DNA of 64,000 nt. Origin: Arthrobacter ipis. GTDB taxonomy: Bacteria; Actinomycetota; Actinomycetes; Actinomycetales; Micrococcaceae. Location of the stretch: NCBI RefSeq assembly GCF_014694315.1, contig NZ_JAAOXD010000003.1, positions 702,160 to 766,159 on the forward strand. The letters are read 5' to 3'. Position numbers and translations under genes: made by a program. Each line of letters begins with the position of its first letter. The first letter of the stretch is position 1. Shown piece after piece: positions 1-64,000 of the stretch. The notes under the pieces are model-generated. The model saw only the letters and a list, made by a program, of their open reading frames with translations. It searched no databases and was not told where the DNA came from.

Positions 1-1084
1 CGGCTTTGTTCATGCGCTGGGCGAACTTGGGGGCGGAGCCGGCCACGGACATGGAGCGCAGGATCCGGCCGGTGGAGTAGAGGCCGGCGTTGAGTGAGGA
101 CAGGGCGGCGGTGAGGACCACGAGGTTCATGATGACGTCCACGCCCTGGATGCCGATGGAGCCGAAGAATGTCACGAAGGGGCTGACGCCCTTCTGGTAG
201 GAGGTGAAGGGCAGGAGCAGGGCGAGCAGGATGACGGAGCCGACGTAGAACACGGCGATGCGGAAGACCACGGAGTTGATGGCTTTGGGCATGATTTTTT
301 CGGGGTTTTCGGTTTCGCCGGCGGCGGTGCCGACGAGTTCGATGGAGGCGTAGGCGAACAGGACGCCCTGCATGAGGATGATCATGGGCAGCAGGCCGTT
401 GGGGAAGATGCCGCCGTTATCGGTGATGAGGCTGAAGCCGGTTTCCTGGCCGGGGACCGGGGTGCCGAAGATGACGAAGTAGGTGCCGATGAGGAGGAAG
501 GCGACGAGGGCGGCGACCTTGATGATGGCGAACCAGAATTCCATTTCGCCGAAGACCTTGACGGAAACGAGGTTCAGGCAGAGGACGACGACGAGGGCGG
601 TCAGTGCCCAGACCCATTGGGGGACGTCGGCCATCCAGGGGATGTAGTTGCCGAAGAAGTTCATGTAGAGGGCGGCGGCGGTGATGTCCACGATGGTGGT
701 GGTGGCCCAGTTGATCCAGTAGAACCAGCCCGAGACGAAGGCTGCTTTCTCGCCGAAGAATTCGCGGGCGTAGGAGACGAACGAGCCCGAGGAGGGCCGG
801 TGGAGGACCAGTTCGCCGAGGGCGCGCAGGATCAGGAAGGCGAAGAAGCCGCAGACGGCGTAGGCGATGACCAGGGACGGCCCGGCAGCGTTGAGCCGGC
901 CGCCGGCGCCGAGGAACAGGCCGGTGCCGATCGCGCCGCCGATGGCGATCATCTGGATCTGCCGCGGCTTCAGGCTCTTGTGGTAGCCCTTGTCCTCCGC
1001 ATGGAGCGCGGTTTGCGTGGCATGCAAATGGTGCGGGACAGCCTGATGCAAAGCAACCTCGTCGTTGGGGTTGTCCTGGGGCAT
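1..1084 (-). CDS. APC-family amino-acid permease (partial, 3' end outside window)
   Basis: Inner-membrane amino-acid transporter of the APC superfamily, closest in feel to the AnsP (asparagine) and GABA permease group. 361 codons are visible and the C-terminus lies beyond the window edge. After a soluble N-terminus of about 40 residues, the first membrane segment carries the family signature [13 protein letters not shown] (residues 49-61), followed by repeated hydrophobic segments. The ATG at 1084 is preceded by AAAGGAA, a good ribosome site. It follows glutaminase by 97 nt on the same strand, so the two probably act together: the permease imports glutamine or asparagine and the glutaminase deamidates it. 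The exact substrate is inferred from context only. Confidence 0.88.
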
Positions 1085-1181
1085 GTTATTCCTTTCGAGC
1101 CGGAAAGATCGGACCGGTTAGGGGAATGAGGTGGAGGAATGGATGACCGTCTGAGGCCAGCGGGGAAGGTTTGGCGGTCCG

Positions 1182-2114
1182 TTAAAAAACCGACCAACCT
1201 GTGCGGTCGGAGAGATCGGCGAGCGCAGCGCTGCCAGCAAGGGAATTGCCTTTGGCGTCCAGCCGGGGACTCCAGACGCAGATGGCGCAGTGACCGGGAA
1301 CGATGACCAGGATGCCTCCGCCCACGCCGCTCTTTCCGGGCAATCCCACGCGGTAGGCGAATTCGCCGGCGGCGTCGTACATGCCGCAGGTCAACATAAT
1401 GGATCCGATGCGTTTCGCCTCGCTTCGGGACACCACAGTTCCAAAGGCTCCGCGTCCGTCATGGGCGAGGAAGAGGCCGGCCTTGGCCAGTTCCACACAG
1501 GTCATCATGATGGAGCACTGGCGGACATAGTTTTCCACCACGGCCTCGGCGGACTGCCGGAGGTTGCCGAAATTCTTGAGGAAGTGGGCCAGGGCCAGGT
1601 TGCGGCTGCTATTCGAGAGTTCGCTGGCCGCGGCCGCCGCGTCGATGAAAGGCCCTGCCTGTCCGGTCTGTCCGGTGAGAAAGCTCAGGAGCGCGGCGGC
1701 GGCGTCGGGGGTCTCCTCCATCAGGTGGTCGGTAACCACCAGGGCGCCAGCGTTAATGAACGGGTTCCGCGGGATGCCGTGTTCCACTTCCAGCTGGACC
1801 AGGGAGTTGAAGGCCGTGCCGGAAGGTTCGCGCAGCACCCGGGACCACAGTGTTCCTGAGCTGTTCAGGCGAAGCGCCATGGCCAGCGTGAACACCTTGG
1901 AAATGCTTTGGATGGAAAAGGGGACATCCGCGTCACCCGAGGCAAAAACATCCCCGGCTGCGGTGGCCACAGCTATTCCGAATCGGTTAAAGGGAACCCC
2001 CGCCAGCGATGGGATGTTTGCCGGGACAGAGCCGGCTTCCTTCTGTGGCCTGTGACTGCGGACGATGTCATCGAGCATCGGGCCCAAAGGCGGAGCATCG
2101 AGTGTTGTGGTCAT
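1182..2114 (-). CDS. glsA: Glutaminase
   Basis: Cytosolic glutaminase of the serine-dependent beta-lactamase-like family, converting L-glutamine to glutamate and ammonia. The 310-residue length is typical. The catalytic SxxK motif is visible as SISK (Ser70 and Lys73 from the chosen start) in the segment FSIQSISKVF, and the conserved NPFINAGA segment is present. The start at 2114 overlaps the TGA of the upstream regulator gene as ATGA, with an AGGAA element before it, indicating translational coupling. An in-frame codon 12 residues upstream would extend into the regulator and is less likely. The permease gene follows 97 nt downstream. Confidence 0.93.
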   Translation of the reverse strand: MTTTLDAPPLGPMLDDIVRSHRPQKEAGSVPANIPSLAGVPFNRFGIAVATAAGDVFASGDADVPFSIQSISKVFTLAMALRLNSSGTLWSRVLREPSGTAFNSLVQLEVEHGIPRNPFINAGALVVTDHLMEETPDAAAALLSFLTGQTGQAGPFIDAAAAASELSNSSRNLALAHFLKNFGNLRQSAEAVVENYVRQCSIMMTCVELAKAGLFLAHDGRGAFGTVVSRSEAKRIGSIMLTCGMYDAAGEFAYRVGLPGKSGVGGGILVIVPGHCAICVWSPRLDAKGNSLAGSAALADLSDRTGWSVF

Positions 2115-3709
2115 TTCCTGCCTTGAAGTTCGTTGTGAGAGCAGGCCCACTCCTGGACATGCAGCAGCGCCACCAGCGCATCGCGGGGCTTGCCGAAATC
2201 AAGGCCGGTAACCCGGGCGGCCTTGCTGATCCGGTAGTAGACAGTGTTTTTGTGCAGTGCCATGCGTTTGGCGCACTCAGCGACGTCGAGCGAGGAGTCG
2301 AAATATACGCGCAGGGTTTCCGCGAGTTCGGCGTCGTCCTGCAAAAGGGCGGACAGGCTCCGGTGGCGGAAAGACGAGGAGACGAACCTCCGGACGGCGT
2401 CCTGGAATAGGATTTCGGGCTCGAAGTCAGTCACTGTGGCTACGGAGGTGTCAGGGGAGGCGCCGATGCAGTCCAGCAGGGCCTCGGTGATGGGGGTGAC
2501 CGAGTGGAGTGCCAACAGATCCGCTGCCACCGGGCCGACGGCGGCGAAGGGGCTGATGCCCAGGTGCCTGGTTGCGTCCCGGACGATGGATTCGGCCAGG
2601 CTCCGGAGCCCGGGTTCCGCCGCAGCGGACAGCAGACCTGGAACGATGACGGCAGTGTCGCCCTTGAATTGCCCGACTACCGCGGACGCCTTGTAAGCGG
2701 CGGCGTGGATGGACGCCAGACTGGCGAGCTCACCGTGCTTCAATGCGGCATCGTCGGCCTGGGTGTCTGCGCGGGACATTCCTATCAGGATCAGTGCGGC
2801 GGGACGCTCCACCGGGATTTTCCCGCTCCGGGCACTCGCAGCGGCCTCGGCAGCTCCGGACAGAATCCGGGCAATGCGGTCCTCGCGCATGTGCACGGAC
2901 TGCTGATTGCGATAACGGATTAGCTCGGCGGAGGCCCGGGCCGCGGATCCCGTGAGCACATAGTCAACATCGGCGGTGAAGCCGTCCCCGGTTTCCTGAA
3001 GCCAGATATACCCCATGATCCGGTCACCGGCGAACAGCGTGATTGCTACGCGTTCCCTCAGGCCGTCCTGCGGCCTGGCCGGCACACGCACAGGGAGCCG
3101 GGTTCTGTGCAGTTCCCGGTAGGCACCGAGGTCCTTAAGCAGCAGTTCGTATTTCCGCGGTCCGCGCCGGGCCAGGATGGACGCCGTCCGCAATTCGTCG
3201 ATGTCGTTCGAGACCGTGGAGTAGGCCAGGACCTTGTTGGCGGCATCCTCAATAACCACATGGCTCGAGGTCAGGCGTGCGGTGGTCTGAGCGATGGCAA
3301 ACAGGTCTTCTTCCAGCAGCGTCAGCACTTCGCTCTGGTAACTGCGCGGCTGGATCCGGTCCTTGGCGATCGACAGGAGCCGGTCCCAATCGGCAGCCGG
3401 GTCCACCAGCAGCAACCCCGTGCCCGCAGTGCCCAGCAATTCCTCGGCGTCGGTCAGCTCTTCGCGGCTTCCCTTGACCGCAACAACAGACGGCGGGTTC
3501 TTCAGGAGCCGGCGCAACGCCGGCAAAGCCGAGCGTCCACGGACGCCTATCAGCAGGACAAAGGCTGCCCCGGCGTCGGCCGTTTCATCGTCGGCATCAA
3601 CGATCAGGAACCTTTCGACTGCCGAACGCTCGGGGGCGGGCCGCATGATGAGGGTGGCGAAACCCAGGGGGAAGTCCGAAAGGATATCGTCCACCGTAAC
3701 CGCGGCCAT
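2111..3709 (-). CDS. PucR/CdaR-type transcriptional regulator
   Basis: 532-residue DNA-binding regulator of the PucR family. The N-terminal half resembles a purine-catabolism/PucR ligand domain, the middle (about 180-300) looks GAF-like, and the C-terminus (about 465-525) carries the PucR helix-turn-helix, recognisable as LDVAECAKRMALHKNTVYYR. It is the first gene of a leftward unit and its stop overlaps the start of glutaminase by 4 nt, so it probably controls glutaminase and the permease. An AAGGGA ribosome site lies before the ATG at 3709. The ligand is not deducible; glutamine-related control is inferred from its neighbours. Confidence 0.88.
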   Translation of the reverse strand: MAAVTVDDILSDFPLGFATLIMRPAPERSAVERFLIVDADDETADAGAAFVLLIGVRGRSALPALRRLLKNPPSVVAVKGSREELTDAEELLGTAGTGLLLVDPAADWDRLLSIAKDRIQPRSYQSEVLTLLEEDLFAIAQTTARLTSSHVVIEDAANKVLAYSTVSNDIDELRTASILARRGPRKYELLLKDLGAYRELHRTRLPVRVPARPQDGLRERVAITLFAGDRIMGYIWLQETGDGFTADVDYVLTGSAARASAELIRYRNQQSVHMREDRIARILSGAAEAAASARSGKIPVERPAALILIGMSRADTQADDAALKHGELASLASIHAAAYKASAVVGQFKGDTAVIVPGLLSAAAEPGLRSLAESIVRDATRHLGISPFAAVGPVAADLLALHSVTPITEALLDCIGASPDTSVATVTDFEPEILFQDAVRRFVSSSFRHRSLSALLQDDAELAETLRVYFDSSLDVAECAKRMALHKNTVYYRISKAARVTGLDFGKPRDALVALLHVQEWACSHNELQGRK

Positions 3710-3900
3710 GGTTTCCCTTCTGCGTCGATCCGTCCGGACGGCTCTGTCCGGTCACCTCATGGTATCGACCGGATTTCCCCCGAAATATGTGACGGAATCC
3801 AAACGGGGTTGCCGGTTTTCGGGTTCCGGCCCAATGCGCCGGGATTTTCGGTTCACGCGGCTAGCCCTGATCGTGCTCCGACTTAGGGCAGACTGGTGCC

Positions 3901-4566
3901 ATGAATGATGATGCGAAGGCGGTTACGACCCAGGGTTCGACAGTTGAGGACTGGACGCAGGCGCTGGCAGAGTCCGTTGGTTCCCCTGGCGGCGGCGCCG
4001 GGGCGGGCGTGATGCTTGCCATCGCCGCGTCACTAGCTTCCATGGTCGCGGGATACACGGACGCCGACGGGGACCAGCGGCAGGACCTGGCCGATGTTCA
4101 CGCGCGGGTCCGCTCGCTCCGGGAGGCCGCCCTTCGGCTGGCCGATGAGGATGCTTCAGCGTCCCAGGCTTTCGGCGCCGCCTTCCGGCTGGATCCGGGG
4201 CCGGAGCGGGAGGATGCGATACGCCGGGCATCGGTGGACGCCGCCAAAGCCTCTGCCGTGCTCGGCGAGCGCGCCATCGATGCCATTGGAGATCTGGAGT
4301 GGCTGGCGTCGAACGGGAACCCGGCGCTTGTTGCCGACGTCGTCGTCGCGTGCGGTGCCCTGCGGGCAGCGGTGACCGGGGCGCGGACCAACGTGCGTTT
4401 CGACCTCGCGGCGCTCACCTCCGCAGGCCGAACGCCCGAGCAGATCCGCGAAGACCAGCCGGCCCTGTGGTCCACCGTCGAAAATCTTGACGCCGCAGTT
4501 GAGCGGATCGACCGGCTAACCGCTGAGGTGAATCACCGCTCCCCTCCTGCTGGCTCCGGCTCGTAG
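3901..4566 (+). CDS. Cyclodeaminase/cyclohydrolase-family protein
   Basis: 221-residue protein of the formiminotransferase-cyclodeaminase (FTCD_C) family, which folds as a helical bundle and in other organisms removes ammonia from 5-formimino-THF or opens methenyl-THF. The family glycine-rich motif SPGGGAGAGVMLA is at residues 28-40. No formiminotransferase domain or histidine-utilisation gene is nearby, so the actual folate substrate is unknown. It is transcribed divergently from the PucR-type gene, 191 nt away. The bases before the ATG show no convincing ribosome site. Confidence 0.8.
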   Translation: MNDDAKAVTTQGSTVEDWTQALAESVGSPGGGAGAGVMLAIAASLASMVAGYTDADGDQRQDLADVHARVRSLREAALRLADEDASASQAFGAAFRLDPGPEREDAIRRASVDAAKASAVLGERAIDAIGDLEWLASNGNPALVADVVVACGALRAAVTGARTNVRFDLAALTSAGRTPEQIREDQPALWSTVENLDAAVERIDRLTAEVNHRSPPAGSGS

Positions 4567-4626
4567 GACGCAAGGCCTCCCGGAGCCGAATGCGAGCTGT
4601 TTGGCGACGACAAGCAGTCGGGGAAG

Positions 4627-4857
4627 TTATCCGGCCGGCTCTGGTTCCGACACAGGGACAACAGTGTGACCCAGCGCCGAACCGAACAGTTCACGGGGCT
4701 CACACCCCGAGGCCCGTATCCAAAAAAGTTCCCCGGAGGGCGTGACAGTTTCCACGTACCCGACGCGGATAACCGTTCCTCCCTGTTCCACCCTGACCTT
4801 CGTCCCTATGAGGTCGCGCGCATCATGTGTACTTCCTGAAACTGTCCCCGGCGTCAC
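4627..4857 (-). CDS. Small hypothetical protein, 76 aa
   Basis: I do not recognise a family. The sequence alternates beta-prone stretches (VRVEQGGTVIRVGYVETV) and could be a small SH3-like barrel. The start is a GTG at 4857 with AAGGAG nine bases upstream, which is the main evidence that it is translated. An AT-rich inverted repeat at 4921-4939 lies in its upstream region. It sits alone between convergent and same-strand neighbours; function unknown. Confidence 0.5.
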   Translation of the reverse strand: MTPGTVSGSTHDARDLIGTKVRVEQGGTVIRVGYVETVTPSGELFWIRASGCEPRELFGSALGHTVVPVSEPEPAG

Positions 4858-4920
4858 TGTCGGTGGCTCCTTGCATTTGAACGGCGTCAGCCTGACCCTG
4901 CATACAGCCCAGGCCTAGAT

Positions 4921-4939
4921 AAATGAACATCATTCATTT
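4921..4939. promoter_or_regulatory. TetR-like inverted repeat
   Basis: AAATGAA-CATCA-TTCATTT is a perfect 7-bp inverted repeat with a 5-bp centre in an AT-rich island inside GC-rich DNA. The TGAA-N5-TTCA core resembles operators of TetR-family repressors. It lies about 64 nt upstream of the small gene at 4627-4857. No TetR gene is present in the window, so the binder is unknown. Confidence 0.4.
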
Positions 4940-4994
4940 TATGCGACGGGCGCAGGTTTTCATAGCCGCGATGCGCGGAGTGGCCCAGCCGGCT

Positions 4995-5594
4995 TTACGG
5001 CCTCGAGGCGGACGCCTGGCTGCGCAACGCTGCGAGCGCGTCCGCCAGAGGCATGCGGAGTGCAGGGCCATGGCCCGGGGTGTGCCCTGGCAGCAGAACG
5101 GCCTCAGGCTTGCCGGGAAGGCGACTGAGCGTACCGGCGCTCCAGGCCTGGGCGGCGGTAGCCGGTTGCGCCTTGAGGGCACCCGCTTCAATGACGTGGG
5201 CCATCCAGCGGAAAACGCGGGGCCGCCAGGCGCGGACGATGACCTGGCCGAACGTGACCTGGTGCTTTTCCTTTCCTTGGACATGAGCCAGCTCTTCCGG
5301 CGCACACAGTATGGGGGTTCCATAGGTTTCGGAGAAGTAGGCCGCTGAACCGGTGTGGTCGACGTGGCCGTGCGTGATGAGCATGGCGCGGGCGTCGGCG
5401 GGCCGCAGGCCCATATGGCGGATGGACTCAAGGACCAGGGCGCGGTCGGAGGGATATCCGCTGTCGATAATCATGAATCCGCTCTCGTCGCGGACAATGA
5501 TCCAGTTTGACGCGGGCCCCTCGACAAAAAAGACGCCGGGGCACGGTTCCGATGTGCTGGAGGAGGGCTGCCACATAGTTTTCTGCTGCTTCAC
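4995..5594 (-). CDS. Metallo-beta-lactamase-fold hydrolase with internal deletion
   Basis: MBL-fold protein of 199 residues. The metal-binding motif HGHVDH (HxHxDH) is intact in ITHGHVDHTGS. Near the C-terminus the sequence reads LLPGHTPGHGPALRMPLA, in which the mid-domain PGHTPGH motif runs straight into what looks like the family's C-terminal PGHG motif. The intervening block of roughly 65-75 residues, which should hold the metal-bridging Asp (typically SGDA), is missing without breaking the frame. Family members are usually about 260-280 residues. The start at 5594 (GTG) lies 6 nt after a TAGGAT -10 box, a leaderless arrangement; a GTG at 5600 is also possible. Probably inactive or altered. 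Confidence 0.72.
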   Translation of the reverse strand: MKQQKTMWQPSSSTSEPCPGVFFVEGPASNWIIVRDESGFMIIDSGYPSDRALVLESIRHMGLRPADARAMLITHGHVDHTGSAAYFSETYGTPILCAPEELAHVQGKEKHQVTFGQVIVRAWRPRVFRWMAHVIEAGALKAQPATAAQAWSAGTLSRLPGKPEAVLLPGHTPGHGPALRMPLADALAALRSQASASRP

Positions 5595-5730
5595 ATGCAC
5601 ATCCTAGATACCGGTCCGCGGCGCCGGGCGCCATTTCGCCCTCGCGTGGCTACTGCAAGTGTGCTTGTCTGAAGCAGGTAGCGCAGATCCAGCGGGGGTC
5701 AGCGGCCGTGGTTCGACGAGGTGAAATGAC

Positions 5731-6363
5731 ATGAGGCTGACCACCACCACCAACGTTTCGGTTGACGGCGTCATGCAGGGGTTGGGCGGACCGGACGAGG
5801 ACCGCAGCGGCGGCTTTGACCGCGGCGGCTGGGCCATTCCGCTTCTCGACGCCGAAGCAGGGGACTACCTCAACCAGGTTTACGGAGGCTCGGACGCGTT
5901 CCTCTTTGGCCGCCGGACGTACGAAATCTTTGCCGGCTACTGGGGAGTGATGCCCAACCCGGAGGCGAACCCGATTGCCGCCGCGCTGAACAGCCGGCCG
6001 AAATATGTGGTTTCGGCCAGCCTCGCCGATCCGCGGTGGGCAGGTACGACTGTCCTTCAGGGCGACCTCGCCACGGCCATCGGTGATCTGAAGGCGAATC
6101 ACGACGGCGAACTGCTGGTGCCGGGCAGCGGTGTCCTCGTCAGGTGGCTGCTGGCCAACGACCTGGTTGACCGGCTCGACCTGGTCACCTATCCCGTCGT
6201 CGTCGGCCAGGGCGCACGGCTGTTCCCCGATTCCGGTCCCGACCTCGCGCTCGAGCTGGTCAGCTCGCGCAACACGTCCCGGGGCATCACCATCCAGACA
6301 TATCGGCCCCGCGGCCGGCCGGAGTACGCGACGTCCACTGTGGACCCCGAAGAAGTGTTCTAG
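5731..6363 (+). CDS. Dihydrofolate-reductase-like (RibD C-terminal) protein
   Basis: 210-residue protein of the RibD_C/DHFR-like family, NADPH-dependent reductases of mostly unknown substrate. It begins MRLTTTTNVSVDGVMQG, the usual strand-and-loop opening of this group, and contains FLFGRRTYEIFAGYW (nucleotide-site helix region) and LLVPGSGVLVRWLLANDLVD. Length is normal. AGGTG lies eight bases before the ATG. It stands alone between an MBL-like gene on the other strand and an alpha/beta hydrolase. Confidence 0.85.
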   Translation: MRLTTTTNVSVDGVMQGLGGPDEDRSGGFDRGGWAIPLLDAEAGDYLNQVYGGSDAFLFGRRTYEIFAGYWGVMPNPEANPIAAALNSRPKYVVSASLADPRWAGTTVLQGDLATAIGDLKANHDGELLVPGSGVLVRWLLANDLVDRLDLVTYPVVVGQGARLFPDSGPDLALELVSSRNTSRGITIQTYRPRGRPEYATSTVDPEEVF

Positions 6364-6396
6364 CTGCGCCGACCCGCAGCGACCAGGTGCGCAGAT

Positions 6397-6402
6397 TAGG
6401 CT
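6397..6402 (+). promoter_or_regulatory. Leaderless -10 box for alpha/beta hydrolase
   Basis: TAGGCT lies 6 nt before the GTG at 6409, which places the expected transcription start at or next to the initiation codon. No Shine-Dalgarno is seen. Confidence 0.5.
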
Positions 6403-6408
6403 GACGCT

Positions 6409-7227
6409 GTGGAGTACAACGCCCGCGGAATACCAGTCCATTATGTCGAGCACGGCAACGGGGTGCCGATCCTGGTGTTACACGGTGCCGGCGTGGATCA
6501 CCGGGAGATGGTCGGTGCCATGGAGCCGATCTTCAGCGAGCTAGCTGAGTGTCGGCGCGTTTATCTTGATCTGCCGGGCATGGGGCACACGCCGGCCGGC
6601 GCGCTGGACAGTGCCGACGACGTTCTTGACCTCCTGCTCACGTTTGTCGATGGCGTCATCGGTGACGGGCAGTTCCGGCTTATGGGCCATTCCGCCGGAG
6701 CGTACTATGCCCGAGCCATCGCCGGGAGGCGTCCGGAGCAGGTGACGGGGCTCGCGTTGATCTGTCCGTTGGGTGAGAACGCCCGGAATCTTCCTGTGCA
6801 CCAGGTCTTGCACGCGTCGGTCGATCCGGGCGAGACTCTCGGCCCGGCCGACGAGAGGGTGTTCCGCGACTACTTTGTCGTGCAGACGCAGGCCACGTTG
6901 GAGCGATACAAGGAGTACGTCCTCCCCGCCCTTGGTCTGGTTGACGAAGCCGGACTCGAGCGGATCGGCCAACACTGGCTGTTCAGTGCCGGTCCCGAAG
7001 GGGGCACGCCGTACTCCGGCCCCGTCCTCATAGTTTCCGGCCGCCAGGACTCCGTGGTGGGGTACGCCGCGCAATGGGATCTGCTCGAGCTCTATCCGCG
7101 GGCTACATTCGCCGTGCTCGACGGCGCCGGTCATGCGTTGCCGCACGAACAGCCCGCCCTCACCAAGGCGCTGATCGCGGAGTGGCTCGACCGCGTGCGC
7201 GAACGTCGCTTTGGCGCTGATTCGTGA
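6409..7227 (+). CDS. Alpha/beta hydrolase
   Basis: 272-residue alpha/beta-fold hydrolase. The nucleophile elbow is GHSAG (in LMGHSAGAYYA, near residue 93), the acid is likely the Asp in SGRQDSVVG, and the base is the His in GAGHALPHEQP near the C-terminus, the classical triad order. The oxyanion-loop motif HGAGVDH follows the first strands. The start is GTG at 6409, six bases after a TAGGCT -10 box. Substrate unknown; no membrane segment or signal peptide. Confidence 0.85.
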   Translation: MEYNARGIPVHYVEHGNGVPILVLHGAGVDHREMVGAMEPIFSELAECRRVYLDLPGMGHTPAGALDSADDVLDLLLTFVDGVIGDGQFRLMGHSAGAYYARAIAGRRPEQVTGLALICPLGENARNLPVHQVLHASVDPGETLGPADERVFRDYFVVQTQATLERYKEYVLPALGLVDEAGLERIGQHWLFSAGPEGGTPYSGPVLIVSGRQDSVVGYAAQWDLLELYPRATFAVLDGAGHALPHEQPALTKALIAEWLDRVRERRFGADS

Positions 7228-7626
7228 GTCGAAGCGGTTGAGCCGTGATTGCCGTTCGCCACGGGCGGCCGGTTAGCAGAGTCTGTCCAGGGTCTCGTTG
7301 AGGGTGGACTCGATCTGGCCATTCAGGAGGTCACGCTTGTTCTGGCTGGACCCGTCCTCGAACTCAGTGGATCAGGAGACCGAGAGCGAGGTAATTCGAG
7401 ATCGAGGACTTGAAGGACCCGACACTGACGCGGGCCAGGGGAGCGTTCCGGCCAGCCTAACGCCCCGCTCCTTCGTCATCCGCTGGGAGAGAACAGGGCG
7501 GAAGTCAACGTCGTGCGGCAGCGCGTCATTGACCTCGGGCATCCCTGAAGTGTTGCTGAGCAGTTCCCTCACGGTAATCGGACCTGCGCGGCCCGCATGC
7601 CGGCGATGTTGCCGGCAAAGGATTGG
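7228..7626 (-). pseudogene. Decayed coding remnant, unrecognised
   Basis: No intact gene is present. On the minus strand two stretches look protein-like but are broken. One frame reads GMPEVNDALPHDVDFRPV around 7450-7560. A second, shorter one, ending at a stop near 7273, reads SQNKRDLLNGQIESTLNETL. They lie in different frames separated by stops. I could not assign either to a family. Calling this a decayed gene is an inference from residue composition. Confidence 0.3.
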
Positions 7627-7950
7627 TCACAGGTTTGCTCGCGAGGCTCGACGCCGAGGTTCCGTCATCATGGCGTGCGGATCGGATCGCTGGGGGGAAA
7701 TGCCAATCGGGCGACGGGGGAGGGGATCCTGCTCCCAAGCGGTCGTAGCGCATTGTCCCGGACCGGAAAGTTGCCATACCCCGCCAAGGGCTCGCTGGAC
7801 GCGGCTGGGCAGCGACCAAAACGGCATGCTTCGGTAATCCTCGGGCCCGACAGGAGCCGGATAACCGGTCACAGCACGAACCGTCCAGACTTCTTGATTC
7901 TTGAGGATTTCACGGCCAACGGCGCTGACGTGCGCGGCGCTGGTGCTCAC
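7627..7950 (-). CDS. DUF2750-like protein
   Basis: 107-residue protein that resembles the DUF2750 family. The N-terminus has an amphipathic helix, then NQEVWTVR, then a GYPAPVG turn and MPFWSLPSRVQRAL, matching the family's pattern of E-W-T-x-R, P-x-P and PFWS. A WEQDPLPRR segment follows. The final 35 residues fit the family less well and the gene may be diverged or partly decayed. The GTG start at 7950 has AGGA seven bases upstream. It sits in a stretch otherwise without intact genes. Function of the family is unknown. Confidence 0.45.
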   Translation of the reverse strand: MSTSAAHVSAVGREILKNQEVWTVRAVTGYPAPVGPEDYRSMPFWSLPSRVQRALGGVWQLSGPGQCATTAWEQDPLPRRPIGISPQRSDPHAMMTEPRRRASRANL

Positions 7951-8051
7951 GAGCCCGTCCTGCCAACACTTTGCACTACTGCGCCTTGTGCATCACGGCT
8001 CGGGTGATTTGACCGGGCTGCCGAGAGGACAGGACGGAGGAGGGGCGATCG

Positions 8052-8064
8052 GGCATCGGATGCC
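8052..8064. repeat. Palindrome copy A (CATCGGATG core)
   Basis: GGCATC-G-GATGCC, a perfect 6-bp inverted repeat about one centre base. The same CATCGGATG core, with a similar purine-rich left flank (GGAGGAG) and a right flank of ATGATC versus ATAATC, recurs at 8636-8650. Confidence 0.5.
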
Positions 8065-8110
8065 ATGATCGGGGGTTACTGGTAACAGTGCATATTCACT
8101 GTCGAACTAT

Positions 8111-8383
8111 TCAGGCGTCATCGGAGGGAAATCGCTCCGGATGCTTGGGGTCCCTTCCTCTTTCCCGCCAGTACTCGTCCCGTTGCCATAGCGAGAAACG
8201 GGTTATTAGGACGATCATCACGACGGCGGCAATTGCGAAGAGGATGGTTCGCGTCCAACGCCAGGGTTCCGAGTCGATTCCGAGGATGCTGAGGATGGAG
8301 GAGACCAACATGGCGACCGTAATTGGAAACGTCCAGTAGAGGACCCGTTTGAGTCTCCGTTGCACGTCTTCAGTCGTTGCCAC
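8111..8383 (-). CDS. Small two-helix membrane protein
   Basis: 90-residue protein with two clear membrane helices, about residues 15-37 (starting near WTFPITVAMLVSSIL) and 46-66 (TILFAIAAVVMIVLIT), joined by a short loop, and a charged C-terminal tail rich in Arg, Asp and Glu. The GTG start at 8383 has GGAGG five bases upstream; an ATG four codons earlier overlaps that ribosome site and is less likely. No family recognised. It is flanked on both sides by the paired CATCGGATG palindromes. Confidence 0.6.
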   Translation of the reverse strand: MATTEDVQRRLKRVLYWTFPITVAMLVSSILSILGIDSEPWRWTRTILFAIAAVVMIVLITRFSLWQRDEYWRERGRDPKHPERFPSDDA

Positions 8384-9010
8384 TGTTGCCTCCATTGAGC
8401 TAGTCGCTGTCCCTGGGCGATTTGTGCCGACTTGAAGTTCTCCGAAAAACGACCTGCCTCAAGCGGCAGTTACCGTTCCCTTCCTCTGGTGCCAGTCATT
8501 ATCCGTGTCGGCTTGGTTCCTGGATAGCGGGACCAGGGGTCTGCTGCTGCGGTGGCGTGTTTTGCGTGACTTGGCAGCTGTTTGATCCCAACCAGGCTGC
8601 GTAACGGCCGACGTACCGGAGGAGGAGGGATGATCTTGCATCGGATGCAATAATCACTGTTCTACTTTACATAATGCTGATTATCGGCGTTATGAGTGCG
8701 GGCTCAGAAGTGGGTGTGAAGGCTTCCCTGGATGGCCAAGTCCAAGTCCGATGCCTTCCGGCCCGCAGCATGTCGGCGAAATACGGGCGTTCGGCCGCAG
8801 TTTGGCGCGCGGACTCGGCCGGCGTCGACTTCACGCCCACAGGATTCGAACCATGTGTCTGCGCCGATGTCCTGATGGATGGTCATCGGACGATCACATC
8901 GTCCTGCCAGTTCGCCAGGGTCGCGTCACCTCCACAGGATTACTTGACATAATGTCGCCCAACCGATCCATCCCCTGCCTTAGGACAGTTGATTCGGGCG
9001 CTTCCCCGGC
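8384..9010. other. Region without recognisable gene
   Basis: About 630 bases with no gene I can support. It holds palindrome copy B (8636-8650) and, just to its right, an AT-rich stretch around 8655-8690 that could be a promoter. Frames of 60-92 codons exist on both strands but lack ribosome sites and family motifs. It may be decayed accessory DNA. Confidence 0.4.
8636..8650. repeat. Palindrome copy B (CATCGGATG core)
   Basis: TTGCATC-G-GATGCAA, a perfect 7-bp inverted repeat about one base, preceded by GGAGGAGGG and followed by TAATC. It is related to 8052-8064. The shape is that of an operator for a dimeric regulator; GntR-type is one possibility, inferred only from the palindrome. Confidence 0.5.
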
Positions 9011-9199
9011 CTAATTCGGTGCGTGAATGTTAGAGGCTGCTGCGCCAAGCACGTCAGCGCGGTCGTGGAATTTCCGCGCCAATGCGTAGGCCTCACGGGA
9101 CTCGTCCGTGAACTCCGCACCTGCAAGATCGCCCGCCCAGTCCAGAAGATCAGCAATCTTCTTCAGGTGCTGGTACCGAGGCTCGTCCCTCTGCTGCAT
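9011..9199 (-). CDS. Small hypothetical protein, 62 aa
   Basis: Predicted to be almost entirely helical (KKIADLLDWAGDLAGAEF, then ESREAYALARKFHDRADVLG). The ATG at 9199 was chosen; a GTG two codons earlier (9205) has GGGGGA five bases upstream and is an equally good start. No family recognised. It lies just downstream of the uvrA-like gene's terminal end, on the same strand. Confidence 0.5.
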   Translation of the reverse strand: MQQRDEPRYQHLKKIADLLDWAGDLAGAEFTDESREAYALARKFHDRADVLGAAASNIHAPN

Positions 9200-9305
9200 A
9201 TTCACGTGGATCCCCCAATGTTTCGGTGGCAAGGCTGAATCCCTGCCCCGATGTCCTAGGTATACCACTCGTTTGGTTGAGCCTTCAATAAGGTGGCTTA
9301 CTAAG

Positions 9306-11696
<2,391 letters not shown>

Positions 11697-11731
11697 CGTG
11701 TCTCCATCTGTTAAACGGATAGTAGCGGGGT

Positions 11732-12142
11732 TTAGCTAACCTCGTTGATGCGGATCAGGTTCCCGGCCGGATCGCGGAAGGCGCAGTCGCGGACACCGTA
11801 CGGCTGTTGGGTGGGCTCCTGGACCACCTCGGCGCCGCTGGCCTGCACCTTCTCGAACGTGCCGTCCAGGTCCGGAGTGCCGAGCACGAGGCGGGCGTAG
11901 GTGCCCTTGGCCATCATTTCGGTGATGATGCGCCGCTCATCCTCGGTGATCCCCGGGTCGGCGGCCGGCGGTTCCAGGACTATGGACGTGCCGGGCTGAT
12001 CCGGAGGACCGATGGTGAGCCAGCGCATTCCGCCGTATCCCACATCGTTGCGGAGCTCGAACCCAAGGGTGTCGCGATAGAACGCCAGGGAGGCGTCGGC
12101 GTCGTTATGCGGAAGGAATGTCCAGTGAATGGTGAGGTTCAT
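11732..12142 (-). CDS. VOC/glyoxalase-fold protein
   Basis: 136-residue vicinal-oxygen-chelate protein with two beta-alpha-beta modules: the first around WTFLPHNDADASLAFYRDTL, the second ending CAFRDPAGNLIRINEV, the common C-terminal signature of this fold. Members include glyoxalases and bleomycin-type resistance proteins. It begins 9 nt after the AraC gene ends and is followed 35 nt later by the UvrA-like gene. TAGACT six bases before its ATG could also give it a private leaderless transcript. Confidence 0.85.
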   Translation of the reverse strand: MNLTIHWTFLPHNDADASLAFYRDTLGFELRNDVGYGGMRWLTIGPPDQPGTSIVLEPPAADPGITEDERRIITEMMAKGTYARLVLGTPDLDGTFEKVQASGAEVVQEPTQQPYGVRDCAFRDPAGNLIRINEVS

Positions 12143-12151
12143 GCCGCCAGT

Positions 12152-12595
12152 CTAGGTGCGGCCGGACGGGACGGCTTCTCGATTCCTGACCGGTCTGCTC
12201 ACTTGTTTCACCACGCATGACGGCATGCCTGCCGCCTCCCCCGCGGCCTGTGTCCGGTACGCGCTCGGCGGCATGCCGACCAGTTCGGTGAAGCGGCTGC
12301 TGAACGTCCCCAGCGAGGAACAGCCGACGGCGAAGCACACCTCCGTGACGCTGAGGTCGCCGCGCCGCAGCAGCGCCATCGCCCGCTCGATGCGCCGCGT
12401 CATCAAGTAGCTGTACGGGGGCTCGCCGTAGGCCTCCCGGAACTGCCGGCTGAGGTGCCCGGCCGACATGTTCACGCCACGGGCCAGCGCCTCGACGTCC
12501 AGCGGCTGGGCGTATTCCCTGTCGATGCGGTCACGGACGCGGCGCAGCAGCGCCAGATCGTCCAGGCGCTGTGCTGCGGCGGGTTTGCTGGTCAC
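12152..12595 (-). CDS. AraC-family regulator
   Basis: 147-residue protein consisting mainly of the AraC/XylS double helix-turn-helix domain (about residues 12-112): the first HTH around VEALARGVNMSAGHLSRQFR, the second around VTEVCFAVGCSSLGTFSSRF, ending GMPPSAYR. There is no separate ligand domain, so it may act with partner proteins or by abundance, as SoxS/MarA-type regulators do. GTG start at 12595. It heads a leftward unit with the VOC and UvrA-like genes and faces the polyketide synthase gene across 122 nt. Confidence 0.87.
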   Translation of the reverse strand: MTSKPAAAQRLDDLALLRRVRDRIDREYAQPLDVEALARGVNMSAGHLSRQFREAYGEPPYSYLMTRRIERAMALLRRGDLSVTEVCFAVGCSSLGTFSSRFTELVGMPPSAYRTQAAGEAAGMPSCVVKQVSRPVRNREAVPSGRT

Positions 12596-12624
12596 AGTCG
12601 CGATGGTGCTACGTCCGGCGGGAG

Positions 12625-12652
12625 TTGTCCAGTCCGCGCCTTGTCCAGTCCG
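12625..12652. repeat. Direct repeats between araC-like and PKS genes
   Basis: TTGTCCAGTCCG occurs at 12625-12636 and again at 12641-12652, a 16-bp period, with a looser CAGTCC copy at 12671-12676. Direct repeats are the usual half-site arrangement for AraC-type regulators, and this is the shared upstream region of the divergent genes. Confidence 0.45.
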
Positions 12653-12682
12653 GAGCTGCCCGCCATAGGTCAGTCCAATCCA

Positions 12683-12710
12683 TTGTCTTAACCTGCGGTC
12701 TCGTTAAGAA
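12683..12710 (+). promoter_or_regulatory. Promoter of type III PKS operon
   Basis: TTGTCT (12683-12688) and TAAGAA (12705-12710) are separated by 16 bp, and the -10 lies 7 nt before the ATG at 12718, implying a leaderless transcript. Confidence 0.4.
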
Positions 12711-12717
12711 TGAACGA

Positions 12718-13899
12718 ATGACGGTCTATGTGAGAGCCCTCGAAACCGCAGTTCCGCCTACTCTGCTCATCCAGCACGAGGCCCGTGACGTGTTCGCAGC
12801 CCAGCCCGGCCTGACACGCCTTGGCTCACGGCTCGTGTCCACGTGCTTTGATTCCGCCGCCATCGACACCCGGTACACGGCGGTCCGCGAACTGACCCTG
12901 GACTCCACCGCCGAAAATCCCCAGTTTTTTGATCCGCAGACCGGCCTGCTGCGCAGCCCCAGCACCAAGGCACGCAACAACCTCTTCGCCGAGGAAGCAA
13001 CGAAGCTTTTCATCGATGCGGCGGACGCGGCCGTTGCCAAATGCGACGGTATTGATCCGCTGGACATCACCCACCTCATCACGGTCTCCTGCACCGGCTT
13101 TTTCAACCCCGGGCCGGATTACAAGATCGTCCGCGCCCTGGGCCTCAACCCAGCAGTGCAGCGCTACCACCTTGGCTTCATGGGCTGCTACGCAGCGTTT
13201 CCGGCGCTCCGTGCGGCCAAGTCATTCTGCGAGGCGGACCCGACGGCGGTTGTGCTCGTCGTGTGCGCCGAGCTCTGCTCCCTGCACGTCCGGACCTCCA
13301 ACGATCCCGACACGATCATGGGATCTGCATTGTTTGCGGATGGCGCGGCGGCCGCCGTCGTGACAGCCCGCGTGGATCTGGAGTCTCCGCCGCTGCTCCA
13401 ACTGGACCTCTTCGAGACGGTCCTGACCCCCGTGGGCGAGGACTCCATGGCCTGGAACATCGGCGATGAGGGCTTTGAGATGGTGCTCGGCAACTATGTG
13501 CCGCACATCATCGACGAGCACATCGTGGGCGCGCTCGAGCCGTTGCTGGCACGCGACCCCTCCCTGCGGGACCTCGCCTACCGCGACATTACCCACTGGG
13601 CCATCCACCCGGGCGGCCGCAGCATCCTGGACAAGGTCCAGTCCCGGCTGGACCTCACCGACGAGCAGCTGCGTCCGGCCCGCGAAACGCTGCGGAACTA
13701 CGGCAACATGAGCAGCGCCACGGTGCTTTTCGTCCTCAAGCACATTCTGGATCTTCCGTCGCGGGAGGGTGCAGAACGAATCTGTTCCATGGCCTTCGGC
13801 CCCGGGCTGACCGTGGAAACCGGGCTGTTCACCAAGGTCAAGCAGCCGGCCGGTGAGCTTGACGCCGTGGCCGGCGAGGCCGAGCCGTCGCTGGCCTGA
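12718..13899 (+). CDS. Type III polyketide synthase
   Basis: 393-residue chalcone-synthase-fold enzyme that condenses acyl-CoA with malonyl-CoA units and cyclises the product. The catalytic triad is visible: Cys157 in GFMGCYAAFPALR, His in WAIHPGGRSIL, and Asn in NYGNMSSATVLFVL. The length is normal. The frame is open further upstream, but the ATG at 12718 begins the conserved N-terminus and follows a plausible -10 by 7 nt. A methyltransferase and a flavin monooxygenase follow directly, an order like srsA-srsB-srsC of Streptomyces griseus, which makes methylated and hydroxylated alkylresorcinols. A related phenolic lipid or quinone is the likely product; this is inference. Confidence 0.93.
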   Translation: MTVYVRALETAVPPTLLIQHEARDVFAAQPGLTRLGSRLVSTCFDSAAIDTRYTAVRELTLDSTAENPQFFDPQTGLLRSPSTKARNNLFAEEATKLFIDAADAAVAKCDGIDPLDITHLITVSCTGFFNPGPDYKIVRALGLNPAVQRYHLGFMGCYAAFPALRAAKSFCEADPTAVVLVVCAELCSLHVRTSNDPDTIMGSALFADGAAAAVVTARVDLESPPLLQLDLFETVLTPVGEDSMAWNIGDEGFEMVLGNYVPHIIDEHIVGALEPLLARDPSLRDLAYRDITHWAIHPGGRSILDKVQSRLDLTDEQLRPARETLRNYGNMSSATVLFVLKHILDLPSREGAERICSMAFGPGLTVETGLFTKVKQPAGELDAVAGEAEPSLA

Positions 13900-13904
13900 C
13901 GGCC

Positions 13905-14639
13905 GTGAGGATCCCAGGAAGTGGCCCGGGCGTCCTCGGCCTACGGGACACGGACGCCGTCGAGGACATGGACCGGCCGGACTGCGATCCGGAACGGCTG
14001 CAGCGTACCTACGAGCAGTTCGCACTGGTGAACCGCGTGGTCTCCGGCTGGCGCCGGCTGTACCGCACCAGAGTCCGCGAGCAGCTGGCAGGCGTGGGCC
14101 CGGCAACGCTGCTGGACGTTGGCTGCGGCGGCGGCGACCTCGCCGTGATGCTCGCCCGCTGGGCGGCCCGGGACGGGATTCAGCTCCAGGTGACGGGGAT
14201 TGACCCGGACGAAAGGGCCTTTCATTTCGCGGCCAACCGCAAGCCCGTCCCCGGCGTCGAATTCCGCCAGGCAAGCAGCGGCGACCTGCTCGCCGAGGGC
14301 AGGTCCTACGACGTCGTGATCTCCAACCACGTGCTGCACCACCTGACCGCGCTGGAGCTGCAGTCATTCCTGGACGATTCCGCCGGGCTGGCCCGCCGCC
14401 TGGCCCTGCACAACGATCTCAGCCGGAGTGCAGCCGCCTATGCGCTGTTCAGTGCCGGTGCCCTGCCGCTCACCGGCTCCTACATCCGCGGCGACGGACT
14501 GACGTCGATCAGGCGCAGCTACACCGTGCCGGAGCTGGCCGCCGTGGTCCCAGCCGGCTGGACGGTGGAACCGCACTCCCCCTTCCACTGCCTGCTCACC
14601 TACCGGCGGCACGATACTTACCGGCAGCGCCAGGCATGA
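13905..14639 (+). CDS. Class I SAM-dependent methyltransferase
   Basis: 244-residue methyltransferase. Motif I is LLDVGCGGGDLAVML (about residues 69-83), the acidic loop is GIDPDERA, and motif IV is VISNHVLHHL. It starts with GTG five bases after the PKS stop and its own stop overlaps the next ATG as ATGA, so the three genes are co-translated. An internal ATG at 13968 is an alternative start. It probably methylates the polyketide on oxygen or carbon. Confidence 0.88.
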   Translation: MRIPGSGPGVLGLRDTDAVEDMDRPDCDPERLQRTYEQFALVNRVVSGWRRLYRTRVREQLAGVGPATLLDVGCGGGDLAVMLARWAARDGIQLQVTGIDPDERAFHFAANRKPVPGVEFRQASSGDLLAEGRSYDVVISNHVLHHLTALELQSFLDDSAGLARRLALHNDLSRSAAAYALFSAGALPLTGSYIRGDGLTSIRRSYTVPELAAVVPAGWTVEPHSPFHCLLTYRRHDTYRQRQA

Positions 14640-15769
14640 CCGATGTGCTGATCGTGGGCGGCGGTCCGGTTGGGCTCTTCCTGGGTTCACTGCTGCTGCA
14701 GCACGGCGTCGCGGTGCGGGTCCTGGAAAGGCGGACCGGACGGAATGCCCACACCAGGGCCATCGGGATCCATCCGCCGGCGCTCGCCGCCCTCGAACGC
14801 ATCGGCGTCGCCCAGGAGCTGATCGGCCGGGGCGTTCCAATCCGCCAGGGCTTCGCCGTGAGCAACGGCCGGAGGATTGCGCACATGCCGTTCGCCCCGG
14901 TCTCCGACCGTTACCCGTTCGTCCTCGCCGTGCCGCAGCCCGTGACGGAGGAGGTCCTGGAGCGGCGGCTCCGGGAGCTGGACGGCTGCGCGCTGCTCCG
15001 GGACACGCGCGTTACGGGAATGCACGACGACGGCGCCCGGGTCACGCTCAGCGTCACCACTGCCCGGGCAGTGTCCAACCACTCCGCCGCGTTCGCGGTG
15101 GGTGCCGACGGCGCCTACTCGGCAATGCGGTCCCTTCTGGGGGTCGCGGCGCCGGAGAAACAGTATCCGGACCACTACCTGATGGGCGACTATCCCGAGT
15201 CCAGCCCCTATGGCTGCGATGCTGCGCTGTTCCTGGAAAGCGACGGCATCGTCGAGTCCTTCCCGCTCCCCGGCGGCGTCCGCCGCTGGGTGGTACGGCT
15301 GGGCAGCCCGCCGGCCAGCCCGAACGCGGAGCAGTTGGCCGCGCTCGTTGCCCGCAGAACCGGTGTGGCGCTGGACCCCGGTGCGAACACGATGCTCAGC
15401 AGCTTCAGTGTCCGTTCGCGCTTGGCCGCGCGCATGGTGTCCGGCCGGACGGCGCTGATCGGGGATGCGGCGCACGAGATCAGCCCCATCGGCGGACAGG
15501 GAATGAACCTTGGCTGGCTGGATGCCGAAGCGCTGCTGCCGGGGATCCTCGCCATCGCGCGCGGTGAACCTTCCGCGGAAGCGCTGATGCGTTACGATGC
15601 GTCACGACGCCGGGCGGCAGCCGCGGCCAAACGCCAGGCCGAGGTGAACATGGCGCTTGGCCGGCCGCTTCCGGTAGGTCTGTTGCGGCCCCGGAATGCG
15701 GTGATTGTCCGTGCCGCCGCTATACCGGCCTTCAATGCCCTCGTGGCCCGGCGCTTTACCATGCAGTAG
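14636..15769 (+). CDS. FAD-dependent monooxygenase
   Basis: 377-residue flavoprotein of the PHBH/UbiH class. The FAD dinucleotide fold is VLIVGGGPVGLFLGSLLLQ (GxGxxG, residues 4-22). The middle DG motif is VGADGAYSAMRSLLG. The second FAD motif is TALIGDAAHEISPIGGQGMN, with the expected GD and GQGMN. It overlaps the methyltransferase gene by 4 nt. It probably hydroxylates the aromatic polyketide product, completing a PKS-methyltransferase-oxygenase set. Confidence 0.9.
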   Translation: MTDVLIVGGGPVGLFLGSLLLQHGVAVRVLERRTGRNAHTRAIGIHPPALAALERIGVAQELIGRGVPIRQGFAVSNGRRIAHMPFAPVSDRYPFVLAVPQPVTEEVLERRLRELDGCALLRDTRVTGMHDDGARVTLSVTTARAVSNHSAAFAVGADGAYSAMRSLLGVAAPEKQYPDHYLMGDYPESSPYGCDAALFLESDGIVESFPLPGGVRRWVVRLGSPPASPNAEQLAALVARRTGVALDPGANTMLSSFSVRSRLAARMVSGRTALIGDAAHEISPIGGQGMNLGWLDAEALLPGILAIARGEPSAEALMRYDASRRRAAAAAKRQAEVNMALGRPLPVGLLRPRNAVIVRAAAIPAFNALVARRFTMQ

Positions 15770-15846
15770 CGCGCGCTGCACATCGCCGGACGGCACGGCA
15801 CAAGACGGCACGGCGCTGCACAGCACTGCACAAGACTGGACAGCAT

Positions 15847-15852
15847 TAGGCT
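15847..15852 (+). promoter_or_regulatory. Leaderless -10 box for def
   Basis: TAGGCT lies 6 nt before the ATG of the peptide deformylase gene, with no Shine-Dalgarno in between. The preceding 70 bases are a string of imperfect GCAC-rich short repeats. Confidence 0.5.
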
Positions 15853-15858
15853 GTCCCC

Positions 15859-16563
15859 ATGACCCACGCTTCGCCGCCCACGTCCTACAGCCCCGCCCGC
15901 ATCAGGGAAACAGTGCAGGAACTGCTGGCCGGAGAGGACTTGCCGCCCATCGTGCAGGCCGGGCACCCGGTCCTGCGGCAGCATGCCGCTTCCTTCGAGG
16001 GCCAGTTGGAGCCTGACGAACTCAGCCAGCTGATCGTCCTGATGAGGAAGGTCATGCACGCCGCGCCCGGTGTCGGCCTGGCGGCGCCGCAGCTGGGTGT
16101 TCCGCTGCAGCTGGCTGTCCTCGAGGACCAGTTCGAGATCGACGAGGCCACGGCCGCGGCCCGGGGCAGGACGCCGCTGGAGTTCTTCGCCATGCTGAAT
16201 CCGTCGTACTCCCGCCTTGGCAACGGGACCGCCGCCTTCTTCGAAGGCTGCCTGTCGCTGTCCGGACTGCAGGCTGTGGTGGAGCGTCCCGAAAGCGTGC
16301 GGCTGGAGTATGTAACGCCCGACGGCGGTCAGGTCACCAAAGACTTCAGCGGCTGGCAGGCGCGGATCGTGCAGCACGAAACCGACCACCTCCACGGCAG
16401 GCTCTACATCGACCGGGCTGAGCTCCGGTCGCTCAGCACCAACAGCGAGTACGCCGCGCGCTGGGCCGAACCGGGCATTGGTTTGGCCAGCCGGGAGCTC
16501 GGCTTCCCTGCCGGCGCGCAGGCCGGCCGGGAAGCCGAGGCGGATCAGGCAGAGGCGGTTTAG
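15859..16563 (+). CDS. def: Peptide deformylase
   Basis: 234-residue metalloenzyme that removes the formyl group from the N-terminal Met of nascent proteins. All three family motifs are present: GVGLAAPQ, EGCLS (metal Cys) and HETDH (HExxH, around residue 173). It carries an N-terminal extension of about 30 residues and a charged C-terminal tail. Its TAG overlaps the TAA of the convergent S9 peptidase gene by several bases, leaving no room for a terminator between them. Confidence 0.95.
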   Translation: MTHASPPTSYSPARIRETVQELLAGEDLPPIVQAGHPVLRQHAASFEGQLEPDELSQLIVLMRKVMHAAPGVGLAAPQLGVPLQLAVLEDQFEIDEATAAARGRTPLEFFAMLNPSYSRLGNGTAAFFEGCLSLSGLQAVVERPESVRLEYVTPDGGQVTKDFSGWQARIVQHETDHLHGRLYIDRAELRSLSTNSEYAARWAEPGIGLASRELGFPAGAQAGREAEADQAEAV

Positions 16564-18662
16564 GCGGACGCGGATTTGGCGGACTCGTTCTCCAGGGTGC
16601 CAATGCGGTTGCTGTCCGTCGGCAGGTACTTCGCCCACCAGGCCAGGATGTGTTCGAACCGCTGCCGCCGGTGATGCGGTGTTCCCGAGCGCGACAACTC
16701 GTGGTCCTCGCCCGGGAACACGAGAAACGCGGAGTCGACTCCCTGCTGCTTGAGGGCCGTGAAGTAGCGTTGGCCCTGCTCCACCGGGCAGCGCAGGTCA
16801 TCTTCGCTGTGGATTACCAGCGTGGGTGTCCGGACCGCGGCTACCGTTGCCATGGGGCTTTGTGCGGCCACCTGCTCGGCCGCCGAGCCAACATATTCAC
16901 CGCCAAAGAACCAGCCGATGTCTGACGAGCCCGTGAAGCTCACGGGATCCAGGAAGCCCCGCTCCACGATGGCTGCCTGGAACCGGTGGTCCTGGCTGAT
17001 GGTCCACGCCGTGAGGTAGCCGCCGTAGGAACCGCCCATGATTCCCAGGGCGCCGGCGTCGAGGGAAGAGAACTTCTCGAGGCTTCCGTCCAGGAAGGCG
17101 AGCACGTCCTGCATGTCCACGGTGCCCATCCGCTCCTTGATGCTCCGGCCGTGGGCCTGGCCGTAACCGGCCGAGCCGCGCGGGTTGCACATCAAAACGG
17201 CGTATCCGGCCTCGGCATAGACCTGCGCCTCATCAAAGAACGCGGTGGTGTACTGCGCGAACGGTCCGCCGTGGATGTTCAGCAGCACGGGGTGGGGACC
17301 CTTGCCCGGCGGCAGAACCAGCCAGCCGTGGACCGGGTAGCCGTCAGGGGCCGGGAAGGTCAGCTCCTGCGGTTCGATAATGCCTGCTTCTGTCCGCAGG
17401 GCGGCCGAGAAATCGCTGAGCAGGCGGAGCTGGCCGTCTTCGAGGACCCCCACATCACCCGCCGTGGCGGCGTCGCTGTAGCTGAGGAACACCGTGCCCG
17501 CACCGTCTCCGGCCCCGGCGACCACGAGGTCACCATGCACGAGGAGGGAGTGGTCTCCCGTGGCGCTGAATTCGAGCAGCTCCACCGTTCCCTGGGCATT
17601 GTTGAGCACCAGCGCACTGTCTTTGCCGCGGAGGCCGATGGTGGCACCGGGCGCTTCGACGTCCATGTTCTCCGCGTCGCTCAGGGCCGTGGCGTCGCCG
17701 CCGGCTGTGGGCATGACGTACAGGACCGTGTTCTTGGCAACGAAGTCCTGGCGGGTGCTGCCCAGGTCCTGGCCAGTGAAGAACAGCCAGCGGCCGTCCG
17801 CCGACTCCCGGACGTCGGAAACGGTCTGGGCGCCCACGTTGGGGACCGGCACCAAAGCCGGGGTGCCGCCGTCGGCTGCTATGCGGTAGATCCCGGATAC
17901 CAGGTCCTGGTCCGCATCCTCGTGGAGCGCCGCGACGAAGTAAATGGCGCTGCCGTCGCTGCTGAAGGTTGCGCCGCTGTGGTCGGTTGCCGACGTCGTG
18001 AGTTTCCGCGCCTCCGGGAAGCCGCCGGAATCCTCACCGGGCTGCACCGTACTCTCACCCTCGCCGTCGCTCTTGCTGCGCGCACTGTGGCTCCGCTTGG
18101 CGGCGCGCCCCACTGGCTTGACCCAGGGTTCCCCGCCCAGCTCCGGAACATCGAGCAGGAAAAGCTGCAGCGGCTTGTCCCGGGTGTAGCCCTCACCGTT
18201 CATCCGGTACTTGTAGTCCTGGATGAACCGGGCGTCCTCGGCGCCGGACCCCACGCCGTCGAGCGTTCCATAACGGCCCGCCTCCGGTTCCCTTGAACCG
18301 AACACGATGCGGTTCGAATCCGGCGACCAGGCGAAGGAGCTGACACCCATCTTTCTGTCGGTCAGGGCCTGCGGCTCCCCGCCGGCGGCCTCCACCACGT
18401 GGAGCTGGGGCGGGGAGCCCGGGGCGGCACGGAGGAAAGCCAGCACGCGGCCATCGGGCGAAAAAGCCGGCGCGGTGTCGCGGAAGCCCCGGGTCACACG
18501 GCGGGGAAGCCTTTCCGGGTCCCGGGGCACACTCCACAGCTGGCCGACATAGGAATCTGAGTCGAAGTCCGGCCGTACGACGGACACAACGGCCCTGGTG
18601 CCGTCGGGGTGCACGGCGGGGGCGGAGACGGAGTTGAGCAGCGGCAGATGTTCAGGCTTCAT
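16560..18662 (-). CDS. S9-family prolyl oligopeptidase-like serine peptidase
   Basis: 700-residue peptidase with an N-terminal beta-propeller (WD/TolB-like strands such as TAPAFSPDGRVLAFLRA and FAWSPDSNRIVFGSRE) and a C-terminal alpha/beta hydrolase domain. The triad is visible: Ser in GGSYGGYLTAW (about residue 543), Asp in HSEDDLRCP, and His in GEDHELSR. No signal peptide, so probably cytosolic, cleaving short peptides. The chosen ATG at 18662 begins MKPEHLPLL and lies 7 nt from a TAGGCT box; an upstream in-frame codon would add 14 residues with no family support. Confidence 0.9.
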   Translation of the reverse strand: MKPEHLPLLNSVSAPAVHPDGTRAVVSVVRPDFDSDSYVGQLWSVPRDPERLPRRVTRGFRDTAPAFSPDGRVLAFLRAAPGSPPQLHVVEAAGGEPQALTDRKMGVSSFAWSPDSNRIVFGSREPEAGRYGTLDGVGSGAEDARFIQDYKYRMNGEGYTRDKPLQLFLLDVPELGGEPWVKPVGRAAKRSHSARSKSDGEGESTVQPGEDSGGFPEARKLTTSATDHSGATFSSDGSAIYFVAALHEDADQDLVSGIYRIAADGGTPALVPVPNVGAQTVSDVRESADGRWLFFTGQDLGSTRQDFVAKNTVLYVMPTAGGDATALSDAENMDVEAPGATIGLRGKDSALVLNNAQGTVELLEFSATGDHSLLVHGDLVVAGAGDGAGTVFLSYSDAATAGDVGVLEDGQLRLLSDFSAALRTEAGIIEPQELTFPAPDGYPVHGWLVLPPGKGPHPVLLNIHGGPFAQYTTAFFDEAQVYAEAGYAVLMCNPRGSAGYGQAHGRSIKERMGTVDMQDVLAFLDGSLEKFSSLDAGALGIMGGSYGGYLTAWTISQDHRFQAAIVERGFLDPVSFTGSSDIGWFFGGEYVGSAAEQVAAQSPMATVAAVRTPTLVIHSEDDLRCPVEQGQRYFTALKQQGVDSAFLVFPGEDHELSRSGTPHHRRQRFEHILAWWAKYLPTDSNRIGTLENESAKSASA

Positions 18663-18669
18663 CCACGTG

Positions 18670-18675
18670 AGCCTA
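18670..18675 (-). promoter_or_regulatory. Leaderless -10 box for S9 peptidase
   Basis: On the minus strand TAGGCT lies 7 nt before the ATG at 18662. It supports that start over the longer one. Confidence 0.5.
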
Positions 18676-18723
18676 GCGGGTCGGGCAAGGGCACGGAACG
18701 GCAAGTGCGGAAAACACCTGCCC

Positions 18724-18729
18724 TAGGAT
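18724..18729 (+). promoter_or_regulatory. Leaderless -10 box for rRNA methyltransferase
   Basis: TAGGAT lies 7 nt before the ATG at 18737, back to back with the S9 peptidase promoter about 50 bp away. Confidence 0.5.
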
Positions 18730-18736
18730 TGACCTC

Positions 18737-19666
18737 ATGCTCTCCCGCCTGCCCGTTCTGCTTTGTCCCGTCTGCCGCCAGGACCTTCAACCCGTCGGCG
18801 ATGGCGGCACCGGCCGGGTCCGGGCGCTGGCGTGCCGGGAGCGGCACAGCTTCGACGCCGCCCGGCAGGGGTACTTCAACATGCTGGTGGGCAAGGGAAC
18901 CGCCTTCGAGGCGGATACCGCCGAGATGGTGGCGGCACGGTCAGCCTTCCTCGACGCCGGCCATTACCGGCCCCTGGCCCAGGCGCTGGCCCGGGCCGCC
19001 GAGCCGGCGTTGAACGGCCCCGCCCCAACGGTCCTCGACTCGGGGACAGGAACGGGCCACTACCTGCGGGCGGTCCTTGATTATCTGGGCGATCACTTGA
19101 CGCACAGGGAACATGGGGACGGTGCCGGCGGCATGGACGGAGCCGCGGGCGTGGCCGCCGTCGGGCTGGACATCTCCAAGTTCGCCCTGCGCCGGGCCGC
19201 CAAACTCAACCCGGAAGCCATCAACCTGGTGGGTGACGTCTGGCAGCCACTGCCGCTCCCGGACGCCGCCGTTGACGTCGTCACCGTGGTGTTCGCGCCC
19301 CGCAACGCGGCCGAGTTCGCCCGCGTACTCAAACCCACGGGCAGGCTCATCGTAGTGACGCCGCGGGCCGGCCACCTCGGGGAAATCGCCAGCCGGGCAG
19401 GAATGCTGGGCATCGACCCCGGCAAGGACGAGCGCCTGGCCGACGCGCTCGCAGGCCGCTTCTCGCCGCTGTCGACGCAGGACATCGACGTGGACCTGTC
19501 GCTTTCGCCCGAGGACGTGGCCAACCTGGCGCTCATGGGCCCTGCCGGCCACCACACGGACCGCGCCACACTGACCGAACGGCTGGCCGGCCTTCCGGAA
19601 ACCACCAGGGTCTCCGCCCGGTTCCGGATCAGTATCTTTGTTCCCTCGGAAATCCCTGCTCCATAA
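18737..19666 (+). CDS. 23S rRNA (guanine-N1)-methyltransferase, RlmA family
   Basis: 309-residue SAM methyltransferase of the RlmA type. The N-terminal zinc finger is visible as CPVC near residue 11 and the C...H pair in ACRERHSFDAARQGYFNML, the hallmark of RlmA proteins that methylate G745 or G748 in 23S rRNA helix 35. The SAM motif is VLDSGTGTGHYL. RlmAII members confer tylosin tolerance; which position this one modifies cannot be told from sequence alone. Single gene with its own leaderless promoter. Confidence 0.85.
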   Translation: MLSRLPVLLCPVCRQDLQPVGDGGTGRVRALACRERHSFDAARQGYFNMLVGKGTAFEADTAEMVAARSAFLDAGHYRPLAQALARAAEPALNGPAPTVLDSGTGTGHYLRAVLDYLGDHLTHREHGDGAGGMDGAAGVAAVGLDISKFALRRAAKLNPEAINLVGDVWQPLPLPDAAVDVVTVVFAPRNAAEFARVLKPTGRLIVVTPRAGHLGEIASRAGMLGIDPGKDERLADALAGRFSPLSTQDIDVDLSLSPEDVANLALMGPAGHHTDRATLTERLAGLPETTRVSARFRISIFVPSEIPAP

Positions 19667-19787
19667 CGGCTTGGCCACGTTCCTCCGCTGCCTGCCATTC
19701 CCCTGCCGGGCGCTCCGGCTTCGGTCTACGATGGAAGAAAGCTACTGAGGGTCTGCCCCGCAGCCCTCGGGATCAAGGGGGAACGCG

Positions 19788-20249
19788 ATGTTCGAATGGC
19801 TTGGCCAAAACTGGTGGGCGCTGTGGCTCACCCTCTTCCTGGTGTTCGCCGCCGTGGAGATGCTGACCCTTGACCTGTTTTTCATCATGCTGGGCGGAGG
19901 CGCCCTGGCCGGCCTGGTGGCCGACTTCGCCGGCGCTGACCTCTGGCTGCAGATCGTGGTGTTCTGCGTCGTCTCGCTGCTGATGATCGCGTTCGTCCGC
20001 CCCGTAACACTCAAGCACCTGCACAAGGGCCCGCCCGAACAGCGCACCAACATCGACCGCCTGATCGGCGAATCAGCGCTCGTCCTGGAGGCAGTTACGG
20101 CCACCGGTGGACGCGTGAAGATCGGCGGCGACATTTGGAGCGCCCGGTCGCAGTCCGGGGTCCTGCCCGAAGGCCAGCGCGTCATCGTCTCGGCTATTGA
20201 AGGCGCGACGGCGGTCGTGTCGCCTCAGGCTGAGACCGCCGTCCAGTAG
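19788..20249 (+). CDS. NfeD-family membrane protein
   Basis: 153-residue protein with two or three membrane helices in the first 80 residues (WALWLTLFLVFAAVEMLTLD, then a second hydrophobic stretch around LLMIAFVRPV) and a C-terminal OB-fold domain (about 90-150; KIGGDIWSARSQSG). NfeD proteins pair with SPFH/stomatin proteins in membrane microdomains; the SPFH gene follows 104 nt downstream. GGGGGAA precedes the ATG. Confidence 0.88.
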   Translation: MFEWLGQNWWALWLTLFLVFAAVEMLTLDLFFIMLGGGALAGLVADFAGADLWLQIVVFCVVSLLMIAFVRPVTLKHLHKGPPEQRTNIDRLIGESALVLEAVTATGGRVKIGGDIWSARSQSGVLPEGQRVIVSAIEGATAVVSPQAETAVQ

Positions 20250-20353
20250 GCGGCTCCCCCGTGGGTTTCTGCTCCCGCCTCGGCGGAGCAGCAGATTGCG
20301 GCGAGTTTTCGCCAGGTTAGAGCTTCACTGAAAGTTGGGGACAAAGGAGAAGT

Positions 20354-21352
20354 ATGGATAGCCCAGGAGGAATCGCACTCACGTTCGTGCTGGTGGTTCT
20401 GATCATTTTCGTCATCATCGTGCTCGTCCGCTCGGTGCGGATCGTGCCGCAGGCCCGCGCCGGCGTCGTGGAACGGCTGGGAAAGTACCAGCGGACCCTC
20501 AATCCGGGCCTGACCCTCCTCATCCCCTTTGTTGACCGGCTCCTGCCTCTTCTGGACCTGCGCGAGCAGGTGGTGTCCTTTCCGCCGCAGCCCGTAATCA
20601 CGGAGGACAACCTCGTGGTGTCCATCGATACCGTGGTCTACTTCCAGGTCACCGATCCGCGCGCTGCCACCTACGAGATTGCCAACTACATCCAGGCCGT
20701 GGAGCAGCTGACCACCACCACCCTGCGTAACGTGGTAGGCGGCCTGAACCTGGAAGAGGCACTCACGTCCCGCGACCAGATCAACGGCCAGCTCCGCGGA
20801 GTCCTGGACGAAGCCACCGGCCGCTGGGGCATCCGCGTCTCCCGGGTGGAACTTAAGGCCATCGACCCGCCGCACTCCATCCAGGACTCGATGGAAAAGC
20901 AGATGCGGGCAGAACGTGACCGCCGCGCCGCGATCCTGACGGCCGAGGGAACCAAGCAGTCGCAGATCCTGACAGCGGAAGGACAGCGGCAGGCCGCCAT
21001 CCTCAAGGCTGAGGGTGACGCCAAGGCTGCAATCCTGCGTGCAGACGGCGAGTCGCAGGCCATCCAGAAGGTGTTCGACGCCATCCACAAGGGCAACCCG
21101 GACCAGAAGCTGCTGGCCTACCAGTACCTGCAGACACTCCCGAAGCTCGCGGAAGGCTCCTCCAACAAGCTGTGGATCATTCCCAGCGAAGTCGGCGAGG
21201 CACTGAAAGGCATCGGCAGTGCTTTGGGCGGAACCAATCCGGATCCGCGGTCCGGCGACCTGTTCGGGGGCCAGGACGGCGGCCAGCCCGGCGGCCAGTC
21301 CGACCAGTCCGGCGGCCACCCCGGCGAGGCGCCGGTCCGGACCCAGGCGTAG
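20354..21352 (+). CDS. SPFH/Band 7 (stomatin-like) protein
   Basis: 332-residue membrane-anchored scaffold protein. One N-terminal helix (GIALTFVLVVLIIFVIIVLV) is followed by the SPFH domain (about 30-200, starting RIVPQARAGVVERLGKYQ) and a long coiled-coil with repeated ILTAEG/ILKAEG motifs, as in stomatins and QmcA. The C-terminal tail is Gly/Gln-rich. A strong AAAGGAG ribosome site lies before the ATG. It forms an operon with NfeD and ends at an excellent terminator (21361-21407). Confidence 0.92.
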   Translation: MDSPGGIALTFVLVVLIIFVIIVLVRSVRIVPQARAGVVERLGKYQRTLNPGLTLLIPFVDRLLPLLDLREQVVSFPPQPVITEDNLVVSIDTVVYFQVTDPRAATYEIANYIQAVEQLTTTTLRNVVGGLNLEEALTSRDQINGQLRGVLDEATGRWGIRVSRVELKAIDPPHSIQDSMEKQMRAERDRRAAILTAEGTKQSQILTAEGQRQAAILKAEGDAKAAILRADGESQAIQKVFDAIHKGNPDQKLLAYQYLQTLPKLAEGSSNKLWIIPSEVGEALKGIGSALGGTNPDPRSGDLFGGQDGGQPGGQSDQSGGHPGEAPVRTQA

Positions 21353-21360
21353 CCTTCGGG

Positions 21361-21407
21361 GCAAGCAAAGGGAGGCAGGCCGATTGGCCTGCCTCCCTTT
21401 TGCTTGC
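21361..21407 (+). terminator. Terminator after nfeD-SPFH operon
   Basis: Near-perfect hairpin: about 21 bases (GCAAGCAAAGGGAGGCAGGC and the next C) pair with the inverted copy after a GATT loop; the right arm carries TTTT. It separates the SPFH gene from rbpA. Confidence 0.85.
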
Positions 21408-21467
21408 GCAGCAGGCCGCGTCGCTGCGCCCGAGCGTTGCTGCAGCCCGTTACTGCGTTACGCCGGA

Positions 21468-21496
21468 TTGCTGCGCCCTGCCGGAATCCGTATAAT
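21468..21496 (+). promoter_or_regulatory. rbpA promoter
   Basis: TTGCTG (21468-21473), 17-bp spacer, then a perfect TATAAT (21491-21496) in the context CGTATAATGGG. It predicts an RNA start near 21503 and a 5' leader of about 155 nt before rbpA. Confidence 0.7.
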
Positions 21497-21502
21497 GGGA
21501 TA

Positions 21503-21658
21503 TTTGTCCGGCCGGATCAGTCCGTGCGGAACAACAATGCTTGGCGAAGCGTTTCACCTAGTGATGCTACGTGAACCACACCGTAGTCCGGAGGCACCCT
21601 TATCAGGGCCTCCGGCTAGCGCGGAGTCCGCTCCGCGAACCGATTAGAGGGAGAAATC
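21503..21658 (+). promoter_or_regulatory. Structured 5' leader of rbpA
   Basis: The long leader holds several potential stem-loops: CTACG...CGTAG near 21570, GGAGGC...GCCTCC around 21592-21615, and CGCGGAG-TCCG-CTCCGCG just upstream of the ribosome site AGGGAG. No known riboswitch class is recognised. Confidence 0.45.
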
Positions 21659-22006
21659 ATGAGCGATCGCAGCCTGCGAGGCATGCGTCTTGGCGCCCAA
21701 AGCATGGAGACCGAATCCGGCGTGGAGCCGGCTCCGCGTCAGCGGGTTGAGTACCGGTGCGAGGACGGCGAACAGGTTTTCGTAACCTTTTCCTCCGAAG
21801 CCGAAATTCCCCCTGTCTGGGTTTCCAAGACCGGCAAGGAAGCGCTGCTCGTTGATGGCGAACGCCCGGACACCAGCAACGAAAAAGCAGTCCGTACACA
21901 CTGGGACATGCTGTTGGAGCGCCGCTCGCTTCCCGAGCTTGAGCAGATCCTCGAAGACCGCCTCACCATCCTGCGTGAGCGTCGCGGCGAACGGCGTTCA
22001 GCCTAA
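21659..22006 (+). CDS. rbpA: RNA polymerase-binding protein RbpA
   Basis: 115-residue actinobacterial transcription factor that binds the group-1 sigma factor and RNA polymerase and stabilises the open complex. The sequence is a textbook match: SLRGMRLGAQSMETE at the N-terminus (basic linker/core region), YRCEDGEQ, a core beta-barrel, and the C-terminal sigma-interaction helices (HWDMLLERRSLPELEQILE). Length is as expected. Expression is driven by a strong consensus-like promoter with a long structured leader. Confidence 0.97.
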   Translation: MSDRSLRGMRLGAQSMETESGVEPAPRQRVEYRCEDGEQVFVTFSSEAEIPPVWVSKTGKEALLVDGERPDTSNEKAVRTHWDMLLERRSLPELEQILEDRLTILRERRGERRSA

Positions 22007-22038
22007 CCGCCGCTAGCCGGCAGGCAGGCGCTACAGCC

Positions 22039-22088
22039 AAAAAGGCCGGATCCGCTGCACCACTTGGTTGCAGCCGATCCGGCCTTTT
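22039..22088. terminator. Bidirectional terminator rbpA / ppm
   Basis: AAAAGGCCGGATC pairs with GATCCGGCCTTTT across a 23-nt loop that can itself form a small GCTGCA/TGCAGC-type stem. A-run on one side and T-run on the other suit termination in both directions between convergent genes. Confidence 0.85.
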
Positions 22089-22107
22089 GCGTATCCGCTT
22101 TGTGCCG

Positions 22108-22845
22108 CTAGTCGCGCGGGGTCTTGCGGGTCAGCTTCTTCCAGCGGGCGGTCAGGCCCCACTTCGTCACGTTGATCATGGCCTCAACTACGATATTGCC
22201 GCTCATCTTGGAAGCCCCCAGTTCACGCTCCACGAACGTGATGGGGCGCTCCACGATGTTCAGCCCCATCTTCGCCACGCGCCACGCGAGGTCCACCTGG
22301 AAGCCGTAACCCACGGAATCGACCTGGTCCAGGTTCAGCTTCTCGAGTGTGGTGCGGCGGAACGCCCGGTACCCGCCGGTCACGTCCTTGATCTTGAGGC
22401 CGAGCATGATGCGCGCATAGGTGCTCCCGGTCCGGGAGATGGCCTGGCGGTACAGCGGCCAGTTCACGACGCTTCCGCCCTTCACCCAGCGGGAACCCAT
22501 GGCGAGGTCTGCACCTTGGTCCACGGCCTCCAGCAGGGACGGCAGTTGTTCGGGCTGGTGCGAACCGTCGGCATCCATCTCCACCAGGACGTCATAGCCG
22601 GCGTCCAGTCCCCACTTGAAGCCCGCGATGTAAGCGGCGCCCAGGCCTTCCTTGCCCTTCCGGTGCAGGACGTGGACCTGGTTGTCCCCGGCAGCGATGC
22701 TGTCAGCAAGTTGTCCGGTGCCGTCAGGGCTGTTGTCGTCCACAACGAGGACGTCGGAAGCCGGCACGGCGGCGCGCAGGCGTCCCAGAGTCTTGGGAAG
22801 CGACTCCAGCTCGTTGTAGGTCGGGATGATGGTGAGGACACGCAC
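22108..22845 (-). CDS. ppm1: Polyprenol monophosphomannose synthase
   Basis: 245-residue GT2-family glycosyltransferase that moves mannose from GDP-mannose to polyprenol phosphate, the donor for lipoglycan synthesis and protein O-mannosylation. GT-A motifs are clear: IIPTYNE at the N-terminus, [10 protein letters not shown], and the metal-binding DAD in [23 protein letters not shown] and YRAFRR segments also fit. It lacks the acyltransferase domain fused to Ppm1 in some mycobacteria. GTG start at 22845. Convergent with rbpA. Confidence 0.93.
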
Positions 22846-23277
22846 AGGGAGGCCTTTCCTGGATGGGAGCGGTCAGCACGCGGGAGCCTGGCGGGAACGC
22901 CGGCTCGCAAAGCGCAACTCCCCATTATACGGGCCCCGGACAGGGCTTCCGTCCGCATGGCCGGCATCGGGGCCGCAAGTGCCCGTTCGCGCTTGCTCAT
23001 CAGCAGCACGGGTGGCCGGGGCCGACTCCGCCACGGGCGGGTCCACGCGCCACGGGCCAGTTGCTGATGCCGCGATAAGCGGATGGAGGAACTGTTTTCT
23101 GCTGCGCTTTGGACCCGCCCCGGAAGCTCAATGCTACGGACTGGCTGGGGGGTGTCAACAGCCCTCTGACCTGCCAGTTCATGTATCGCCGCAGGTCAGT
23201 GGCACTTCTCGACGGATGATGTGTCGTCAGATGGCGGACGGATGGCGCAATATGTCGACGTCAGGCCCGCCTGCTGG
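22846..23277. other. Intergenic region upstream of ppm1
   Basis: 432 bases with no supported gene. It contains the ppm1 -10 box (22924-22929). The remainder shows no hairpin or frame that I can defend. Confidence 0.5.
22924..22929 (-). promoter_or_regulatory. ppm1 -10 box
   Basis: TATAAT on the minus strand within CGTATAATGGG, the same extended -10 as rbpA. It lies about 80 nt upstream of the GTG. No good -35 is visible. Confidence 0.55.
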
Positions 23278-24939
23278 TCAGGCGCGCAGGGCCCCTGCGG
23301 AGAACAGCTCCAGCCCGTTCCGCACGGTCTGCAGGCACCGGGGATCCGTGCCTGTGTCCAATGCCGGCAGCAGCGGCGTGCGGGCACGGGGATCCGTGCT
23401 CCAGGACTGGACCCTGCCGTCTGCCACCTGGACCATGAGCTCATCCACTTCCCAGACGGCGAAGGTGGCGGGTGCACCCGGTACCAGCTGGCCGGCCATG
23501 GGGTTTTCGTACCGGGCGGCGCGCCAGCCTGCCCGTGTGTGGCCCAGGAAGGCTGCACGGGCAGAGATCCGCTGGTCGGCGTCGTGGTGTTCGAGGCAGG
23601 CCCGCACGCTGGACCAGGGACGGAGCGGCGTCACCGGGGTGTCGCTGCCGAAGCAGATCGGGACACCCGCCGAGTAGAACGAGGCGAACGGGTTCATGCC
23701 CCGGCTGCGGGTGCCGAGGCGCTGCTCATAGAGGCGTCCCCGGCCGCCCCATGCGGCGTCGAAGGCGGGCTGCGTGCTGACCGTCACGGAGTACTTCGCC
23801 AAACGGGCGATGGCGTCGGCGTCGGCCATTTCGACGTGCTCGAAGCGGTGCCCCGCGGCGCGGACCTGCTGCTCCCCCACCTCGGCGGCTGCCTCCTCGA
23901 GGGCCTGCAGGGCAGCATCGAGGCCGGCGTCGCCAATGACGTGGAATCCGCCCTGGATTCCCAGCTCGGAACAGGCCGCCAGATGCGCGGCCGCCTCAGC
24001 GACGGAAAGGTAGGCCGTACCGCTCTCCTCCGGTGCGTCGGCGTACGGTTCCCGCAGGGACGCCGTGCGGGAGCCGATTGATCCGTCGATGTTCAGGTCC
24101 CCGGCAAATCCGCGGACCCGGACGCCGAGCTCGGCAAGCAGCGCCTCAGCGTCGGCCGCCGTCGACGTCAGTTGCCCCCAGTACGGGAGCACCTCCGGCG
24201 CCGGACGGGAGCCCGCCGCGCCATTCCATCCGTCCGCCAGCCGCAGGTCGTCAATGCTGCTGATCTTTGGTGCACCCATCTCGGCCAGCGCCACATATCC
24301 GTTGGCCGCAGCCTCGTCCAGCGCACGCCGCTGGTATTCCTGAAGCGCAGCGGATGACAGGCGGCGGGTAGCCTGCCGGGCAGCACTGTGGGCCTGGCGC
24401 TTGACGTGACCGCCGGGCGCGTAGCCGTCCAGCCCCGCCAGCCCGGCACTGGCCACGAGTGACGGCGAGACGAGGGCCGAGTGCACATCAACGCGGGAAA
24501 GATATACCGGACGGCCAGCGGCGGCCCGCTCCAGTTCTCCGGCATCCGGGAGCGTGGGGTTGTCCCAGAGGGACTCATCCCAGCCGTGCCCCAGCACTGC
24601 ACCGTTGCCGCCCGAGGCCGCGACGGCGTCCAGCAGTTCGCGGGCGGACCGGACACCGCCCAGCTGCAGTGAGTCCAGGGCGATGCCTGTCTCCGTCAGG
24701 TGGGCGTGGGAATCGACAAAACCCGGGGCGACGAGGGCGCCGCGCAGATCGATAATCTCCATGGAGCTGTCTGCGATGGAAGCAGCGGCCTGCTCCGAAC
24801 CGACCCACGCGATGGTGTCGCCGTCCACGAGCATGGCCGTGGCGAAGGGATCAGACGCGGTGTAGACGGAACCGTTGCGGTACAGCGTGACCTTTGACGG
24901 TCCGGTTCCCTCCTGCGGGTGGGCGGGGGCATCGGCCAT
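23278..24939 (-). CDS. Amidohydrolase (YtcJ-like)
   Basis: 553-residue metal-dependent hydrolase of the amidohydrolase_3 group. The N-terminal beta-sandwich (VYTASDPFATAMLVDGDTIA) leads into the metal motif VDSHAHL, with further conserved segments GFHVIGDAGLDAAL and the C-terminal PGAPATFAVWEVDEL. The substrate is unknown. The ATG at 24939 has AAGGAG about eight bases upstream, preferred over a start 8 codons earlier. It is the last gene of the leftward block. Confidence 0.88.
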   Translation of the reverse strand: MADAPAHPQEGTGPSKVTLYRNGSVYTASDPFATAMLVDGDTIAWVGSEQAAASIADSSMEIIDLRGALVAPGFVDSHAHLTETGIALDSLQLGGVRSARELLDAVAASGGNGAVLGHGWDESLWDNPTLPDAGELERAAAGRPVYLSRVDVHSALVSPSLVASAGLAGLDGYAPGGHVKRQAHSAARQATRRLSSAALQEYQRRALDEAAANGYVALAEMGAPKISSIDDLRLADGWNGAAGSRPAPEVLPYWGQLTSTAADAEALLAELGVRVRGFAGDLNIDGSIGSRTASLREPYADAPEESGTAYLSVAEAAAHLAACSELGIQGGFHVIGDAGLDAALQALEEAAAEVGEQQVRAAGHRFEHVEMADADAIARLAKYSVTVSTQPAFDAAWGGRGRLYEQRLGTRSRGMNPFASFYSAGVPICFGSDTPVTPLRPWSSVRACLEHHDADQRISARAAFLGHTRAGWRAARYENPMAGQLVPGAPATFAVWEVDELMVQVADGRVQSWSTDPRARTPLLPALDTGTDPRCLQTVRNGLELFSAGALRA

Positions 24940-25007
24940 GGGGGCGCTCCTTGGGGTGTGCAATCTTGGTGTTCGGTGCGGGGGTGTTCAGTACGGAGGT
25001 CGGGCCG

Positions 25008-27902
25008 TCAGCCCACCGTGGAGTAGGCGACGACGCCCCGCCTGATCAGCTTGATGGCCTCGGCGCAGAGCCGGGCCAGCCGGGGGTCCAGCCCGGGAAT
25101 CTTGGCAAGCTGGTCGAGGAGGTCGATCACCTGCTTCACCCACCGGACGAAGTCGCCCGCGGCCAGGTCGGTGCCGCTGAGTACCTCCTGCAGATGCCGG
25201 CCGCGGGCCCACTTGTACATGGGCCAGAACAGTCCAAGTTCGGGCTCGCCGGTGAGCGGCAGCTTGTTCTGTTCCTCCACGTCCTCGAGTGCAGACCACT
25301 CACGAACCACGATATCCACCGCCGACTCGAGTGAGACGCTGGGCATGCGCGGGCGCAGGCCGCGGTCCTCGCGCTTGGCCTGGTACACCAGCACGCTGGC
25401 GAAGGCAGCCACCTCCACGGCGTCGAGGTCATCGAACGCGCCCTGCCGCAGTGCCTGGGAGATGAGCAGGTCCTTCTCGCCGTAGATCCGGCGGAGCCGC
25501 TGGCCGTCAGTGCTGATGCGGTGCTGCCCGTCCTCGGTGGACTCGAGGTAGCCGTAGGCCGACAGGACATCGCAGACCCGGTCAAACGTCTTGGCGATGG
25601 TGTTGGTGCGACCCTGGATCTGGCGGACCAGGCCGTCGGTTTCCTTGCGCAGCTTCCACCAGCGTTCGGACCACCTGGCGTGGTCCTCGCGTTCGCTGCA
25701 ACCGTGGCACGGGTGGGCGCGCAGGGCACGCCGCAGATCAGCGATCTTCTTTTCCTGGTTCTGCATGGCAGAACCCAGCCCGAAATCGGTGTTGCGGCTG
25801 CTTCCCCGGGCCGGCGGCCGGTTCTCCCGCAGCGCGTTCCGGACGGACGAGGCCAAGTCCCGCCGCGACTTCGGAACCTTGGCGTTGAAGGACTTGGGGA
25901 TCCTGACCCGGGTCAGTGGCGCAATGGGCCCCTCAAGGTCATCGACGCCGATCCGGCGCAGCTGGCTTTCCAGCGTCAGGATCGCGGGCCTGGGCTCGCG
26001 GGAGCTGTGGTCCGAACTCAGCACCACGGCAAAACCGGGGGCCCTGCCGGCCGGGACATCCACAACATCACCCGGCAGGAGCCGGCTCAGGGAATCCTCG
26101 TTGAGGGACTTGCGCGCCCTCGTCTTGCTCCGCGAAGTGAAATTCTCGGCGTCGGAAAGTTCCCGCCGCAGCCGCGCGTATTCGGTGAAGTCGCCCAAAT
26201 GGCACGTCATCGACTTGGCGTAGCCGGCCAGCGATTCCTCACGGCTGCGGACCTGCCGGGCCAGCCCGACCACCGAGCGGTCAGCCTGGAACTGGGCGAA
26301 GGAGGACTCCAGGATCTCCCTGGCCCGCGGCCGGCCGAACTGGGCCAGGAGATTGATGCTCATGTTGTACGTGGGCTGGAAGCTGGAATTCAGCGGATAC
26401 GTCCGGCGGGAGGCAAGGCCGGCCACGGCAGCTGGGTCTGTGCCCGGCTGCCACAGGACCACGGCATGGCCTTCGACGTCGATCCCGCGCCGGCCAGCCC
26501 GGCCGGTGAGCTGGGTGTACTCCCCCGCCGTGATGTCCACGTGGGCTTCGCCGTTGAACTTGTCCAGCTTCTCCAGCACCACGGACCGGGCCGGCATATT
26601 GACCCCGAGGGCCAGTGTCTCGGTCGCAAAAACCGCCTTCACGAGGCCGTCCGCAAAAAGTTTCTCAACCACTTCCTTGAACGTGGGAAGCATGCCGGCG
26701 TGGTGGGCCGCGATGCCGCGCAGGAGCCCCTCGCGCCAGCTCCAGAAGCCGAGCACTTCAAGGTCGTCGGTCGGAATGTCCTGGCCGGCCTCGTCCACCC
26801 GCTGGGCGATGATGCCCTGCTCCCGCTCCGTGGTGAGCCACAGCCCGGAGGCTACGCACTGGGCGACGGCGGCGTCGCAGCCGGCCCGGGAAAAGATGAA
26901 GGTGATGGCGGGCAGCAGGTCCTGCCGGTCAAGGCTGGCGATGACCTGCGGCCGGCTGGCCCGCCGCACGGCGCTCCGGGTCTCCTGCTGGGGCTTGTCA
27001 CCATAGCGCTGGCGCTGCTGCCGCCGCTGGCTCCGGCCGCCGTGGCCGAAGCGGCCCTGGAAGTTGAGCTGGCTTTCGGCCCTCGACAGGGTCAGCAGCT
27101 CCGGGTTGACCTCGAAACCGCGCTGTCCGGCGTCGGCAGTTGTCGGCGCCAGCGGCAGGGCAGCCGCCGCCGCAGTGCTGCCGGCGGGCGCGATTTCGTC
27201 GAAGGTGGTCTCGCCCGCGAAAAGATCCACAATGTCCCGGCCCACCATGACGTGCTGCCAGAGCGGCACGGGACGGTGCTCGGAGACGATCACGTCGGTG
27301 TCACCGCGGACGGTGTCCAGCCAGGCGCCGAACTCCTCCGCGTTGGACACTGTGGCGCTAAGGGAGGCCACCTGCACCTCGCTGGGCAAGTGGATGATCA
27401 CTTCCTCCCAGACTGCCCCGCGGAAGCGGTCGGCCAGGTAGTGGACCTCGTCCATGACCACAAAGCCCAGGTCGAACAGGGTGTCGGAGTCGGCGTACAG
27501 CATGTTGCGGAGGACCTCGGTGGTCATGACCACCACCGGTGCGTCGCCGTTGATGCTGGTGTCGCCGGTCAGGAGTCCGACGTTCGCCTCGCCGTATTTT
27601 TCCGTCAGCTCAGTGAATTTCTGGTTGCTGAGCGCCTTGATGGGCGTTGTATAAAAGGCCTTCAGCCCGCGCTGGAGTGCCAGGTAGACGGCGAACTCGC
27701 CCACGATGGTCTTGCCGGCACCGGTGGGCGCAGCGACAAGTACCCCGCGGCCTTCCTGGAGGGACTTGCACGCCTGCCGCTGGAAGTCGTCCAGTTCAAA
27801 GCTCAGTGTGCGGGAAAACGCGCCCAGGTGGGTCTTCGCTTCCGCGGCCCGTTCGGCGCTGGCGCGGTACCGTTCGGAGGGCGACGGAGTGGTGGTGGAC
27901 AT
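25008..27902 (-). CDS. Ski2/Mtr4-like DEVH-box RNA helicase (HelY type)
   Basis: 964-residue superfamily 2 helicase. Motif I is APTGAGKT (residues 58-65), motif II is DEVH, motif III is SATVSN, and motif VI is QLTGRAGRRGID. The C-terminal third is the helical DSHCT-type domain. The size and layout match actinobacterial HelY/MTR4-like helicases linked to RNA processing. A TAGGCT box 6 nt before the ATG suggests leaderless expression, although it follows tatC by only 24 nt. The middle contains an Arg-rich insert (RRQQRQRYGDKPQQ). Confidence 0.92.
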   Translation of the reverse strand: MSTTTPSPSERYRASAERAAEAKTHLGAFSRTLSFELDDFQRQACKSLQEGRGVLVAAPTGAGKTIVGEFAVYLALQRGLKAFYTTPIKALSNQKFTELTEKYGEANVGLLTGDTSINGDAPVVVMTTEVLRNMLYADSDTLFDLGFVVMDEVHYLADRFRGAVWEEVIIHLPSEVQVASLSATVSNAEEFGAWLDTVRGDTDVIVSEHRPVPLWQHVMVGRDIVDLFAGETTFDEIAPAGSTAAAAALPLAPTTADAGQRGFEVNPELLTLSRAESQLNFQGRFGHGGRSQRRQQRQRYGDKPQQETRSAVRRASRPQVIASLDRQDLLPAITFIFSRAGCDAAVAQCVASGLWLTTEREQGIIAQRVDEAGQDIPTDDLEVLGFWSWREGLLRGIAAHHAGMLPTFKEVVEKLFADGLVKAVFATETLALGVNMPARSVVLEKLDKFNGEAHVDITAGEYTQLTGRAGRRGIDVEGHAVVLWQPGTDPAAVAGLASRRTYPLNSSFQPTYNMSINLLAQFGRPRAREILESSFAQFQADRSVVGLARQVRSREESLAGYAKSMTCHLGDFTEYARLRRELSDAENFTSRSKTRARKSLNEDSLSRLLPGDVVDVPAGRAPGFAVVLSSDHSSREPRPAILTLESQLRRIGVDDLEGPIAPLTRVRIPKSFNAKVPKSRRDLASSVRNALRENRPPARGSSRNTDFGLGSAMQNQEKKIADLRRALRAHPCHGCSEREDHARWSERWWKLRKETDGLVRQIQGRTNTIAKTFDRVCDVLSAYGYLESTEDGQHRISTDGQRLRRIYGEKDLLISQALRQGAFDDLDAVEVAAFASVLVYQAKREDRGLRPRMPSVSLESAVDIVVREWSALEDVEEQNKLPLTGEPELGLFWPMYKWARGRHLQEVLSGTDLAAGDFVRWVKQVIDLLDQLAKIPGLDPRLARLCAEAIKLIRRGVVAYSTVG

Positions 27903-27908
27903 TCCTCA

Positions 27909-27914
27909 AGCCTA
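27909..27914 (-). promoter_or_regulatory. Leaderless -10 box for helicase
   Basis: TAGGCT on the minus strand, 6 nt before the ATG at 27902, in the short gap after tatC. Confidence 0.45.
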
Positions 27915-27926
27915 GCGGTGGTGCGC

Positions 27927-28763
27927 CTAGAGATTCTTCAGCTCACTGCTCGGAGTCCCGACATCGGCTGTGGCCTCTGTCTCAGCGGCCCGCTTCTCCG
28001 CCCGGCGCGCGCGACGGCGGTCGTTCAGGACACACAACCCGATGGCCACGAAGAAGAGCACGAGCATGGGACCGGCAAGATAGAACATGCTCATCGCGTC
28101 GCCGCCGGGGGCCGCCATTGCCGCAAACAGGCAAACGAGGAACACCGTAATGCGCCAGCTCTTCAGGAGCTGCTCCCCGCGGAGGATACCGGCGAGGTTC
28201 AGCCCAACCAGTACAACCGGGAGCAGGAAAGCTATGCCAAAGGCGAGCAGCAGCCGCAGCACGAAGGACAGGTAGACCTGCGCGCTGATGTAATTTGAAC
28301 CGCCGGAGGGCGTGAAGTCGGTAAGGACCCTTACGGCATTGGGCAGGACAAGCCACGCCATCGTCACGCCGCCGATAAAGAGCGGTACCGCAGCCGCCAC
28401 GAAGGACAGCGCCAGCCGGCGTTCCTTCTTGTGCAGGCCGGGGACGATGAACGCCCACAGCTGGTACAGCCAGACCGGGCTGGCCAGAAGGACGCCCAGG
28501 AAGACGGAGACCTGGATCATGAGGTCGAAGGAGCTCGCCACGCCGTCGAAGTTGAGGGACGCCTGCCGGCCCGCGCTGTTGTTGAGGTCCTTGATCGGTT
28601 TGATCAGGGCCGCGAGCATCGGCTGGTACACCAGGAATCCGGCCACCGTGGCGAGCACAACGGCGATGGCGGACTTGAACAGCCTGTTCCTGAGTTCGCG
28701 CAGATGGTCCAGCAGAGCCATCCGTCCCTCAGGGTTGGATTGACGACTCATGGTCAGTGCCAC
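27927..28763 (-). CDS. tatC: Twin-arginine translocase subunit TatC
   Basis: 278-residue polytopic membrane protein of the Tat pathway that recognises twin-arginine signal peptides. MALLDHLRELRNRLFKS is the conserved N-terminal cytosolic motif, followed by six predicted membrane helices. The C-terminal tail is charged (RRARRAEKRAAETE). The GTG at 28763 has AGGA nearby; an ATG at 28751 is the alternative start. It is preceded 6 nt upstream by tatA. Confidence 0.95.
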   Translation of the reverse strand: MALTMSRQSNPEGRMALLDHLRELRNRLFKSAIAVVLATVAGFLVYQPMLAALIKPIKDLNNSAGRQASLNFDGVASSFDLMIQVSVFLGVLLASPVWLYQLWAFIVPGLHKKERRLALSFVAAAVPLFIGGVTMAWLVLPNAVRVLTDFTPSGGSNYISAQVYLSFVLRLLLAFGIAFLLPVVLVGLNLAGILRGEQLLKSWRITVFLVCLFAAMAAPGGDAMSMFYLAGPMLVLFFVAIGLCVLNDRRRARRAEKRAAETEATADVGTPSSELKNL

Positions 28764-28769
28764 GAAATC

Positions 28770-29039
28770 CTAGGCGCGGTTGGGCGGCGGAACGTCGTTC
28801 CCGTCTGCGGGACGGTTGTCCGTCGCGGCGGAACGCGGGTGGTTGACGACGGTGCCTTCGACGGGATCCGAGCCGTCCTTGGCTTCAGGGGCACCGTCCT
28901 TCTTCATTTCGCGGACTTCCGACTTGAAAATGCGCATCGACTGGCCGAGGCTCCGGGCCATGCCGGGAAGTTTCGGTGCAGCGAAGAGCACCAAAGCCAG
29001 GACGATGATGATGATGAGATGCCAGCCTTCAAGCCTCAT
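28770..29039 (-). CDS. tatA: Twin-arginine translocase subunit TatA
   Basis: 89-residue TatA/E protein: a short periplasmic N-terminus, one membrane helix (WHLIIIIVLALVLFAAPKLP) with the conserved P-x-L-G/A hinge, an amphipathic helix (MARSLGQSMRIFKSEVREM), and an acidic, Pro-rich tail. It would form the pore with TatC. A GGA-type ribosome site lies about nine bases upstream. No tatB is present in the window. Confidence 0.93.
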   Translation of the reverse strand: MRLEGWHLIIIIVLALVLFAAPKLPGMARSLGQSMRIFKSEVREMKKDGAPEAKDGSDPVEGTVVNHPRSAATDNRPADGNDVPPPNRA

Positions 29040-29073
29040 GTGGGTGTTCCTTTCGTTTAGCTACATCCTACGT

Positions 29074-29433
29074 TTATCTGAATTCGATGTCGCGCAGCGA
29101 CTGGGGCTGGCCCCGTTCGGTCTTCCGGCGGACCCGGCGCTGGCGCCGGGCCTCCCTGCGCGCCTCTTTGGACGCATGGTAATCATGCTGCACCTGGTGC
29201 GGCGAGGCAAAAGGCGCCATTCCGGGCGAAACCCCGGCGACGTCCGGGGCCACCGGGCCGGCGGCGCCCGCGGACGCTGCCACCGGAAGGCTGGTGAGTT
29301 TGTCGCCCGCTTCGCCGAGCTCCTTGACCGTTGCCATGAACTGGCGGAACAGGCGGACGCCCATGAGCACGAAGAACAGCAGCGACAGTGACACAAGCGC
29401 CACCCAAATAAGGATCCAGGACCACCAAGGCAT
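29074..29433 (-). CDS. Small membrane-anchored protein, unknown
   Basis: 119-residue protein: an N-terminal membrane helix (WILIWVALVSLSLLFFVLMG), an amphipathic helix (LFRQFMATVKELGEAGDKL), an Ala/Pro-rich linker and a strongly basic C-terminus (EARREARRQRRVRRKTERG). It is located between pafBC and tatA. TAGACT lies 7 nt before the ATG at 29433 on the minus strand, indicating a leaderless transcript. Function unknown; TatB-like topology is notable, but the sequence lacks a TatB signature. Confidence 0.75.
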   Translation of the reverse strand: MPWWSWILIWVALVSLSLLFFVLMGVRLFRQFMATVKELGEAGDKLTSLPVAASAGAAGPVAPDVAGVSPGMAPFASPHQVQHDYHASKEARREARRQRRVRRKTERGQPQSLRDIEFR

Positions 29434-29440
29434 GCTGAGT

Positions 29441-29446
29441 AGTCTA
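29441..29446 (-). promoter_or_regulatory. Leaderless -10 box for small membrane protein
   Basis: TAGACT on the minus strand, 7 nt before the ATG at 29433. Confidence 0.45.
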
Positions 29447-29475
29447 ACTGCCGGACAGGCCAGCCCTTGTACTGG

Positions 29476-31473
29476 CTAGTCCTTGTACTGGGCCAGGGCC
29501 GCCCCGATCCAGTCCCGCGAGGCGCGGGCAAGGGCCTCAGGTTCCAGGATCCGTGCCGTGCCGCCGTGCTGGGCCACAAACATGGGCAGCCATGCCGTGT
29601 TGCCGAACCGGATCTCGGCCACCAGGCCGCCGTCCGGCAGCGGCGCTGTCCGCTCGGCATAGTAATCGTCCGCGAGCCCGGCACCGCGGGCGGTGAGCTG
29701 CACGGTGACCAGGGTGTCGTCGTCGTTGGGGGTGAACAGCTTTGCCGGGAACCCGCCGTCGGGCTTCATCCCGGACGAGACCGGCTTTCCGGTGGGAGTG
29801 AGGTCCTCGATCCGGTCCAGCCGGAAATTCCGCAGGCCGGCCGCCGAATGGCAGTAGGCCTCGAAGTACCAGGTGTTGTCCATGGAGTAGAGCCGGAGCG
29901 GATCCACGTCCCGCTCCGACAGGGTGTCCTTCTGCGCGGAAAGGTAGACGAGGTGCAATTGGGACCCTGATTCAATCGCGTCCCGGATAACCTCGAGGTT
30001 GGCCGAGTTGCCGGGTCCCACCTCCGGCCCGGAGAGGGCAGCGGCACGAAGCCCCTCCTCCCCCGCGGCCGCCATCAGCTTGAGCGTCACCGATTCCAGG
30101 GCGCTTCCTTCGGCCAGCTCCGGCAGGCCGTTCAGGGTCTCGAGGCCCGTGAGCAGCGCGCAGGCCTCGTCCACGGTGAAGCGGACCGGCCGGTTCAGCT
30201 CCATGGACTGACTGATGAAAACGTGCCCCTCCTCCCACTGGATGTCCAGCAGCTCGTCCGGGTATCCCTGCGGCAGGCCGGAACAGATCAGAATCAGCAG
30301 ATCGCTCTCCAGTTCCTGGCGGGTCACCCCGAACCGGTCGGCGACCTCCTCGATGGGCAGGCCCTGGTTGCGGACCAGGAACGGGACCAGCTGCAGCATC
30401 CGCTTGAGCTGGTCTTCCGACGTGCGCTTGCGGGTCCGTTTTGCCGACCCGGCATGCGCGAACGAATAAGGGGGCACCGGAGTGTCGATGAAGGCGGCGG
30501 CATTCGCCAGGCGGCGCTGCACGGCGGCGGACAGTTCCGGGGGGCCCACCACCCTGACGTTCGGCCCGTAGGAGGCCAGCTCCTCGCCGAGCACCTCAGC
30601 GTCACGGTAGGGGACGGACAGACGGTCCCACCCGGCGTCGGCCTCCTTATCCTGGGAGGCGTCCCGGTCCGCGGTGGGGTCGGCGGCCCGCTTGCGCAGC
30701 CCCAAAAGCTTGCCGCTGCGGACGTCCACGACGGCGGCCCTGACCGGAAGCTCCGGAAGGCTGTTCAGCTCGGCACGCACGTTGAAGCCGGCGGGCGGTG
30801 TGAAGGCCTCCCGCTCCAGAATTGTGACGGCGGACGTGAAGCGCGACAGCCGGTAGAAGCGCTTGGCGCCGCGGCCCCGGTCGAAGCCGACGAGGTACCA
30901 CTGGCCGAAGCGGCTGCCCAGGCCCCAGGGTTCAACGACGCGCTCCTCTTCCCGGCCCGTGCTGCCGGCCAGGTAGAGGAAGCGGACGGCGTGCTGGGCG
31001 TGCATGGCGGCCACAAGGTCTTCAAACGCCTGGCCCGCCGGCTTGATGCGCGGCTGCACGCCGGCCGGAAGTTCGACGTCGGCCAGGCCGCCTGCTGCCT
31101 GGAGCTTGCGCAGGGCGTTGCCCGCCGCCGTGCCCAGCGCCGCCTGCTCCCACAGCTGCGAAGCCAGCAGCAGGACCGCCCATTCGTCCGGGGTGAGTTC
31201 CACATCCGGCAGGCGGTTGGACTCCTTGCCGATCCGGTATCGCGTGGTGCCGGGATCGTCCGAACTCCAGCCGAGGTCCGTGACCGTCTCGACGTCGAAG
31301 CCGAAGTCGCGCAGGTCGTTCTTGTCGCGTTCGAACATGCGGCCAAAGGCGGCGTCGCTGGCCGCGCCGCCGGCATAGATTTTCTCCCGCAGCTCACTGC
31401 GCCGGAGACCATACCGCGAGTTCAGCAGGGCGATCAGGAGGTTCAGCAGGCGTTCAGTACGTTGGGCGGACAC
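29476..31473 (-). CDS. pafBC: PafBC DNA-damage regulator (natural fusion)
   Basis: 665-residue fusion of two WYL-domain regulators. Each half has an N-terminal winged helix-turn-helix (residues about 1-60, RTERLLNLLIALL; and about 345-420, MLQLVPFLVRNQ, DRFGVTRQELESDL) followed by a WYL domain (FLYLAGSTGREEERVVEPWGL; and YLSAQKDTLSERDVDPLRLYS) and a C-terminal extension. In mycobacteria PafB and PafC are separate and activate the LexA-independent mitomycin response; fused forms are known in Arthrobacter. The GTG start at 31473 lies 7 nt after TAACGT, a leaderless arrangement. Located downstream of the pupylation genes, as is usual. Confidence 0.93.
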   Translation of the reverse strand: MSAQRTERLLNLLIALLNSRYGLRRSELREKIYAGGAASDAAFGRMFERDKNDLRDFGFDVETVTDLGWSSDDPGTTRYRIGKESNRLPDVELTPDEWAVLLLASQLWEQAALGTAAGNALRKLQAAGGLADVELPAGVQPRIKPAGQAFEDLVAAMHAQHAVRFLYLAGSTGREEERVVEPWGLGSRFGQWYLVGFDRGRGAKRFYRLSRFTSAVTILEREAFTPPAGFNVRAELNSLPELPVRAAVVDVRSGKLLGLRKRAADPTADRDASQDKEADAGWDRLSVPYRDAEVLGEELASYGPNVRVVGPPELSAAVQRRLANAAAFIDTPVPPYSFAHAGSAKRTRKRTSEDQLKRMLQLVPFLVRNQGLPIEEVADRFGVTRQELESDLLILICSGLPQGYPDELLDIQWEEGHVFISQSMELNRPVRFTVDEACALLTGLETLNGLPELAEGSALESVTLKLMAAAGEEGLRAAALSGPEVGPGNSANLEVIRDAIESGSQLHLVYLSAQKDTLSERDVDPLRLYSMDNTWYFEAYCHSAAGLRNFRLDRIEDLTPTGKPVSSGMKPDGGFPAKLFTPNDDDTLVTVQLTARGAGLADDYYAERTAPLPDGGLVAEIRFGNTAWLPMFVAQHGGTARILEPEALARASRDWIGAALAQYKD

Positions 31474-31480
31474 TCTCGTT

Positions 31481-31486
31481 ACGTTA
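31481..31486 (-). promoter_or_regulatory. Leaderless -10 box for pafBC
   Basis: TAACGT on the minus strand, 7 nt before the GTG at 31473. Confidence 0.45.
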
Positions 31487-31514
31487 CTAAAGCCCCTCCG
31501 GCAAAAACGCGAAA

Positions 31515-31556
31515 GCGCGGCAACAATCCGGAAAATCCTTCCGATTGTTACCGCGC
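31515..31556. terminator. Hairpin between FKBP gene and pafBC
   Basis: GCGCGG-C-AACAATC pairs with GATTGTT-A-CCGCGC, with an inner GGAA/TTCC stem. It is a strong stem but lacks a U-tract, so it could be a terminator or a mRNA-stability element. Confidence 0.5.
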
Positions 31557-31662
31557 TTGCGCAGTTACCGCGCGTCGGCGGAAGCCCGCAGGGGGCGGGT
31601 GGATGGGCCCACGCCGGCGAGGGCCCCAGCCCGAGCCTGCGAGGGCAGGGAGCCGGTGGGGA

Positions 31663-32058
31663 CTAGCGGACGCCCATCAGGTCCACGACGAAGATCAGAG
31701 CCTCGTTCGGGCCGATGGCTCCGCCGGCACCGCGTGAGCCGTAAGCCAGCTCCGAGGGGATCTCAAGGCGGCGGCGTCCGCCGACCTTCATGCCGAGCAG
31801 CCCCTGGTCCCAGCCCTGGATGACCTGGCCGACGCCGACGCGGAAGTCGAGCGGGGCGCCGCGGCCCCAGGATGCGTCGAACTCTTCGCCGGTGGACCAG
31901 GCCACGCCGACGTAGTGCGTGGACACGGTGTCGCCGGCCTTGGCCTCGGGGCCGTCGCCCTCAATGATGTCCGTGATGACGAGTTCCGTGGGCACCGGGC
32001 CTTCAGGAAAGTCGATTTCCGGCTTTTCGCGGTCGATTTTGCGCTGGCCAAATGACAT
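31663..32058 (-). CDS. FKBP-type peptidyl-prolyl isomerase
   Basis: 131-residue single-domain FKBP. Conserved residues line the pocket: YVGVAWSTGEEFDASW, VIQGWDQGLLGMKVGGRRRLEIP, and LAYGSRGAGGAIGPNEALIFVVDL. No signal peptide, so cytosolic. AAGGAG lies five bases before the ATG. It directly follows the FKBP lipoprotein gene in a co-directional cluster. Confidence 0.93.
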   Translation of the reverse strand: MSFGQRKIDREKPEIDFPEGPVPTELVITDIIEGDGPEAKAGDTVSTHYVGVAWSTGEEFDASWGRGAPLDFRVGVGQVIQGWDQGLLGMKVGGRRRLEIPSELAYGSRGAGGAIGPNEALIFVVDLMGVR

Positions 32059-32093
32059 GGTTGCTCCTTCTGATGGTGGGGTGTTTGGGTTGC

Positions 32094-33008
32094 TTACTTG
32101 GCGCGGAGGACATCGACGACGAACACGAGGTCGCCTTTGGCGTCACCATAGGCAAGTTTGGCTGGAACGACGAGCAGCACCCTTGAACCCACTGTCTTGC
32201 CCACAAGCCCTTGCTTCCAGCCTTCGATCAGTCCGCTCAAGGGCTGCTCCAGCGGTTTTCCCGATTCGAAGGACGATTCAAGCTGCTTTTTGTCTTTCAT
32301 CGAGTACAACACGTAGTTGACCGTCAGGGTGTCCGTGGCCTTTACGGCGGCGCCCTTGCCCCTGATCAGGTCCTGGGCGATGAGCTTCTTGGGGGCGGCC
32401 ACTCCCTTGACCGAGATCTCCGGGATGCCGTCCTTCTCGGTGACGGTCGGAAGGCCCGCCGGCGGGGTGACCGGATCGCCTTCAGGCTTCTCCAGGACCT
32501 TCGGGGCATCCTTCGCCGAGATTACCTTGATGATCAGAAGCTGGGCCGGCTGGGCGGCGGCACCCTGTGAGGCGGCCTGCGCGGGGGCGGCGAGGGCGAG
32601 TTGAGAGCCGACCTTCGCCCCGACAAATGCGTTGTAGATAACAGGGCTGCTCGTCTTGACTTCATCGGTCAGTTCGATGGACTGAGGCTCCCTGGGGAAG
32701 CCGTCGTCCAGCGTGGAACCGTCCTTGGCGTTGAGGGCAAGGACGGAAATCTCGGCAATCTGGTTGGCCTTGACGCGGTCCCCGCCGCCTTCCGTGACAA
32801 CCTTGACGGTGGGTTCGGTAACCTCCAGCGGCTTGGTGAACTCGACCTTGGGGGCTTTCTTGTCACCGTTGTCAGTCAGCTTGAGCGAGTCGAACTTGGC
32901 GGTGTCACCCGCGGACTGGCTGGTCGGTTCCGGGGCTGCTGGCTCCTGGCCACCGCAGGCGGTCAGCAGGAGCAGTGCGGGAAGAAGGATTGCTAGTAGT
33001 CGGCGCAC
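32094..33008 (-). CDS. FKBP-type isomerase lipoprotein
   Basis: 304-residue exported lipoprotein. The signal peptide ends in the lipobox LLTAC (lipidated Cys18). Two FKBP-like units follow: a degenerate one (about 35-180, lacking the conserved W-D pocket residues) and a complete C-terminal one (about 205-304, LTVNYVLYSMKDKKQLESSF, GLIEGWKQGLVGKTVGSRVL, AYGDAKGDLVFVVDVL). It probably assists folding outside the membrane. The GTG at 33008 begins the signal peptide; an open extension upstream is not used. Confidence 0.88.
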   Translation of the reverse strand: MRRLLAILLPALLLLTACGGQEPAAPEPTSQSAGDTAKFDSLKLTDNGDKKAPKVEFTKPLEVTEPTVKVVTEGGGDRVKANQIAEISVLALNAKDGSTLDDGFPREPQSIELTDEVKTSSPVIYNAFVGAKVGSQLALAAPAQAASQGAAAQPAQLLIIKVISAKDAPKVLEKPEGDPVTPPAGLPTVTEKDGIPEISVKGVAAPKKLIAQDLIRGKGAAVKATDTLTVNYVLYSMKDKKQLESSFESGKPLEQPLSGLIEGWKQGLVGKTVGSRVLLVVPAKLAYGDAKGDLVFVVDVLRAK

Positions 33009-33121
33009 GTAAGAACTTTCGTCGGGGCAAGGTGGATGCCCTGCCGGTGGAGGTGCCGCACACGGCAAGGCAGTCAGGACCGCAGAACGGCCTCTTCCAG
33101 AGTAACGCGGAAAGCTGGGTA

Positions 33122-34486
33122 TCAGCCCATAGAGTCCAGAAGCGCATCAACCCGCTCGTCAACGCTCCGGAACGGGTCCTTGCACAAAATGGTCTGGTGC
33201 GCGCGGTCGTTGAGCTTCAGGTGGACCCAGTCCACGGTGTAGTCCCGGCCCAGTTCCTGCGCCTTGCGGACGAAATCGCCACGCAACTTGGCCCGGGTGG
33301 TCTGCGGCGGGGCGTCCACTGCGTCCTTGATGGCGGTCTCCTCGGTCACCCGGCGAACGGCGTCGCGGGACTGGAGCAGGTAGTACAGGCCGCGGGAACG
33401 GGAGATGTCGTGATAAGTGAGGTCCAGCTGCGCGATCCTGGGGGCGTCCAAGCCCAGGCCGTGGCGCCTGCGGTAACTGTCCATGAGCTTCTTCTTGATG
33501 GCCCAGTCGATTTCGGTGTCAATGGTGCTGGTGTCGCCGCTCTCGATCGCGCGCAGCGTCCGTCCCCACAGGTCCAAAATCAGTGGCACATGCGCGTTGT
33601 GGGCGCCGTTCTCCTCGACGAATGCGGTGACCTTGGTCAGGTACTCCTGCTGAATTTCAAGCGCGGTGAGCTGGCGGCCGTTGGCGAGCCGGACCAAAGC
33701 CCGGCCGCTCAGGTCATGGGAGATCTCCCGGATGCTGCGGATGGGGTTTTCCATCCGCATGTCCCGCATGATCACACCGGCCTCGATCATCCGCAGAATG
33801 AGGTCGACGGTGCCCACCTTGAGCAGCGCCGTGGTCTCGGACATGTTGGAGTCCCCGACGATCACGTGCAGGCGCCGGTAGAACTCGGCATCCGCATGCG
33901 GCTCGTCACGGGTGTTGATGATGGGCCGGGAACGGGTGGTGGCGGAGGACACGCCCTCCCAGATGTGGTCTGCCCGCTGCGAAAACGCGTAGGTGGCCCC
34001 GTGCGGCGTCTTCAGGATCTTGCCGGCACCGGCAATAAGCTGGCGCGTCACCAGGAAGGGGATCAGGATCTCGGCCAGCCGGGTGAACTCGCCGCGACGC
34101 GGAATGAGGTAGTTCTCGTGGCTCCCGTAGGAGTTGCCTGCGGAATCGGTGTTGTTCTTAAACAGGTACACCGTCCCGTTGAAGCCCTCGGCGGCGAGCC
34201 TGGACTGGGCCTCGTCCACGAGGTCGTCCAGGATGAGCTCCCCGGCGCGGTCATGGGCGATTAGTTGGGCGAGGTCGTCACATTCGGCGGTGGCGTATTC
34301 AGGATGCGAGCCCACGTCGAGGTAGAGCCGGGACCCGTTGGTGAGGAACACGTTGGAGGACCGGCCCCAGCTGACCACCTTGCGGAACAGGTAGCGGGCC
34401 ACTTCCTCCGGTGCGAGGGGCCGGGAATCCGGGCTCGAGTAGGAAATCCCGAATTCGGTTTCAATGCCGAAGATCCTCTTGTCCAT
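33122..34486 (-). CDS. pafA: Pup-protein ligase PafA
   Basis: 454-residue glutamine-synthetase-like ligase that activates the C-terminal Glu of Pup with ATP and attaches it to substrate lysines. The N-terminal GIETEFGIS motif (ExE metal ligands) and the ENYLIPR, KNNTDS and [11 protein letters not shown] segments are typical. The ATG at 34486 has GAGGAG upstream and lies one base after the prcA stop (TGACATG), so it is translated together with the proteasome genes. Confidence 0.96.
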
Positions 34487-34487
34487 G

Positions 34488-35195
34488 TCAGCTCTCCTCA
34501 GCCAGCAGTTCCACAACGTCCTGGTCGGACAATCTGCGGAAAGCCCTGCGCGTCCCCCTGTTGCTTTCCGAACCGCGGTCCAGCACCGCCACTTCCAAGG
34601 CCTTGGCCGGCAGGTCGGGTGCCTCGTTGTCCGTCACGAGTCCCCTGACGGCGAGCCGAATCGCTGCGGCGAACGAAAGGTCGCGCTGCCAGCCGCCCTC
34701 GATCGCCCCGGACACCTTGTCCGCCTGGCCGCCCATCACAATGAAGTTGTGCTCGTCCGCGATCGAGCCGTCAAACGTGAGGCGGTAGAGGTGGTCGAGG
34801 TCCTGGCTGGCTCCTACCTCTGCCACGGCCAGTTCCACCTCGAACGGCTTCTGTTCCGCGGTGAAGACGGCACCCAGGCTCTGGGCGTAGACGCTGGCCA
34901 GCCCCCTGGCCGTGACGTCATCGCGGTCGTAGGAATAGCCGCGGACGTCGGCATAGCGCACCCCGGCCTGGCGGAGGCTCTCAAACTCGTTGTACTTGCC
35001 TACCGCGGCGAAGGCGATCTTGTCGTAGATCTCGCCGATCTTGTGCAGCGAGGGTGACGGGTTCTCGGCCACCAAGGCAATGCCGTCCTCGCAGCTGACC
35101 ACGATCACGGACCGTCCGCGGGCGATGCCTTTCCGTGCGAAATCCGCACGGTCCTTCATCAGCTGTTCGGGAGAGACATAGAACTGCTGTGTCAT
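34488..35195 (-). CDS. prcA: 20S proteasome alpha subunit
   Basis: 235-residue alpha-type subunit that forms the outer rings and gate of the 20S core. It starts [20 protein letters not shown], the usual actinobacterial N-terminus, and contains [16 protein letters not shown] and [20 protein letters not shown]. The long open frame upstream overlaps prcB and is not used; the ATG at 35195 follows the prcB stop by one base. Confidence 0.96.
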
Positions 35196-35196
35196 A

Positions 35197-36018
35197 TCAG
35201 GCCTCCCTCCGGGCAGCTGCCCGTGACTCGATGATGTTTCCGGCCATGGCGGCGAGCTCGCGCTCCGAGACCCGCCGGGCGCCGGCCCGGTTGACGGCAT
35301 ACACCACCGGCCACAGTTGCCGCACGGGGTCGGGGCCGCCGGTGGCGGAGTCGTCGTCGGCGGCATCGTAGAGGGACTCCACGGCGACGGAGATGGCTTC
35401 GTCCTCGGGCAGGTTGGGCCGCCAAAGCTTCTTTAGTGCGCCGCGGGCAAACATTGATCCGGAGCCCACAGCGTGGTGTTCCTGTTCCTCATAGCGGCCG
35501 CCGGTCACGTCATAGGAGAAGAGCCGGCCAACCCCGGCGGCGGTGTCGAAGCCCGCGAACAGCGGGACCACTGCGAGACCCTGCAGCGCCATTGGCAGGT
35601 TGCCGCGGATCATGGCGCCGAGCCGGTTCGCCTTGCCGTCCAAACTCAGCAGGGTGCCTTCGATCTTCTCGTAGTGCTCGAGTTCCACCTGGAACAGGCG
35701 TGTCAGGTCGATTGCGATGCCTGCCGTGCCGGCGATGCCGAGGACTGAATACTGGTCGGCGGGGAAGACCTTCTCGATGTGCCGGCTGGCGATGATGTTG
35801 CCCATGGTGGCGCGGCGGTCGCCGGCCATGACGATGCCGCCGGCATAGGTCATGGCCACGATGGTGGTGGCGTGGGGCACGGCTAGCGGCTGCCCGGCGG
35901 ACGTGCCCGCAGTGAATGGTGTGTATTGGGGAAGCAGTTCCGGACGGTCTCGTTGGAGATGCTCAGTGAACGACGACGTCGCGTGGGCGGCTACCTTGTT
36001 GGCTGTTGTCTCCTGCAC
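35197..36018 (-). CDS. prcB: 20S proteasome beta subunit
   Basis: 273-residue catalytic subunit with a propeptide of 50 residues. Autocleavage before Thr51 in [14 protein letters not shown] would release the active N-terminal threonine; GDRRATMGN and the following beta-strands match PrcB. The GTG start has AAGGAG upstream. The gene lies between pup and prcA with 1-nt spacing to prcA, giving an obligate pair. Confidence 0.96.
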
Positions 36019-36102
36019 TGGTGCACTCCTTCAACGTCAAAATTCAGCGGCTGTCCGGCAGCTGTGGCTTCCGTGCCCCGTGCGGGTGGCGTGGCTGCCG
36101 GT

Positions 36103-36303
36103 TTACTGGCCGCCCTTTTGCACGAATGCCCGGACGAATTCCTCCGCGTTGGACTCCAGGACGCCGTCGATCTCGTCGAGGAGATCGTCAACGCCCTGCG
36201 TCGAGGCGGATGCCTGTCCTTCTGCGGGCGCCGGCGGTACGGGGACCTCTTCCTCGACCTCGGTGTCGCGTGGCTGCGGCTGCTGCTGCTCCTGGCCTGC
36301 CAT
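36103..36303 (-). CDS. pup: Prokaryotic ubiquitin-like protein Pup
   Basis: 66-residue intrinsically disordered tag. The N-terminus is Gln/Pro/Glu-rich; the C-terminal half carries the Arc-binding helix (DDLLDEIDGVLESNAEEFVR). It ends VQKGGQ, so the last residue is Gln and must be deamidated by Dop to Glu before ligation. AAGGAG precedes the ATG at 36303. Confidence 0.97.
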   Translation of the reverse strand: MAGQEQQQPQPRDTEVEEEVPVPPAPAEGQASASTQGVDDLLDEIDGVLESNAEEFVRAFVQKGGQ

Positions 36304-36387
36304 GTCCTTCTCCTTCATCCAGTCCCCCACTCCGGAGGGACATCCTGTATGCCCATATTGCCACGCAAAGGGCCGTTGCGGGGTGCA

Positions 36388-38061
36388 TTATGCCGGTGGC
36401 GGAGCCGGTGCCGTTCCGAGGAGTTCCGCAAGGAACGACCCCGCCTCGCGGTGCCGGGCAAACAGCCCTCCTGTCAGCGCTTTCGTGCCGCGCAGCGGCT
36501 CCCGGGTGGGCACGCGCTGGAGCCTTCCGTAACCCGGTACGTCGAAGATCACCGAGTCCCAACTGGCCCCCACCACGTCCTTACTGAAGCTGCTGACGCA
36601 GCGTCCCCGGAAGTACGCCCGGGTGTCCGACGGCGGTTCCGTCACCGCGGCGGCGATGTCGGCGTCGTCCACGATCCGCTGCATCCGGTTCCGGGAGAGC
36701 ATGCGGTAGTAGAGCCCTTTTTCGGGCCGGAGGTCAGCCCACTGCAGATCGACCAGGCCCAGCCGGGCGTCATCCCACTGGAGCCCGTCGCGCTGGCGGT
36801 AGCCCTCCAGGATGGACAGCTTGGCCAGCCACTCCACCGACGTGGCGGCGGCGGGCCGGTCGCTGTCCAGCTGCGTCAGGGTGGTGGCCCACCGCTCCAG
36901 CACGGCGTTCGTGTGGCCGTCGCCGTCCACGGCGTCCGAGACTCCTGTGTCCTGTGCCAGCTTGGCGGCGGCCTCGTGGTACATCCACTGCAGATCCAGC
37001 GCTGTCACCCGGCGGCCGTCCTGCAGCCTGACCTTGGCGGTCAGGGTGGTGTCGTGGCTGATGGCCTGCAGCGCGGCCACCGGCTCGTGCACCTCGATCC
37101 GCGGCGCGAGGCCCGCCTCGATCAGGCTCAGCACCATGGCGGTGGTGCCGAACTTCAGGTAGTTGGACACCTGGCTCAGGTTCGCGTCGCCGATGATGAC
37201 GTGCAGCCGGCGGTACTTGTCCGCCGTTGCATGCGGCTCGTCGCGGGTATTGATGATGGGACGCCGGATAGTGGTTTCGAGTCCCACCTCCGCCTCGAAG
37301 AAATCCGCCCGCTGGCTGATCTGATAACCGGACCGGGAACTGTCCTGGCCCCGGCCCACCCGCCCCGAACCGCAGATGATCTGCCTCGACACGAAAAACG
37401 GGGTCAGCCCGCGGACTATGTCGCCGAACGGGACCGACCGCGGCATCAGGTAGTTTTCGTGGGAGCCGTAGGACACGGACTTGTTGTCGGTGTTGTTCTT
37501 GTAGAGGTTGACGGCGGGCAGTTCCGTGTCGCTGGCCAGCCTGCGCACCGCGGCCAGGCCCACGAGGTCCCCGGCCGCGTCCCAGGCCACTGCAGCCGCG
37601 GGGTTGGTGACCTCCGGGCTGGAGTACTCGGGATGGGCGTGGTCCACGTAGAGCCGTGCCCCGTTGCCGAGCACCATGTTCATCAGCAGCGAGCCCGATT
37701 CGTCCTCGCCGTCCAGCTCAAGCTCGTCACGGCCGTAGGCAAGCGCCACCGCCTCGGCGTCCAGCACAGGCGGCTGGTCCGTCAGCTGGCTCGGGTGGGC
37801 CTGTCCGCGCTCGAGCGTCCAGCCGCGGGCGTCGTGCAGCGGCTCCTCGTCCGTGTAGTCCCAGCGGGTCTCGGCGCCGCCCGCGGCCCGGAGCCGGGTG
37901 ACCTGGGCGTATGCCTGGACCACCCGGGCGGACATCATGGTGGCGTTGGCCCCCGGAGCGGACGGCGCGTGAATACCGTACTCGGTTTCCGAACCCATGA
38001 CCCGCATGGCGCCGCCAGCCGGCAGGCCACCTCCCAGCACTGGGTCGGAGCCGGCCGTCAC
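36388..38061 (-). CDS. dop: Pup deamidase/depupylase Dop
   Basis: 557-residue PafA homologue that deamidates Pup-Gln and removes Pup from substrates. [13 protein letters not shown] (ExE) opens the domain; ENYLMPR, KNNTDN and [18 protein letters not shown] are conserved. The GTG at 38061 overlaps the stop of arc as GTGA; an ATG at 38007 ([11 protein letters not shown]) is an alternative that matches the mycobacterial N-terminus better. It follows arc and precedes pup, in standard order. Confidence 0.95.
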
Positions 38062-39803
38062 AGGTACTGGCCCGTGCTGGGCATGGTCTCGATGGATTTG
38101 CCGGGCTCCTGGCCGGCCTTGCCCTGCACGATGGTGCGGATGTAGGTGATGCGCTCACCCTTCTTGCCGGAGATGCGTGCCCAGTCATCCGGGTTGGTGG
38201 TGTTGGGCATGTCCTCGTGCTCGCGGAACTCATCGACGACGGCGCGCAGCAGGTGGTCGATGCGCAGGCCCTTCTGCTGTGTGGTCAGGAGGTCCTTGAT
38301 GGCGTACTTCTTGGCACGGTCCACGACATTCTGGACCACGGCCCCGGAGTTGAAGTCCTTGAAGTACAGCATCTCGGTGTCGCCGTTGGCGTAGGTGACT
38401 TCCAGGAACTCGTTGGATTTCTCCGTCGAGTACATCGACTCCACGGTGCGCTGGACCATGGCGTCGACAGTCTCCTGGACATCGCCGTCGTGCTCCACCA
38501 GGTCATCCTCGTGGAACGGCAGGTCCGTGGTGATGTACTTCCTGAAGATGTCCGCCGCGGCCTCGGCGTCAGGACGCTGGATCTTGACCTTCACGTCCAG
38601 GCGGCCGGGGCGCAGGATGGCGGGGTCGATCATGTCTTCACGGTTGGACGCGCCGATGACAATCACGTTGTCCAGCCGCTCCACGCCGTCGATCTCACTC
38701 AGCAACTGGGGCACAATCGTAGTTTCGACGTCGGAGGAGATGCCCGTGCCGCGGGTGCGGAAGAGCGAATCCATCTCGTCGAAGAAGACCACAACGGGGC
38801 TGCCGTCCGAGGCCTTTTCGCGGGCCCGCGAGAAGATCAGCCGGATGTGGCGTTCGGTCTCGCCGACGTACTTGTCGAGGAGTTCGGGTCCCTTGATATT
38901 GAGGAAGTAGCTCTTCAAGTCGATATTGCCCGAGCGTTCCGCGGCCCGCGCGGCCAGGGAGTTGGCCACCGCCTTGGCGATGAGGGTCTTGCCGCAGCCC
39001 GGAGGGCCGTAGAGCAGGATGCCCTTGGGAGCCTTCAGGCCGTGCTCGCGGTACAGGTCCGGATGCAGGAACGGCAGCTCGATGGCGTCGCGGATCTGTT
39101 CGATCTGCGGGCCGAGGCCGCCGATGTCCTCGTAGGTGATGTCCGGGACTTCCTCCAGGACGAGGTTCTCAACTTCGGACCGCGGGACCTTCTCGAGGGC
39201 ATACCCGGTGCGCGAATCGATGGAGAGGGCGTCACCCACCCGCAGCTTTTCGCTCAGGAGCGGGCCGGAGAGCCTGATGACGCGCTCCTCGTCGGCACGG
39301 CCCAGCACCAGTGCGCGGTCCGGACCGAGCAGTTCCTTGAGCGTGACCAGCTCGCCCGCGCGCTCGTAGCCGAGGCCCGCCACCACCAGGAGCGCCTCGT
39401 TGAGGAGGACCTCCTGGCCCACGGCCAGCTGGTTGATGTTGACCAGGGGGCTGATGCCAACCCGCATTTTGCGTCCGGCGTTGAAGATGTCCACCGATTC
39501 CTCGGTGGCCGCCTGGCCGCTGCCGGCAGCCTGCCGCCGCGGGTTCAGCTGGAGGACGGTGCCGAAGCTGTACGGCGGCTGCCCCTCCTGGTCCAGGGCG
39601 TTCTTCAGCCGGAGTATTTCGGCCTTGGCAGTTTCCAGCATTGCCACGAGCTTGGTGTTGTTCTGCGTGGCAGCTGCCAGCTGGCGGTCGATATGCCTCA
39701 GTTTGTCCCTGAGGATATTGACCTGCCGGTCCGCGACAGACAGTTCGTTGGCGCCAGCCTGTTCAGCCGGCGTAGGCACGGAGTCCTTGTTTGGCGTCTC
39801 CAT
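38058..39803 (-). CDS. arc: Proteasome-activating AAA ATPase Arc/Mpa
   Basis: 581-residue hexameric unfoldase. Layout: N-terminal coiled-coil (about 20-75), which binds Pup; OB domains (about 80-230); AAA domain with Walker [10 protein letters not shown] (about 265), Walker [10 protein letters not shown] and arginine-finger region [20 protein letters not shown]. The C-terminus ends GQYL, the motif that docks into the PrcA ring and opens the gate. First gene of the tight arc-dop pair. Confidence 0.96.
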
Positions 39804-39885
39804 GATGCATCAGCCCCTTCCTGCGCTCTTCTTAAGACGATAGCCCCAAGTTGGCTGGTAGAGCCGACGACATCCGAAATACGGA

Positions 39886-40953
39886 CTAGTTTGTGATCTC
39901 CGGGTCGTCCTTCACGTTCGTGCCGGCGATCGCGTCCCGCGCCGCCCGGCGCAGCTTTTTGTCCGAGACCGCGCGTTCCCCCACGGCGCCCGGTGTCCAG
40001 GCGTTGACGTCCTCTTCGTTGAACTCGGTCTTGGACGGCCGCCGCTTAACGGAGATGCCGGTGACGCCGTCGGCGAGCCGCCGGGTGACCAGCAGGAAGC
40101 CTGTGTGGGCGACCATGCGGTGGTCGGGGCGCACGGCGAGGCCTTCGAGGTGCCAGCCGCGGACCATTGATTCCCAGGCGTCCGGTTCGGTGAAGCGGCC
40201 GTCGGCGCGGATGGCTTCGGCCGTGCGGGAGAGCTGGGTGACGGTGGCGACGTAGTTGATCCAGACGCCGCCGGGGGCCAGGACGGTGGCCACGGCGTCG
40301 AGGCATTCCCAGGGCGCCAGCATGTCGAGGACCACGCGGTCGATGGAGCCGGGCTCTTCGGCACGGACCACTTCCTCCTGGAAGTCTCCGAGGGAGATCT
40401 GCCAGGCCGGGTGCGGGCCGCCGAAGATGGTTTCCACGTTGCCGCGGGCAATGGCGGCGAATTCCTCGCGCCGTTCGAAGGAGTGCAGGTAGCCCTGGTC
40501 CCCCACCGCACGGAGCAGCGAGATGGAGAGGGCGCCCGAGCCCACACCGGCCTCCACCACGCGGGCGCCGGGGAAGATGTCAGCCATGGTGACGATCTGG
40601 CCGGCGTCCTTCGGGTAGACCACGGCGGCGCCGCGGGGCATGGACAGGACGAAGTCGGACAGCAGCGGGCGGAGCGTCTGGTACTGCTGGCCGACGTTGT
40701 TGACCACCACCGAACCGTCCACCTTGCCGATGATGTCATCGTGGTTCAGGAAGCCGCGGTGGGTGTGGAAGGCTCCGCCGGCCTCGAGGCTGATAGTGTT
40801 CATGCGCCCACGCTCGTCCGTCAGCTGGACCCGTTCGCCTTCGCGGAAGGGGCCGCGCCGCCGGGCAGCGCCCACCGGCTGGTCCACCATCCCGGCTGCA
40901 GTGCCGGAGGAAAGGCCCGTGCTGGTTGCGTTGGCGGCAGATTCGCTGCTCAT
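39886..40953 (-). CDS. trmI: tRNA (adenine-58-N1)-methyltransferase TrmI
   Basis: 355-residue Rossmann-fold methyltransferase that makes m1A58 in the T-loop. SAM motif I is VVEAGVGSGALSISLL; the N-terminal beta-barrel includes HRGFLNHDDIIG and VYPKDAGQIVTMADIFPG, diagnostic of TrmI. The ATG at 40953 with GAGGA upstream is chosen over a start 23 codons earlier. It usually sits directly upstream of arc in Actinobacteria, as here (82 nt). Confidence 0.94.
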   Translation of the reverse strand: MSSESAANATSTGLSSGTAAGMVDQPVGAARRRGPFREGERVQLTDERGRMNTISLEAGGAFHTHRGFLNHDDIIGKVDGSVVVNNVGQQYQTLRPLLSDFVLSMPRGAAVVYPKDAGQIVTMADIFPGARVVEAGVGSGALSISLLRAVGDQGYLHSFERREEFAAIARGNVETIFGGPHPAWQISLGDFQEEVVRAEEPGSIDRVVLDMLAPWECLDAVATVLAPGGVWINYVATVTQLSRTAEAIRADGRFTEPDAWESMVRGWHLEGLAVRPDHRMVAHTGFLLVTRRLADGVTGISVKRRPSKTEFNEEDVNAWTPGAVGERAVSDKKLRRAARDAIAGTNVKDDPEITN

Positions 40954-41083
40954 GACTGTGTCCTCGCTCCTGTGAAAGCTGTCTTGGCGTGCACCGTGGC
41001 GGTCCGGCAGGGCGCCGTGCACCCGCTGCCGATTTCACGACCGGCACGTAACTCTACCGGTTCTGGCCCTGCCGGCGCGTGTT

Positions 41084-42271
41084 TTAGCGGGGGGCCTTGC
41101 CTGTTATGGCGGTCACCACGGTGGACTGCCGCAGCAGGCCGGTGACCCGGCCGTTGTGGTCAACCACCGCGTAGTCGTGTCCCTCGAGCTGTGCCAGGTA
41201 CTGGAGCAGCTCCTGGCCCTTGGACCATTCCGGCACATACGCGCCGGCACCGAGCGGGTACGCCACCGCTCCGGCGGGGGTGGTGCCCGCCACGGCGGCG
41301 GGTACCGCAGCCAGGGCCGTGGGGTCAACCACGCCACTGGGCCTGCCGTCAGGATCGCAGAGCACGACGGCGGTCGGTCCGCCTGCTGATACCCGGAGGA
41401 CGTCGCTGACGCTCCCCGCGTCGGAAAGCCCGACGGCGGGTTCGGCCAGTGCGGCGGCGCTCACCAGGTGGAGCCGGCTGCGCAGGCGCCCCTGCTGGAT
41501 GGACGCTGATGCGCCCATCCAGAGGAAACCGCCGACCAGGACGGTAATGAGCAGCATGCTGGTGTCCGGGACGCCTCCGCTGAGCAGTGGCCGGACGATG
41601 AACCACAGGCCCAGGGCGATGACGATGATGCGCCCGCCCCAGCCCGCCGCGATGGTGCCTTTGGCGTGGCTGCCGGTGGCCTTCCAGACAGCGGATTCCA
41701 CCAGGCGGCCGCCGTCCAGCGGCAGCCCGGGCAGCACGTTGAAGATGCCGATCACGAGGTTCGCCCAGAAGAAGATGTTCAGGAGGGTGTCCGCTACGCC
41801 GGACAAGCCGCCCGAGGAGATCACCAGCCAGGCCGCCCCGGCCAGCACGAAGTTGGCGGCGGGCCCGGCCATGGCCACCAGCACGGACCGTCCGGGTGTG
41901 GCGGTGAAGCTTTCAAACTGGGTGTGGCCGCCCCAGAGATTGAGTACGATTTTCTCGCTGGGCCAGCCGTAGATCTTGGCCGTCAGTGCATGCGCGAGCT
42001 CATGGACGAGCACCGACAGCAGAAGCAGGACCGCGTAGGCAAATGCCACGTAGTACGCCCCGATGCCCAAAGAAGGGGTGCCATGCTGCAGCACCGGCCC
42101 GTACGCAATCACCGTGAAGGCGGCGATGATGAACCACGAGTAGGCCAGCACGATGGGTATGCCGGCGATCCTGCCGAGCGGGATGCCCTCGCGGCGGCTG
42201 TTCTTGGTCTGCGCGTTGGTGGGCGGCGGCTGGTTCGGGTTCTGCTGACCGGATCCCGCGGGATCAGACAC
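41084..42271 (-). CDS. Site-2 protease (M50) with CBS domains
   Basis: 395-residue intramembrane zinc protease. HELAHALTA (HExxH) lies in the second to third membrane helix, and the third metal ligand is in LPGLPLDGGRL. Six helices occupy the first 240 residues; the C-terminal 150 resemble a CBS pair (VLRVSAGGPTAVVLCDPDGR; GHDYAVVDHNGRVTGLLR). CBS-containing members may respond to adenosine nucleotides. It is followed by a HAD phosphatase gene on the upstream side. Role (signal-protein cleavage) is inferred from family. Confidence 0.92.
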   Translation of the reverse strand: MSDPAGSGQQNPNQPPPTNAQTKNSRREGIPLGRIAGIPIVLAYSWFIIAAFTVIAYGPVLQHGTPSLGIGAYYVAFAYAVLLLLSVLVHELAHALTAKIYGWPSEKIVLNLWGGHTQFESFTATPGRSVLVAMAGPAANFVLAGAAWLVISSGGLSGVADTLLNIFFWANLVIGIFNVLPGLPLDGGRLVESAVWKATGSHAKGTIAAGWGGRIIVIALGLWFIVRPLLSGGVPDTSMLLITVLVGGFLWMGASASIQQGRLRSRLHLVSAAALAEPAVGLSDAGSVSDVLRVSAGGPTAVVLCDPDGRPSGVVDPTALAAVPAAVAGTTPAGAVAYPLGAGAYVPEWSKGQELLQYLAQLEGHDYAVVDHNGRVTGLLRQSTVVTAITGKAPR

Positions 42272-42283
42272 GTTCCGGGCTCC

Positions 42284-43012
42284 TTAGTTGACGTTTTCGA
42301 AGGTTGCCGCCGGTTCGCGCGCGCCGAGGCGGAGCTTGACCAGCTCCTCGAGTTCGGCCACGGTGCGGTCCGCGAGGGTATCCCATGTGGTCCTGCGGGC
42401 GTCGTCCGGCAGCGGCACGAGGTGCGGAATGGCCACGGTCACGGCACCCGAAGCCACGGCCGCCGCGGCGCCCGGGGCGGAGTCCTCCAGCGCCACGCAG
42501 TGGTCGACGGTGAGCTCAGGGTCCTGCTGCTTCAGCAGGTCCACAGCCTTGAGGTATGCCTCCGGGTGCGGCTTGCCCTTCGTTACCGTGTCACCGGTAA
42601 CGAGGAACTCGAAGTAGGGCCGGGGAAGGCTCGCCACAATCTCGCGGGCCAGCGGTGCCTCTGACATGGTCACAAGGGCACAACGCACGCCGGCGGTGAA
42701 AAGTTCATCCAGCAGTTCCCGGGCCCCCGGGCGCCACGGCACGTTCTCCCGGACGCGGCTGATGACCTGGCCCGTCAGCGTATCGATGATCTCGCGGATT
42801 TCCAGGCGCACGCCGGCCCGCTGGAGGATGCCGGCCGAGTGGACCAGTGATTGCCCTACGAGCTGCATGGCCTGTTCGTGCGACCATGTCCCCCCGTACG
42901 ACTCGACAAGGTTGTGTTCGGCTTCGATCCAGTACGGTTCCGTGTCAACGATGGTGCCGTCCATGTCCCATAAAACGGCTTTGAGCGAGGGCTGAGTGGC
43001 GGCAGATTCCAT
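42284..43012 (-). CDS. HAD-superfamily phosphatase
   Basis: 242-residue haloacid-dehalogenase hydrolase, beta-phosphoglucomutase/phosphatase subclass. Motif I is WDMDGTIVDTE (DxDxT nucleophile), motif II ALVTMSE, motif III Lys in VTKGKPHPEAYL, motif IV ALEDSAPGAAAA. Substrate unknown. The ATG at 43012 (MESAATQPS) lies 7 nt after TACAGT, a leaderless arrangement. The M50 gene begins 12 nt downstream. Confidence 0.92.
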   Translation of the reverse strand: MESAATQPSLKAVLWDMDGTIVDTEPYWIEAEHNLVESYGGTWSHEQAMQLVGQSLVHSAGILQRAGVRLEIREIIDTLTGQVISRVRENVPWRPGARELLDELFTAGVRCALVTMSEAPLAREIVASLPRPYFEFLVTGDTVTKGKPHPEAYLKAVDLLKQQDPELTVDHCVALEDSAPGAAAAVASGAVTVAIPHLVPLPDDARRTTWDTLADRTVAELEELVKLRLGAREPAATFENVN

Positions 43013-43019
43013 GCTTTCC

Positions 43020-43025
43020 ACTGTA
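43020..43025 (-). promoter_or_regulatory. Leaderless -10 box for HAD gene
   Basis: TACAGT on the minus strand, 7 nt before the ATG at 43012. Confidence 0.45.
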
Positions 43026-43173
43026 CCGGGCCGCCCGGCGGCGCCCTGCCGCGGGCCCCGGCCGTACGCCGTCGGCGAATATCCGCGCCGCACCCGCAGG
43101 GATGATCAGCAGGGACGAGGGTTTGTCCTGATCTGCGGCGGTTCGTTCTATGCAACAGCAACGCTTGTGGACG

Positions 43174-43179
43174 TAGGGT
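43174..43179 (+). promoter_or_regulatory. -10 box for PAC2 gene
   Basis: TAGGGT lies 6 nt before the ATG at 43186. The gap is GAAGGG, which could equally serve as a Shine-Dalgarno if transcription starts further upstream. Confidence 0.4.
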
Positions 43180-43185
43180 GAAGGG

Positions 43186-44091
43186 ATGAATAGCTTCGAC
43201 GGAGACACCAACGAACCGGGCACAGCGCCTGAGACGGAGCAGCTGCTGCAGCCTGTTCCTGAGGGCCAGCGTATTACTGTGATGCTGGCTGCGTTCGAGG
43301 GCTGGAATGACGCGGGGGAAGCCGCCAGCGATGCGCTCCGTTACCTCAACAAACTGTGGGGCGGGAAGAAAGTCGCCTCCATAGATGCCGACGAGTACTA
43401 CGACTTCCAGTTCACCAGGCCTACGGTCCGCCGGACGGCCTCCGGAGAACGCAAGATCAAGTGGCCGTCCACGCGGATCTACAAGGCCAGCGCCCCCGGC
43501 ACCAACGTGGATGTGATTTTCATCCAGGGCACCGAACCGTCCTATAAGTGGCGTGCATATACAGCGGAGCTGCTTGTCCACGCCGAGGCGCTTCATGTGG
43601 ATTACGTGGTCCTCGTCGGTGCGCTGCTGGCGGACGTGCCGCACAGCCGTCCCATCCCGGTCAGCACATCCACTGACGACAGCGTGCTGCGGGAACGGCT
43701 GAATCTCGAAGCCTCGCAGTATGAGGGACCCGTGGGGATCGTCGGCGTGCTATCCGAGGTATCCCTGCTTGCCGGCATTCCCACGGTCTCCCTCTGGGCG
43801 GCGGTGCCGCATTACGTTGCGCAGGCTCCGTCACCCAAGGCGCAGCTGGCGCTCCTGCACCGCATCGAGGAGCTGCTCCAGGTTCCGCTGGACACGCACG
43901 AGCTGGCTGAGGAGGCCGAGGCGTGGGAGCGCGGCGTCAACGAGCTGGCCACCGAGGATCCCGAAATTGCCGCCTATGTGCGGCAGCTGGAGGAAGCGAA
44001 GGACACCGCCGACCTGCCCGAGGCCAGCGGCGAATCCATTGCGCGGGAGTTTGAGCGCTACCTGAAGCGGCGGGGCAAGGACAAGCCTTAG
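43186..44091 (+). CDS. PAC2-family protein
   Basis: 301-residue protein of the PAC2 (proteasome assembly chaperone 2-like) family, common in proteasome-bearing Actinobacteria. Motifs include AAFEGWNDAGEAASDAL, IQGTEPSYKWRAY and VPHSRPIPV. The C-terminal 90 residues form a helical, acidic extension. Function in bacteria is not established; occurrence near the proteasome locus (about 2 kb past trmI) may be coincidental. Leaderless or short-leader start at 43186. Confidence 0.88.
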   Translation: MNSFDGDTNEPGTAPETEQLLQPVPEGQRITVMLAAFEGWNDAGEAASDALRYLNKLWGGKKVASIDADEYYDFQFTRPTVRRTASGERKIKWPSTRIYKASAPGTNVDVIFIQGTEPSYKWRAYTAELLVHAEALHVDYVVLVGALLADVPHSRPIPVSTSTDDSVLRERLNLEASQYEGPVGIVGVLSEVSLLAGIPTVSLWAAVPHYVAQAPSPKAQLALLHRIEELLQVPLDTHELAEEAEAWERGVNELATEDPEIAAYVRQLEEAKDTADLPEASGESIAREFERYLKRRGKDKP

Positions 44092-44114
44092 GGGTTCGTA
44101 CACCGGGTGCTCCG

Positions 44115-44182
44115 CCGTTTCGACGGTTCCCTGCCGGCTAGACGTTGCGGAACGTCGAGTGGGCGGGGAACCGTCGAAACGG
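44115..44182. repeat. Long nested palindrome between PAC2 gene and mshC
   Basis: A perfect 17-bp inverted repeat (CCGTTTCGACGGTTCCC at 44115-44131 and its complement at 44166-44182) encloses a second, GACGTT-GCGG-AACGTC (44141-44156). It lies between convergent genes and ends 3 nt from the mshC stop. It lacks a T-run, so it may be a terminator without U-tract or a REP-like palindromic element. Confidence 0.7.
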
Positions 44183-44185
44183 GCT

Positions 44186-45478
44186 TTAGAGTTCGACGCC
44201 GAGAAGAGCGTTGACGGCGTCGCGCACCAGGGCCTGGTCTGCTTCAGACGCGCTGTCCGTGTTGTTAACGCCACTACTGTTGACGGCGGCGTCTGCCCAC
44301 TTGTCCACGGCGGCAAGGGCTGCGGGCGCGTCCAGGTCATCGGCCAGGGCGTCGCGCATCTGCCCGATCAGTCCCGTGGCGGTTCCGGCCGGCGCCGCTG
44401 CGAGTGCGGAGCGCCACCGTTCCAGGCGTGCCTTGGCCTCCTCGAAGCCTTCCGCCGTCCAGGACCAGTCGGACCGGTAGTGGTGCGCCAGGATGGCCAG
44501 GCGGATGGCCGCGGGTTCTTCACCCGCCGCGCGCAGCTTGGAGACCAGGACCAGGTTGCCCTTGGACTTGGACATCTTTTCGCCGTCCAGTCCCACCATG
44601 CCCGCGTGGGCGAAGTGCTCGGCGAGCGGGACACCGGAGAGCGAGTACGCGTGCCCGGCGCCCATCTCGTGGTGCGGGAAAACCAGGTCCGAGCCGCCAC
44701 CCTGCACGGTGAAGGGCGCGGGCAGGTACTTCTGGGCGATGACGGTGCATTCAATGTGCCAGCCGGGCCGGCCCTCCCCCAGTTCACCGCCGGGCCAGCT
44801 GGGCTCGCCGTTGCGGGCCACGCGCCACAGCAGCGGGTCGAGGGCCTGGCGCTTGCCGGCCCTGCCGGGGTCGCCGCCCCGTTCGGCGAACAGTTCCAGC
44901 ATTTCGGCTTCCGGCAGTCCCGAGACGGCTCCGAGGGTCCAGGCGTCCACTCCGACGGCGTGCTTGCCGGCTGCCTCGACGTCGTAGTAGACATCGCCGT
45001 CGGGCTCACCCGGGGTGCCGTTAACGCGGTAGGCCAGGCCCTGGCGCAGGAGCCGTTCAATCGCCGGGACGATCAGCGGCATGGCTTCGACGGCGCCCAC
45101 GTAGTGATCGGGGGCGATGACGTTGAGGGCCTCCATGTCAGTGCGGAAAAGTTGGATTTGGCTCTCCGCCAGCTCGCGCCAGTCAACGCCGGTAGCGTTG
45201 GCACGTTCCAGCAGCGGGTCATCGACGTCGGTGACGTTCTGGACGTACGCAACCTGCTGGCCGCCGTCGCGCCACGCACGGTTCAGCAGGTCGAACGCTA
45301 CGTAGCTGGCGGCGTGTCCCATATGGGTGGCGTCATACGGGGTGATCCCGCAGACATACATCGACTTTTCGCCATCGGCATTCAGGGTTACAGCGCGCTG
45401 CGCGGTTGTGTCGAACAGTCGGAGCGCGGGCATTTTCCCCGGCAGGACAGGCACGGGGCGGGAGATCCAGGACTTCAC
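44186..45478 (-). CDS. mshC: Cysteine:GlcN-Ins ligase MshC (mycothiol)
   Basis: 430-residue class I tRNA-synthetase-like enzyme that joins cysteine to GlcN-inositol in mycothiol biosynthesis. It resembles CysS but starts with the MshC pattern: [16 protein letters not shown] (zinc Cys plus HIGH-like HMGH), [13 protein letters not shown] with a ligand Cys, and KMSKSKGN (KMSKS). It lacks the CysS anticodon domain, matching the 410-430 residue MshC size. GTG start at 45478 lies 6 nt from TAGGCT. A palindrome GCCTAG-TG-CTAGGC spans the -10. Confidence 0.95.
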
Positions 45479-45484
45479 AGACCA

Positions 45485-45499
45485 AGCCTAGTGCTAGGC
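45485..45499 (-). promoter_or_regulatory. mshC promoter element with palindrome
   Basis: TAGGCT (45485-45490, minus strand) is 6 nt from the GTG. It is embedded in the perfect inverted repeat GCCTAG-TG-CTAGGC (45486-45499), which overlaps the uppP stop codon. Confidence 0.4.
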
Positions 45500-46327
45500 G
45501 CTGATGACATTGAAACCGAGCAGGAGGTACAGGGCCAGGCCAAGGAAGATGCGGTACCAGACAAACAGCCGGTAGCTGCGCGTTGAAATGAACTTCAGGA
45601 ACCACCCGATGATGACGTAGCCGACGACGAAGGCGATCACAGTAGCCAGGGCCGTCTCCCCCAGCCCGAACGGGCCGCTCGCTCCGTCCTTGGCGACCAC
45701 CTTGAACAGCTGGTAGAGGCCGCTGCCGAAGACCGCGGGGATGGCGAGGAGGAAGGAGTACCGGGCTGCCGCTTCACGGGTGTACCCCATAAGGAGTCCC
45801 GCGGTGATGGTGCCGCCGGAGCGGGAAACCCCGGGAATCAGGGCCATGGCCTGCGCGAAGCCATAGAGGATGCCGTGCTTGTAGGTGAGCCCGGAAAGGT
45901 CGCGGTCCTGCTTGCCGACGGCGTCGGCCACGGCCAGGATGAGGCCGAAGACGATGAGCATTGTGGCCACGATCCAGAGGCTGCGCAGGACGGATTCGAT
46001 CTGGTCCTGGAACAGGAGACCCAGGACGATGATGGGCAGGCTGCCCAGGATCACCAGCCAGCCCATCCGGACGTCGGGGTCCTGGCGGGAGACCCGTCCG
46101 GACAGGGAGCCGAACCAGGCCTTCACGATCCGGACGATGTCCCGCCAGAAGTAGACGATCACGGCGGTCTCCGTGCCGAGCTGCGTGATGGCGGTGAACG
46201 CCGCGCCGGGGTCAGCCGCGTTTGGCAGGAAAGAGCCCACGATCCGGAGGTGGGCGCTCGATGAAATAGGTAGGAATTCGGTCAGTCCCTGCACAAGACC
46301 CAGCAGGGCCGCTTCAATCCAGTTCAC
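45494..46327 (-). CDS. uppP: Undecaprenyl-diphosphatase
   Basis: 277-residue BacA/UppP membrane enzyme that recycles undecaprenyl pyrophosphate for cell-wall synthesis and affects bacitracin tolerance. Motifs are [20 protein letters not shown] near the N-terminus and the conserved [10 protein letters not shown] loop with catalytic Ser/Arg. Multiple membrane helices. GTG start at 46327, 6 nt after TAGGGT (minus strand). Confidence 0.95.
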
Positions 46328-46333
46328 GCTAAG

Positions 46334-46339
46334 ACCCTA
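46334..46339 (-). promoter_or_regulatory. Leaderless -10 box for uppP
   Basis: TAGGGT on the minus strand, 6 nt before the GTG at 46327; divergent from the aldo/keto reductase promoter 25 bp away. Confidence 0.45.
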
Positions 46340-46364
46340 CGTCATGATGCGGGTGGTTTCCCCG

Positions 46365-46370
46365 TAAGCT
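46365..46370 (+). promoter_or_regulatory. Leaderless -10 box for aldo/keto reductase
   Basis: TAAGCT, 7 nt before the ATG at 46378, back to back with the uppP promoter. Confidence 0.45.
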
Positions 46371-46377
46371 AACTGCT

Positions 46378-47316
46378 ATGCAGCAGCGTTACATAGGCAA
46401 CAGCGGGCTCCGCGCCTCATCCCTCTCCCTGGGCACAATGTCGTGGTCGCGTGAAACGGACGAACAGGATGCCTCGGAGCTGCTGCGCGCCTTCGTGGAC
46501 GCCGGCGGAACCCTCGTGGACACCGCGGCCTCCTACGCCGACGGCCAGGCCGAAGCCATGCTCGGGTCGATGCTCGGGGACGTCGTCTCCCGCACGGAAG
46601 TGGTCATCTCCACCAAAGCCGGGGTTTCGCCGTCGGACGGGCGGCAGCGGGTGGACGCATCCCGCAACGCGATGCTGTCCGGTCTGGAAGCCAGCCTGGC
46701 GCGCCTTGGCACCGACTACGTCGACCTCTGGCTCGCACAGGCGTGGGACCCCAACGTCCCGCTCGAGGAGACGTTGTCCGCGCTTGACTTCGCCGTCCGC
46801 AGCGGACGGGCGCGCTATGCGGGAATCGCCAACTACAACGGCTGGCAGACCGCCAAGGCGGCAGCGGTCGCCGGGTTCCCGCTCGTCGCCAACCAGTCCG
46901 AGTATTCACTGCTGCGCCGCAAGCCCGAGGCGGAACTGGTTCCCGCCGTCGAGGATGCGGGCTTGGGACTCATGGCGTGGGCGCCGCTGGGCCGTGGCGT
47001 GCTCACGGGCAAGTATCGCGGGCATGTGCCTTCCGATTCCCGGGCAGCGGGTACACGGCTGGCCACGTATGTGGAGCCCTACCTTGAGCAGCCCGCGTCG
47101 CAGGTGGTTGAAGCTGTTGCCATGGCCGCCCGCGGCCTGGGGCGGTCATCCCTGGATGTTGCGCTGAGCTGGCTGCTGTCCCGGCACGGGGTGGCGACGG
47201 CCATCGTGGGCGCGCGAACGCCGGTCCAGCTCAAGGAAATTCTGGATGCCCAGCTCACGCCGCTGCCGGCGGAAATAGCACGTGCCCTGGAAGATGTCTC
47301 CAGCAGCCTGGCTTAG
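46378..47316 (+). CDS. Aldo/keto reductase with Gln in place of catalytic His
   Basis: 312-residue TIM-barrel oxidoreductase of the AKR superfamily. The catalytic Asp48, Tyr53 and Lys80 are present (DTAASYADG; STKAGV). The fourth tetrad residue, normally His in a DLYxxH context, is Gln121 in DYVDLWLAQAWDP. Cofactor segments LVANQSEYSLL and the C-terminal AIVGARTPVQLKE fit NADPH binding. Substrate unknown. The His-to-Gln change needs an alignment to confirm. Confidence 0.9.
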   Translation: MQQRYIGNSGLRASSLSLGTMSWSRETDEQDASELLRAFVDAGGTLVDTAASYADGQAEAMLGSMLGDVVSRTEVVISTKAGVSPSDGRQRVDASRNAMLSGLEASLARLGTDYVDLWLAQAWDPNVPLEETLSALDFAVRSGRARYAGIANYNGWQTAKAAAVAGFPLVANQSEYSLLRRKPEAELVPAVEDAGLGLMAWAPLGRGVLTGKYRGHVPSDSRAAGTRLATYVEPYLEQPASQVVEAVAMAARGLGRSSLDVALSWLLSRHGVATAIVGARTPVQLKEILDAQLTPLPAEIARALEDVSSSLA

Positions 47317-47358
47317 CCGGGCCCGGATCCCACCGGGCGGGTTACTTCGCGGCCCGCG

Positions 47359-47619
47359 TCACTCCTCGACGATTTCCAGATCCTCGTCGACTTCGCTGTC
47401 TTCCTCCTCGTCTTCCTCGTCATCGAACACCTGGAGCGGCGTAACTTCGTTGTAGGCCTCATAGAGGGCGTCCTCGTAGACTTCGAAGGCATCGGCAACT
47501 GCAAAGAACGCCGCCTCCACTGAAGGGTCACCATCCCCGCGGCGGGCTGAGGCGGCTGCAAGATGTTCTTCCAAGGCGGCAGTCAGGGACTGAAGCGCGA
47601 CACGCGGATCGATGCTCAT
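47359..47619 (-). CDS. Small acidic protein, unknown
   Basis: 86-residue protein. The first 60 residues are helical (MSIDPRVALQSLTAALEEHL; FFAVADAFEVYEDALYEAY); the tail is a run of Asp and Glu (about 16 of the last 22 residues). No enzyme motif. Convergent with the aldo/keto reductase and divergent from the next gene. Such acidic small proteins are common in related genomes; function unknown. Confidence 0.75.
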   Translation of the reverse strand: MSIDPRVALQSLTAALEEHLAAASARRGDGDPSVEAAFFAVADAFEVYEDALYEAYNEVTPLQVFDDEEDEEEDSEVDEDLEIVEE

Positions 47620-47658
47620 GCCTTCACGTTAGCGGGAAAAGGACGAAAATGGAGAGCA

Positions 47659-47892
47659 ATGAAGGAACATTTTCTGACCAGCTCGGTCCTGCGGGAACGG
47701 GACTATGCCCGGCAATACGAGTACCTCGTATTGACCGTCGGTCCTGAGGATTCCCTGCCCGAAGCCCGGCGCCGGCTCGTGGAACACTCCGAATACGGCA
47801 AGTGGGAACTCGAGCGCAGCAGGCTCTACGTGGGCGGCGGCAGGCGCTTCTGGCTACGTCGCCGGGTCACCCAGGTGCAGCGCACCGTCTAG
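47659..47892 (+). CDS. DUF5703-family protein
   Basis: 77-residue protein matching the actinobacterial DUF5703 pattern: YEYLVLTVGPEDSLPEAR, then LVEHSEYGKWELERSRLY and a basic end GGRRFWLRRRVTQVQR. The ATG at 47659 follows GGAGAG closely. No function is known for the family. It is transcribed divergently from the acidic small protein. Confidence 0.8.
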   Translation: MKEHFLTSSVLRERDYARQYEYLVLTVGPEDSLPEARRRLVEHSEYGKWELERSRLYVGGGRRFWLRRRVTQVQRTV

Positions 47893-47982
47893 GCCGCCCC
47901 GGTCGGGAGGGCGCGCGCCTCGGATGGCGTGCGCCCACTTCCTGCCGCCTGCTCCAGTTGCCCGTGCGGGTGACCTCCGCAG

Positions 47983-49161
47983 TTACTCTTCGAGCGGGCC
48001 CAGCCAGGCGTTGGCAATGGTGTTGTGCGCCGACTCGTCGTCGGAGGGGTGGAACATGCCGGCCAGGACGTCACGGTAGAGGCGTTCCAGTTCCGAGCCC
48101 CTGAAGTAGCTGGATCCCCCGGAGACCCGGATGGCAAGGTCCACCACCGTCCGCGCCGTTTCCGTCGCCCGGATCTTGACGCCCACGAGCTTCGGAAACC
48201 ATTGGCTGCCGTGATCCGCCAGGTGGTCCACATCGCCGGCCACCACCGAAAGCTGGGGGTACAGGGCATCCATGGCGAGGGCGGCCTCGGCCACCTTCCA
48301 GCGGATGTCAGGGTCCTGGGCCAGGCTCCGGCCTCCATTTTTGAATGATGTCCTGCGCTTGGCGGCTTCAACGGCCAGCACCAGGGCCCGCTCCCCGATG
48401 CCCGCGTAGACGCCGGCAAGCAGCGTTTCAAAGCACGCGAAGATTGCGAAAATCAGCGGATCCGCGTTGGGCCCCACCGGAAGCGTTCTGAAGATGCGGC
48501 CGGGCGGGACAACTGCGCCGTCCAGAATGGTGGTGTTGGACTGGCTGGCGCGCATGCCCAGCGTGTTCCAGTCCTCCATGATCCGGTAACCGGCGGTGTC
48601 CTGCCGGATGAAGCCGTGCACCAGTTCACCTTCACCGTCCCGTGCAGCCGGGTCCTTGCCGAAGATGCCCAGGCGCGTCCAGGCCGGCGAGAGGCTCGTG
48701 AAGATCTTGGTGCCCGTGAAAGAGTAGCTGCCGTCCGGCAGGGGCTTGGCCTCCGTCAGCGAATCGAAAAGAACGGAGTCGTTGCCGGGCTCGGAGTTGC
48801 CGAAGGCGAAGATCTCCCCCGCCGCCGCCTCCTGCAGCACGAAGTCCAGGGAAGAGTCGCCGCGTTCGGCCAGGACGCGCGCCACCCCTGTCCACACCAG
48901 GTGCATGTTGACGGCCAGCGCGGTGGCCGGGGCCGCCGTCGCCAGCCGGCGCTGGCAGCGGACCGCAGCCTCCAGACCAAGGCCGGCCCCGCCGTCGGCC
49001 TCCGGCACGAATAGCTTCAGGTAGCCGGCGGCTGCCAGTTCCTCGAGGTCCTCGGTGAAGAAGCTGTTCCGCTCGTCGTATCCCGCCGCTCTCCCCCGGA
49101 TCCGTTCGAGCAGGTCGTCAGGCAGCAGCCGTTCGGGGTCCAGGGGTGTTTGGAGGTCCAC
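47983..49161 (-). CDS. Acyl-CoA-dehydrogenase-like flavoprotein
   Basis: 392-residue protein with the acyl-CoA dehydrogenase fold: N-terminal helical domain (ELAAAGYLKLFVPEADGGAG), middle beta-domain (FTGTKIFTSLSPAW; DWNTLGMRASQSNTT) and C-terminal helical bundle. The usual catalytic Glu region is replaced by RVSGGSSYFRGSELERLYRD, as in flavin monooxygenase-like members (DszC/SfnC group), so dehydrogenase activity is doubtful. GTG start at 49161, 8 nt after the M20 peptidase stop, with GAGGA upstream; the two form an operon. Confidence 0.85.
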   Translation of the reverse strand: MDLQTPLDPERLLPDDLLERIRGRAAGYDERNSFFTEDLEELAAAGYLKLFVPEADGGAGLGLEAAVRCQRRLATAAPATALAVNMHLVWTGVARVLAERGDSSLDFVLQEAAAGEIFAFGNSEPGNDSVLFDSLTEAKPLPDGSYSFTGTKIFTSLSPAWTRLGIFGKDPAARDGEGELVHGFIRQDTAGYRIMEDWNTLGMRASQSNTTILDGAVVPPGRIFRTLPVGPNADPLIFAIFACFETLLAGVYAGIGERALVLAVEAAKRRTSFKNGGRSLAQDPDIRWKVAEAALAMDALYPQLSVVAGDVDHLADHGSQWFPKLVGVKIRATETARTVVDLAIRVSGGSSYFRGSELERLYRDVLAGMFHPSDDESAHNTIANAWLGPLEE

Positions 49162-49169
49162 TCGCGTCC

Positions 49170-50474
49170 TCAGTAGTTGGTGAGCAGCGTGTTCAGGACG
49201 CGTGCCCCGAACTTCAACGAATGGGCCGGGACGCGCTCGTCAACTCCGTGGAACATGCCGGTGAAGTCGAGGTCGTCCGGCAGCTGCAGCGGCGCGAAGC
49301 CATAGCCCGTGATGCCGAGCTTGCTGAGCGCCTTGTTGTCGGTGCCGCCGGACAGCGTGTAGGGCAGGACCTTCGCGCCGGGATCCTCGGAGTGCAGGGC
49401 GTCGATCATCGAGTCAACGAGGTTGCCGGAGAACGGCACTTCCAGGGAGACGTCCTGATGGACATAGCTGACGTCCACGCCGCTTCCCGCCAGCTCACGG
49501 ACGATCTCCAGGACGTGCTCCTGCTGCCCCGGCAGGGTCCGGCAGTCCACCAGCGCTTCGGCCGATTCGGGAATGACGTTGTGCTTGTAGCCGCCCCTCA
49601 GGAGCGTCGGGTTGGAGGTGTTCTGCAGCGTGGCGCCCACGAAGCGTGCCACAGTGCCCAGTTCCTTCAGCAGCCTGTCGGGGTTGTCGGGATCAAACTC
49701 GACGCCGGTCAGTTCAGTTACGCCGTCGAGGAACTGGCGTGTGGTGGCCGTCAGCTCGATCGGCCACTCGTACTCGCCGATACGGGTCACGGCGGCGGCG
49801 AGCCGCGTAATGGCGTTGTCCGTGCTGATCTGGGACCCGTGGCCGGCGCGGCCATGAGCCACGAGGCGCAGCCACGAGATGCCCTTCTCCGCCGTCTGGA
49901 GGAGGTATGTGCGCTGGCCCCCGATGGTGGCGGAGAATCCGCCCACCTCCGAGATCGCCTCGGTGGCACCCTCGAACAGCTCAGGCCGATGCTTCACCGC
50001 GAACTGGGAACCGTGCACGCCGCCGGCTTCCTCGTCGGCGAAGAACGCGAAGATGATGTCCCGCTTCGGCTTGCGGCCGGTGCGGGCAAAGTCCCTCAGG
50101 ACGGACAGGATCATGGCGTCCATGTCCTTCATGTCCACCGCGCCGCGGCCCCAGATCAGCCCGTCCTTGAGTTCGGCGCCAAAGGGGTCCACAGACCACT
50201 GCTCACGTAGGGCGGGCACCACGTCCAGGTGGCCGTGGACCACGAGGGCGCCTGCAGCGGGGTCCTCCCCCGCCATGCGGGTGATCACGCTGGCCCGGCC
50301 CGGCTCCGACTCGAAGATTTCCGCGTCCAGCCCCACCTCGCTGATCAGGCCGGCGGTGTATTCGGCCGCGGCACGTTCGCCGGGACCTGAGCCGTCCCCG
50401 TAGTTGGATGAATCGATGCGGATGAGCTCCTGGCAGATGCTGACGACTTCATCCTCTGGCCGGATCTGTGTCAT
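49170..50474 (-). CDS. M20-family metallopeptidase/deacylase
   Basis: 434-residue zinc hydrolase of the M20/M25/M40 group, acting on peptides or N-acyl amino acids. Metal and catalytic motifs are HGHLDVVP, GRGAVDMKD and ADEEAGG, followed by the dimerisation lid domain and a C-terminal His in GFAPLQL context. No signal peptide. First gene of a pair with the acyl-CoA-dehydrogenase-like gene. Confidence 0.92.
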   Translation of the reverse strand: MTQIRPEDEVVSICQELIRIDSSNYGDGSGPGERAAAEYTAGLISEVGLDAEIFESEPGRASVITRMAGEDPAAGALVVHGHLDVVPALREQWSVDPFGAELKDGLIWGRGAVDMKDMDAMILSVLRDFARTGRKPKRDIIFAFFADEEAGGVHGSQFAVKHRPELFEGATEAISEVGGFSATIGGQRTYLLQTAEKGISWLRLVAHGRAGHGSQISTDNAITRLAAAVTRIGEYEWPIELTATTRQFLDGVTELTGVEFDPDNPDRLLKELGTVARFVGATLQNTSNPTLLRGGYKHNVIPESAEALVDCRTLPGQQEHVLEIVRELAGSGVDVSYVHQDVSLEVPFSGNLVDSMIDALHSEDPGAKVLPYTLSGGTDNKALSKLGITGYGFAPLQLPDDLDFTGMFHGVDERVPAHSLKFGARVLNTLLTNY

Positions 50475-50668
50475 TGATCACTCCTATATGCGGGAAAAAC
50501 GCGGATTCATGCGGGTTGTGGCGGATTTTGGCCACCGGAACACCCAGGTTCAGCCTACCCAGTCGGCTCGATTCCATCTTTCCGGAAAGTTCGTGTTAGA
50601 GTTTTTCTCGCTGCTTCGGAGAGATGCGAACCGCTGAAAGGCGGAGATAGTCCTTCGAAATACCACCT

Positions 50669-50751
50669 GCGCGGGTGGCGGAATGGCAGACGCGCTAGCT
50701 TGAGGTGCTAGTCCTCGAAAGGGGGTGGGGGTTCAAGTCCCCCTCCGCGCA
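50669..50751 (+). tRNA. tRNA-Leu (anticodon GAG)
   Basis: 83-nt class II tRNA. Acceptor GCGCGGG pairs with TCCGCGC; anticodon stem CTAGC/GCTAG encloses the loop TTGAGGT with anticodon GAG (reads CTC); a long variable arm is present; T-stem GGGGG-TTCAAGT-CCCCC; discriminator A. CCA is not encoded. Confidence 0.96.
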
Positions 50752-50758
50752 CAAAGGG

Positions 50759-50794
50759 AAACCCCGGGAATCTATTGGATTCCCGGGGTTTTTT
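50759..50794 (+). terminator. Rho-independent terminator of tRNA-Leu
   Basis: Perfect 14-bp stem (AAACCCCGGGAATC and its complement) with a TATTG loop and a T6 run. It begins 8 nt after the tRNA. Confidence 0.93.
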
Positions 50795-50861
50795 CGTTTC
50801 TCCAGAACTACGGGATGCATTTCCAACTTCACCGCGCTGACACTTTTCTGTACTCGCGACC

Positions 50862-51017
50862 TCACCCTCCTGCCGGTCCAGCCCACGCGCCGAAAGTGCC
50901 GGTTCCGCCGCCGCCGCTGTGGTCATCCTTGCCGCACCTCAAACAGCGCTTATACAGACTTCCGTCTTCGGTATGTTCGACGTGCCATTCGTTTGCGAAT
51001 GTAAGCGCCGGCTGCAC
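50862..51017 (-). CDS. Tiny zinc-ribbon-like protein, 51 aa
   Basis: A short frame reading EWHVEHTEDGSLYKRCLRCG, then KDDHSGGGGTG. The WHVE...CxxCGKDDH pattern suggests one zinc knuckle half-site, seen in many small actinobacterial hypotheticals. The GTG at 51017 abuts GGAGAG, too close for a normal ribosome site, so the true start is uncertain. It lies downstream of the giant gene's hairpin and runs towards the tRNA. Confidence 0.45.
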   Translation of the reverse strand: MQPALTFANEWHVEHTEDGSLYKRCLRCGKDDHSGGGGTGTFGAWAGPAGG

Positions 51018-51047
51018 CTCTCCGTAATTGTCATGCTGCCCCGAAAC

Positions 51048-51086
51048 GCTGAACGTCCCGGCCGCATAAGCGGCGGGACGTTCAGC
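51048..51086 (-). terminator. Hairpin downstream of giant Ig/FN3 gene
   Basis: GCTGAACGTCCCG pairs perfectly with CGGGACGTTCAGC (13 bp), with an inner CCGC-ATAA-GCGG stem. It lies 39 nt after the stop codon at 51125. No clear U-tract. Confidence 0.65.
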
Positions 51087-51124
51087 CTTCACGGGAAAAG
51101 TCCGGGGACGGACCGAAGGCCGCG

Positions 51125-54100
51125 TCAGCAGGCCGGAACCCCCGAATCCACAGGCCCGTCGGTCGGACGGATCCAGAGGTTGTTGATCACCTTGTACCAA
51201 ACGTTGCTGGTGGACCCGGTGGGGCGGCCCGTGGCGCCGTCGTAGATGGTGTACGCGGCCCCGGTGGTCACGCACTGGACCTGCACCCGCGTGCCCTCCG
51301 CCACGAAGGTTCCGCCACCGGCGGCACAATTGGCCGCGGTGTCCGGAGAAGAAGTGCCGTTGGTGGGCCATTCGCAGGTGCCGGGACTCGCCGTACCGTT
51401 GTCCACCACGAGGTACTTTGCCGGGGCTGTCCTTCCGGTCGCCGAGACGGCTGTGCGCTGGCCGAGGTCATCCACGACTGTCACGGTGATGGAGATGGAT
51501 TGGTCGTACCCGTTGCCGGTGGTGACGGATCCTCCCCCGGCACTCAGCGTGCCTGACTTCCCGTCCGTTGACTGGTACTCCAGTGCCACGACCCGGCGTC
51601 CGTTGTTGACCACGGCACCGACGTCGAACCTCACCGTCGTGGTCACGGTAACGGGGTTGATGCTCGCCGCATGCGGTTTGCCGTACGGCGCCACCGGGTT
51701 GGAGTTGGTGACCGGCCCTTCGTAGGTGGCACCGTCCGCGCTGTTCACGGCGCGCACCCCGATGGTGTAGTTGCCGTTGTTGGGGACACCGGACCGGATG
51801 ACCCTGTCAGACGGCACTGCCATGAAGCTGCTTCCGTTGACCTGGTACTGGTAGCCCGGTGTCGCACCGTTGCCGGCGGCCGCACCAAAGGAAAGCTGCA
51901 CCGCGTTGTCCAGTGGTTCGGCCCGGACGCCTGGAACGGCACCAGGCGCGCCGAAAGCGCGGCGGGGGTCCGACGGCGCACTGGCGGCTGACGTACCTGC
52001 CTTATTTTTGGCCACAACCGTGAAGGTGTAATCGGTGGCGGAGTTGCCGACGGTCACAGGCACGCTCAGCTGACTGCCGGACACGGTGCTGCTCGCCACC
52101 GTGGACCCACCCTGCATTGCATTGACGGTGTAGGTGTCGATGGAGGCGCCGTTGTCCGCCGCGGGCGTCCACGACACCACCATGATCGATTCCGTCCCGC
52201 CGGAGGTGGTCCGGGTAGTGCTGGGCTTGCCGGGGGCACCCGGTGCGCCGGCCGGGATGGCGCTGGCTGAATAGGCGCTCCACTCCGACGGCTCCGGCGC
52301 CTTGTTGGAAGCCTGGATCCTGACCTGGTACGGCGTCCCGTTCTGGAGGCCCGTCCACCGGTAGGACGTTCCCGTGACCTTGCTTGCCCTGATGTTTCCT
52401 GCCGGAGGTGCCGGTGAGATCTCCAGGTTGTAGCTCTCCACCGGTGAGCCGTTGCTCTTTGGAGGTACCCAGTTCACGGTGAGGGATCTGTCGCCAAAAA
52501 CCAGCCCAGGCGCTGCCGGGGTATCCGGCTTCGCGTCGGGACGGGCAGGTGCGGAAGCGGGAGACGGTGCCGAGTCCCCCAGCTCGTTCGTGGCTACCAC
52601 AGTGAAGGTGTACTCCACGTTGTTGGTCAGGCCCGTGAGCGCGCACGTGGTGGCAGGACACTGCTGCGAGAACCCTCCGCTGCCGCTGACCTTGTAACCG
52701 GTGATCGCTGCTCCGTTGTTGGCCGGAGGCGACCAGTTCAGGACGACGGTACGGTCACGCACCTCCCCGACAGTCGGCGTCGACGGAGCATCCGGCTTGT
52801 CCTTGACGGTGAGCCGGACACGGCCGTCAACTTCGCGTTCCGCGTCCCGCGTTTTGTCCTGGACCCGGTAGCGGACCACCATTGTGCCCACGAACTCCTC
52901 GGCGGGCGTCACGACGACGACGCCGCCCTCCACCGCGGCCGTGCCCCTTCCGGTTTCGACGGCGGCGCTGAGGATTTTCAGCGGTGATTCCGGGAACGGG
53001 TTGATGTCGTTGTCCAGCACCGGTACCGGCTGTGATTGCCCGGCCCGGGCGCTGGCGATGACGTCGTCATTCGCTGCGGCAAGCGGACGCTTCGACGCGA
53101 CCACACGGACGTCCACGGCACCTGCAACCGGCGCGCTGCGGCCGTCCGAGACGGTGACGCGCACGGTCAGCGTGCTCCCCTTGGCTGCGCTGCCCACGGT
53201 GGCTTTAAAGAGGCTGCCGTCCAGGGAGGCCTTGAGCCCGGCGGGCGGTGTCCCTTGCAGCGCAAAGGTGAGCTTGTCCTTGTCTGCCTTGTCGACGTCG
53301 GTGGCCACCTGGCGCAGGTCCAGGGTGGATTCCTCGCCTACCGCAGCGTCCACGGTGCTGGAGGGGAAAGTCGGAGGATGGTTGCGCCCCGGGTCGGGCA
53401 GGACCCTGATGCCAATGGTCAGGACCGCCGTCCGCCCATCAGGGTCATCAACGCTCACGCCGTCGGTGACCTCGAGGGAAACTGCTGCCGGGCCTGTGTA
53501 GTCGTCGGCGGAAGTGAACACGATGGTGGTCGCGTCCTTCACCAGCGGCGCTCCATTGGAGGCGACCGCCTGGACCTTGGTGTCCTGGGTGATCCGGGGG
53601 CTCTTGCCGTCACGGACCACCACCAGGTCCCGCAGGTTCATGGTCAGCTGCTGTCCGCTGACCACTTCCAGCGGTGCGGAGCTGCGCAGGGCGGGAGCCT
53701 GCCCCTGCAGGCCAGGTACCACGATGAACGCCGTCGAGCTGAGCTTGTCCACGTCGGTGATGGTGTACGCGATGATCTGCGGCTGGCTCTCCAGCCGCAC
53801 CGAAACCTTGCCGGGCGCCGGGATGCTGGCAGTGGGTGCCGCCTCGGGGAAGGTTATCTTCAGTTCCGCGGCCACACCGTCCGGGTCTTCGTCGTTCTTC
53901 AGGACGGGGACTTCGACGACGGCCTTGCCCAGGGTCTCTGCGAACGCCACCCGGTCATCCCGGGCGACGGGCGCCAACGTGGCAGCGTCCTTGCGCACCT
54001 GGATCTTGAGGGTACCGACGGCGGTGCCGCCGCGGCCATCGCTGATCTCGTACCGGACGATCGCTGTGGCGGAGGCTTCGGAAGGCGATGGGGCGGTGAG

Positions 54101-57100
54101 CTGCACCCGTCCGTCGATGACCTCGGCCTTCAGTTCCGGGGCAGCTTCCAGCCGGTTGGCTGCAAGGGTGACATTGTCGCCGTCGGGGTCGGAATCATTG
54201 GCCAGCACGTCCACTGCCACGTGCCGCCCCGGGAGAACGGTGATGCTGTCCTCAACGGCCCTCGGACGCTGGTTTGATCCAGGCGCGGGTGCGATGCCTA
54301 CGGCCACGCGGGCTGTGGAACGTGCCCCGAACCGGTCCTCCACCACGTAGGTGAAGGTGTCCTGTCCGGCGGCGTGCGCTGGCGCCGTGTATTCGACATA
54401 GTGGGCACCCACCACCACTGTTCCCTTGCGCGGGGCCTGCTCCAGCCCCACCAAGGTGACAGAGTCGCCGTCGGGATCAATGCCGTCCAGGGGAATGGCG
54501 ATCCTGGTCGTGTTGCCTGCGACGACCCGGCCGGTGACATTGTGGGGAAGCGGCCTGGAGTTCGTGCCCTCGCCGCGAATGTGAATGGTCACCTGCGCCG
54601 AGTCTTCCTGCCCGTCCGGGCCGGCAACGGCGTAGATCGCGTGCACCGTTCCTCCCGCCCTGCCTGGCTTGAAGCGAAGCACGTCCCCCGACACGGCGAG
54701 GAGGCCTTGGGCGGGACCGATTCCCTGAACGAGCACCGGCTTGAGCTTCAGCTTGGCGCCATTGGGGTGGGCGTCATTGGCCAGCACGGCGATGGTGGCG
54801 ACGTCGTTGGCCCGCACTGTGATTTCATCCGGGGCCGCGACGGGCGGCAGCAGTTTGGCGGGCGCCGGAATGGGCAGGATGGTTACCTGCCCGGATGCGC
54901 TGGCCACGCCATTGGACACTGTGTACGTCAGGCTGGTGGGCGCAGTCAGGCCACGGACGTCGGTAATGCGCAGGATCTGGTGATTGACGACGGCGACGGC
55001 CACTGCCGTATTCCGGGGAAGCCCGACGGACTGGATGACAAGAACGCCCCCGGCCGGGTCAGAGTCGTTGGCGAGCGCGTCCAGCAGCACTTCTCCGCCC
55101 ACCGGCAGCAGCGCTGTATCAGCGACGGCCACCGGTTCACCCCGCCCGGCCCCGGCTGCACTGACATCGATCCGCACAAGTCCCTCAGAGCTGTCCGGTC
55201 CATTGGTGACCAGATACGTCACGTAATACGTTCCGGCGTTGGGTGCACGGAAGGTGAAGGTTCCCGCCTGGTAGTCGGGGGTGATCGCCTGATCCTTTGC
55301 GCCTGCCACACGTGTCAGCCGCAGTCCTTCGCCGGTGGGGTCGCTGTCATTCTTCAGCGGAGAAACCAGAATGTCCTGCCCGGCGGTACCCGAAACGTGG
55401 TCCGCGTTGGCCTTCGGCGGAAGGTCGCCTTTGGCGCGGACATCCACCACCACCGTGCCCTCGACCTGGTCCCGGCCGTCGGAGACAGTGATCACGACGT
55501 CCTTCTTGCCCAGGGTTGATCCCACGTCCTTGAAGGTCAAAAGACCGTCCGCCCGGGTACGCACCTGGTCGCCGTCACTGGAAGTGCGTGCTCCCAGAAG
55601 CAGCAGGTCGTCGCCGTCGGGATCGGTCCAGTCGCTGAGGATGTTCTGGGAGATGCTTTTGCCCTGCTCCAGGATGATCGTGGGGACACGTTTCTGTGTC
55701 GGCGCCCCGTTGCTGGCGGGGTCCCTTACGGTCAAGGTGACCGTGGCTCCGGCGGTGCCGCCACGGCCGTCACTGGCCAGGTACCGGAACTGTGACGTTC
55801 CGGTCGCACTGGCCGGCACCTTCACTTGCAGGCCGGTTCCGTTGTAGACGGCCTGCACGCTGCCGGCGTCGGGGTTGTCGCCCTGAAGCTGGACGGTGAG
55901 GACGTCTCCGTCGGGGTCCGAGTCGTTGTCCAGCACTGGCAGGAGCGTTGTCCGGCCGGGCCGCACTCCGAACTGGTCATCAGCGGCGGAGGGCGGCCGG
56001 TTCTCTTTGGTGCGGTCCGGGAGAGTGTCCACCAGGTTGTCTTCCGCGGCGGGGTCGTCCTGGTCCTCGGTCTTGTTCGGAGGCGGAATGATCTCGTCCC
56101 AGTTGGCTACGAGCCTCATGTTCTCGGTGACCAGCCAGACGTTTCCGGACGTGACGTCGTTAAGGACAACGATGTCCCGGTTGACTCGAAAGACCAGGTT
56201 GGAGCGGGCGCCTGCACCGGGAATGTCAGCCCTCCGGCTATCAGAGGCGTTGGCGCAATCCCGCAGATATTTGCCTGCCCCGGACCAGGCTGCGTAGACG
56301 CAGCCGTTGACATGGACCGGAGTGGCAGGTGTTCCCGATGTTCCGAGCTCCACGACCGTCGCCGCCGAACCGTCCAGGGGTTGCTTGATGAGGCCCTTCT
56401 TTGTGGAGACGGCGACAAAGTCCGAGGCGGGACCGCTTTGCTGCAGTTTGGCGTCCGCCGCGTCCGGCAACTGCGCCAGCCGGCCGGAAGGAAGGTGAAG
56501 GGTCCCGGCGTCGGCGTCGAATATAACGGGCCGATCCCCGACGGCGGCGACCTGGACGTTTTCCTTATTGCGGATCGACTGGTATTGAACGGTGTTGCGG
56601 GAATCCACTCCGCCGGTCGCATTCACACGAAGGGAAGTCACCTCCCCGCGCGCAGGGTCCGCGGCGTAAACGACGTCGTCGGCTCCTACCGTCGCGACGA
56701 TGCCTTTGGCATCGCTCAGGACGGGCTCCTGTGAATCGAAGTCGACAGAGCCGAGCATGCTGCTCTGCGTCACCCAGAGACGGCCGGAGTTCGGATCAGC
56801 CAGCGCCACCGCTTTTTCCCCGAAAGCCGGGACCGCCGATCCCGGAAGCTGCTGCGGCGGTTCAAGGGTGACCTCTGAGACCTTGACCCTGCCCAGGGAG
56901 GCGTTGCCGCGGTCGGACATGAGCACACTGCTGCCGTGTTGGAGGACGTCGAAGTCGGCGCTGGCTGCCGTGAGGCCGCCGTCCAAGGTTTTCGACTGGA
57001 AGTTCAGGTGCCCCACGAGGTTCATGTCGGAATTGGTTACCCAGACGCCGCCGTCATTCAGGTCGATCTGCGTGGTCCGGAATCCCGGATGGATGACAGC

Positions 57101-57187
57101 CACCGCCACAAGCAGTCCAATTGCGGAAAACGTCGTTGCCGACGCCAGTGCGCGTTGTTTTGCACGCGTCAATAAACGAAGCGGCAT
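51125..57187 (-). CDS. Giant Ig-like / fibronectin III surface protein
   Basis: 2020-residue protein. Residues 13-33 form one membrane helix without a signal-cleavage or lipobox motif. Residues about 40-370 are repetitive strands with GVWVTNSDMN- and WVTQSS-type motifs (propeller-like), followed by an acidic linker (KTEDQDDPAAEDN). Around 395-1460 lie about eleven Ig-like repeats of near 95 residues, many with LDNDSDPDGD or LANDSDPDGD calcium-type loops. Four or five fibronectin III domains follow (about 1465-1900), then a Cys-containing C-terminus (CEWP, NCAAGG, VQC, VPAC). Probably anchored in the membrane and extended across the wall. In related genomes such proteins often sit with MoxR, DUF58 and transglutaminase genes; none is here. 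Confidence 0.85.
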   Translation of the reverse strand: MPLRLLTRAKQRALASATTFSAIGLLVAVAVIHPGFRTTQIDLNDGGVWVTNSDMNLVGHLNFQSKTLDGGLTAASADFDVLQHGSSVLMSDRGNASLGRVKVSEVTLEPPQQLPGSAVPAFGEKAVALADPNSGRLWVTQSSMLGSVDFDSQEPVLSDAKGIVATVGADDVVYAADPARGEVTSLRVNATGGVDSRNTVQYQSIRNKENVQVAAVGDRPVIFDADAGTLHLPSGRLAQLPDAADAKLQQSGPASDFVAVSTKKGLIKQPLDGSAATVVELGTSGTPATPVHVNGCVYAAWSGAGKYLRDCANASDSRRADIPGAGARSNLVFRVNRDIVVLNDVTSGNVWLVTENMRLVANWDEIIPPPNKTEDQDDPAAEDNLVDTLPDRTKENRPPSAADDQFGVRPGRTTLLPVLDNDSDPDGDVLTVQLQGDNPDAGSVQAVYNGTGLQVKVPASATGTSQFRYLASDGRGGTAGATVTLTVRDPASNGAPTQKRVPTIILEQGKSISQNILSDWTDPDGDDLLLLGARTSSDGDQVRTRADGLLTFKDVGSTLGKKDVVITVSDGRDQVEGTVVVDVRAKGDLPPKANADHVSGTAGQDILVSPLKNDSDPTGEGLRLTRVAGAKDQAITPDYQAGTFTFRAPNAGTYYVTYLVTNGPDSSEGLVRIDVSAAGAGRGEPVAVADTALLPVGGEVLLDALANDSDPAGGVLVIQSVGLPRNTAVAVAVVNHQILRITDVRGLTAPTSLTYTVSNGVASASGQVTILPIPAPAKLLPPVAAPDEITVRANDVATIAVLANDAHPNGAKLKLKPVLVQGIGPAQGLLAVSGDVLRFKPGRAGGTVHAIYAVAGPDGQEDSAQVTIHIRGEGTNSRPLPHNVTGRVVAGNTTRIAIPLDGIDPDGDSVTLVGLEQAPRKGTVVVGAHYVEYTAPAHAAGQDTFTYVVEDRFGARSTARVAVGIAPAPGSNQRPRAVEDSITVLPGRHVAVDVLANDSDPDGDNVTLAANRLEAAPELKAEVIDGRVQLTAPSPSEASATAIVRYEISDGRGGTAVGTLKIQVRKDAATLAPVARDDRVAFAETLGKAVVEVPVLKNDEDPDGVAAELKITFPEAAPTASIPAPGKVSVRLESQPQIIAYTITDVDKLSSTAFIVVPGLQGQAPALRSSAPLEVVSGQQLTMNLRDLVVVRDGKSPRITQDTKVQAVASNGAPLVKDATTIVFTSADDYTGPAAVSLEVTDGVSVDDPDGRTAVLTIGIRVLPDPGRNHPPTFPSSTVDAAVGEESTLDLRQVATDVDKADKDKLTFALQGTPPAGLKASLDGSLFKATVGSAAKGSTLTVRVTVSDGRSAPVAGAVDVRVVASKRPLAAANDDVIASARAGQSQPVPVLDNDINPFPESPLKILSAAVETGRGTAAVEGGVVVVTPAEEFVGTMVVRYRVQDKTRDAEREVDGRVRLTVKDKPDAPSTPTVGEVRDRTVVLNWSPPANNGAAITGYKVSGSGGFSQQCPATTCALTGLTNNVEYTFTVVATNELGDSAPSPASAPARPDAKPDTPAAPGLVFGDRSLTVNWVPPKSNGSPVESYNLEISPAPPAGNIRASKVTGTSYRWTGLQNGTPYQVRIQASNKAPEPSEWSAYSASAIPAGAPGAPGKPSTTRTTSGGTESIMVVSWTPAADNGASIDTYTVNAMQGGSTVASSTVSGSQLSVPVTVGNSATDYTFTVVAKNKAGTSAASAPSDPRRAFGAPGAVPGVRAEPLDNAVQLSFGAAAGNGATPGYQYQVNGSSFMAVPSDRVIRSGVPNNGNYTIGVRAVNSADGATYEGPVTNSNPVAPYGKPHAASINPVTVTTTVRFDVGAVVNNGRRVVALEYQSTDGKSGTLSAGGGSVTTGNGYDQSISITVTVVDDLGQRTAVSATGRTAPAKYLVVDNGTASPGTCEWPTNGTSSPDTAANCAAGGGTFVAEGTRVQVQCVTTGAAYTIYDGATGRPTGSTSNVWYKVINNLWIRPTDGPVDSGVPAC

Positions 57188-57436
57188 CCGTCCCCCAGTC
57201 TCGTGATAAGCCCCAAGCTAATATACGCGGACATGCCGGCGGTTCCCGAGCCAACGCCGGCGTCGGGAGCACTAACGGCGCCGGTCCCTGCCCCGCCTGC
57301 CTCAGCAGGAACCACTCTCTTCCCGAGGGGGCCGGACGGGCGTACAAAGGAACTGGAGGGCAACGTTTGTAACCTCCGCCTCACCGCCCTCCGGGGACCC
57401 GGAGTCCGGGAGACGGGCTGACAAGGAGGTCGTGGG

Positions 57437-57808
57437 GTGTCCCATCAAGATGGTCCTGGCCCGAGGCAGCGCCCCATCCCAGGGGTTCCCCCGGGGAGTG
57501 GACAGCCGACCCGCAGCACTGCAACCCGCGGCCCGGCGCGGCGGGGGCGGTATGTCATCGCTGGCGTACTGCTTTCCGCTGCGATCCTGCTCCCGCTCAT
57601 GCCGCAGACTTATTCCTTTAACGCGCCGACCTTGGGCGGCATGCCGTTCTTCTACTGGTACCAGCTGCTATGGGTTCCCATTTCCGCTGCCTTGAGCGGC
57701 GTGGCGTACTGGCTCGTGAACACGGAGGACCGACGACGGCGGGCAGCGGCCCGAGCGGGCACTACCGGGCTCGACGGTGAAGCAGCGGTCGGAGATGAAC
57801 GGCCATGA
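57437..57808 (+). CDS. DUF3311 small membrane protein
   Basis: 123-residue protein with two membrane helices (YVIAGVLLSAAILLPLMPQT and FFYWYQLLWVPISAALSGV) and the conserved PFFYWYQLLW motif of DUF3311. Such proteins are encoded next to SSS symporters and are thought to be accessory subunits. A near-ideal AGGAGG lies eight bases before the GTG at 57437. The stop overlaps the next ATG as ATGA. Confidence 0.88.
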   Translation: MSHQDGPGPRQRPIPGVPPGSGQPTRSTATRGPARRGRYVIAGVLLSAAILLPLMPQTYSFNAPTLGGMPFFYWYQLLWVPISAALSGVAYWLVNTEDRRRRAAARAGTTGLDGEAAVGDERP

Positions 57809-59481
57809 ACGGGCGCGAAATTAACTGGGTCGCCCTCATGATCGTGGTGCTGCTCTTCGTCGTCGTTGCCGTCATGGGCTTCCTGGCCGCCCGGTGGCGC
57901 AGGTCGGCGGAGACCGAGGGCCTGCACAGCCTCGACGAGTGGGGGCTGGGCGGACGAGGCTTCGGGACATGGATCACGTGGTTCCTGCTGGGCGGTGACC
58001 TCTACACCGCCTACACGTTCGTTGCCGTTCCCGCCGCGATGTGGGCCACGGGGGCCGTCAGCGGCTTCTTCGCGGTGCCGTACACGATCGTCCTCTACCC
58101 GATCATCTTCATCATCATGAGCCGGCTCTGGTCCGTGTCCCACCGGCACGGCTACGTCACCTCGGCGGACTTCGTGGGCGGCCGCTACGGGAGCCGCTGG
58201 CTGTCCCTTGCCGTCGCCGTCACCGGCATTGTGGCAACCATGCCGTACATCGCCCTCCAGCTCGTGGGCATCAAGGCTGTCCTCACCGTCCTCGGCCTGG
58301 GCAGCGCTGAAAATGTGCTGCTGACGGACCTGCCGCTGATTCTGGCGTTCGTCGTGCTGGCCGCGTACACCTACACCTCGGGGCTGCGGGCACCGGCGAT
58401 GATCGCCGTTGTCAAGGACCTGCTCATCTATCTCGCAGTGATCGTCGCGGTTATCTACCTGCCGATCAAGTTCGGCGGGTGGGACGCGATCTTCGGGGCG
58501 GCGAAAACGAAGCTGGACACCGTTAACGAAGCGACCGGGAAGCCCTCTGGGGTGTTCATCCCGTCGGGCGCCAATTACTCGGCCTACTGGACGCTGGCGC
58601 TCGGATCGGCCATGGCACTGTTCATGTACCCGCACTCCATCACCGGCGTGCTCGCGTCCAAGGCACGCAACACCATCCGGCGCAACGCCGCGATTCTGCC
58701 GCTCTACTCCCTCATGCTCGGATTCCTCGCGCTGCTGGGCTTCGTGGCCATCAAGGCCGGCACCAAGCCGATCGACCTGAACGGGGCGGTCAACCCCCAG
58801 CTCGTGGTGCCGCAGCTGTTCCTGGACCACTTCCCTGCCTGGTTTGCGGGGGTGGCCCTGGCCGCCATCGCCATCGGGGCGCTGGTACCGGCAGCCATCA
58901 TGTCCATTGCGGCGGCCAACATGTTTACGCGCAATATCTACCGGGACTTCCTCCGGCCCGACGTGGATCCAAAGACCGAGGCGAAGGTGTCCAAGATTGT
59001 CTCGCTCGTGGTGAAGGTCGGTGCGCTGATTTTCGTCATCGCCATGGACCAGTCCGCGGCCATCAACATGCAGCTGCTGGGCGGCATCTGGATTCTGCAG
59101 ACGTTCCCCGCTGTCGTCGCAGGCCTCTATACGCGGTGGTTCGACCGCTGGGCACTGCTGGTTGGATGGGCGGTGGGAATCGCCTTTGGCACCGCCTCGG
59201 CTTACAACGTCATCAATCCCGTCACGCACGCACACTTTGGTGGCTCCATTGCTCCCCTCCCGGGGACCGACTTCACCGTGTATATCGCCGTGTCGGCCTT
59301 CGTGCTCAACCTGCTTGTCGCCGTCGTGCTGACCCTGGTGCTGAGGGCACTGAAGGTGCCCCGGGGAGAAGACAAGACACGCCCGTCTGACTATGGCGCT
59401 GATGAAACGGACCCGAAGGTTGCCGAGATCGAACGGACCCAGCGTTTCGTGGAACCGGGAGGACCGTCACCCGTGGCTTAG
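57805..59481 (+). CDS. SSS-family sodium:solute symporter
   Basis: 558-residue symporter of the solute:sodium family (MctP/PanF-like), probably importing a small monocarboxylate or similar anion with Na+. Thirteen hydrophobic segments; family features include GGRGFGTWITWFLLGGDLYTA-like N-terminal helix signature, SADFVGGRYGSRW, and IGALVPAAIMSIAAANMFTRNIYRD. It is co-translated with the DUF3311 gene. Substrate cannot be fixed from sequence. Confidence 0.92.
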   Translation: MNGREINWVALMIVVLLFVVVAVMGFLAARWRRSAETEGLHSLDEWGLGGRGFGTWITWFLLGGDLYTAYTFVAVPAAMWATGAVSGFFAVPYTIVLYPIIFIIMSRLWSVSHRHGYVTSADFVGGRYGSRWLSLAVAVTGIVATMPYIALQLVGIKAVLTVLGLGSAENVLLTDLPLILAFVVLAAYTYTSGLRAPAMIAVVKDLLIYLAVIVAVIYLPIKFGGWDAIFGAAKTKLDTVNEATGKPSGVFIPSGANYSAYWTLALGSAMALFMYPHSITGVLASKARNTIRRNAAILPLYSLMLGFLALLGFVAIKAGTKPIDLNGAVNPQLVVPQLFLDHFPAWFAGVALAAIAIGALVPAAIMSIAAANMFTRNIYRDFLRPDVDPKTEAKVSKIVSLVVKVGALIFVIAMDQSAAINMQLLGGIWILQTFPAVVAGLYTRWFDRWALLVGWAVGIAFGTASAYNVINPVTHAHFGGSIAPLPGTDFTVYIAVSAFVLNLLVAVVLTLVLRALKVPRGEDKTRPSDYGADETDPKVAEIERTQRFVEPGGPSPVA

Positions 59482-59500
59482 ATGAAGGACGGCCCATGCC

Positions 59501-60619
59501 ATGAACGTCAGCGACATCCGAGGGCTTTTCCCCGGGCTCGAAGACACCATCTACCTGAACACCGCCACCATGTGCGTCGGCTGCGCACCTGCCAGGGAAG
59601 CATACGAACTGGCTGCCGGGCGCTGGTCCGCCGGGCGGTTCGACTGGATGGAGGCCGAGCAGGCCGGTGAGCATGCCCGCGGCATGTTCGCGGAGATCAT
59701 TGGAGCCACGGCGGCAGACATCGCCATCGTCCCGGCCGTCAGCACTGCGGCGGGGATTGTGGCCGCCAATTTTCCACCCGCCAGGCGCGGCGAGAACATC
59801 GTGGTGGCTGAGAACGAATTCGCCTCGAACTACTACCCGTGGCTCTTGCTGAGGGAGCGTGGCTACGACGTGCGGGCCGTCGCTGCAGACGGGGATGTGG
59901 TGTCGGCCGAAGCCCTCGGCCGGGTGGCCGACGGCGGAACCCGCCTGATCGCTGTCAGCGCCGTTCATCCCGTCACCGGATTCCGGGCAAATCTGGGGGC
60001 GATCAGCCGCATCGCGGCCGGCTCAGGAGCCTGGTTTTTCGTTGACGCCTGCCAGGCGGCCGGTGCCGTTCCCCTTGACGTGGCGCGCGACGGCGTGGAT
60101 TTCCTGGCCACAGCCAGTCACAAATTCCTTCTCGGGTCGCGGGGCATGGGTTATCTCTACGTCCGCCCCGGGCTGCTCGACCGCCTTCAACCCATCGTGC
60201 CGGGCTGGAAGGCCGCCCGCCTGCCGTTCGAAAGCTTCCTTGGCCCGGACATGGACCTGTCGCCGACGGCGTCGAAGCTGGACGCTTCATTGGCGTGGTT
60301 TCCGGCGATGGCCGACGAAGCGGGGCTCGCTGTCCTTCGCCGGTTCGGTATGGGCGCGGTCCTGGAGCGGAACGCACGGCTGGCGCTCCGCCTGCAGAAC
60401 GCGCTGCAAGCGGCAGGCGTCAGCTTCCGGTCCTTCCCCGCAGAACACCGCTCCACCATCATTTCCGTTCCGGTGAGCGCCCCGGACGAGGTCATGTCCC
60501 GGCTGCGCGGTGCGAACGCGGTTGTGTCCCTCCGCGCCGGCAGGATCCGGCTGGCGACCCATTTCTATAATCTCGAGGAAGAGCTGGTTCGGGTCGCAGA
60601 GCTCATTGCGGGCCGTTGA
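59501..60619 (+). CDS. Class V aminotransferase-fold PLP enzyme
   Basis: 372-residue fold-type I PLP enzyme of the cysteine desulfurase/isopenicillin-epimerase group. The Schiff-base Lys is K208 in FLATASHKFLLGSRGMGYLYV-region, and D182 in FFVDACQAAGA contacts the PLP ring nitrogen. No cysteine in the desulfurase active loop is obvious, so racemase/epimerase, lyase or aminotransferase chemistry are all possible. It follows the symporter by 19 nt and may act on the imported compound. Confidence 0.87.
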   Translation: MNVSDIRGLFPGLEDTIYLNTATMCVGCAPAREAYELAAGRWSAGRFDWMEAEQAGEHARGMFAEIIGATAADIAIVPAVSTAAGIVAANFPPARRGENIVVAENEFASNYYPWLLLRERGYDVRAVAADGDVVSAEALGRVADGGTRLIAVSAVHPVTGFRANLGAISRIAAGSGAWFFVDACQAAGAVPLDVARDGVDFLATASHKFLLGSRGMGYLYVRPGLLDRLQPIVPGWKAARLPFESFLGPDMDLSPTASKLDASLAWFPAMADEAGLAVLRRFGMGAVLERNARLALRLQNALQAAGVSFRSFPAEHRSTIISVPVSAPDEVMSRLRGANAVVSLRAGRIRLATHFYNLEEELVRVAELIAGR

Positions 60620-60976
60620 GCGAGCCAATGCGTCCGTATGTCGGCGGACTGTGGGCGCATAAGCTTGACCTGCCGAAAATAGGTTGCCTGAAGCATTGAC
60701 TTGGCCACCCGCGAGGGTCAGCATACTGCTAGACGTTTGGGGGGCGCGAAGGCAGTAGCAATGGAGCCGCGCCGTGAACATCTGTTTGGCAGTTGAGACT
60801 TTCTTCCCCGGTCACCTCAGAGAAGATCTGGCCGTGAATCCGCACGCCAGGCCCACCGAAGCGCAAACAATTGCTGAACGCCCCGGTGAACACCGACATC
60901 GCCGGCGGCCCGGCCGCACCCGCCAATTTGCGTTGCCCGTGAAGTCAGCGGGGACGACGTTGGCGGTGAACAGGCC
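60620..60976 (+). other. Upstream region of RND gene
   Basis: 357 bases. It contains TTGACT at 60696 with CATACT 20 bp later, a weak promoter candidate, and an imperfect dyad ACCT-N9-AGGT near 60669-60685. A possible 68-codon frame (60774-60980) is listed separately. Confidence 0.4.
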
Positions 60977-60980
60977 ATGA
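60774..60980 (+). CDS. Possible small leader ORF, 68 aa
   Basis: GTG start with GGAG seven bases upstream; the stop overlaps the RND gene start (ATGATG), an arrangement typical of translational coupling. The product is basic in its second half (HRHRRRPGRTRQ) and has no recognisable domain. It could be a coupling leader or a chance frame. Confidence 0.25.
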   Translation: MNICLAVETFFPGHLREDLAVNPHARPTEAQTIAERPGEHRHRRRPGRTRQFALPVKSAGTTLAVNRP

Positions 60981-63900
60981 TGGGCGCCATTCTCGGCTGG
61001 GTTCTGCAGTTCCGGATCCTTGTCCTGGTTGTGGCGGCTGGCGTCCTCGGGTATGGCTTCACCGCTCTGCCCTCCATGCCGGTGGACGCCTTCCCCGAGT
61101 TCGCACCGCCGCAGGTCGAAATACAGACCGAGGCCCTGGGGCTCTCTGCCGCTGAAGTCGAACAGCTCATCACCTCACCCATGGAGGCCGACCTGCTTAA
61201 TGGTGTGGCATGGGTGGAGGCGATCCGTTCCAAGTCGCTTCCCGGCCTGTCATCGGTCCAGCTGGTCTTCCAGCCGGGTACGGACATGTTCCGGGCACGC
61301 CAGCTCGTCGCTGAGCGCCTGACCCAGGCCAGGGCGCTGCCCAACGTGTCGGCAGCACCCGTGCTCATGCAACCACTGTCCTCCACGAGCCGGGTGATGA
61401 TGGTCAGGCTCACATCCAAGGACATGTCCCCCATCGACATGTCCGTGCTGGCGCGGTGGACCATGAAGCCCGCGCTCCTGGCCGTTCCCGGTGTGGCGAA
61501 TATCTCCATCTGGGGCCAGCGTGACCAGCAGCTGCAGGTGCTTGTGGACCCCAGGCAGCTGCAAGCCAAGGGCGTGACACTGGACCAGGTCATCAGGACC
61601 ACCGGCAACTCTGTGTGGGTGTCCCCGTTGAGCTACCTTGAGGCCTCAACGCCGGGCACGGGCGGGTTCCTGGAGACGGGACATCAGCGGCTGGGCGTCC
61701 AGCACGTCCTTCCCATCACCACGCCCGAGGACCTCGGAAAAGTCAGCGTCCAGGGCAGCACCGACAAATTGCTCCTGGGGGACATCGCACAGGTCCAGAC
61801 TGATCATCAGCCGTTGATCGGTGATGCGCAGCCTGGCCAGGACGCTGAGCTGTTGCTGGTGATTGAAAAATTCCCCGAGACAAACACCGCGGACGTCACC
61901 AAGGGGCTCGACGAGACCATGCGCGAGCTCCAGGCCGGGCTACCCGGCGTGGCGGTCGACACCACCGTGTACCGGCAGGAGTCGTTCGTAGAGCAGGAAA
62001 TGGGCACCCTTGGTGTCGCGCTGCTTGTCACGCTGCTGCTGGTGGCGGCGGCGTTCGGAGTGGTCTTCCGGTCCTGGCGCAGTGCACTGATCACCCTGAT
62101 CACCTTACCGCTCTCCCTCATGGCTGCGGCCCTGCTGCTCACCCTGCGCGGGGCCGGGCTGAACACTATGGTCTTCGCAGGCATGATCCTCGCCCTGAGC
62201 GTCATCATCGGGGATGTTGCGGAAGACCTGAACTGCGCCGCCAGGGCCTACCGGACATCCAAGGCAACCGACGTCGGAGATTCGAGGATCGCCCTGCTGG
62301 CGGCTGCGTTACGGCCTGTCCGCACTTCCCTGTTCTACGCGCTGCTGATCATGGCGCTGAGCGTGCTCCCCATGCTCTTTGTCCCTGGCGAAAACGGCGC
62401 CATGTTCGGGCCTCTGGTAATTGCATATCTGCTCGCCCTGGCGGTTGCCATGGTCGTGGCGCTCACAGTGACAGCGGCCCTGGTGTTCTTGCTGCCGCCG
62501 GCATCAGCGGCCCCGGGCCGCGAGCGCCAGGCCATGCAGCGCCTCCGTATCCGGTATGGGCGGACGCTGTCCCGCCGGCCCGGCAGGCCCGCGTTGGTCT
62601 TTGCCGCCGCGGCGGTCATGGCGCTCGCCGCCCTGGCGCTGGCGCCGCAGCTGGTCCCCAACCACCCTGTGGTGCCGGTGCTGGCAGACAACACGCTGGT
62701 GGTCCAGTGGAGTGCCGCGCCTGGCACCTCGGACCAGGAAATGGTCCGGATCACGGATACTGCGGCCCGCGAACTGCGGGCGGTGCAGGGCGTCTCCAAT
62801 GTGGCCGCCGAGGTCGGGCGCGCCATTACGTCCGACCATGTGGGAGACATCAGTTCCGGGGAGCTGTGGGTGGGCGTGGCAAAGGATGCCTCGTACGCCA
62901 GCACCCTTGAGGACGTACAAAGGGTCGTGGCCGGGTATCCGGGGCTGAGCGCAACGGTCTCCACGTACCCGCAGCAGAAAATCGACCAGATCCGGGAAGC
63001 TGCCGATTCCGGATTCGGCGTCCGGGTCTACGGCGTGGACATGGCCATCCTCCGGGCAAAGGCGGAGGAAGTGCGGCAGGTTCTCGCGCACACGGCCGGT
63101 GTGGTGAATCCCCGCGTCGATGCCCCCGTCGAACAGCCGACCGTCCAGGTCAAGGTGGACCTGGCGAAGGCACAGAAGGCGGGCGTCATACCCGGCGATG
63201 TCCGGCGTGCGGCCGCTGCGCTGCTGCAGGGCATCGAAGTGGGTAACGTCTACGAGCAGCAGAAGGTCTTCTCAGTGGTGGTCAAGGGAACTCCCGCCAC
63301 CCGGAACAGCCTCACCAGCGTCCGTGAGCTGCTGATCGACACCCCTAAAGGCGGGCATGTGCGTCTTGGCGACGTCGCCGAGGTCAGTATCGTTCCAAAC
63401 GATGCTGTCATTGTTCATGACGACACGTCGCGGCGCGTCGATGTAAAGGCGGATATCCAGGGCCGCGGGCTGACAGATGTGCAGCAGGACATCGAAAGGG
63501 GTCTGCAGCAGATCCAGTTCCCGGTGGCCTACCACGCGGAGATCCTCACACAGTTTGGCCAGCTGCAGTCCGCCTTCCAGTGGCTGTGGCTGCTGGCAGC
63601 CGTAGCTGCTTTCGGCATTCTGGTGCTGCTGCAGACGGCGCTGGGCGGCTGGCGGCTTGCAGCTGCCGTTTTCGTTGGCCTGATCGCTTGCCTGTCGGGT
63701 GGAGTCTTTGCCGCCCTGGCCGACGGCGGGGCGAACTACCTGACGGCGTTTGTCGCGTTCTCGGCCGTCCTGGGCATCGCTGTCCGCAGCTGTCTGCTGC
63801 TCGCCGGCGAGGTCAGGAACCTCCGCACCAGGCAAAGCGAAGCCACGGGACCCGCCCTGGTTATCCGCGCCGCACGAGACAGGCTCAAGCCAACCCTCGC

Positions 63901-64000
63901 CTCCGTGGTGACTACCGCCGTCGCCCTGATTCCGCTCGTGCTTCTGGGCGGTATCACAGGCACCGAGGTCCTCCAGCCGATCGCCATTATCATCTGGGGC
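60977..64000 (+). CDS. RND-family efflux permease, HME-like (partial)
   Basis: 1008 codons visible, C-terminus beyond the window. Layout follows RND pumps: TM1 (ILVLVVAAGVLGYGFTALPS), periplasmic-type pore domain (DAFPEFAPPQVEIQTEA is characteristic of CzcA/CusA), TM2-6 (about 340-510), a second extracytoplasmic domain and TM7-12. In TM4 the proton-relay region reads LALSVIIGDVAEDLN, with one Asp (D413) in the CusA D405 position and the usual following E-N lost. No membrane-fusion gene is seen upstream. Metal or drug substrate unknown. Confidence 0.88.
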   Translation, partial: MMGAILGWVLQFRILVLVVAAGVLGYGFTALPSMPVDAFPEFAPPQVEIQTEALGLSAAEVEQLITSPMEADLLNGVAWVEAIRSKSLPGLSSVQLVFQPGTDMFRARQLVAERLTQARALPNVSAAPVLMQPLSSTSRVMMVRLTSKDMSPIDMSVLARWTMKPALLAVPGVANISIWGQRDQQLQVLVDPRQLQAKGVTLDQVIRTTGNSVWVSPLSYLEASTPGTGGFLETGHQRLGVQHVLPITTPEDLGKVSVQGSTDKLLLGDIAQVQTDHQPLIGDAQPGQDAELLLVIEKFPETNTADVTKGLDETMRELQAGLPGVAVDTTVYRQESFVEQEMGTLGVALLVTLLLVAAAFGVVFRSWRSALITLITLPLSLMAAALLLTLRGAGLNTMVFAGMILALSVIIGDVAEDLNCAARAYRTSKATDVGDSRIALLAAALRPVRTSLFYALLIMALSVLPMLFVPGENGAMFGPLVIAYLLALAVAMVVALTVTAALVFLLPPASAAPGRERQAMQRLRIRYGRTLSRRPGRPALVFAAAAVMALAALALAPQLVPNHPVVPVLADNTLVVQWSAAPGTSDQEMVRITDTAARELRAVQGVSNVAAEVGRAITSDHVGDISSGELWVGVAKDASYASTLEDVQRVVAGYPGLSATVSTYPQQKIDQIREAADSGFGVRVYGVDMAILRAKAEEVRQVLAHTAGVVNPRVDAPVEQPTVQVKVDLAKAQKAGVIPGDVRRAAAALLQGIEVGNVYEQQKVFSVVVKGTPATRNSLTSVRELLIDTPKGGHVRLGDVAEVSIVPNDAVIVHDDTSRRVDVKADIQGRGLTDVQQDIERGLQQIQFPVAYHAEILTQFGQLQSAFQWLWLLAAVAAFGILVLLQTALGGWRLAAAVFVGLIACLSGGVFAALADGGANYLTAFVAFSAVLGIAVRSCLLLAGEVRNLRTRQSEATGPALVIRAARDRLKPTLASVVTTAVALIPLVLLGGITGTEVLQPIAIIIWG

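Follow-up and report, generated by a model that had tools for sequence, protein, structure and literature searches.

A conserved operon of a type III polyketide synthase, a methyltransferase and a monooxygenase in Arthrobacter, likely devoted to a methylated and hydroxylated aromatic lipid

The srs operon is described as a stilbene synthase, an isoprenylcysteine carboxyl methyltransferase (ICMT; SrsB) and a monooxygenase (excerpt of PMC6669644). Related operons lead to polyketide quinones that are electron carriers in mycobacteria and are present in Streptomyces spores (excerpt of PMC9927152). The cyanobacterial hidABC genes and the planctomycete operons also encode a type III polyketide synthase (PKS), a methyltransferase and an oxidoreductase, hidC>hidA>hidB being one order on record (excerpt of PMC8086630). 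When expressed in C. glutamicum, the planctomycete PKSs yield pentadecyl- and heptadecylresorcinols, and the co-expression of mtr and fdo from G. maris adds one methyl, probably on carbon (excerpt of PMC10896814). Type III PKS clusters are common in genome surveys of the Micrococcaceae, where that of one Pseudarthrobacter is reported as having no similarity to known clusters (excerpts of PMC11078813 and PMC12025171). Among the papers listed in our literature searches, none names a product for the trio of Arthrobacter, Deinococcus or Micrococcaceae.

The window analysed here (the whole stretch of 64,000 nucleotides from Arthrobacter ipis) contains such a trio (Table 1). The stop codon of the PKS gene and the GTG of the methyltransferase gene are 5 nt apart, and the ATG of the monooxygenase gene overlaps the TGA of the methyltransferase gene (14637-14639) by 4 nt, in the form ATGA. 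The tight coupling of the three genes, noticed in the sequence-only reading, is thus borne out by the coordinates of the open reading frames and by the Pfam matches, and its view of a compact trio that is likely to produce a methylated, hydroxylated aromatic lipid is supported. The placement of the GTG start is uncertain, since the PRK06202 model match of the methyltransferase starts only at residue 13. The open reading frames and Pfam matches within the window revealed no acyl-ligase or ACP gene directly adjoining the trio, and the promoter and terminator scans found none of either (0.3 and 1.6 expected, respectively). A profile search with the C-terminal family of type III PKSs returned a single match in the genome.

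Table 1. Coordinates of the trio and of its main residues in the window. The Arthrobacter set has 110 rows, in which some species occur twice, from two collections.
Feature	Position	Strand	Remarks
Type III PKS, 393 aa	12718-13899	+	ATG start; Chal_sti_synt_N 1.6e-31, _C 2.1e-26 (Pfam)
Catalytic Cys157 codon	13186-13188	+	Conserved in 110/110 Arthrobacter-set rows
Cys187 codon	13276-13278	+	Aligned with the ELCS cysteine of Mtb Pks18, changed in chain 1tee; conserved in 110/110 rows
Trp246 codon	13453-13455	+	Aligned with Pks11 Trp230; conserved in 110/110 rows
His297 codon	13606-13608	+	Conserved in 110/110 Arthrobacter-set rows
Asn330 codon	13705-13707	+	Conserved in 110/110 Arthrobacter-set rows
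Class I SAM-dependent methyltransferase, 244 aa	13905-14639	+	GTG start; Methyltransf_25 7.5e-14 (Pfam); NCBIfam NF004851/PRK06202
Single-domain group A FAD aromatic monooxygenase, 377 aa	14636-15769	+	ATG start; FAD_binding_3 3.6e-54 (Pfam)
C-terminal FTM motif of the monooxygenase	15755-15763	+	FTM/FSM in 77/79 named-locus proteins (best 80 of 558 relatives); the 2 misses are incomplete frames

Rather than being a peculiarity of this strain, the trio belongs to the core traits of Arthrobacter. The PKS is present in 35 of the 36 genomes of the genus, the sole exception being a genome that is 68% complete, and it is split in two pieces in two of these 35 (G010 and G029). Its closest named relative belongs to Arthrobacter globiformis NBRC 12137 (94% identity). 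Gene neighbourhoods were compared in named loci corresponding to the best 80 of 558 relatives, a biased sample made up of close kin. The order PKS-methyltransferase-monooxygenase is kept in all 77 assessable loci of this sample, the remaining three ending too early downstream, and in 54 of the 78 loci that were measured the last two genes share 4 or 8 nt. Given this shared order and the frequent overlap, the trio is not a chance assembly. The surrounding genes vary from one locus to another, so that the trio itself appears as the conserved unit. Two neighbours were considered as pathway genes and rejected: an AraC-type regulator with a glyoxalase, directly upstream on the minus strand (window 11732-12595), is found in only 6 of these best 80 loci, and a SnoaL_2-like gene, present in the opposite orientation in 43 of the same 80 (for instance L015:11133-11543, minus strand), is absent from the window. 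For the genus, the trio is ordinary: a real, conserved operon of the type III PKS-methyltransferase-oxidoreductase kind. The novel compound suggested in the sequence-only reading is a possibility only, the cluster being a genus-wide trait that genome papers already record as an unassigned type III PKS cluster. Two particular cases were also observed. A genome of the genus with an intact PKS elsewhere (G022) has a stretch with decayed PKS matches, a monooxygenase fragment and a SnoaL fragment (L134:39-3400), which is probably a decayed second copy. An Arthrobacter-like trio with a 76% identical PKS (L054:3399-6380) was found on a contig binned as an Acidobacteria metagenome-assembled genome, as a result of either mis-binning or transfer.

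The methyltransferase scores 322.6 bits against NF004851/PRK06202 (cut-off 243), and this match, together with that to Methyltransf_25, agrees with its earlier description as a class I Rossmann enzyme. The suspicion that it may be unlike SrsB is also supported, SrsB belonging to the ICMT family according to the excerpt of PMC6669644, whereas Pfam and NCBIfam gave no ICMT match for the window methyltransferase. Its AlphaFold model has a pLDDT of 90.2, and the fold search returned generic class I matches (BpumL, CyaF, CouO, NovO and others) that do not discriminate between C- and O-methylation. The linkage of this family to the PKS was studied by searching 396 Actinomycetota genomes with both the PKS and NF004851/PRK06202. 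A PKS of 52% identity or more and a PRK06202 match of at least 241 bits occur in precisely the same nine genomes (eight of these matches above the cut-off, and that of G277 at 241.4). In all nine, the coordinates place the two genes side by side, and the next best PRK06202 score in any other of the 396 genomes is 76.5 bits. PRK06202 is also the best model for class I methyltransferases found elsewhere beside a type III PKS and a FAD enzyme: D. radiodurans (334 bits), Paludisphaera (232), Methylobacterium (143), Roseomonas (136), Sphingobium (133) and Psychrobacter (108). To judge from these profile scores, we infer that PRK06202 is a methyltransferase family associated with type III PKSs; at NCBI, NF004851/PRK06202 still bears the name 'hypothetical protein'.

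With a methyltransferase, an oxidoreductase and a type III PKS in one operon and in a known order, the locus has the hierridin-type layout, which is a closer architectural match than srsABC. The hidABC genes for hierridin B in picocyanobacteria are likewise three, for a type III PKS, a SAM methyltransferase and a FAD oxidoreductase. The enzymes were compared through the planctomycete Paludisphaera, which stands in here for HidABC. Its methyltransferase is also of class I, just below the PRK06202 cut-off, but the identities with the window proteins are modest (PKS 37%, methyltransferase 33%) and the planctomycete order is methyltransferase-monooxygenase-PKS. The oxidoreductases differ even more: phmmer found no match between the window monooxygenase and the Paludisphaera enzyme (standing in for HidB), nor any similarity to the enzymes of the alphaproteobacterial trios, so the oxidation step may differ. 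The Sphingobium trio (L118:2557-3989) is preceded by genes for a phosphopantetheine-binding protein and a beta-ketoacyl synthase, which suggests a dedicated starter supply there.

The window monooxygenase bears an FTM signature at its C-terminus and belongs to a PHBH/PnpA-like lineage different from the hierridin/planctomycete kind. The hallmarks of PHBH-like group A flavin aromatic hydroxylases are the GxGxxG, DG and GD motifs. In addition to the FAD_binding_3 fold, the window protein has GGGPVG at its N-terminus and invariant D158 G159 and G276 D277. Its model (pLDDT 92.4) is best matched by PnpA, the p-nitrophenol 4-monooxygenase (TM 0.89), PHBH and UbiH being good matches as well; such a phenol-hydroxylase-like predicted fold would fit the hydroxylation of a phenol ring. 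The FTM signature also occurs in Deinococcus (L113, L114, L158 and L159) and in Microbacterium-type sequences (L115 and L132). The FAD enzymes of the Paludisphaera, alphaproteobacterial, Psychrobacter and srs-type loci listed showed no such C-terminal motif, several sequences from the same taxonomic order ending at the locus edge.

The Deinococcus enzymes are much closer to those of the window than the Paludisphaera ones. The Deinococcus trios, including that of D. radiodurans, have the same gene order and the FTM C-terminus, with identities of 54-58% for the PKS, 49-53% for the methyltransferase and 43-50% for the monooxygenase. When a Microbacterium plasmid and trios from the same taxonomic order are considered along with Deinococcus, the gene order is again the same and the identities span 50-61% for the PKS and 43-55% for the methyltransferase; none of these trios carries a product annotation. 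In two of the four Deinococcus plasmids fetched, a glycosyltransferase gene follows the trio (L113:8974-10230 and L158:8070-9386), a hint that the product may be glycosylated there.

On balance, we lean towards a phenolic lipid of the membrane as the product of a translationally coupled pathway, in which a long-chain alkylresorcinol would be made, methylated and ring-hydroxylated, perhaps in that order. The PKS would extend a long fatty acyl starter with malonyl (perhaps methylmalonyl) units and then, through an aldol condensation, close it into a 5-alkylresorcinol. The PRK06202-family enzyme would place a methyl onto a ring carbon or oxygen, and the monooxygenase would hydroxylate the ring to give a hydroquinone-level or quinone product. 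The resulting lipid, which would be a core trait throughout Arthrobacter, may be redox-active or membrane-protecting. The PKS itself is a genuine type III enzyme, with the N- and C-terminal domains of chalcone/stilbene synthases and the Cys-His-Asn triad. The position of Cys187 presumably has a role in the acyl tunnel. A Trp at the position equivalent to Trp246 is conserved in alkylresorcinol formers and important in ArsB, according to the excerpts of PMC5916927 and PMC9927152. In our alignments this residue is Leu in Pks18 and Tyr in THNS. Nevertheless, a Trp at this position or nearly aligned with it also occurs in the DpgA-like sequences L120 and L122 and in Rhizobium (L160), so that Trp246 discriminates weakly; we considered it as proof of resorcinol formation and rejected it on account of its wide conservation. 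Trp246 supports, though not decisively, an aldol closure to a resorcinol. The pathway as a whole is also favoured by the intact triad and Cys187, by the kept order and the overlaps of the trio, by the linkage of the PRK06202 family to this PKS clade, by the planctomycete operons of this layout and by the phenol-hydroxylase-like predicted fold of the monooxygenase. Against it, plant 2-pyrone and stilbene synthases rank first among the PDB matches of the PKS by sequence, DpgA is its best NCBIfam match, no acyl-ligase or ACP gene directly adjoins the trio, and the monooxygenase lacks phmmer similarity to the Paludisphaera and alphaproteobacterial enzymes.

Two other products may be envisaged, both of which we regard as rather unlikely. 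One possibility is that the PKS makes long-chain alkylpyrones, as in Pks18 or Bacillus, in which case the methyltransferase would methylate the pyrone and the monooxygenase would oxidise the ring or the chain. Long-chain type III PKSs commonly yield both pyrones and resorcinols, and methylated pyrones are described from another pairing of a type III PKS with a methyltransferase (excerpt of PMC8730385). Yet the window PKS has Trp246 where Pks18 and its Nocardia relative (L121) have Leu, and the phenol-hydroxylase fold predicted for the adjoining monooxygenase would rather suggest a phenol substrate. The other possibility, to which we give about the same small credit, is that a short starter or malonyl-CoA alone leads to a small aromatic of the dihydroxyphenylacetate, acylphloroglucinol or naphthalene type, then methylated and oxidised to a pigment or quinone. 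DpgA is indeed the best NCBIfam match of the PKS, but its 156 bits are far below the cut-off of 425. The Trp of the DpgA-like sequences would be compatible with such a product, and the relatives of the monooxygenase include the polyketide hydroxylases OxyS, PgaE and MtmOIV. Against a small aromatic, no enoyl-CoA hydratase-type genes adjoin the trio, unlike the DpgA-like gene of L122, the layout of the trio matches that of alkylresorcinol operons, and the DpgA-like sequences and THNS fall outside the clade of the window PKS in a tree of 56 PKSs.

The same tree bears on the srs operons, Mtb Pks11 and ICMT-linked PKSs standing in for SrsA. The window PKS belongs to a clade of 22 sequences (support 100/99) from Arthrobacter, two families of the same taxonomic order (f19 and f9) and Deinococcus. 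Pks11 forms another clade (support 100/99) with nine PKSs from the same taxonomic order taken as srs-type, for two of which Pfam confirmed an adjoining ICMT. ICMT genes adjoin the PKSs of L128 and L130, both from this order and both grouping with Pks11, and the PKS of L124, also from this order, is close to Pks11 (326 bits). The window PKS is only ~27-33% identical to the PKSs from the same taxonomic order in the Pks11 clade, and forcing the two clades together was rejected (AU test, p-AU 0.000112). The assignment of the trio as srsABC-like in the sequence-only reading does not hold, since the methyltransferase is of class I instead of ICMT and the PKS lies outside the Pks11/ICMT-linked clade. 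A true srsABC/pkq operon, with an SrsA-type alkylresorcinol synthase and SrsB- and SrsC-type tailoring, is therefore very improbable, even though srsABC of S. griseus and pkqABC of Mycobacterium and Streptomyces share with the trio the PKS-methyltransferase-monooxygenase order, the Trp at the resorcinol position and, probably, a broadly similar chemistry leading from an alkylresorcinol to a methylated alkylquinone.

If the alkylresorcinol-based pathway is correct, it would provide a chemical hypothesis for the recurrent type III PKS cluster of the Micrococcaceae, which lacks a product, as well as for NF004851. Arthrobacter and Deinococcus belong to groups known to survive starvation and drying. 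A review that includes dormant Arthrobacter in its scope considers alkylhydroxybenzenes as regulators of dormancy (excerpt of PMC12844232). For the product of the trio, a respiratory or survival role may be conceived. A bolder and more doubtful proposal, which we make tentatively, is that the trio represents a third lineage, devoid of ICMT, among bacterial phenolic-lipid/quinone operons, a core trait of Arthrobacter shared with Microbacterium-type actinobacteria and Deinococcus, which would make an undescribed redox-active lipid serving as an alternative electron carrier or as a dormancy or desiccation lipid. As almost all members of the genus have the operon, and Deinococcus has it too, its product would, if the pathway is right, be a direct test of whether the survival of starvation and drying is supported by polyketide quinones or phenolic lipids.
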